Shown here in pieces: positions 1-28,978 of a stretch of DNA of 28,978 nt. Where the stretch lies: positions 1-28,978 of IMG/VR virus record IMGVR_UViG_3300021513_000162, one strand, 5' to 3'. Under the pieces are notes generated by a model. That model saw nothing but the letters and a program-made list of their open reading frames with translations. It had not been told where the DNA came from and ran no database searches. This DNA is from a virus. How positions within the stretch are numbered: the stretch's first letter is position 1; the number at the start of each line of letters is the position of its first letter. A program made the translations under genes and the position numbers.

Positions 1-540
1 ATGCGTTTCTTAAAAGAAAAGAAAGTAATTTTAAATGCGAGTCGTTTATATCTGAATGGTAAAAAAAAGAAAGTATTAAAAATGAATATTATTTCAACAC
101 AACATACATTATCTACAAAGTCTTTAGAGATATTTATATCTGGATGTTTACCTCCTCATTGTAAAGGGTGCTGTAATCCAGAACTTTGGGAGTTTGGTAA
201 GGATAATAATTATTTAGATGAATTTAAAAAAATTAAAACAAAGATAAAGGAATTTGATACTCTTATAGATAACGTAATTTTAGTAGGTGGGTCGCCATTA
301 GATCAAAATCATATAGAGCTTGTAGATTTATTACAAAAGTTAAGACTTTTAAATAAAAAAATATTTTTATTTACAAAATATGATTTTAGCAGGGTTCCAA
401 GCTATATTAAAATTTTGTGTGATTATATAAAATGTGGAAGATATATCCCATCTTTAAAAACGGATAATAATATTCAATATGGAATAAAATTAGCAACTTC
501 AAATCAAAAAATATATAAAATAGATGATTTTTTTTATTAA
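1..540 (+). CDS. nrdG: Anaerobic ribonucleotide reductase activating protein (radical SAM), NrdG
   Basis: Radical-SAM activase that would install the glycyl radical on NrdD, encoded directly downstream. The iron-sulfur signature is visible as SGCLPPHCKGCCNPELW (residues 47-63 from base 1): cysteines C49, C54 and C57, then the NPELW tail typical of NrdG. The first spacing is CX4CX2C rather than the CX3CX2C of E. coli NrdG. A GGSPLDQ segment near residue 97 matches the GG(D/E)PL SAM-contact motif. Length (about 150-180 aa) fits the family. The start is uncertain: an ATG sits at base 1, so the frame could continue outside the window, and an internal ATG at 82 gives the usual short lead-in of about 20 residues before the first cysteine, but has no clear SD. 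Family assignment is confident; the start is not. Confidence 0.85.
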   Translation: MRFLKEKKVILNASRLYLNGKKKKVLKMNIISTQHTLSTKSLEIFISGCLPPHCKGCCNPELWEFGKDNNYLDEFKKIKTKIKEFDTLIDNVILVGGSPLDQNHIELVDLLQKLRLLNKKIFLFTKYDFSRVPSYIKILCDYIKCGRYIPSLKTDNNIQYGIKLATSNQKIYKIDDFFY

Positions 541-582
541 TATTTATAGAGCGTTTAGATGTTAACGTGAATTGCTGAATTA

Positions 583-612
583 AACGTAGTTTAAAAAAAA
601 ACTATAACCGTT
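583..612 (+). other. Hairpin in the nrdG-nrdD gap
   Basis: AACG-TAGTTT (583-592) pairs with AAACTA (599-604) and CGTT (609-612); the lower stem is separated by an unpaired TAAC on the 3' side. No T-tract follows, so this is not a typical intrinsic terminator. It lies about 20 nt upstream of the nrdD SD and could be an RNA-processing or translational element. It is AT-rich and may be fortuitous. Confidence 0.3.
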
Positions 613-644
613 GATTAGAGTGAATTATTTTGGAGTTAAACATT

Positions 645-3600
645 ATGAATATATTTTTTTCTTATGATAATGATTTTTGTGAATTGATGAGTTCTCTTGA
701 AAAAAAATATGGAAAAAAGTTGTTTGAACTAGATGGTATAGGAAAAAAACAATTAGATATAAACGATTTTAGTAAACAGTTTTTTACTAATAGAACTACA
801 ACTGCGGATGTTTCTATAGATGCCAATTCGAATATAACGCAGTCAGATATTATAACATATAATGTAGAATTACCAAAACCTTTTTTTAGATTAAATGCTT
901 ATTTTATTCTTTGGAAAAAATTAAAACAACTATATGGCCAAGAAGAGGCGAATAGAATAATAGAAATGCAGCTTAGTGGAGATGTTTATATTAATGATTT
1001 TCACGGATTACAGGCCCCGTATTGTTTTAATTATTCTACATATGATATAGCTTTGTTGGGACTTCCTTTTATAACAAAAATAAAAAGTATTCCTCCAAAA
1101 CATTTATATTCGTTTAAATCACAATTAGAACAGTTTGTTGTATATGCTTCAAATTCTACATTAGGGGCGTGTTTGTATAAAAATCAAGAACTTATAGTAA
1201 AAGAAAATAATATAATAAAAGTAATTAAAGTAAAAGATTTTGTATCTAAATATGATTTGAATAATAAGTTTGTTTTTAATTTACAAGAATGGGAAAACTC
1301 TGACAATATAAATAATGTAAAAATATGGGAAAATGGTAAATTTGTAGAACTAAAAAGAGTTTTTAGGCGAAGATATAATAGAAATATTTATAAGATAGAA
1401 ACACATTCTGGAAAGAAGTGTTTTGTTTCAGAAGATCATGTATTTAAAGTTTTATTTAGGGGAAGAGAATTAGAGATAAAAGCTAAAGATTTAAGGATAT
1501 ATGATACTGTATTTAATACTTTTATTTCAAAGTTGCCTATAGATAAAAACAGTTTTGATTATCAAATGGGACAATTTATAGGTATAGTAAATGGAGATGG
1601 TTATATAGGTAAGAAAGAAGTAATAAGTATTTCTATAAATTATAAAGAAAAATTTATAATTGATTTTTTAGATAACTTTTTATCTATATATTTTAATATG
1701 AAAGGAAAATTACTAAAAGGTAATAAATGTTATCAATATAATATATATTCAACTAAATTTAGAAATAAAATAATAAATATGTATTTTAAAGGAAGTATTA
1801 TAGGAAAAAATAAGTATGCATATGTTGATGAAGAATCTATTGAATTTAAACTTGGTTATATAGATGGTTTATTGGTGACTGATGGTAGTTATAAAGATGG
1901 TCATACATTGTCTTTGATTAGCGAGAAAACTATAGAAAATGTTATAAATATTTTATATAGTATTGGGTTTAAAAAATTAAATATTCACAAGTATGATGAT
2001 ATACGTACAAATACTCGTTGTACTAGTTATATAATTAAGATACCAGTTAAAATAAATGATTATCTAAATTTGACTTTGATAAAAAGAAAAAATGCTATAA
2101 AAAATAATAATAGTAATAAAACTAAAGAAATATTTTATACAGGGTTGCATGCTTATTATAATGCTAATAATAACAAAATAGCAAGGAATATAGTAACAAC
2201 AGGGAATATTACGCATAAACGAAAAAGTTTATATAGAAGTTTGACTACTGATGTAATAGTAAATATAGAGATTATCCCAAACGATGATGATTATGTTTAT
2301 GAAGTAGAGACAAGTACGCATTGGTATTCTGCGGGTGGTATTTTAACTCATAACTGTGGTCTTGCGGATGTGTTTATTACAACAAGTTACTATATAGATA
2401 AAATGATAAGAACGGGGGTAGATGCAAAATTTAAATTAAACAATGAAGAAGATGTTTGGACATATGTAAAAGAAAATATAGTATCTTTAATTTATACTTT
2501 AAATCAGCCATTTAGAGGTGGCCATCAGTGTGTAACAGAGGATACTGAAATTTTAACTGTTGGTGGTTTTAAAAAATATAACGAATTATCTGTAGGTGAA
2601 AATATTTATACTTGGAACAATGGTGTATTAAACATTCAACCAATTCAAAAATTAAATATTTATGACTATGATGGGATTATGCATGAATATAAAGGAAGAG
2701 ATACTATACAAATTGTTACACCAGGACATAATGTATTACATAAAAAAAACAATTCGTCAAAATATATATTAACAAAGTCTTCTAAGTTAGTGGATAAAAA
2801 AACACCGTTAAACTATCCAGTAGCAATGTTAGAAGATAACAGAAAAGATTATGACATTTCAGATAGTATGCTTCAACTTTTAACTTTTATTTTAACAGAT
2901 GGTATTTTAGATTTGGATAATACGCGCGGGGAACGAGGAAGAATACAAATATTTAAATCACCAAAACGATGGGGTAATAAACAACTTATAAATGTTTTAA
3001 ATAAAAATAATATAGTTTATACTGTGTCAGTTAGAAAGTCAAATTTTGGTGGAATAGTAAACGTTTATAATATATCAACGAATAGTTCTCAAAAATTATT
3101 AAAACTTATAAATAGAACAAAAAAAGAATTACCTAAATGGTTTTTTAAATTAAGCAGAAGACAAGCAAAAATAGTAATAGACACTTGGGCAAAACTAGGC
3201 GGTAATATAGGTGAAAATAATTATAATAGACAAAAATTACAATGTGATAATTATTTAATAGCAGATCAGATTCAACACCTTTGTTTTTTATCTGGGAAAG
3301 GAAGTAGTATAGAATCCCGTACAATATCTAATAATAAACAAGAAATAATATACGTAAAACCTTATAGTAGAACAAATAAAAGTGCTTCTATAAAAAATAA
3401 AATACACTATAAAGGTAAGGTGTTTTGTCCAACAACTGAAGATGGAGTAGTAGTATTTCGTAAGAATGGTAAAATATTTATTTCAGGAAATAGTGCATTT
3501 ACAAATATATCTATTTTTGATGATAATTTTTTAAATGAGTTAGTTCCAGAATATAAATTTATAAACGAAAAAGGAGAACAGGTTATTCCAAAGTTTGAAA

Positions 3601-4703
3601 CAGTTAAAAAAACACAAGAGATATTTTTAGATGTTATGAACGAAGAGCTTACTAGGACGCCTGTTACTTTTCCAGTTACTACAGCATGTATATCTGTTGA
3701 TGAAGATAATAATCCAAAAGACCAAAAGTTTATTAAAATGATAGCTGAAAAAAATAAACAATTTGGTTTTATTAATATCTACTGTGGGAAAACAAGTACT
3801 TTAAGTTCTTGCTGTAGACTCAGATCAGATGCTGATAATGAATACTTCAATGCTTTTGGTTCAGGTAGTGTGAAAATTGGTTCGCTTGGAGTTGTTACGA
3901 CAAACCTTCCAAGACTTGCTATTAAATCAAAAACAAAAGAAAAATTTTTAGAAAATTTAAGAGAATTAGTAATAGATGTTGCACGTATAAATAATGCTAA
4001 ACGTCATATAATAAAAAAACGAATAGAGGTTGGGGTTTCTCCTTTATATAGTTTAGGTTTTATGTCTATAGATAAACAGTATTCGACATTTGGTATTACT
4101 GGTTTGAACGAAGCGATAGAGCTGTTAGGGTATGATATATTAGAACAAGATGGACAACAGCTCGTATTGGATATGCTTGAAATAATTAATAAAACAAATG
4201 ATAAATTACAAAAACAGTATAATGCTCCACATAATTGTGAACAGGTACCGGCTGAAAATAGCGGAATAAAACTATCTAAAAAAGATAAATTACTTAAATA
4301 TACAGAAGATTCTTTATTTTATAGTAATCAGTTTATTCCACTTATTAAAAACGCAGATATGTTAGATAGAATAAAATTACAAGGAATGTTTGATTCTAAG
4401 TTCAGTGGCGGGGCTATTCTTCATTTAAACATAGAAGAACAAATAGTTGATACACAAAAAATAATTGATTTAATAAATATTTGTGCAAAAATGGGTGTGG
4501 TTTATTGGGCAGTTAATTATAATTTACAAATGTGTGAAGCTAATCATATGTCTGTAGGTGCGAATGGAAAATGTCCTGTTTGTGGTAAACCTATAAAGGA
4601 AAATTTTACAAGGGTGGTTGGATTTCTTACTAATATTAAAAATTGGAATTCAGTGAGAAGAAATGTAGATTATCCAAATAGGCAGTTTTATAAAAATATA
4701 TAA
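645..4703 (+). CDS. nrdD: Anaerobic ribonucleoside-triphosphate reductase NrdD, precursor with two inteins
   Basis: Class III ribonucleotide reductase, making dNTPs from NTPs under anoxia with NrdG. The 1352-aa precursor contains two inteins (1170-2354 and 2529-3491); joining the exteins gives about 636 aa, a normal NrdD length. Extein landmarks: an N-terminal APYC cysteine region before intein 1, RGGHQ|SAFTN around intein 2 (NrdD consensus GGQSPFTN), a CCRLR active-site segment, and a C-terminal zinc module with C-x3-H then CPVCG. The glycyl-radical motif RVVGFL has its Gly at nt 4620-4622, followed by WNSVRR. No N-terminal ATP-cone is apparent, so allosteric activity control may be absent. 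Start: ATG 645 is chosen over an upstream in-frame TTG at 630 because GGAG at 632-635 lies 9 nt before it. It follows nrdG by 104 nt. Confidence 0.93.
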   Translation: MNIFFSYDNDFCELMSSLEKKYGKKLFELDGIGKKQLDINDFSKQFFTNRTTTADVSIDANSNITQSDIITYNVELPKPFFRLNAYFILWKKLKQLYGQEEANRIIEMQLSGDVYINDFHGLQAPYCFNYSTYDIALLGLPFITKIKSIPPKHLYSFKSQLEQFVVYASNSTLGACLYKNQELIVKENNIIKVIKVKDFVSKYDLNNKFVFNLQEWENSDNINNVKIWENGKFVELKRVFRRRYNRNIYKIETHSGKKCFVSEDHVFKVLFRGRELEIKAKDLRIYDTVFNTFISKLPIDKNSFDYQMGQFIGIVNGDGYIGKKEVISISINYKEKFIIDFLDNFLSIYFNMKGKLLKGNKCYQYNIYSTKFRNKIINMYFKGSIIGKNKYAYVDEESIEFKLGYIDGLLVTDGSYKDGHTLSLISEKTIENVINILYSIGFKKLNIHKYDDIRTNTRCTSYIIKIPVKINDYLNLTLIKRKNAIKNNNSNKTKEIFYTGLHAYYNANNNKIARNIVTTGNITHKRKSLYRSLTTDVIVNIEIIPNDDDYVYEVETSTHWYSAGGILTHNCGLADVFITTSYYIDKMIRTGVDAKFKLNNEEDVWTYVKENIVSLIYTLNQPFRGGHQCVTEDTEILTVGGFKKYNELSVGENIYTWNNGVLNIQPIQKLNIYDYDGIMHEYKGRDTIQIVTPGHNVLHKKNNSSKYILTKSSKLVDKKTPLNYPVAMLEDNRKDYDISDSMLQLLTFILTDGILDLDNTRGERGRIQIFKSPKRWGNKQLINVLNKNNIVYTVSVRKSNFGGIVNVYNISTNSSQKLLKLINRTKKELPKWFFKLSRRQAKIVIDTWAKLGGNIGENNYNRQKLQCDNYLIADQIQHLCFLSGKGSSIESRTISNNKQEIIYVKPYSRTNKSASIKNKIHYKGKVFCPTTEDGVVVFRKNGKIFISGNSAFTNISIFDDNFLNELVPEYKFINEKGEQVIPKFETVKKTQEIFLDVMNEELTRTPVTFPVTTACISVDEDNNPKDQKFIKMIAEKNKQFGFINIYCGKTSTLSSCCRLRSDADNEYFNAFGSGSVKIGSLGVVTTNLPRLAIKSKTKEKFLENLRELVIDVARINNAKRHIIKKRIEVGVSPLYSLGFMSIDKQYSTFGITGLNEAIELLGYDILEQDGQQLVLDMLEIINKTNDKLQKQYNAPHNCEQVPAENSGIKLSKKDKLLKYTEDSLFYSNQFIPLIKNADMLDRIKLQGMFDSKFSGGAILHLNIEEQIVDTQKIIDLINICAKMGVVYWAVNYNLQMCEANHMSVGANGKCPVCGKPIKENFTRVVGFLTNIKNWNSVRRNVDYPNRQFYKNI
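1170..2354 (+). mobile_element. Intein 1 of NrdD (LAGLIDADG type)
   Basis: A 395-aa in-frame insertion starting at Cys (nt 1170) and ending in THN before Cys+1 (nt 2355). Splicing block B is visible as an SEDH segment; block F/G as VETSTHWYSAGGILTHN. Two LAGLIDADG-like motifs lie inside: GIVNGDGYIG and IDGLLVTDGSY. Both keep the acidic residue, so the endonuclease may be active. Block A (CLYKNQELIV) is divergent but keeps Cys1. Splicing joins NSTLGA to CGLADVF in NrdD. Confidence 0.93.
2529..3491 (+). mobile_element. Intein 2 of NrdD (degenerate LAGLIDADG, GN/S junction)
   Basis: A 321-aa insertion from Cys1 (nt 2529, CVTEDTEILTVGGF) to FISGN before Ser+1 (nt 3492). Block B is VTPGHN. The penultimate residue is Gly, not the usual His, as in some phage inteins ending in a GN/S junction. 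The first LAGLIDADG-like motif FILTDGIL keeps Asp. The second region, WAKLGGNIG, has Gly where the catalytic Asp is expected, which suggests weakened nuclease activity. It interrupts the conserved NrdD motif RGGHQ|SAFTN. Confidence 0.93.
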
Positions 4704-4810
4704 GTTTTTGATATTGGCATAAATTTTGCATTAAATATATATATAAAATAGAAACATCTGTAATATTTTGTTAAGTGTTTTTTTTTGTAGATGCTCCTAT
4801 TATTTTAAAA

Positions 4811-4868
4811 AAAGGAGGGTGGTGCATTTATTAATATTGGATAATAAAATAGCACCCATTTTATAATT
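4811..4868 (+). promoter_or_regulatory. SD-hairpin-start leader, copy 1
   Basis: A strong SD (AAAGGAGG, 4811-4818) lies about 50 nt before the ATG at 4869. Between them is a hairpin: GGTGC (4821-4825) pairs with GCACC (4852-4856) and TTTATTA (4827-4833) with TAATAAA (4842-4848). Folding the hairpin leaves about 15 nt between GGAG and ATG. This is the most divergent of four copies (others at 16898, 21104 and 23044), but it keeps the stem. The bridging function is inferred. Confidence 0.75.
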
Positions 4869-5402
4869 ATGGATTTTAATGTAGATGATTTTGTTAAAGT
4901 AGATAGCTCTGTGATTGAAAAATATCATAAAAAATTGATAAAAAACTTTAATAAACGCGGGTGGGCTCTTTACAATGCCGGAGTACTTGAGGACAAGTCT
5001 TATCGTTTTTTATCTGAGAAAGAGTTAGAAGCTTGTGTTTCAGCGGGTAGTGAAAAGACATTCATTGATCCTGGGTTTATTTATTCTTTGCTTCCGTATG
5101 TTGAAGATGACTCAAATTGGCTTGTTGTGAGAAAAGCAATGGAAGAATGTGTTGCCTCTGGTCGTTATCCATTTTGGGTTGACCTTTATACTTATGAGGA
5201 AGAAGGACAACAATATGTAAAATCAAAAGGTGTGTATCTTATTGATTCTGTTGTTTTTTGTGAAGATAATACTTGGGAGTTTGTTATAGATTATGTTTTA
5301 ATGACGCAATTAGGGATTGTTACAGAAAATAATAATAATATATCTTTAGGTTTAATGCATGTATATAAAATTCTTAAACAAGTTATGAAAAGAGTTAGAT
5401 AG
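4869..5402 (+). CDS. Hypothetical protein (177 aa)
   Basis: I do not recognise this family. The protein is soluble-looking, acidic, has many aromatic residues and no membrane segment or signal peptide. A C-terminal amphipathic, basic tail (ILKQVMKRVR) is visible. It is translated from an ATG preceded by copy 1 of the SD-hairpin leader, the same device used for the portal and prohead-protease genes. That suggests it may be expressed with the morphogenesis genes. The next gene begins about 36 nt downstream, so the two probably share a transcript. Confidence 0.8.
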   Translation: MDFNVDDFVKVDSSVIEKYHKKLIKNFNKRGWALYNAGVLEDKSYRFLSEKELEACVSAGSEKTFIDPGFIYSLLPYVEDDSNWLVVRKAMEECVASGRYPFWVDLYTYEEEGQQYVKSKGVYLIDSVVFCEDNTWEFVIDYVLMTQLGIVTENNNNISLGLMHVYKILKQVMKRVR

Positions 5403-5437
5403 AGGATAATTAGCTGGAAAATATACGGAAATTTGTT

Positions 5438-5905
5438 GTGGTTTATGTAGGTTTTATATTAGCTTTTATAGCGTTATTTGGTATATCACTTTCGTCTGTG
5501 TTAGAGAAAGCTTTAATAAGTAATAGTTTGAATCCTATAGTTTTAGTTGCTGCTGTTAATTTAGTTAGCGGTGTTGCTTTATGTTCTGTTGTATGTTTAT
5601 TAAAATTTTTTAGTGTAGGTTTTTTAGGAAATATTAGTTTTAAACACAATTTTGACAGACTGTTATCAAATGATAATTTTTTGATATTTTTTTTAATATT
5701 GTGTTTAATATGTATGATGACGAGGGTGTGTATATTTTCTAGTTTAAAATTTATAACACCCTTTAAATTAAATGTAATTTTAGGCATGATGCCAGTTACT
5801 GTTTTATTGTTATCATCTTTTGTTAGGTTTGATGTTATAAGTATTAAAACTGTAGTTTCTCTTATATTATTTTTGCTTGCAGTTGCAATACAAATATTTT
5901 TATAA
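5438..5905 (+). CDS. Small membrane protein with five predicted helices, DMT/EamA-like
   Basis: A 155-aa very hydrophobic protein. Five membrane segments can be read at about residues 2-20, 31-56, 82-101, 108-128 and 135-155. The pattern of short helices and the SLKFITPF segment resemble half of an EamA/DMT (drug/metabolite) transporter or an EmrE-sized unit, but no diagnostic motif confirms this. The GTG at 5438 is the first canonical start after an in-frame stop; the SD is poor (GGAA at 5427-5430). A holin is an alternative, although five helices would be unusual. It lies between an unknown gene and a DUF1353 gene. Confidence 0.7.
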   Translation: MVYVGFILAFIALFGISLSSVLEKALISNSLNPIVLVAAVNLVSGVALCSVVCLLKFFSVGFLGNISFKHNFDRLLSNDNFLIFFLILCLICMMTRVCIFSSLKFITPFKLNVILGMMPVTVLLLSSFVRFDVISIKTVVSLILFLLAVAIQIFL

Positions 5906-5938
5906 TGTTTTTTTTTAATTTTTTGTAGGAGAAATGTT

Positions 5939-6436
5939 ATGGAGGAAGACAGATCAACTATATCCATGCCAATAATAACGCCGGTTAAATATTTAGCTGG
6001 AGGTTGTAATCCCTTTAAGCGGTTGTGGTATTGGATGACATATACACGGCATTGGCGTATTATGAGTGATTGGTATTATATATTACCTAATGGTGTTAAA
6101 GTAAAAATACCTTCTGGGTTTATTTTTGATGGGGCTAGTGTTCCTAGATTTTTTAGAAATTTATTGTCTCCAACCGGTATTTTATTTTTGGCGGCTATTT
6201 TACATGATTATGCATATAAATATGACAAACTTGTTGGTGTAAATGCTGATGGAACTTTATTTGATTATATGCCTAATGCTGGAAGGGCTTTTTGGGATAA
6301 AATTTTTAAAGAAGTTGCTGATGCTACAAATGGTATGATTTATATAAATAAAGTCGCTTGGTTTGTTTTACGTGTAGGGGGATTCGTGGCATGGAATCGG
6401 CATAGAAAGATTATCGAAATTTGTAGTAAAAATTAG
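5939..6436 (+). CDS. DUF1353-family phage protein
   Basis: A 165-aa protein with the DUF1353 core: IPSGFIFDGASVPR (57-70) followed by AAILHDYAY (85-93), including the conserved His-Asp pair. The biochemical role is not established; members are common in phage genomes, often near tail or lysis genes. The start ATG at 5939 is supported by AGGAG about 8 nt upstream. The C-terminal third is hydrophobic and aromatic and may associate with a membrane. It converges with the minus-strand ORF at 6443, only 6 nt away, with no visible terminator between them. Confidence 0.85.
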   Translation: MEEDRSTISMPIITPVKYLAGGCNPFKRLWYWMTYTRHWRIMSDWYYILPNGVKVKIPSGFIFDGASVPRFFRNLLSPTGILFLAAILHDYAYKYDKLVGVNADGTLFDYMPNAGRAFWDKIFKEVADATNGMIYINKVAWFVLRVGGFVAWNRHRKIIEICSKN

Positions 6437-6442
6437 AGTATT

Positions 6443-7390
6443 TTAGTCTTTGGAATATGTTATCCACAAAAGTTTACTTTGATTTCTTATAGGTATAAAT
6501 TTTGGTTCGGGGCTAAGTGAAAGTTTATAAGAAGTGCTAGATATTTTGTTTTTAGTTACTTTTGAAGAACCATAAGAAGATATAATTTTAGTTTCAAAAT
6601 AAGGCATATCACTACAATTAAGAGGATCGTATTGTTTTCTTGTCATCGGGTTTCTATATATTGCTGTTGTGTTAAAAAACTTATTAACTTTTATTGATAT
6701 TTCGTGTATATTGTCTACTATTTTTGCACTAGAGGTGGTTATTACTTGACTTGTTTTAGAAAAGGAAAGTTCTGACATAGCATTTAATAAATAATTTAAA
6801 TATAATTTATCAAAATTAAGAAATTTTCTTGGGATGTGTTTATCTTTTCCCGATCTAAATTGTAATAAAAAATCGTATAAGTCTTTATTATAGGTATTAA
6901 GCAAGAGGCCTTTATTATTTATTGATATAAAATTTTTTATTTTTAATAGGTTTAATGTTTCTGCTATAATTTTTAGTTTATTTTTTTTGTTTTTGAATGA
7001 AGTAATATTTTTTTCTTTCAATTCCCCGCATTTAATAAAGTATCCTATTAGTTTTAAAATTAAACAGGTATCAAACATAGATTCTTTGTGTATTATTGGG
7101 TTTAATTTATAGCCAGAGTAATCATATTTTGGTAATGATAAAATGTTTGTGTTTTTAATATTTTTTACTTTTTTTATTTTTTTGTTTTTTGTAAGAAGCT
7201 TTGTTTCAGGAGATAGCGGTGAGTGGTTTATTATATAAACATGTTTTAATTTATTATTAGGTTTGATATTAAGAATAGTTGATAATATTAGCTTGTTGTT
7301 TACTATTCCATATATTTTTTGTCCAATGAATAAATTTTGAATAGTATTCCAACCGTTATCAGTTAATATATATGAGTGTTTTAGTATCAT
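6443..7390 (-). CDS. Free-standing intein-derived LAGLIDADG-like ORF (probably degenerate)
   Basis: A 315-aa basic, Lys/Asn/Ile-rich protein on the opposite strand from its neighbours. The N-terminus (YILTDNGWNTIQNLFIGQ, residues 7-24) reads like an intein block A to early Hint segment but without the leading Cys. INHSPLSPETK resembles block B. IGYFIKCGEL and NAMSELSF fall where the two LAGLIDADG motifs should be, with the catalytic acid or glycine altered. The C-terminus (FIPIRNQSKLLWITY) resembles the end of a Hint domain but lacks the terminal Asn and nucleophile. It therefore looks like a stand-alone homing ORF descended from an intein. No strong SD precedes the ATG. The family call is fairly sure; loss of activity is inferred. 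Confidence 0.72.
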   Translation of the reverse strand: MILKHSYILTDNGWNTIQNLFIGQKIYGIVNNKLILSTILNIKPNNKLKHVYIINHSPLSPETKLLTKNKKIKKVKNIKNTNILSLPKYDYSGYKLNPIIHKESMFDTCLILKLIGYFIKCGELKEKNITSFKNKKNKLKIIAETLNLLKIKNFISINNKGLLLNTYNKDLYDFLLQFRSGKDKHIPRKFLNFDKLYLNYLLNAMSELSFSKTSQVITTSSAKIVDNIHEISIKVNKFFNTTAIYRNPMTRKQYDPLNCSDMPYFETKIISSYGSSKVTKNKISSTSYKLSLSPEPKFIPIRNQSKLLWITYSKD

Positions 7391-7489
7391 TATATTTCTG
7401 TTTTTAGTATAGAAAGTTTAAATAATATAGATAATTGAAATTTTTTCGGCGGTTGTAAATAAATATTATAAAAAAGAGTGAGGGACATC

Positions 7490-9613
7490 ATGGCTGATTG
7501 GTATGTAGATTTTACTTTACCTTCTAATGGGACAGGGACAACGTATTCTGGTGCTTGGAATGTATTTACGGCTACTGAGGGTGCTAATGTAAATGATGGA
7601 GATTCTATATGGTTTAGAAGAAATGATCCTGGCAATGACCAAAAATTGATAACAATTAAGGCTGGAGATATTAAGTATATAGGTTGGCCTAAAGAAGGTG
7701 ATGATCTTTATGATGTTAGGCCGTCTGATCCAAGGGCTTTGTGGGATGCAGACTCTTCAAATTATGTTTATCAAAGACGTAGTATTGGTGATGGGACTGT
7801 TCATGCTTTGAAGTCAGATAATACTTTTTATAGGTGGTATTTTTATAATTATTATAGTAGTAACAACTATCAAAGGACAATAGAAATAATATCTGAAAGT
7901 AATGTTAGTGTTTATCATTCTTATATATATATTTATAAGACTTCTAGTATTAATAATGATTATTCTAAGGTTTTAAGAGTAGAAAATAGTGATAATATAT
8001 ATTTTAAAGATACAACCATTAGGGGTGCTGCATCGGCTAGGTATATTTATAATCAGTTATTTAAATTATATAATTCAATTATAACTTTTGACGACTGTAT
8101 ATTTAGGACACAATCAAACACTGATGCTTCTGAAACTCATGCGGATAGTATTAATGAGGTGTCTTATATAAACAACTCTACTTTATATTTTAATAATTGT
8201 GTTTTTAATAGTTATGTTTTAAGGAATTATACCTCTAATACGACATCAAAGGCTTATTGTTGTATTGCATATAATAGTACTTTTCATTTTAATAATACGC
8301 GTTTGGAGCATAATAGGACTGATACTGTTAGTAATAATATTTTTAGTATGAGTCCACATTATTGGTTTTATTTGAGTAATTGTACTGTAAATCTTATTAA
8401 TAATTGTAGATACCGTGCTTGGTGTGATATGGTAGCTGGTTTTTTTGTTACTGACGGTAGTAATATTAATTGCTCGGATTTTCAAGTAGATACAGAAAGT
8501 TCTTCTGTTAACCAGAATGTGATTTTTGATTTGTGGGATATAGGTAATGTTACTATTAGTGGTGTTTCTGGGTCTGTTAATTATTATACTAATGTAGAAA
8601 ATAAAAATTATTTTATTGGCCTTAATAATTCAACATCTTTTGAGTATTTTACAGATAAGATAAGTATAACGGACGTTTCCACGTATGTTGGTGATGTTAT
8701 TGAAAAACTTAGATATAATCAGGCTGATAACCAAATAATTAATATTAGTGATGATACTACGTTTAGAGATTTTAGTGTTTTTTTTGGAACTCCAAGGGAA
8801 CTTAATATAGATAATTCTGAAATAGGTGGGATTGGTTTATATTACAGATCGTATAATACTAGTTGTGCTTGGTATGGTTCTTATTATAGTTATAAGAATT
8901 TAAAAGTTATCAATTCGACAATAACGAAGTATAATGCTTTATATTTGTCTTCATCTTATGTCAATCCAAGTGTAGATGCTATAATTTATAATTGTGAAAG
9001 TTTAGGAAATAATCAACTTTTTGATGATAATTCAGGCAGTTCTTGTAAGGTTAATCTTAAAATATTGAGGAATAGGGGTTTTTCTTCTGTTGGGTCTCTT
9101 GGTTGTTATTCTAATAAAATTATTAGTTCGTCTTTTAATATGGGTGAGCTAAATACTTATAAGTATTTTTATGAAGGTTATATTTCAAACAGTGAAATTT
9201 ATCGTACAAATGGAGCAAATTATTCGATAAAAGCTTTTAAAGAAACATCGAATGGTTCTTTATGTATTTCTGAGCTTGGGGCTGAAACTATTTGGATTAG
9301 GTTGCCTGCTGAAGGCACTTATATGATAACTGCTTATATGTTGTATACTTGTACTTCTTGTACTTTACTTCTGTCTGATGTTTACTTTGAGGTAGATTAT
9401 TTTGACAGTTCTGGTTTTTCTCATCGTATAGTAAGTGATAGTCTGGTTAATGATACGACAAGTTCTTGGTCAGGAAGTGGAACTAAAATAAAACTTACAT
9501 GTTCTGTTACTGTTTCTTCTGCTCAATTTTGTCCTGTAAGATTTTATATTCCAGGGTATTATGAGAATTTATTTGTTTATATTGATCCAAAGGTTGATGT
9601 TACTGAGGTGTAG
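7490..9613 (+). CDS. Putative tail spike / right-handed beta-helix structural protein
   Basis: A 707-aa protein, very rich in Ser, Asn, Tyr and Ile. It is dominated by short alternating segments ending in N/D-rich turns (for example SDNIYFKDTTIRG, NSTLYFNNCVFNS, NCTVNLINNC), the texture of a pectate-lyase-like parallel beta-helix spanning about residues 100-560. The last 110 residues look like a separate beta-sandwich. Such proteins form phage tail spikes or bind host glycans. No catalytic residues are recognised. Start: ATG 7490 (MADWYVDF) with GAGGG 5-6 nt upstream is preferred to the GTG at 7478. It opens a four-gene fibre block. Confidence 0.72.
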   Translation: MADWYVDFTLPSNGTGTTYSGAWNVFTATEGANVNDGDSIWFRRNDPGNDQKLITIKAGDIKYIGWPKEGDDLYDVRPSDPRALWDADSSNYVYQRRSIGDGTVHALKSDNTFYRWYFYNYYSSNNYQRTIEIISESNVSVYHSYIYIYKTSSINNDYSKVLRVENSDNIYFKDTTIRGAASARYIYNQLFKLYNSIITFDDCIFRTQSNTDASETHADSINEVSYINNSTLYFNNCVFNSYVLRNYTSNTTSKAYCCIAYNSTFHFNNTRLEHNRTDTVSNNIFSMSPHYWFYLSNCTVNLINNCRYRAWCDMVAGFFVTDGSNINCSDFQVDTESSSVNQNVIFDLWDIGNVTISGVSGSVNYYTNVENKNYFIGLNNSTSFEYFTDKISITDVSTYVGDVIEKLRYNQADNQIINISDDTTFRDFSVFFGTPRELNIDNSEIGGIGLYYRSYNTSCAWYGSYYSYKNLKVINSTITKYNALYLSSSYVNPSVDAIIYNCESLGNNQLFDDNSGSSCKVNLKILRNRGFSSVGSLGCYSNKIISSSFNMGELNTYKYFYEGYISNSEIYRTNGANYSIKAFKETSNGSLCISELGAETIWIRLPAEGTYMITAYMLYTCTSCTLLLSDVYFEVDYFDSSGFSHRIVSDSLVNDTTSSWSGSGTKIKLTCSVTVSSAQFCPVRFYIPGYYENLFVYIDPKVDVTEV

Positions 9614-9629
9614 ATAGAGGGGATAGTAT

Positions 9630-10454
9630 ATGGCAGATATAATAACATATCCTTTATACTATACACCATATTATTCACCAAGCAGTGGTATTGTTAATTT
9701 AGATGGTTTTATTTTTCATACTACTACCAGTGGTGACAATTATTATTTCCCATTATTTATACAGTATCCGTTTAATTTAACAAGGTTATATTATAAGAGC
9801 ACGGCAGATAGGATAGAGCCGGTTGATATTGATAGACCTTTTTTAACAGGTTTGTTATATTTACCTATAGATGTTACTGAAACATATACAACATCTGGTG
9901 TTTTGACTTTAGGATTTAATTATAGTAATAATGTTTGCTTTATTCCTTGTTTAAATGATATACCATTAAATATAGGAACAAATATTTTAGATATATGTTA
10001 TGATGGTTGTTATATTTTAGTTTGTACAAATTCCGGTGTTGAGTGTTTAAATAGTAGAACATTCGAATCTATATGGTATTTTAATACTACAATTGTTCAA
10101 TCGACTTGTTCTAATCAGGAAATAGTGTGTTTTGGTACAGTATGTAGTGGTGTTTATTATAATGATTTTCCAAGAGCTATAGAAAATCTTGGAAATTTTT
10201 TGGCGGGCTGTAAAAAAGTAGATAATTTAACATCTAGCGGTATTGTAGATATATGTACAACATCTAACGGGTTTTTTGTTGGCGGTGAAAGTGGTGTAGA
10301 TATTTTAACAGCAAGTAGTGAATTAGATTTAGAAGTAACTTGTCAATTAACTTGCTCAGGTATTAATAGTGTAGCATATTCTGTAGATACTGGGACTTAT
10401 TATTGGTCTACGGCAAATACAGCGTATTGTGCTGATACTTGTGTGAAAGTATAG
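9630..10454 (+). CDS. Putative tail-associated protein with cysteine-rich propeller-like repeats
   Basis: A 274-aa protein. The N-terminal 95 residues are Tyr/Pro-rich. From about residue 95 on there are at least four blade-like repeats of about 35-45 residues, each ending in a SGV or SGI turn (TNSGVECL, VCSGVYYND, GESGVDIL, TCSGINSV), which suggests part of a beta-propeller. Fifteen cysteines all lie in the last 175 residues, unusual for a phage structural protein. The protein at 12354-12737 shows the same style of repeat. SD GAGGGG precedes the ATG (9630). Spacing to the neighbours is 16 and 9 nt, so this is an operon. The exact role is unknown; a tail tip or fibre is the best guess. Confidence 0.68.
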   Translation: MADIITYPLYYTPYYSPSSGIVNLDGFIFHTTTSGDNYYFPLFIQYPFNLTRLYYKSTADRIEPVDIDRPFLTGLLYLPIDVTETYTTSGVLTLGFNYSNNVCFIPCLNDIPLNIGTNILDICYDGCYILVCTNSGVECLNSRTFESIWYFNTTIVQSTCSNQEIVCFGTVCSGVYYNDFPRAIENLGNFLAGCKKVDNLTSSGIVDICTTSNGFFVGGESGVDILTASSELDLEVTCQLTCSGINSVAYSVDTGTYYWSTANTAYCADTCVKV

Positions 10455-10463
10455 GAGAATTTT

Positions 10464-12341
10464 ATGTCTTTACTTGGATGGGATGATACAAAAAAATTAA
10501 AATTAACTATAGATAGTAGTAAAGTTGATGAAGATTTAACAGATTTTCCTGTTCTTATAACGTTATCTTCTGGTTGTGGTATAAGTGGTTTTGATGCTAG
10601 TTGTGTGTTTGACGAGGTTTATGCGTATCCGTACGAGGTTTGTGATGATTTTACTGGTGCTGATGGGTGTTTGCCTGATACTAATTTATGGAGAACTGTA
10701 AATTCATCATATATTGATATTTATAATAATAAATTAAGATTTGCTGATAATAATAATTTTAGTTGTGTTGATTCTGAATTTAGTTTATCTGGTGATTTTA
10801 ATATACAAGTAGATTTTGAATTAATAAATGGCCCAAGTACTAATAGTTGGTCTGCTGGGTTAGTGGTTTATTTTAATAACAATTTTGATAAATTTATAGT
10901 TAGAAGAGCATATTGTGGTGCTCATTGTTATTGGGCACTTGAATGTATAAACGGTGTTTGGAATGACATTGGTTCTAAGTATAATAGTACAGATACTTCT
11001 GGTAAACTATGTATAACAAGGATTGGAAATATTTTTACTGGTTATTTCTTGCTTGATGGTTATTGGTATAAACTTGGTAGTAAAACTTATGATATTGCTC
11101 AAAAAGATGTTAGATTTGTTAGATTAGAGCATGGTCCTTGGGATAATAATCCTTCTTTTTCTTTTTATTTTGATAATTTTAAAGTAAATAATGGTACGCC
11201 ATATTTTCCATCTCGTTTAGCAATTACTGCCACCGTTTCTGGTGTAGAAACCCAATGTTATTCAGAAATAGAAAGATGGGAACAAGAAAATAATAAAGCA
11301 ATTTTGTGGACAAAGATCCCTACTGTTATTTCTGGTAGTTATACTATGTTGGATTTATATTATGACAAATCTCATTTGAATAATTGGGACTATGTTGATT
11401 TTGTCGGAACTTCAGCGGGTAAAGCAGTATGGGATTCTAATTTTATAGGAGTTTATCATTTTGAAGATTTGAGTGGAAATGTTAAAGATTCTACTTCAAA
11501 CATGAATCACGGAACTGCTCATGGTTTATCAATAACAGAGCGCAGTGTTAGTGGCCTTATTGGGAATGCTTTTGATTTTAATGGATCAGAGTATATTGAA
11601 TTACCAGATAATAATGATTTTAAACCTGATTATGTAACAATAGAAGCAATTTGTAGAACTGATTCAGGAAATCCAGATTGGGCACGAATATTTGATAGGT
11701 ACCATCATCCTGATTATGGATATGCCCTTATTATTACTAATGAAGGTAAAGCACGATTTCACCCGAGAATTACAGGCAATGTATATAGTGATGCGGATAC
11801 TGCTGCTGTTGTTGAGGGGGATGGGGATTGGCATTATTTAGCAGGAAGTTATGGAAGTACAAAAACAAAGATGTATGATGGTGGTAATTGTGATGAGATT
11901 GAAATTACAAGTTCTGGAGTAATTATTCACGAAGTTACACAAGAACCACGAATAGGGGATGGTGTTTATGACTCTAGTTATTTAGGTCAAATATGTGAAA
12001 TAAGAGTTTCAAATATCGCTCGTTCTGCTTCATGGATCAAAGCAACCTATCATTCAAATTGGGATACATTATTAACATATAGTGATGAGGAAAAGCATAT
12101 TAAAGGTTATTTTTCAGGCTATACATTTGAACAAAACAACCCCGTGAGTAGAAAATTATATTTACATAATAGGCTTACTGGTGAATTAATAACTACAACA
12201 ACATCTAGTGGTAATGGTTATTATTATATGGAAACTGTTTCTTCTGGTTCTCATTATATAGTGTGTTTGGATGATGATGCTGGTGTTGAATATAATGATT
12301 TGATTATAGGGCCTGCTTTTCCCACTACAATATCTGGGTAA
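10464..12341 (+). CDS. DUF2341 / LamG-like (concanavalin A fold) tail fibre or receptor-binding protein
   Basis: A 625-aa multidomain protein. The N-terminus (WDDTKKLKLTIDSSKV to FPVLITLSS) matches the DUF2341 beginning. Residues about 325-510 resemble a LamG/concanavalin A-like glucanase fold: GVYHFEDLSGN, FDFNGSEYIELPD and WHYLAGSYG are the typical strand motifs. DUF2341-like text also appears between these. The C-terminal 80 residues (GYFSGYTFEQNNPVSRKLYL, TGELITTT, YIVCLDD) resemble a carboxypeptidase-regulatory-like beta domain often found at the end of phage tail proteins. The likely role is glycan binding during adsorption. AGGAG lies 6-7 nt before the ATG at 10464. Confidence 0.78.
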   Translation: MSLLGWDDTKKLKLTIDSSKVDEDLTDFPVLITLSSGCGISGFDASCVFDEVYAYPYEVCDDFTGADGCLPDTNLWRTVNSSYIDIYNNKLRFADNNNFSCVDSEFSLSGDFNIQVDFELINGPSTNSWSAGLVVYFNNNFDKFIVRRAYCGAHCYWALECINGVWNDIGSKYNSTDTSGKLCITRIGNIFTGYFLLDGYWYKLGSKTYDIAQKDVRFVRLEHGPWDNNPSFSFYFDNFKVNNGTPYFPSRLAITATVSGVETQCYSEIERWEQENNKAILWTKIPTVISGSYTMLDLYYDKSHLNNWDYVDFVGTSAGKAVWDSNFIGVYHFEDLSGNVKDSTSNMNHGTAHGLSITERSVSGLIGNAFDFNGSEYIELPDNNDFKPDYVTIEAICRTDSGNPDWARIFDRYHHPDYGYALIITNEGKARFHPRITGNVYSDADTAAVVEGDGDWHYLAGSYGSTKTKMYDGGNCDEIEITSSGVIIHEVTQEPRIGDGVYDSSYLGQICEIRVSNIARSASWIKATYHSNWDTLLTYSDEEKHIKGYFSGYTFEQNNPVSRKLYLHNRLTGELITTTTSSGNGYYYMETVSSGSHYIVCLDDDAGVEYNDLIIGPAFPTTISG

Positions 12342-12353
12342 TGATGTATACCA

Positions 12354-12737
12354 ATGTATAATTTTAATTTTGGAACAAATAGATATACTAATTTTAATTT
12401 TAATTTCGGTGCCACTGGAATAAAACAATTAGTTATAAAATCTACAGTTACATTAGGGTACACTATAAATAGTATAAATATAGAACATTTAAACGGAGAA
12501 GATATTTTATATGTAAATACGGAGGGAGGAATATTTAAAGTATTTTCACCGTCTTGTAGTGGAAGTATAACAACTAAGGATATAGAGTCTTCTGATTATT
12601 GTTCTGGCACATGTTCCTCTGGTATAATATATGCGGGCAGTGATGAAGATTTATTAAAAATTGATGTTGTTTCTGAGAAGTTTGAATCTTATTTCGCTGA
12701 CGGTAAAATTGTTGAGGTTTTATATTATAAATGGTAA
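12354..12737 (+). CDS. Small propeller-repeat protein, related to the product of 9630-10454
   Basis: A 127-aa protein. The N-terminus has two FNFG-type repeats (NFNFGTNRYTNFNFNFGATG). The rest has two blade-like segments: INIEHLNGEDILYVNTEGG and CSSGIIYAGSDEDLLKID. These resemble the repeats of the protein at 9630-10454, including the C-S-G turns. The ATG (12354) is 12 nt after the previous stop and has no clear SD, so translation may be coupled. Too short for a full propeller alone; it may complete one with the 9630 product or be a split-off tail end. Function inferred only. Confidence 0.6.
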   Translation: MYNFNFGTNRYTNFNFNFGATGIKQLVIKSTVTLGYTINSINIEHLNGEDILYVNTEGGIFKVFSPSCSGSITTKDIESSDYCSGTCSSGIIYAGSDEDLLKIDVVSEKFESYFADGKIVEVLYYKW

Positions 12738-12795
12738 TTTATGGCACGGTAATTGCATCTATTCAATATAGGATTTAAAAATTTGGAGATTAATT

Positions 12796-14547
12796 ATGAT
12801 AAATATAGTTAAGCCTAAAGTTTTTATTGAAGAATTTGATGCAGAGTATATTATAAGAAAGATAGAAAGAGCAGCAAGAACTTGCTATAAGACAGAAGGA
12901 AGTAAAGCTCCTTTAGGACAGCTGTTGGATAAACGTCTTTTGAAAACTTCTGATAGGGCAGAATTTTGGAATATATATCATGATGGTATTATAGATCCAA
13001 AACTTTTAAAAACGATATTAGCGAATGTTCATTCCAGTGTTTTAGAACATTGTACAATTAGTGTTGTTATACGTACTTGTAGAAGTATGACTCATGAATT
13101 GGTAAGACATCGTGTAGGTGTAGCCTATTCTCAAGAATGTGTTTCTGGTGATACTTTAATTAGAAAAAATAAAACAATTAAAGAGCTATTTGATAGAGAT
13201 AGTATTCCTAATGGTAGGGCGGCAAATAAGAATATTAATTTAAAAAGTGTAACCGATAGTGGGAAAATAGTTCCAAACAAAATAGAAGAAATATTTTATA
13301 AAGGTAAAGCTGTTGTATACGAATTAACAACATCTCTTGGTTATAAAATTAAATCGACTTTGAATCACAGGTTTCAAAACGAAAATGGGGAATTTAAAAC
13401 TTTATCAGAGCTTAATGTTGGCGATAGTGTAATGTTAAATGGGAGGCCCTGTTTAATTAAGGTGTCTGATGAGCAACTAGAGCAAATGTATATAGAAGAA
13501 GGTCTTGCTCCGGCCGAGATTGCGGATGTTTTGTCTGTACCCTATAGGTCTGTAATAAATAAATTACGCAAGTTGGGTATTTTTGTTAGAAAGATGAATG
13601 ACAAGAATAAAGAAAAATATAATAAAAATCACACAGATGAATCTTATAAAAAAATGAGAGCAACGATAAAAAAACAGTATAGTGAGGGTGGTAGGGTTGT
13701 TTGGAATAAAGGTCTCAAAGAAGGCGAACACATAAGTGTAGATAAACAGGCCGTGTTTTTAAGAAATAATCATCATAATAATGGATATGGTGTTAATAAT
13801 AGTAATTGGAGGGGCGGCAATATTACTCGTATAGGTGGTTACGCTAGAACACAGAGAGAAAACAAATTAGGGAAATGTGAGTTATGTGGCGATATGGCGA
13901 AAGAAAGACATCATATAGATAGAGATCCAACTAATACAGATGGTAGTAATATTCTTTGTGTATGTGTTAATTGCCATAGAAAACTTCATAAAGGTTGGTG
14001 GGTAGGTACTAAAACGCACCCTGATACAATTATTTCTATTACTAAAGTTGGTGTGGAAGATGTATACGATTTAAAAATGAAATCCCCATTTCATAATTAT
14101 ATAGCTAATGGTTTTGTAGTACACAACAGCAGTAGATATTGTAATTATAGTAAAGATAAGTTTGATAATAAGGTAACTATGTTGAAACCGTATTTTTATA
14201 AAAATGAAGAACAATATAATATTTGGAAAAAGTATGCAGAAATATCAGCAAGGGGTTATTTTGAATTATTAAAAATAGCAACTACAGAAGAGGCGCGAGA
14301 GTTATTGCCTAATTCTACAAAAACGGAAATTTCAGTAACATACAATATTAATGCTTGGAGACATTTTTTTAATTTAAGAGCTTCGCAAAAAGCACATCCA
14401 GAAATACGAAGAGTGGCTATGGCTTTATTGTTAGAGTTTGCTCATAGGATGCCTGTTTTATTTGATGATATTAAAAGTAGACATTTGCGAAATTTTGAAT
14501 ATTTTCCAGGCATAGAAGATGTAGAATTAGAGTATATTACTATTTAA
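12796..14547 (+). CDS. thyX: Flavin-dependent thymidylate synthase ThyX, precursor with one intein
   Basis: Makes dTMP from dUMP using FAD and methylenetetrahydrofolate, complementing the class III reductase in dNTP supply. The precursor is 583 aa; removing the 330-aa intein (13138-14127) leaves 253 aa, typical of ThyX. The ThyX signature is split by the intein: RHRVGVAYSQE before it and SSRYCNYSKDKF after it. Further support comes from HSSVLEH near residue 80 and the C-terminal RASQKAHPEIRRVA segment. SD TTTGGAG lies about 9 nt before the ATG at 12796. The gene starts a new cluster after the tail genes. Confidence 0.93.
   Translation: MINIVKPKVFIEEFDAEYIIRKIERAARTCYKTEGSKAPLGQLLDKRLLKTSDRAEFWNIYHDGIIDPKLLKTILANVHSSVLEHCTISVVIRTCRSMTHELVRHRVGVAYSQECVSGDTLIRKNKTIKELFDRDSIPNGRAANKNINLKSVTDSGKIVPNKIEEIFYKGKAVVYELTTSLGYKIKSTLNHRFQNENGEFKTLSELNVGDSVMLNGRPCLIKVSDEQLEQMYIEEGLAPAEIADVLSVPYRSVINKLRKLGIFVRKMNDKNKEKYNKNHTDESYKKMRATIKKQYSEGGRVVWNKGLKEGEHISVDKQAVFLRNNHHNNGYGVNNSNWRGGNITRIGGYARTQRENKLGKCELCGDMAKERHHIDRDPTNTDGSNILCVCVNCHRKLHKGWWVGTKTHPDTIISITKVGVEDVYDLKMKSPFHNYIANGFVVHNSSRYCNYSKDKFDNKVTMLKPYFYKNEEQYNIWKKYAEISARGYFELLKIATTEEARELLPNSTKTEISVTYNINAWRHFFNLRASQKAHPEIRRVAMALLLEFAHRMPVLFDDIKSRHLRNFEYFPGIEDVELEYITI
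13138..14127 (+). mobile_element. Intein in ThyX carrying HTH, NUMOD3-like and HNH segments
   Basis: A 330-aa insertion from Cys1 (CVSGDTLIRKNKTIKELF) to FVVHN before Ser+1. Block B is STLNH and block F/G is SPFHNYIANGFVVHN. The inserted nuclease region is not LAGLIDADG. It shows a helix-turn-helix (APAEIADVLSVPYRSVINKL), a NUMOD3-like stretch ending in VWNKGLK, and an HNH domain with zinc ligands CELC, ERHHID and CVNCHRKLH. It interrupts the ThyX signature between QE and SSRY. Confidence 0.93.
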
Positions 14548-14584
14548 GGTGTAAAATTACGACCGTCGGGTGGGTAAGTCAAAG

Positions 14585-14716
14585 ATGGTAAGGAGATGTA
14601 AACTTTGTAATGGTTTAGTTTCAGTGAAAAGACTTTGAGGCGGAAAGTTGGTATATTTCTGCAGGGGCTGTAGAAAAATATTAGACGTTTCAAAAGTTGT
14701 TTTGAAAGAAAAATAA
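14585..14716 (+). pseudogene. Zinc-ribbon gene interrupted by an in-frame TGA (pseudogene or recoded)
   Basis: A single reading frame from ATG 14585 to TAA 14714-14716 encodes a 43-codon zinc ribbon: RRCKLCN (C5, C8), then YFCRGCRK (C26, C29), then a basic tail. Small Com-like zinc-ribbon proteins of this layout are frequent in phages. Codon 18 (14636-14638) is TGA, which separates the two CxxC pairs. The frame stays open and keeps the second CxxC after the TGA, so either the nonsense change is recent or TGA is read through. No convincing SD precedes the ATG; an in-frame GTG at 14570 is an alternative start. It fills the gap between thyX and the gene at 14732. Confidence 0.6.
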
Positions 14717-14731
14717 AGTGAGTATAAAAAA

Positions 14732-14950
14732 ATGTATAAGGAAACAGGTAGAATAAATATTAATGTTGCTGGTATAGTTTCTGATCTTGGTAGAAGAGAA
14801 GACGGAAGAGCATATATAGTTATAGATAATGAAACAATATATGTAAAGCACTCGTCTGTTTCTTTACTTAATAAGGTTAAACAAGGTCAGTATATAAAAA
14901 TGGATTGTTATATAGATTCTGGCAAGATTTTTGCAACAAATATTATATAA
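14732..14950 (+). CDS. Small OB-fold-like hypothetical protein (72 aa)
   Basis: The alternating beta pattern (INVAGIVSDLGRRED, AYIVIDNETIYVKHSS, YIKMDCYIDSGKIFATNII) resembles a short OB-fold or similar nucleic-acid-binding barrel, but no diagnostic motif proves it. A modest SD (GTGAG around 14719) lies about 10 nt before the ATG. It sits in a run of short phage genes between thyX and clpP. Function unknown. Confidence 0.65.
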   Translation: MYKETGRININVAGIVSDLGRREDGRAYIVIDNETIYVKHSSVSLLNKVKQGQYIKMDCYIDSGKIFATNII

Positions 14951-14969
14951 AGAAATTTGTTAGCGTTGG

Positions 14970-14997
14970 TTGACAAGAAAGTATTAGTATTTATATG
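14970..14997 (+). promoter_or_regulatory. Possible sigma70-type promoter upstream of clpP
   Basis: A perfect -35 TTGACA (14970-14975), a 16-nt spacer and a TATATG -10-like hexamer (14992-14997). The -10 overlaps the ATG of the 77-aa gene, so a transcript from here would serve mainly clpP and later genes. AT-rich DNA makes chance matches common. Confidence 0.25.
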
Positions 14998-15228
14998 GAA
15001 ATGTTAAATAATAATTATGTGGTAGATTTTGTTTTAGAAGAAAGGGGTGAAAACTTATATAATGTAATTATATATTTTAATGGTGTTCCTTATGTGGCTG
15101 TTTATAGTCCTCTTGTTGGTTTTGTGTATTGTTCTTTATTTAACGGTGTTGAAAAAACGGAAGAAGAAGAAAAAATATTATTAGAAATATCTGATAAAAT
15201 AAAAAAGTTTTTAAATAGGGAGATTTAG
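14995..15228 (+). CDS. Hypothetical protein (77 aa)
   Basis: I do not recognise this small protein. It has a central beta-rich segment ([20 protein letters not shown]) and a charged C-terminus ([18 protein letters not shown]). It may start at ATG 14995 or at ATG 15001; neither has a good SD. A TTGACA (14970-14975) with a TATATG 16 nt later overlaps the start codon, so a weak promoter may lie here. Its end is 2 nt from clpP, which implies co-translation. Confidence 0.6.
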
Positions 15229-15230
15229 CT

Positions 15231-15812
15231 ATGGGTGTACCTTATGTTATCGAGAAAGATGGAAAGAATGAGAGAGCCTATGATTTATATTCAAGACTTT
15301 TAAAGGATAGGATTGTTTTTATTGGTGAGGAAATAGATGAACGTTTAGCAAATTCTGTTGTTGCTCAGCTTTTGTTTTTGGAAGCAAATGATCCAGAAAA
15401 TGATGTTTATATTTACATTAATTCGCGTGGAGGTCTTATAACTGCAGGTCTTTCTATTTATGATACAATGATGTATATTAAACCGGATATATGTACGGTA
15501 TGTTATGGTATGGCGGCGAGTATGGCTTCTATTCTTTTATGTGCAGGTACGAAGGGTAAGCGGTATATTTTGCCAAATGCTGAAGTTATGATTCATCAAC
15601 CTTTAGGTGGGTTTTCTGGGCAGGTAGCAGATATGACGATTCACCATGATCATATCATTTCAGTTCAAAAGAGGTTGTATAATATTTATTGTGAAGTAAC
15701 TGGAAAATCTTTTGAACAAATAAAAAAAGATTGTGATAGAGATAATTTTATGACAGCAGAAGAGGCAGTTGCATATGGTTTGGTGGATGAAATAAAACAA
15801 AGCAGGGTTTAA
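15231..15812 (+). CDS. clpP: ClpP-family serine protease
   Basis: A 193-aa protein, the full length of bacterial ClpP. The catalytic triad is visible: S97 in GMAASMAS, H122 in EVMIHQP and D171 in DRDNF, the same numbering as E. coli mature ClpP. INSRGG (64-68) is the usual oxyanion/handle region and YGLVDEI closes the fold. Phage ClpP homologues may act as head maturation proteases or substitute for the host peptidase. Here a separate prohead-protease candidate sits at 23103, so a host-like ClpP role is plausible. The start ATG is preceded by AGGGAG about 7 nt upstream, overlapping the end of the previous gene. Confidence 0.93.
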
Positions 15813-15827
15813 AAAAAGGAGTAAAAT

Positions 15828-16043
15828 GTGGGACAAGAAATTCATTTAAATAGAGAATTAAGAGACGAAGAATTGATAGAATTTATAGATTTTGGAAGAG
15901 AAAGATGGCCAGAAAATATGAAAGTTTGGTTGGATAGAAGATATCGCGTTATGCCCTTAGATGGCTACGATACTAGGTATCCAAGAATAAATAGCTTTAG
16001 AGATAATATAAATGTAAAAAATCCTGTTTTTAACAGAAGGTAG
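15828..16043 (+). CDS. Hypothetical small protein (71 aa, GTG start)
   Basis: Unrecognised, charged, with two halves: an acidic helix-like segment (RDEELIEFIDFGRERWPE) and an Arg-rich tail. The GTG at 15828 lies 6 nt after a strong AAAAGGAG. An out-of-frame ATG two bases upstream (15826) would give only a seven-residue peptide. The gene is 15 nt after clpP and 8 nt before the HD-domain gene, so all three are probably co-transcribed. Confidence 0.65.
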   Translation: MGQEIHLNRELRDEELIEFIDFGRERWPENMKVWLDRRYRVMPLDGYDTRYPRINSFRDNINVKNPVFNRR

Positions 16044-16051
16044 GAGTTTGT

Positions 16052-16837
16052 ATGCTTTTAAACGAAAAGATAAAAATATTTAATAAAGAATTGTCGATGA
16101 TAAAAACTCTTTCTATAAAGAAATTTGTTATAGAGTGTTTAGATGAGGCGCCTGATTATATTTTTAGAAACTGTCCGTCTTCTTCTACTGGAAAGTATCA
16201 TAGTATTGATGAGTTTAGTCCTTTAGGGAATATTTTACATACGAAGCGCGTAGTTAATAATTGTGATATTATGGCTAGGGCTTTTAATCTAAAAGAGAAG
16301 GATTATGATTTAGTTATAGGTGCTGCCATATTACATGATATGGTTAAGCAGGGGTTTGAGAAAACAGGGCATACAGTTAATGATCATGCCGTTTTAGCTG
16401 CACAACTTGTTAGAAACGTTTTTAAAAAAACTAAATCTAAAATAAATAAGAAAGATTGTAAAATAATTGAAAATTGTGTTTTGTTTCATAATGGTATTTG
16501 GAGTAGTGGAAAAGAAAATGATAAGCCTATTGATAAGTTTACAATGCACGAGTTATGTGTTCATATGTCCGATTATAGTGCTACAAAGTTTTGTTTAACA
16601 AAAGATGCTGGTGGTGGGAATGATATTTTTGACGAGTTTAAAAATTTTGTTGAAAATTTTAAAGTGAAGTTTAAAATAGAAAATACTTATGATATACCAA
16701 TTATGTTAATGAGGTTTTTAGGAGCTTTATGTTCTAATATTGGGGAAGTTTCTAAGTTAGAAGAAAAATTAATGATAATAGCTGCATGGTGTATTAAGTC
16801 GGTGTTATATATTAGGATTAATAACGAACAGCTTTAG
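16052..16837 (+). CDS. HD-domain phosphohydrolase
   Basis: A 261-aa protein with an HD metal-dependent hydrolase core: H63 (ILHTKR), H95-D96 (AAILHDMVKQG), H112 (NDHAV), H146 (LFHNG) and D174 (HMSDY). This order fits HD hydrolases acting on nucleotides or nucleic acids (dNTPase, cyclic or signalling nucleotide hydrolase, RNA phosphatase); the substrate cannot be read from the sequence. Given the nearby thyX and nrdD, nucleotide metabolism is plausible, and degradation of a host signalling nucleotide is an alternative. TAGGAG 8-9 nt upstream supports the ATG at 16052. Confidence 0.82.
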   Translation: MLLNEKIKIFNKELSMIKTLSIKKFVIECLDEAPDYIFRNCPSSSTGKYHSIDEFSPLGNILHTKRVVNNCDIMARAFNLKEKDYDLVIGAAILHDMVKQGFEKTGHTVNDHAVLAAQLVRNVFKKTKSKINKKDCKIIENCVLFHNGIWSSGKENDKPIDKFTMHELCVHMSDYSATKFCLTKDAGGGNDIFDEFKNFVENFKVKFKIENTYDIPIMLMRFLGALCSNIGEVSKLEEKLMIIAAWCIKSVLYIRINNEQL

Positions 16838-16897
16838 AATTGTAATTATTAAATAGACTTTGAAGTTACTCAATTGCTGTTGGAAAAAGTTATCAAA

Positions 16898-16958
16898 AAG
16901 AAAGGAGAATGATGCGTTTGTTAATATAAGTTAATAAAAAAGCATCAGTACAGTGTGT
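16898..16958 (+). promoter_or_regulatory. SD-hairpin-start leader, copy 2
   Basis: AAGAAAGGAG (16898-16907) is followed by a hairpin: GATGC (16911-16915) pairs with GCATC (16942-16946), and TTTGTTAA with TTAATAAA inside. The basal pair has changed from G-C in copy 1 to A-T on both sides (compensatory). GTG codons at 16953 and 16959 follow; 16959 matches the 12-nt hairpin-to-start distance of copy 1, while 16953 gives an effective SD spacing of about 9 nt. Confidence 0.8.
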
Positions 16959-17369
16959 GTGGGTAGAGGTAAGCGTGGTAGGCCGTCTGGCTACGTTATG
17001 AGTGAAGAATCAAAAGAAAAAATATCTTTAAAATTAAAAGGTAGGGTATTATCAGAAGATCATAGGCTTAAAATTTCAAAAGCAATGATGGGTAATACTA
17101 ATAGATCTAAAAAGAATAGCCCATTATTTATAGATGATTTATATAATGATTATGCTAATAGGTATGCTGATGAAAGTATAGGAGTGTGGATAACAAGCGT
17201 TAGAAAAAAATTAATGACGTGTTCTGGTATTTTTTCTAATAAGAAATTATTTGGTTATTCTTTTACGGAATTAAGTGTTGAAGATATAGATCAATTTCAT
17301 GGAAATGATGCAGATCCCGAGTTGTTGTTGTTGGTTTCGGAGATTGTAAGTGGGTTTAAAGATGAGTAA
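16959..17369 (+). CDS. AT-hook / NUMOD3-like DNA-binding protein, possible terminase small subunit
   Basis: A 136-aa protein, or 138 aa from the in-frame GTG at 16953. The N-terminus GRGKRGRPSGY contains an AT-hook core (RGRP). Two NUMOD3-like repeats follow: SEESKEKISLKLKGR and SEDHRLKISKAMMGN, modules usually found as DNA-binding parts of homing endonucleases. No nuclease domain is present; the C-terminal half is acidic and unrecognised. Placement two genes before terL suggests a terminase small subunit or packaging-site binding factor. That is inference from context. Translation is from the copy 2 hairpin leader. The 3' end overlaps the next gene by 8 nt. Confidence 0.68.
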   Translation: MGRGKRGRPSGYVMSEESKEKISLKLKGRVLSEDHRLKISKAMMGNTNRSKKNSPLFIDDLYNDYANRYADESIGVWITSVRKKLMTCSGIFSNKKLFGYSFTELSVEDIDQFHGNDADPELLLLVSEIVSGFKDE

Positions 17370-18195
17370 AAAAAGGAAAGATGTAAAAAATTATAAAGAA
17401 GAGGTTGTTGTTGTACCTTTGGAAGAGCACGTTGGTGAGAAAAGGCTTGATGAGTTGGCGTCTGTTAAACATAAGGCATTAGAGTTGCCAAAGAAAACAA
17501 AAAGTAAACGTAGAATGTCTCCGAATTCTTTAAAAAACTTAGTTCAGTATAATCCAAATATCTCCAAAGATTCTAGAAAAAAAATGTTGAAAAATTTAAG
17601 ATGTAAAGTAGACAAAAGTAAGTTACAAGACAAAGAAGAATCAGTAGATGAAGAAGATTTAGAAAGTGATAACCAGCTTGCTTTGTTTAAAAAACTTGAA
17701 GTTAAAATAGGCGGCGAATGTATATTTTTATCAAAGCTTATTGATAAAGTTTTTCCAACATATCAGACTTTAGATAAAGCAGAGCGGGTTATATTTAATA
17801 ATATATCTGCTACTTATCTTAAAGATTTTGAGAATGAAGAGTTGTCTTATTCAGATATGGATGACGTGTTTTCATTAGCTTTAAATAAAATACTTGAGTT
17901 GAGATTACTTAAGAAAGCAAAGAAAAAGCCAAGTTTGCTTGGTGATGTTTTTGTTTCTTTAGAAAAGCTTAAAAAACAAAATGATAAATTGAAGGAGTCT
18001 TTAGCTACTACAAGAAAAGAAAGAAAAAAACATATATTAAAAGGCGGTGTTTCTATTCTTGATTTAGCGGCCAGTTTTGATGAAGAAAGAAAAGCTAAGT
18101 TAGAAAAAAAAGAAAAAGAATTGTTAAAAAAAGAAAAAGAATTTTTAAAAAATAGGGATTATGTTGGAAACAGGGAAGATGCTGATGCCACATAA
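17362..18195 (+). CDS. Coiled-coil basic hypothetical protein (terminase-adjacent)
   Basis: A 277-aa protein. The N-terminal 90 residues are very Lys/Arg-rich. Residues about 115-190 are helical, and the C-terminal 80 residues form a coiled coil of repeated K/E heptads (KKEKELLKKEKEFLKNRD). I do not recognise the family. Immediately upstream of terL, it could be the terminase small subunit or an accessory factor, an alternative to the preceding AT-hook protein. ATG 17362 (MSKKRKDVK) is preferred over GTG 17350; it overlaps the upstream stop, which implies translational coupling. Confidence 0.68.
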   Translation: MSKKRKDVKNYKEEVVVVPLEEHVGEKRLDELASVKHKALELPKKTKSKRRMSPNSLKNLVQYNPNISKDSRKKMLKNLRCKVDKSKLQDKEESVDEEDLESDNQLALFKKLEVKIGGECIFLSKLIDKVFPTYQTLDKAERVIFNNISATYLKDFENEELSYSDMDDVFSLALNKILELRLLKKAKKKPSLLGDVFVSLEKLKKQNDKLKESLATTRKERKKHILKGGVSILDLAASFDEERKAKLEKKEKELLKKEKEFLKNRDYVGNREDADAT

Positions 18196-18240
18196 TAGAA
18201 AAGTAAAGTGTAAAAGTATAAAAGCAGATTACATTTATAT

Positions 18241-21084
18241 ATGGTAAATAATGAAATAATTAAAATCCAAGCAAATAACTTGATATATTTTTATAGGAAT
18301 CATCCCGTTATTGCTGCATATGATCTTCTCGGTGTTGAACTTGATGAAATTCAACGTATTATTTTTCGGGATATGTGGTTTAAAGATTATGTTATTGTTG
18401 TAGCCTGTCGTGGGTTAGGTAAAAGTTTTTTACAAGCTTTGTTGGCTACTTTAAGAGCTATGTTATATCCAGGTCATCGTGTTGGTCTTATTGGAAGTTC
18501 GTATAGACAGGCTAAGGTAATTTTTAGAGAAGTTGAGGATTTATATAATAAATCTGATATTTTTAAAGAAGCTACTTTACGGCCACCAATTAAAAGTACT
18601 GATATGTGCGAGATAAAGTTTAAATCTGCTGGTACATATTCTGCGTCAAGTATTCTTGCTATTCCTTTAGGTAATGACGGTTCTAAAATTAGAGGTCAAA
18701 GATTTTTTTCAATTTGTGTCTCTGGAGATACATTTATAAGATCTGAAAAAGGCCTTATTCTAATAAAGGATATAGTTTCTAGGTTAGATACAAAGATAGA
18801 AACTTTAAAAGGATTACATTACCCTACAAGGTATATTAGAAATCCTATAGGGCCAATGTATAAGATTACAACCTCTAAAGGTTTTGAAATAGCAGGTACT
18901 CCAGATCATCCATTATATTGTAATGTTAACAATAGATATAAATTTGTTCCAATTAATAAGTTAAGTGTTAATAATAAAGTAGTTATAAAAGCGTTTGATC
19001 CTAATATGTGGCCCGTTAAAAGTTATTATAAACCTAAATCTATTCATATTAAAGTAGGTCACAGTGCAGATACTTCAGTAACTACTCCTGACTTTGTGAC
19101 TGAAGACTTAGCTTTATTTTTAGGATTTATAGTGTCTGAAGGGCACATTAGGCAGCCAAGTACAATTCAGTTTGCAAATAAGGATATAGAAATAATTGAT
19201 ACTTATATGGCATTAGTTAGAGGGCTTTTTTCTAAAACACCAAATATAAGATATATTGTACCTCTTAAGTATGGAGAAGATAGCGGTTATTACGATACAC
19301 AGTTGAGTAGTGTTATTGTTCGTAAATATCTAGAAAATTTGGGATTGGACTATTGTTTATCTAAAGATAAAACTATACCTTTTTCAATTTTACAATCTCC
19401 TCTCCAGGTTATATGTGCTTTTTTAAAAGGATTGTTTGAAGGAGATGGCTGTATTCATAGAAATTATAAAGGAAGAAATAGACCAGTTATAACCTATACA
19501 AGTATTTCTTTAAAGCTTGTAAAGCAAATACAAGTATTATTAATTAATTTAGGTATTGTGTCTTATTTTAGAATTAATCGGCGTAGTGCTATATGTAAAC
19601 ATAACGATTATGTTTTGTCAATAACTGGGGAAGATGTATATAAATTTATGGATTTAATTGGGTTTGTATCTTCAAGAAAAAGTAATAAAATAAAGGAATT
19701 TAATAGAGATGGAAACTTTAAAGTAAAATTGAATAATGACGGGTATTTTATGGATAAAATAAAAACAATAGAATGTTTAGAAGATGATGTAAGTTATGAT
19801 TTTACAATACCAAAGTGTTGTTCGTTTATGTCGAATGGTTTTGTATCTCATAACTGTGCAGATGAATTTTGTCAGATACCTGAGCAAATATTTAATCTTG
19901 TTATCCGTCCGATGGCTATTACACAACACAGCCCAATGGAAAACGTAAAAAGAATGAGACGAAAAAAAGAATTAATGGAGCTTGGTATAGATGTAGAAGA
20001 TGATGTTTCTATTAATAAAATAATTATGACTTCATCGGGATTTTTTAAAGTCAACCATATGTGGAATCGAATGAAACATTATTGGAAAAAGATAGAATCT
20101 GGCGATAAAACTTATGCTGTCCATCAAGCGTCTTATACAGATTTATCTGAGGGATTTTTGAATCAAAGCAACATAGAAGAAGCTAGAGAAACAATGCCAA
20201 AAGCTTTGTTTGAAATGGAATATTGCGGAAAAATGATTTCTGATAGTGAGGGATTTTTTAAAGCATCTCTTATTGAGTCTTGTATTGCTAATAAAATTGA
20301 TAATTATTTTACTGTTGAGCTTGAAGGTAAAAAAGGTTTTGAATATATTATGGCTATTGACCCTGCAAGAACAAGCGATTCTTTTGCTATTTTAATTTTT
20401 AAGGCATGTGGCGCTGTTTTAAAACTTGTATATGCTGTCACATATACCGGAGTAAGTTCATTAAATACTGTTCACGAGATATTTAGATTGAGAGATAAAT
20501 TTAATTTAATAAGAATTGTTATGGATTCTCAAGGCGGCGGTCATAATATAAAAGATTTACTTGAGGCCGGCATAGATAATAATAAACCTATTTTAGATAT
20601 ATTAGATAAAGATAATTATGGGAGAGATGGGGACTTGATATTGCAGCTTTATAATCCAAGTCCTTCAAGTAACACAGATGCTAATTTTACTGCATTAGCT
20701 ATGTTAGAGAAAAAAGCTTTTTTGTTTCCTGGTCCACCTCAACAGGCTCTTGATGAGGAGGATGATTTATATGAGTATATAGGTTTATTGAAAAAACAGT
20801 TATTAAGTATAGTTGTAACTCAAAATCCAAATGGTACTTTAAACTTTAATACACAATCTTCTAGAGCCAAGAAGGATTTGTATTCTTGTTTTATAATGGG
20901 GTGTTGGGCGGCTAAACAATTAGAAAAAGAAAAAAACATTACAACTGAGCAAGAAAAAATATTATCGTATGGTGGTGTTATAAAAAATAGAACAGGTGAT
21001 GTTGGAAGTAGTGATTTTTATGTAGATAGAATAAATAATTTTGATGGGGTTTCTAGGCCATTAATTGTTCCAACTATATTGTAA
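18241..21084 (+). CDS. terL: Terminase large subunit, precursor with one intein
   Basis: ATP-driven DNA packaging motor and headful nuclease. The precursor is 947 aa; removing the 380-aa intein (18715-19854) leaves 567 aa, normal for TerL. Walker A is ACRGLGKS (55-62). Walker B is split by the intein: FFSI before it, CADEF after it (DE at precursor residues 541-542). Motif III is IMTSSG (about 596-601). RNase H-like nuclease acids are visible at D707 (MAIDPARTSDS) and D762 (IVMDSQGGG), with a likely third in KKDLYSC. The ATG is the only usable start after an in-frame TAG at 18196. It lacks an SD; a hairpin lies upstream (18206-18236). Confidence 0.95.
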   Translation: MVNNEIIKIQANNLIYFYRNHPVIAAYDLLGVELDEIQRIIFRDMWFKDYVIVVACRGLGKSFLQALLATLRAMLYPGHRVGLIGSSYRQAKVIFREVEDLYNKSDIFKEATLRPPIKSTDMCEIKFKSAGTYSASSILAIPLGNDGSKIRGQRFFSICVSGDTFIRSEKGLILIKDIVSRLDTKIETLKGLHYPTRYIRNPIGPMYKITTSKGFEIAGTPDHPLYCNVNNRYKFVPINKLSVNNKVVIKAFDPNMWPVKSYYKPKSIHIKVGHSADTSVTTPDFVTEDLALFLGFIVSEGHIRQPSTIQFANKDIEIIDTYMALVRGLFSKTPNIRYIVPLKYGEDSGYYDTQLSSVIVRKYLENLGLDYCLSKDKTIPFSILQSPLQVICAFLKGLFEGDGCIHRNYKGRNRPVITYTSISLKLVKQIQVLLINLGIVSYFRINRRSAICKHNDYVLSITGEDVYKFMDLIGFVSSRKSNKIKEFNRDGNFKVKLNNDGYFMDKIKTIECLEDDVSYDFTIPKCCSFMSNGFVSHNCADEFCQIPEQIFNLVIRPMAITQHSPMENVKRMRRKKELMELGIDVEDDVSINKIIMTSSGFFKVNHMWNRMKHYWKKIESGDKTYAVHQASYTDLSEGFLNQSNIEEARETMPKALFEMEYCGKMISDSEGFFKASLIESCIANKIDNYFTVELEGKKGFEYIMAIDPARTSDSFAILIFKACGAVLKLVYAVTYTGVSSLNTVHEIFRLRDKFNLIRIVMDSQGGGHNIKDLLEAGIDNNKPILDILDKDNYGRDGDLILQLYNPSPSSNTDANFTALAMLEKKAFLFPGPPQQALDEEDDLYEYIGLLKKQLLSIVVTQNPNGTLNFNTQSSRAKKDLYSCFIMGCWAAKQLEKEKNITTEQEKILSYGGVIKNRTGDVGSSDFYVDRINNFDGVSRPLIVPTIL
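18715..19854 (+). mobile_element. Intein in TerL (LAGLIDADG type)
   Basis: A 380-aa insertion from Cys1 (CVSGDTFIRSEKGLILIKD) to GFVSHN before Cys+1 (nt 19855). Block B is AGTPDHPLYC. The two LAGLIDADG motifs are FLGFIVSEGHI and LKGLFEGDGCI, both with acidic residues, so an active endonuclease is plausible. The insertion is exactly at Walker B (FFSI|CADEF), so an unspliced protein could not hydrolyse ATP. Confidence 0.94.
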
Positions 21085-21103
21085 TGAGAAGTGTTGTATT
21101 TTA

Positions 21104-21160
21104 AGAAAGGAGAACAGTGCATTTGTTAACATAAGTTAACAAAAAAAGCACAAACGTGTT
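21104..21160 (+). promoter_or_regulatory. SD-hairpin-start leader, copy 3
   Basis: AAGAAAGGAG (21103-21112) is followed by GTGC (21117-21120) pairing with GCAC (21148-21151), and TTTGTTAAC pairing perfectly with GTTAACAAA around an ATAA loop. The portal ATG (21161) is 9 nt after the hairpin, giving an effective spacing of about 13 nt. A GTG at 21156 starts a two-codon minicistron (GTG-TTA-TGA) whose stop overlaps the portal ATG. Confidence 0.82.
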
Positions 21161-22951
21161 ATGATTAATAAAGATTTTGATAGTTTGAGAAAAGAGCTTA
21201 ATAAAAAGTACGATACTAATATTTTAAATATAGAAAAAAACGAAGATGGTTCTGTTTCGTTTATGGTTGAGGAATCTTCTGTTTCATCAGAATTTCTTAA
21301 AGATAAAAAAGTTAATGATAGTAAGTTGGTAGGTTCTGTTATTAATAGACCAAGAATGGATAGAATTTATCTAGATCTTCAAAGTAAGAAATCTATAGCA
21401 GACAAATCTCCACATGATTTGTACAAACTATCAAATACTGAATATCGTAATGATTCAATATATGGTGCTAGTATAAATGTTTTAGCTAATTTTGCATGTA
21501 AAGGTTTTGAGAATGATTCTGAAGATTTAGCTATTAAGTATTTTTTTGATTGTTGGTGTTTTGATGTTGGGTTTGAAGAAGTATTGGATTGGATCTTTTT
21601 AGATTTTTTCAAAATTGGAATGGTTAGAACTTATAAAGTTCTTGGTAAATATGAGCCAGGAATAAATAATATATCAGATTTAAATGTTAAAAAGAGTAAA
21701 AAACAATCTAAAAAAAGTAATGAATCTGGGGCTGCTAAAGTAAGATGGTCTAAGAAAGATATTCCTTTAAGATATACGGTTCTTAATCCAAATTTTGTTG
21801 AAATTGAGGGTAGTTTGTTGTTTGGTGACACTAGAGTTACATTAAAGCCGAATAGAGAACTTAAAGAGTTGTTTAAGAAAAAATCAAAAGAATTAACATT
21901 AAAAGAAAAAAATTTAATACAAAAATTACCTGCTCCATTTAAAAGAGCTATTAAAGAAGGTAAAAATATTCCATTAGATCCACAATTAGTAGGAGAGATT
22001 GATTATAGAAAAATGCCGTATGAAAGGTATGGTTTACCTAGGGGCTCTAGAGTTTTTGAATCTTTAAATTATAAAAAGTCTTTACGAGATGCTGATTTGT
22101 CTACTTTAGATGGTATAACAAATTACATTTTAAAAATTACTGTTGGTAGTGATCAGTTTCCTGTTACGTCTCAGGAACAGTTAGAACAAGTAGCACAATT
22201 ATTTAATACTCCTAGTAAATCATTTGATGTTGTTTATAATCATACTTTAAAAATAGAAAAGATAGTGTCTCCAGAAATAGAAGGTATATTAGGTAAAAGT
22301 AAATACGAACAGGTTAATGAAGATATCTCTGGAGGTCTTGCTGTTCCTAGAGTTTTACTTGATGGTGTTGGTGATTTAAATACTGCTGAAGTAAATACTG
22401 TTGTAAAATCTGTTGTTGAAGAAATTAATTATGCAAGAAAATGTGTAACTAGGTGGATATATAAAGAATATATAGCAATAGCAGAAGCTGCTGGTTTTGA
22501 TAAAATTCCAAAAGTTAGGTGGGATGATACTATATTAAAGGATATTTTAATGTATATGTCTATAATAGGCCAACTTGTTGATAGACGCATGTTAAGCTAT
22601 AAAACGGCATTAGAAAAACTTGGGTTTGATTTTATGTCGGAGTTGACTAATATGCGTAATGAGCTTTCAGTAGTGCTCGAAGAAGGTGCTTTTGGTATTT
22701 TAGGAAGTCCGTGGCAACAATCTAAGTTGGGGTTAAGTACGCAGAATACCCAATCAGCGCCAAAAGGGACTCCTTCGTATGGAAGGCCTGTTGGTGGAGA
22801 TCCTACGGAAAATAATGATAATACTCCTGATATGGAATCTAATAACAGTAATAGTAGTAGTAAAGGAAAGTTAGACGAGGAGCTTCTTAAGAAAGTTGCT
22901 AATCTTGATGAGGATTTAAAAATAAAGTTATTAAACTTAATTAGTAAGTAA
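21161..22951 (+). CDS. Portal protein
   Basis: A 596-aa protein directly after terL, the usual portal position. Portal-like features are the mixed N-terminal domain, SIYGASINVLANFACKG (a typical early portal helix), a long central stem/wing region with SRVFESLNYKKSLRDADL, and the helical LDGVGDLNTAEVN and VTRWIYKEY segments, followed by a low-complexity Asn/Ser tail and an acidic C-terminal helix. It forms the dodecameric channel through which TerL pumps DNA. No catalytic motif is expected. The family call rests on size, texture and synteny. Translation uses the copy 3 SD-hairpin leader. Confidence 0.85.
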   Translation: MINKDFDSLRKELNKKYDTNILNIEKNEDGSVSFMVEESSVSSEFLKDKKVNDSKLVGSVINRPRMDRIYLDLQSKKSIADKSPHDLYKLSNTEYRNDSIYGASINVLANFACKGFENDSEDLAIKYFFDCWCFDVGFEEVLDWIFLDFFKIGMVRTYKVLGKYEPGINNISDLNVKKSKKQSKKSNESGAAKVRWSKKDIPLRYTVLNPNFVEIEGSLLFGDTRVTLKPNRELKELFKKKSKELTLKEKNLIQKLPAPFKRAIKEGKNIPLDPQLVGEIDYRKMPYERYGLPRGSRVFESLNYKKSLRDADLSTLDGITNYILKITVGSDQFPVTSQEQLEQVAQLFNTPSKSFDVVYNHTLKIEKIVSPEIEGILGKSKYEQVNEDISGGLAVPRVLLDGVGDLNTAEVNTVVKSVVEEINYARKCVTRWIYKEYIAIAEAAGFDKIPKVRWDDTILKDILMYMSIIGQLVDRRMLSYKTALEKLGFDFMSELTNMRNELSVVLEEGAFGILGSPWQQSKLGLSTQNTQSAPKGTPSYGRPVGGDPTENNDNTPDMESNNSNSSSKGKLDEELLKKVANLDEDLKIKLLNLISK

Positions 22952-22973
22952 AAGTATTTGACACTTGGCGTGG

Positions 22974-23031
22974 TCTGAGAAGCCCCAACCTTTGGTTGGG
23001 GCAGATTATTGTGTGTTTTTTGGGGAGCGCC
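22974..23031 (+). other. Strong GC-rich stem-loop between portal and protease genes
   Basis: GCCCCAACC (22982-22990) pairs perfectly with GGTTGGGGC (22994-23002) around a TTT loop, an outlier in this AT-rich DNA. TCT upstream can extend the stem with AGA. A run of six Ts starts 13 nt later, so it is not a canonical intrinsic terminator. GGCG (22967-22970) could pair with CGCC (23028-23031), and GGGG (23022-23025) offers an alternative partner for CCCC. It could be a weak terminator, processing site or attenuator between the portal gene and the next leader. Confidence 0.55.
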
Positions 23032-23043
23032 TTAATTATTTTA

Positions 23044-23102
23044 AGAAAGGAGAGTGGTGCATTTGTTAACATAAGTTAGCAAAAAAGCATCGGATATGAT
23101 AA
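23044..23102 (+). promoter_or_regulatory. SD-hairpin-start leader, copy 4
   Basis: AAGAAAGGAG (23043-23052) precedes GGTGC (23056-23060) paired with GCATC (23087-23091) through one G-U pair, and GTTAAC paired with GTTAGC, also with one G-U. The real ATG (23103) is 11 nt after the hairpin. An out-of-frame ATG at 23096 opens a four-codon minicistron ending at TAA 23108-23110, across the real start. Confidence 0.82.
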
Positions 23103-24281
23103 ATGTTTAAATTTAAAACATATGCTAAGGTAGAGCTGGTTAATGATGATGGTGATTTATTGAAGAAAGCTCTAGCAGGACATGTTGATATTCCTAAAGA
23201 TACCCCTTTCGATCTTCTATTTTTTAAAGCTATTTATTTAACAAGCGGCGCAAATCTTAATCATACTTATTTTGATAAAGCGGAACTTGTTAAATCGATA
23301 GATACAGTAGCTAATAAAGCTATGGATATTGAACATGAAGAGCAAGGTGTAGTTGGTCATATATATGCTGCTTCATTTTTTGATTCAGATAAAGAAAGTT
23401 CAATAGAAGCTTGTGATGTTGAAAATTATGATGGAAGAGTAGATGTTGTTATAGCCGGGGTAGTTTATAAAGATAGGTTTCCAAAGCTAGCTGCTGATAT
23501 AGCAAAAGGGCAGTGGTATGTTTCTATGGAAACGTATTATGATTCTTTTGATATAAAAATTGGTGATGTTTTATTGGATTATAGTACGGCTTCTTCTTTA
23601 GGTATTGTTGATCTTGTAGGGCAAGAAGTTGTGTTAAAAAAATCTGGAGAAGTTTTTGCATCAGGTATTGCAAACAAAGTAGTTAGAAATTTACACTTTT
23701 CTGGTGGTGGTTTTGTTAAAAATCCAGCTGAACCAAGAGCTGTTGTTTTAGATACAGCACAAAGTAAAGTTATTGATATATCTATTGCTACCTTTAAAAA
23801 TAATAAGATTGATTATAAGGAGAAAATTTTAGATATGGATAAAGATAAAAAGAAAATAGATTTAAAAGAACTTAATGCTTTTGTAGAAGATTTTATAGAA
23901 AAAAAAGAGGAAGATTTTTGCTGTGCTGATTGTGAAGCTTTGCTTAGTGAAATAGATAAGGCTATGAAAGATGTTTCTAGTCTTATTGCTAACAAAGATT
24001 TTGCAAAAAAATGGACAAGGAAATATATAAATGATTTACCTGATAGTGCTTTTATTATTATTGAGCCTGATTATAAAAATGGAAAAACAGATAATAAAAA
24101 TGCTAGGCATTTACCGTATAAAGATGATAAAGGTAAAGTTGATTTACCACATTTGCGTAATGCTTTAGCCAGGTGTAATCAACTTGTTCCTGTAACAAAG
24201 TCTATTTCTCAAGATAGTTTAAGAAGTAAGGCTTGTAAAAAAGCGCAAAGTTTAGCGAAAAAGTATTTAAAAAAGAAGTAA
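23103..24281 (+). CDS. Prohead (head maturation) protease
   Basis: A 392-aa protein. The first 200 residues look like a phage prohead protease: a His-centred motif (MDIEHEEQGVVGHI, H78) followed by WYVSMETYY (S141), the order of His and Ser expected for this class. The C-terminal 85 residues form a Lys-rich module found in phage head proteins: LPDSAFIIIEPDYKNG, RHLPYKDDKGKVDLPHLRNA, ending in KKAQSLAKKYLKKK. A CCADC motif near residue 275 is unexplained. Placed between portal and scaffold, as in HK97-type gene order, it would trim scaffold and capsid during maturation. Translation uses the copy 4 leader. The catalytic assignment is inferred. Confidence 0.78.
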   Translation: MFKFKTYAKVELVNDDGDLLKKALAGHVDIPKDTPFDLLFFKAIYLTSGANLNHTYFDKAELVKSIDTVANKAMDIEHEEQGVVGHIYAASFFDSDKESSIEACDVENYDGRVDVVIAGVVYKDRFPKLAADIAKGQWYVSMETYYDSFDIKIGDVLLDYSTASSLGIVDLVGQEVVLKKSGEVFASGIANKVVRNLHFSGGGFVKNPAEPRAVVLDTAQSKVIDISIATFKNNKIDYKEKILDMDKDKKKIDLKELNAFVEDFIEKKEEDFCCADCEALLSEIDKAMKDVSSLIANKDFAKKWTRKYINDLPDSAFIIIEPDYKNGKTDNKNARHLPYKDDKGKVDLPHLRNALARCNQLVPVTKSISQDSLRSKACKKAQSLAKKYLKKK

Positions 24282-24308
24282 ACTATTGTTTAAATGGTAT
24301 ATCAATTA

Positions 24309-24341
24309 ACTTTCTATTATTTTATAGAAAGTATTGTTTTT
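24309..24341 (+). terminator. Intrinsic terminator after the prohead protease gene
   Basis: ACTTTCTAT (24309-24317) pairs perfectly with ATAGAAAGT (24324-24332) around a six-base loop, followed by ATTGTTTTT. It lies 28 nt after the protease stop and before the SD (GGAGG) of the next gene. The stem is AT-rich, so it may be only partly efficient. Confidence 0.65.
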
Positions 24342-24367
24342 AAAGTATTATACGGAGGTTATAACTA

Positions 24368-24766
24368 ATGGCGTTAAAAGATAAGAAATCTGTTCCAAAT
24401 ATGGTAGATATGCGTGCTAATGCCAAGAAAGCTTTGATAATGAAAGATATGGGCAATGGTCATATGCGTCCTTATATATGGGGTACGTCAGTTACTGTAG
24501 CTAGTGGAGAAACACAAGCACTAGTTGCTAGTGGGATACTTGGGGGTGTGTATGTGGATGAATGTGTGTATTCACCGTGTGGAGTAAACGATTCGACGTT
24601 GTGTTATATTTCGAAAGATTCTACAGAACATACGGTTAAAGTTACTATGGCATCTGCACCGTCAGCTCTTACTACGATAGATGTATTAGTGTTTATGTCA
24701 ACAGCAGTTACGGTTGATATTAATGACTATGTTGGAAAAAGAAATTATTCAACTGGTAATTATTAA
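24368..24766 (+). CDS. Small capsid-associated structural protein (possible head decoration)
   Basis: A 132-aa protein with a basic N-terminal helix (ANAKKALIMKDMGN) followed by beta-rich, Thr/Ser/Val-rich sequence (GTSVTVASGETQALV, VKVTMASAPSAL). No named family is recognised. Position between protease and scaffold, and strong GGAGG 9-10 nt before the ATG, suggest an abundant virion or head-assembly protein. It follows a terminator-like hairpin, so it may have its own promoter. Head decoration or a head-tail connector are the main guesses. Confidence 0.65.
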   Translation: MALKDKKSVPNMVDMRANAKKALIMKDMGNGHMRPYIWGTSVTVASGETQALVASGILGGVYVDECVYSPCGVNDSTLCYISKDSTEHTVKVTMASAPSALTTIDVLVFMSTAVTVDINDYVGKRNYSTGNY

Positions 24767-24792
24767 TATATAATTATGGAGGTTATTTTGTA

Positions 24793-25494
24793 ATGGATCT
24801 TACACTTAAAGATGAGGTTGAAAAGATAGTTAGTGATATTTTTTCTAGAAAGAAGGATTCTGATAAGAAAGATATGCTTGTTAAGGCCCTTAAAGAGGCA
24901 AAAATTGAGTTAGAAAAAGCGGCAGATGAGCTTATTAGTAAAGATTCTGAAATAGAGGATCTTAGTATTAAACTTGAAGAATCTGTATCTTCTTTTGATG
25001 CTCTTAATGCTACTTTAAAAGAGCTTGAGGAGTCTGTTAAGACTAAAGAAGAAGAGTTAGCTAAAGTTTCTAGTGAGTTGGAAGAGGAAAAAGCTAAAAC
25101 AAAGGAACACGAAGAAGCGCTTGAGAAGAAAGATGTTGAGATTTCATCTATTAAGGATGAGTTTGAAAAAGTGTCTTCTGAATTAGAGGAAATTAAGAAG
25201 AGTGCTGTTGTTGAAAAACGCATGTCTGCTTTAGAGGCAGCCGGTCTTCTTCGTTCTGATGATGATGGTATAGCTTGTCAAAGAGAAAAGGTTTCGAATT
25301 TTTCTGATGAAGAATATGAGATTTATAAGAAAGAATTAGAAGAGATTAAATCTTCTATTATTGCTTCTTTAAAAAAGAAGGAAAAAAGTAATACTACAGG
25401 ATTTGGTGTTAATTTGGAAGGTGATGATGAGCCTACTGTGAAAGATATTGGAGAAGCGATAAAAAAATTATTTTATGAAAAAAAAGATGAATAA
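24793..25494 (+). CDS. Scaffolding protein (coiled coil)
   Basis: A 233-aa acidic protein. Residues about 5-145 are an almost unbroken coiled coil of E/K heptads (IELEKAADELISKDSEIED, ELEEEKAKTKEHEEALEKKD). The C-terminal region (SALEAAGLLRSDDDG, SDEEYEIYKKELEEI, DIGEAIKKLFYEKKDE) looks like the capsid-contact end. This shape and the position between protease and capsid fit a removable scaffold core. ATG 24793 has GGAGG about 10 nt upstream. The scaffolding role is inferred from shape and synteny. Confidence 0.75.
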   Translation: MDLTLKDEVEKIVSDIFSRKKDSDKKDMLVKALKEAKIELEKAADELISKDSEIEDLSIKLEESVSSFDALNATLKELEESVKTKEEELAKVSSELEEEKAKTKEHEEALEKKDVEISSIKDEFEKVSSELEEIKKSAVVEKRMSALEAAGLLRSDDDGIACQREKVSNFSDEEYEIYKKELEEIKSSIIASLKKKEKSNTTGFGVNLEGDDEPTVKDIGEAIKKLFYEKKDE

Positions 25495-25533
25495 TGAAAT
25501 AAGGTTTAATAATATAATGGAGGTAAGATAAAC

Positions 25534-26115
25534 ATGTTTATTCCTAGAGATCCTGTTAATGAAGATATGTTTTGTAAATATATAGCCACTACTGCGAGCG
25601 GTGGGACGGGAGAATTTATTGCTTATGCTGGTGCTGTTGTTCATATTTGTGATGCTTCTTGTGATGCAACACACGGTTCAGATACAGAAACATATGTTAA
25701 AGCAAGTGTAACTGGTGCAGAGGATCATTTTGGTTTTCTAGAGCAATCTATTAAGACCGGTTATCATTCTATTCACCCAGCAGGTTATATAATGGATAAA
25801 GATATGGGTATGTCACATGTTGTTGCGCAGCCTACTTTTGCTGCAGGTACTCGTACAGTAAATGGTACTAAAGCAACCCCTGTTGGTGTAGCACATCTTG
25901 GTATTTGGGAAACTACACATTATGATGCTGGTGGTGCTATTAAATCCGGTGCTGCTTTATATGCTAAGGCTAATAGTGGTGGAAAATTGAAGACTTCTGC
26001 TGATAATGGTGGTGCTCAAGTTGCTTGGTGTATGTGTGGTGTTACTGCAGCCAAAGCTGCTAAAAACGTTGCTGGTACTACTTTGTATCCAATTAGAATT
26101 AAGCTTTTAATATAA
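25534..26115 (+). CDS. Putative head decoration / capsid-associated protein
   Basis: A 193-aa protein rich in Gly, Ala, Thr and His with short beta strands (GTGEFIAYAGAVVHIC, GVAHLGIWETTHYDAGG, KSGAALYAKANSGGKL). The late segment resembles DUF2190-type capsid-fibre or decoration proteins, but this is a weak match by eye. It lies between scaffold and major capsid and has a strong SD (ATGGAGGT, about 10 nt before the ATG), consistent with a high-copy virion protein. The precise role is not established from sequence. Confidence 0.65.
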   Translation: MFIPRDPVNEDMFCKYIATTASGGTGEFIAYAGAVVHICDASCDATHGSDTETYVKASVTGAEDHFGFLEQSIKTGYHSIHPAGYIMDKDMGMSHVVAQPTFAAGTRTVNGTKATPVGVAHLGIWETTHYDAGGAIKSGAALYAKANSGGKLKTSADNGGAQVAWCMCGVTAAKAAKNVAGTTLYPIRIKLLI

Positions 26116-26181
26116 AAAAAGAATTAAAGTGTTTAAAAATATAGGCCGACAAAAAAATTAGGCTATGGAGGATTATATATC

Positions 26182-27258
26182 ATGGATAGAAGTGAATTAA
26201 TAAAGCTGTTTAAAGCTACTGCTTCTACAGATGGTGAAGGTAGGATTGCTGCGTTTAAAGATTTTGCTGCTGCACTTACTATTCCGATTCTTGAGAAGAT
26301 AGAGCTTGAATCTATTATGCGCGGTTTGTTTGCGGTTGAAACGCTTGAAGCTGGGGCGCAGGCTTCTTATCCAATTGCAGATGATATGTACGATATTCCA
26401 ATCTGGTTACTTCCAGGTCTTGGTTATATTGCTCAGAACTTTATTGAAGGTATGGGAGAAGAGGTATATGTTCCTACTTTTGATATTGCTGCTTCTGCAG
26501 ATTGGAAGGTTAAATATGCTCTCGAAGGAAGAGTGGATGTTTTACAAAAAGCTATTGACAAGGTAGCAAAAGAGATTTCAAAGTATGAGGATGATTGTGG
26601 TTGGAATGTAATTGTTCCTGCTGTGACTTCTGCTTGGGTAGCACAAGGATTGCTTTCTGGTCGTCCTGCTCCTATATATGAAGTAGCTCCTGCAAGTCCA
26701 GGTGCCGGTTATCTTTCTAAAGAATTGATTAATAAGATGATAGTTGGTATGGAACGTGCTGGACGTAGACTTACAGATTTATATATTAGTCCAGAGGATG
26801 CTGCTGATATACGTGAATGGACAGATACTGATATTGATCCTGTAACAAGACGTGAAATTTTTCAAGCAGCTGGAATGACTGGTATTTGGGGAGTAAGGAT
26901 GCATCCAGTTCGTCATCTTGGTGCTACTGGAGAATATAATATTAATGGGTATGGTAGTGAATATAAAAAGTTTATTTGTGCTGATTCAGGAAATACATAT
27001 AATGACTATTCGATTGATAATCCAAATATTGTAGATTCTGATGGTAATGTGACTACGTTAGGAGAAACTCAGATTTACGGGTTTGATCTTTCTGTTAACG
27101 ATTCGCTTGTTATGCCTATTAAGAAAAAGTATGAAGCAATTGATGACCCAACGCTTTTAAGACGTCAGAAATTAGGCTTCTTCGGGTGGCAAGAGATAGG
27201 TATGGCTTGTTTAGATCCAAGAATGATGTGTATGGGTGTTATAGATAGATCACTATAA
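26182..27258 (+). CDS. Major capsid protein (HK97-like)
   Basis: A 358-aa protein. An N-terminal helical arm, an E-loop-like segment (AGAQASYPIADDMYDIPIW), a spine-helix-like stretch (VLQKAIDKVAKEISKYEDD), ELINKMIVGMERAGRRLTDLYISPEDAADI and a C-terminal GFDLSVNDSLVMPIKK beta region fit the HK97 capsid fold used by tailed phages. The protein is codon-rich in abundant-gene choices, has a strong SD (GGAGG before ATG 26182) and is followed by the best terminator in the window. Placement after scaffold agrees. No long N-terminal prodomain is seen, as expected with a separate scaffold. Confidence 0.85.
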   Translation: MDRSELIKLFKATASTDGEGRIAAFKDFAAALTIPILEKIELESIMRGLFAVETLEAGAQASYPIADDMYDIPIWLLPGLGYIAQNFIEGMGEEVYVPTFDIAASADWKVKYALEGRVDVLQKAIDKVAKEISKYEDDCGWNVIVPAVTSAWVAQGLLSGRPAPIYEVAPASPGAGYLSKELINKMIVGMERAGRRLTDLYISPEDAADIREWTDTDIDPVTRREIFQAAGMTGIWGVRMHPVRHLGATGEYNINGYGSEYKKFICADSGNTYNDYSIDNPNIVDSDGNVTTLGETQIYGFDLSVNDSLVMPIKKKYEAIDDPTLLRRQKLGFFGWQEIGMACLDPRMMCMGVIDRSL

Positions 27259-27283
27259 AGTAGTGTAATATTTTATATAATTG

Positions 27284-27315
27284 AAACCCTAATACGTTTG
27301 TGTTAGGGTTTTTTA
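27284..27315 (+). terminator. Intrinsic terminator after the major capsid gene
   Basis: AAACCCTAA (27284-27292) pairs perfectly with TTAGGGTTT (27303-27311) around a ten-base loop, and the stem runs into a T-rich tail. It lies 25 nt after the capsid stop. The minus-strand nuclease gene ends just downstream (27335), so it could act on transcripts from both directions. Confidence 0.85.
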
Positions 27316-27334
27316 TTATAAAGTAAGAGCAGGG

Positions 27335-27868
27335 TTATTGTAGCAAATAATAAAGAGAGGGCGGTAAAACAAGTTTTGTATTTTTATATTTTTTAATTTT
27401 ATTTTTTAAAGAAGAAATAATTTCATTTTTAATATAATGGAAAGTTTTGATGTCGTTTTTAAAACGTTTGATTCCAAGTTCGCAATAATCAGCCGGAAGC
27501 ATTGCTTTTATATTAATAAAACCATGTGGGTATGTTTGTGTAAAGTTGATTTTTATATTAAATAAATTGAAGATTGTTAACTTTGATATTTGAACAAAGT
27601 ATGGGATTCTTATTACTGTGTATCCCATTTTTTTGTATGTGTAGTCTTTTAAATTATCATTTAGTATGGTTTTACTAATTGAGTAGTGACGGTGTCCGTC
27701 AAATTCAATAATTAGTTTGAGTGTATCGTTTCTGTAGTCTGGTCTGTTTTTTATGTTTGAGTTTGGTACTTGTTTATCGTGTATAAATTGGTGATTTGGG
27801 AAAATTTGTTTTAGTATTTCGCCAAGCCTCTTTTCTGTTAGGTAGTTTTGTTTTGTAATTTTTTTCAT
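27335..27868 (-). CDS. Vsr/PD-(D/E)XK-like free-standing homing endonuclease
   Basis: A 177-aa basic protein on the minus strand between the capsid gene and its downstream neighbour. The core RPDYRNDTLKLIIEFDGHRHY (two adjoining parts: RPDY and IIEFDGHRHY) followed by KKMGYTVIRIPYFV matches the Vsr-like/EDxHD and DUF559 fold: acidic, Asp, then E-x-D-G-H-x-H. Free-standing nucleases of this type commonly sit next to conserved phage genes as selfish elements. The C-terminal 70 residues may form a DNA-recognition extension. A weak AAGAG SD precedes the ATG (27868). No operon partners. Confidence 0.78.
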   Translation of the reverse strand: MKKITKQNYLTEKRLGEILKQIFPNHQFIHDKQVPNSNIKNRPDYRNDTLKLIIEFDGHRHYSISKTILNDNLKDYTYKKMGYTVIRIPYFVQISKLTIFNLFNIKINFTQTYPHGFINIKAMLPADYCELGIKRFKNDIKTFHYIKNEIISSLKNKIKKYKNTKLVLPPSLYYLLQ

Positions 27869-27951
27869 TTGGCATTACTCTTGTATTTGTTTTTTATATA
27901 TTGTATTTATATGCATTTTTTATGCCGAATTTTTTCATCCGCTAGAGAAAT

Positions 27952-27980
27952 AACCCACTAAAGCCATAATAGTAGGGGTT
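27952..27980 (+). other. Hairpin upstream of the gene at 28005
   Basis: AACCC-ACTA (27952-27960) pairs with TAGT and GGGTT (27970-27980), with a two-base bulge (A27974, G27975) and a nine-base loop. It lies 14 nt before the SD (AGGAG) of the gene at 28005. No T-tract follows, so it may be a regulatory or processing hairpin rather than a terminator. Confidence 0.4.
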
Positions 27981-28004
27981 TAATTTACTAATAGGAGATT
28001 TATT

Positions 28005-28553
28005 ATGAAAGGTTATGTTAAGAACATAGGAAAGGCGCCGATTTATATTTTTAAAAGAGTTGTAAATTCTGATGAGATTATTGCTTTTGACGATCTTTTA
28101 GAAAAATTTGGAAATGTAGCAGATACAAGTAATGAAAAAGCTTTTGCTGACTGGTTATCAAAAAATAAATTTGTAGATAAAAGTAGATGGCAAATAGTTA
28201 CAAGAAATGCAGCTAAAGTAAAAAAAGTTACGTCTGAGAAGTCACCACCTCGTGAAATAAAAACTGAAGTAAAAAATCCAGAGAAAGAGGAAAAAGTAAA
28301 AGTAGAAAAGCCAGTTTCAAAAGTTACTGCTACTAATAAAGAAATTATAAAAAAAGTAGTTACTGGGGTGTCAAAAGAAATGACTGCTGATGATATAGCT
28401 GATATGAGTGTATCACAAATGAAGAAAAATCTTTCAAAAATTGATGATGTAAAACTTTTGAAGCTTGCTTTAAAAAAGGCTGAGAGTATGCCACAGAAGG
28501 CTACACTATGTAACGGATTGAGAGATAGAATTGCTCAATTAAGTGTTAGATAA
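28005..28553 (+). CDS. Hypothetical structural-module protein (182 aa)
   Basis: The N-terminal 65 residues (MKGYVKNIGKAPIYIFKRVV, then FADWLSKNKFVDKSRWQIV) look like a small conserved phage domain. The middle is a Lys/Glu/Pro/Val linker (EKSPPREIKTEVKN). The C-terminal 70 residues are helical (EMTADDIADMSVSQMKKNL, LKLALKKAESM), reminiscent of a short SAP-like or adaptor helical domain. Function not recognised. AGGAG 7-8 nt before the ATG supports the start. The downstream fibre-like gene follows by 35 nt. Confidence 0.75.
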   Translation: MKGYVKNIGKAPIYIFKRVVNSDEIIAFDDLLEKFGNVADTSNEKAFADWLSKNKFVDKSRWQIVTRNAAKVKKVTSEKSPPREIKTEVKNPEKEEKVKVEKPVSKVTATNKEIIKKVVTGVSKEMTADDIADMSVSQMKKNLSKIDDVKLLKLALKKAESMPQKATLCNGLRDRIAQLSVR

Positions 28554-28588
28554 TATTGTAAATTTAATTTTTAAAATGGAGTTTAAAG

Positions 28589-28978
28589 ATGCCATATACA
28601 TATAATCCTTTTGTAGGAGATTTGGATTATTATAAAAAGCCCGGTGTTCTTTCTGGTACTATTACGGATCATGGATATTTAACCGGTTTGCTTGATGATG
28701 ATCACCCACAGTATCATAATGATAAAAGGGGTGATGATAGGTATTATACAGAGATTGAACTTGATGCCGGGCAGTTAGATAATCGCTATTATACAGAAAA
28801 TGAAGTTGATGACTTAATAACTGCTGTTAGTGGAGAATTTGGTGATCATAGTAAGTTAAGTAATCTTGATTACGCGTCTTCGGGACATATTGGTTTTCAG
28901 CCTGCTGGTGACTATGTTACTAGTACTGAATTAACTACTGTTTCTGGTGATTTACAAACTAACATTGATGGTAAATCT
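28589..28978 (+). CDS. Fibre-like structural protein (5' part, runs off the window)
   Basis: An open frame from ATG 28589 continues without a stop to the window end (130 residues visible). Visible motifs include LTGLLDDDHPQYHNDKRG and DNRYYTENEVDDLITAV, repeated YYTE units (DRYYTEIEL, NRYYTENEV), and a later helix-turn pattern (TSTELTTVSGDLQTNIDG). Repeats of this DDHPQY/RYYTE type are typical of phage fibre, neck or whisker proteins that trimerise. SD TGGAG lies about 7 nt upstream. The product is partial, so the C-terminal receptor or oligomerisation part is outside the window. Confidence 0.78.
   Translation, partial: MPYTYNPFVGDLDYYKKPGVLSGTITDHGYLTGLLDDDHPQYHNDKRGDDRYYTEIELDAGQLDNRYYTENEVDDLITAVSGEFGDHSKLSNLDYASSGHIGFQPAGDYVTSTELTTVSGDLQTNIDGKS

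Follow-up and report, generated by a model that had tools for sequence, protein, structure and literature searches.

An in-frame UGA in a phage zinc-ribbon gene is a probable selenocysteine codon

We propose that a small bacteriophage gene encodes a zinc-ribbon selenoprotein, with selenocysteine (Sec) at residue 18 and with its synthesis depending on the Sec machinery of the host, and we put the probability of this reading at roughly 0.84. Bacteria, archaea and eukaryotes are known to have selenoproteins, as are some viruses that infect eukaryotes; no natural bacteriophage selenoprotein was found in the open-licence literature that was searched, which does not prove that there is none. The gene lies within a 28,978-base IMG/VR virus record with a G+C content of 29.9%, the whole of which is referred to here as the window, and in which a TerL and a head-maturation protease of the ClpP type are recognisable as phage features. 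The positions of the gene, its elements and its neighbours are given in Table 1.

Table 1. Positions of the zinc-ribbon gene, its recoding elements and the adjacent genes in the window
Feature	Position	Strand	Remarks
Dual-CxxC zinc-ribbon gene	14585..14716	+	43 residues; ATG 14585, TAA 14714-14716, UGA is codon 18
UGA codon, proposed selenocysteine, R-x-U motif	14636..14638	+	Kept in 3/3 distinct lineages; aligned to a YfgJ Cys; Cys scores best in NF041197 and PF07191
Candidate SECIS-type hairpin, UUUCUGCAG-GGG-CUGUAGAAA	14656..14676	+	Loop 14665-14667, at a spacing of 26 nt from the UGA
thyX with intein, upstream gene	12796..14547	+	Pfam Thy1 3.9e-34, Intein_splicing 4.1e-16
72-aa ORF, downstream neighbour	14732..14950	+	Synteny with L002 and L083

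A first-pass annotation of this DNA had described the gene by its coordinates, its in-frame TGA and its two CxxC pairs, all of which the translation, MVRRCKLCNGLVSVKRL*GGKLVYFCRGCRKILDVSKVVLKEK*, bears out: CKLC lies 5' and CRGC 3' of the TGA, both are in one frame, and this frame is interrupted by the single stop and open elsewhere. The hairpin is a part of the gene that the earlier description did not contain. With UGA taken as a stop the gene shrinks to a frame of 17 codons, and genes of this kind can thus be missed by gene callers. Family searches with the downstream neighbour gave no confident assignment. The window ThyX is a protein of 583 residues with a large insert, which Pfam calls an intein, and the ThyX proteins of the two related contigs described below have 253 residues and no insert.

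Orthologues of the gene were found in two further lineages. Contig L002 was recovered through the C-terminal part of ThyX (80% identity there) and contigs L083 and L084 through an HD-domain neighbour (67% identity there); the latter two are identical in the gene region and are therefore counted as one, so that the evidence base consists of only three distinct lineages, from separate contigs. The L002 gene (986-1117) has its ATG at 986 and a UGA at 1037-1039, that of L083/L084 (2964-3089) has its ATG at 2964 and a UGA at 3015-3017, and in both the UGA is codon 18, both CxxC pairs are present and the gene follows thyX, with the order thyX, zinc-ribbon gene and orthologue of the 72-aa ORF being common to them. 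With the UGA position scored as a match, the L002 protein, MVRRCKLCNSLVSLKRT*GGKVTHFCKGCRKILHASNVILKNK, is 72% identical to the window protein and the L083 protein, MIRRCKFCNSLVSVKRL*SGRIRYLCKRCKKILKVSEVVEK, is 66% identical to it. The arrangement R-x-UGA between two CxxC pairs (R16-x-U18) is present in all three lineages. A spacer of 37 nt (14548-14584) separates thyX from the zinc-ribbon gene in the window; in L002 and L083 the thyX stop and the start codon are one base apart, which suggests translational coupling there. The sequence upstream of thyX in L002 (L002:1-190) is richer in G+C and contains a strong inverted repeat, CCCCAACC...GGTTGGGG, which by eye is possibly a transposon end.

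The comparison of the three lineages shows protein-level constraint on both halves of the gene. In the three pairwise comparisons, which are not independent of one another, amino-acid changes were below the level obtained in a neutral simulation with uniform substitutions, both before the UGA (P 0.004, 0.013 and 0.026) and after it (P 0.003, 0.018 and 0.043). At fourfold-degenerate sites of the neighbouring genes the lineages are 30-78% identical, and a useless stop would therefore be expected to have mutated, or the second half of the gene to have decayed.

A scan of viral contigs with ThyX recovered one locus of this lineage among the 80 of 216 loci that were kept, a scan with the 72-aa protein recovered no relative from it, and scans with A2, the HD protein, TerL, a 71-aa protein and two DNA patterns placed it on the L002 and L083/L084 contigs only. 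Two DNA-pattern matches, L098 and L100, were rejected as relatives, being chance matches with broken translations. No further copy of the gene scored above threshold in a profile search of 84 loci, where weak rows were discounted as chance, no relative emerged from scans of genome contigs, and searches of phage and plasmid proteins with the ribbon gave matches that were all at E values of at least 0.4. No phage orthologue with cysteine was found in these searches.

The residue specified by the UGA was approached through family comparisons. When TGA is read as Cys, each of the three proteins has a match from residue 5 to residues 38-40 to the profile NF041197 ('dual CXXC motif small (seleno)protein'), with E values of 0.0049, 0.0087 and 0.0012 (17, 16.2 and 19.0 bits) for the window, L002 and L083, respectively, all of them below the curated cut-off of 40 bits, and none of ten Cys-preserving shuffles matches this profile. 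With Trp or Arg in place of Cys, L083 scores 14.8 bits and the window protein is no longer listed, and the same loss occurs for L002 with Trp, Gly, Arg or Ser. The zinc-ribbon family PF07191 (Zn_ribbon_6) likewise gives 18.5, 19.2 and 16.7 bits with Cys (window, L002 and L083), all short of its gathering cut-off of 25 bits, against 14.3-14.6 bits for the window protein with Trp, Arg or Gly and 14.0-14.1 bits for L002 with Trp or Arg; L083 with Trp is unlisted, and with Arg it matches a different stretch at 14.0 bits. Hence wherever Trp, Arg, Gly or Ser was tried at position 18, either some 4-5 bits or the whole match was lost. A six-frame search of the four phage records with NF041197 reported no match.

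Remote homology to YfgJ of Escherichia coli, a PF07191 protein whose structure has been solved, points to the same residue. The UGA position aligns with a Cys of YfgJ (phmmer E 1.3, with the alignment falling on its second ribbon), and C5, C8, C18 and C26 align with cysteines of that second ribbon at 24% identity. In a MAFFT alignment to the whole of YfgJ, C5 and C8 fall on the first ribbon and C18 falls on a different Cys, and alignment to the second ribbon alone, as well as phmmer, puts C18 on the Cys of KACGA. When the protein is modelled with Cys at position 18 (mean pLDDT 90.9, with three sequences), strands are predicted at residues 2-5, 11-16, 22-26, 31-33 and 38-41, and the YfgJ structure 2jne is the top structural row (VIA-align Z 4.6 over 42 residues, rmsd 2.0; next row 3.6), with model residues 1-43 placed on chain residues 30-71 in agreement with the second-ribbon alignment; Foldseek gives an E value of 0.75 for YfgJ. 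These comparisons are weak singly and agree in marking position 18 as a place for cysteine, which is the classical indication of a Cys/Sec pair, and we infer that the residue inserted at the UGA is Sec. C5, C8, C26 and C29 are presumed to be the zinc ligands. In the model residue 18 occupies the turn 17-21 between strands 11-16 and 22-26, distant in sequence from the Cys pairs, and that Sec18 might have a redox or metal-contact role beside the zinc site is a guess.

In each lineage the UGA is followed by a hairpin within the coding sequence. As set out in excerpts of a 2026 review of prokaryotic selenoproteins (PMC13188914), the bacterial SECIS model has a loop of 3-9 nt, an upper stem of 4-16 bp, 16-37 nt from the UGA to the loop, a G in the first two positions of the loop in the form N1 G[G/U]N N2 with N1 and N2 paired, and a minimum free energy of -7.5 kcal/mol or lower. 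The L002 hairpin is UUCUGCAA-GGG-UUGCAGAA and that of L083 is UACCUCU-GUA-AGAGGUG; for the window, L002 and L083 the loops are of 3 nt, the stems of 9, 8 and 7 bp, the spacings from UGA to loop 26, 26 and 22 nt, and the loop contexts G-GGG-C, A-GGG-U and U-GUA-A, which conform to the N1 G[G/U]N N2 pattern. All three phage hairpins thus resemble the excerpted model in their loop, stem and spacing; the energy limit is reached by the first two (-8.1 and -7.5 kcal/mol) and narrowly missed by L083 (-6.7 kcal/mol, or -7.3 by RNAfold).

The window and L002 hairpins are in the same register and differ by the replacement of one whole pair (G-C to A-U) and of one G-U by G-C. That of L083 is built from other bases and lies four nucleotides nearer the UGA, so evidence from covariation is confined to the comparison of the window with L002. 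When the codons were replaced by synonymous ones according to the codon usage of each record (20,000 samples each), a hairpin of this type and stability arose with P 0.00095, 0.00065 and 0.00025 for the window, L002 and L083, and in a looser form of the test (3,000 samples) with P 0.0013, 0 and 0.001. The window stem is built with two rare codons, TTC (about 11 of 340 Phe codons in the window) and TGC (about 10 of 135 Cys codons). The hairpin therefore exceeds the coding requirement of the protein. A search of positions 14560-14740 with Rfam gave no match to a SECIS family, the only hit being ES173 on the opposite strand at 18.6 bits as against a threshold of 90.

The combination of UGA, hairpin and open frame is confined to this gene in the records that were scanned. 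Among 3,352 TGA triplets on both strands of the window (887), the L002 record (478) and the 64.7-kb relative G001 (1,987), 17 are followed by a hairpin of the bacterial SECIS type at -6.7 kcal/mol or lower (2, 5 and 10, respectively), and when at least 12 codons from a start before the TGA and at least 15 open codons after it are required, exactly three remain, which are the orthologous UGA codons. The threshold of -6.7 is that of the weakest of the three hairpins and was fixed after it had been seen; two would pass at -7.5.

The proposed mechanism is as follows. Ribosomes would arrive at the UGA at codon 18, where the coding-sequence hairpin, with its loop 26 nt downstream, would recruit SelB and Sec-tRNA of the host, and insertion of Sec would compete with termination. 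Insertion would yield the 43-residue protein with its single zinc ribbon, and termination a 17-residue peptide carrying only one half of the zinc site. Neither SelB nor a tRNA-Sec above the cut-off was found in the four phage records, all of which may be fragments, and the host would thus supply the machinery, presumably SelA, SelB, SelC and SelD together; at E 0.001 both control searches gave noise (14 of 14 genomes), and at the cut-off they discriminated, recovering tRNA-Sec in 5 of 14 genomes and SelB in 2 of 14. We regard as doubtful the further idea that these phages use Sec decoding as a sensor of host and selenium, with the zinc-ribbon protein being completed only where the Sec machinery is active. 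If it were correct, a single UGA would make one step in phage development, or in nucleotide metabolism, depend on the selenium status of the host, the link to nucleotide metabolism being drawn from the position of the gene behind thyX.

Other explanations of the in-frame UGA differ in how it would be read or passed. The codon could be subject to programmed readthrough by an ordinary tRNA (that for Trp or another near-cognate), aided by the hairpin, such that the identity of the residue would be of little consequence and the proportion of 17-mer to 43-mer would be what counts. Such a scheme would account for the conserved UGA and the hairpin and for phage records in which Sec genes are absent at the cut-off, and it has a precedent in phage Q-beta, as excerpts of PMC8310308 indicate. 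It is, however, a less natural explanation of a hairpin that agrees with the bacterial SECIS model in its spacing and its G[G/U]N loop and of profiles, NF041197 and PF07191, that favour Cys over Trp, Arg, Gly or Ser, and half a zinc ribbon would be unlikely to be useful as a product; hence we consider ordinary readthrough quite unlikely. The first-pass annotation had also raised readthrough or recoding of the TGA, with Trp as the residue, and here the conserved codon and the constraint favour recoding, while the Cys-favouring scores, the SECIS-type hairpin and the use of 90 TGG codons as against no in-frame TGA in the 25 plus-strand genes of the window speak against Trp. A Trp or suppressor reading was likewise rejected on the lower family scores and the lack of a suitable tRNA: ARAGORN detected no tRNA in the window, and the tRNA with a UCA anticodon that had been suggested as a search target was found neither there nor in the relatives. 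That lack, together with the codon counts, also tells against a code in which UGA has a sense meaning throughout (code 4 or 25), be it that of the phage or of the host. All 27 window genes have TAA or TAG as their stop codon, and TGA likewise ends none of the 19 ORFs of the L002 record (L087), as a changed code would have it, despite its use in G001, where it ends 9 of 60 ORFs of at least 100 aa and 14 of 96 non-overlapping ORFs of at least 60 aa in a mechanical list that includes some spurious ORFs. Among the latter is the G001 ClpP gene, whose homologues stop with TAA within a few residues of that place. UGA therefore serves as an ordinary stop among these phages and its recoding is local, and we hold a change of code to be very improbable.

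A nonsense mutation, pseudogene or sequencing error would fit a lone in-frame stop in a frame that is open elsewhere, and a recent nonsense mutation or an error had indeed been offered as an explanation of the TGA. The alignment of orthologues, which had been suggested as a way to see whether codon 18 is Trp or Arg, has the UGA itself in all three lineages, on separate contigs, and the half beyond the stop is constrained, as is the half before it. This rules out mutation and error, and the probability that we leave to them is negligible. The hairpin might instead be an RNA operator or another regulatory element unrelated to recoding, with the UGA being passed by a frameshift pair, by bypass or by internal re-initiation. 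Zinc ribbons can bind RNA, and the ribbon may resemble Mu Com, for which the only comparison gave a weak match of one member to the Com family phrog_13819 (E 0.67). Both halves share one frame, and the second CxxC is lost in the +1 frame; a +1 frameshift at CTT-TGA was rejected for this loss, and the codon before the UGA is CTT, ACA or CTA across the three lineages. The codon that follows the UGA, TTG in the window, is replaced by GTT in L002 and by ATA in L083, which argues against re-initiation there. We give this group of explanations very little credence, and insertion of Sec by the host machinery is preferred to it.

Further features of the window and its relatives were recorded alongside the gene. 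The window TerL (18241-21084) has 947 residues and a large insert, which the 571-aa TerL ORF of L083 lacks, and it is about 30% identical to terminases of the Bacillus phage Slash group. A 1357-aa NrdD-like ORF (window 630-4703) by eye is apparently interrupted by inteins, and two minus-strand ORFs, 6443-7390 (315 aa) and 27335-27868 (177 aa), lie amid plus-strand late genes and have the appearance of intein or homing-type and small endonuclease genes. G001 encodes a full-length DnaK of 626 aa (L088:14955-16835), with about 60% identity to DnaK proteins from proteobacteria in plasmid records, and a 124-aa phage protein with an RF-1 (GGQ) release-factor domain (L089:12728-13102; Pfam E 2e-18). 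At L089:6941-9797 it carries a reverse transcriptase (RVT_1, 1.3e-14), an Rfam RT-17 RNA (8000-8081) and an adjoining 577-aa protein, an assembly that we take to resemble a diversity-generating retroelement.

If the reading proposed here is correct, the dependence of these phages on Sec machinery would mark their host as a Sec-decoding bacterium, it would show that selenoprotein genes travel with phages, and it would provide a 43-residue model of a Sec-containing zinc ribbon. What we rate as new is the type of genome, that of a phage, since the decoding is known and the protein stands near a family of bacterial selenoproteins that is already known. The words phage and virus are absent from the review (PMC13188914), and a tRNA-Sec gene is reported for Basilisk-like Bacillus phages in excerpts of PMC6145125. 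Viral selenoproteins are represented by the glutathione peroxidases of poxviruses, as excerpted from PMC8310308, and these resemble the present case in that a virus gene relies on the Sec insertion of its host. They differ in having a eukaryotic SECIS and in being host-acquired glutathione peroxidases, whereas the phage gene has a bacterial-type element and encodes a zinc ribbon. YfgJ differs from the single-ribbon phage protein in holding two ribbons within 71 aa and in having Cys rather than Sec. The NF041197 family (CxxC_Se_CxxC; hypothetical selenoprotein OS_HP3), which a table in the excerpts of PMC13188914 gives as a selenoprotein with the motif RxU, shares with the phage proteins a small size, two CxxC pairs, a single Sec, as proposed here, and the RxU motif, here R16-x-U18, and it differs in having been described from bacteria (an Olavius symbiont as reference, and Desulfosarcina widdelii) rather than from phage genomes.
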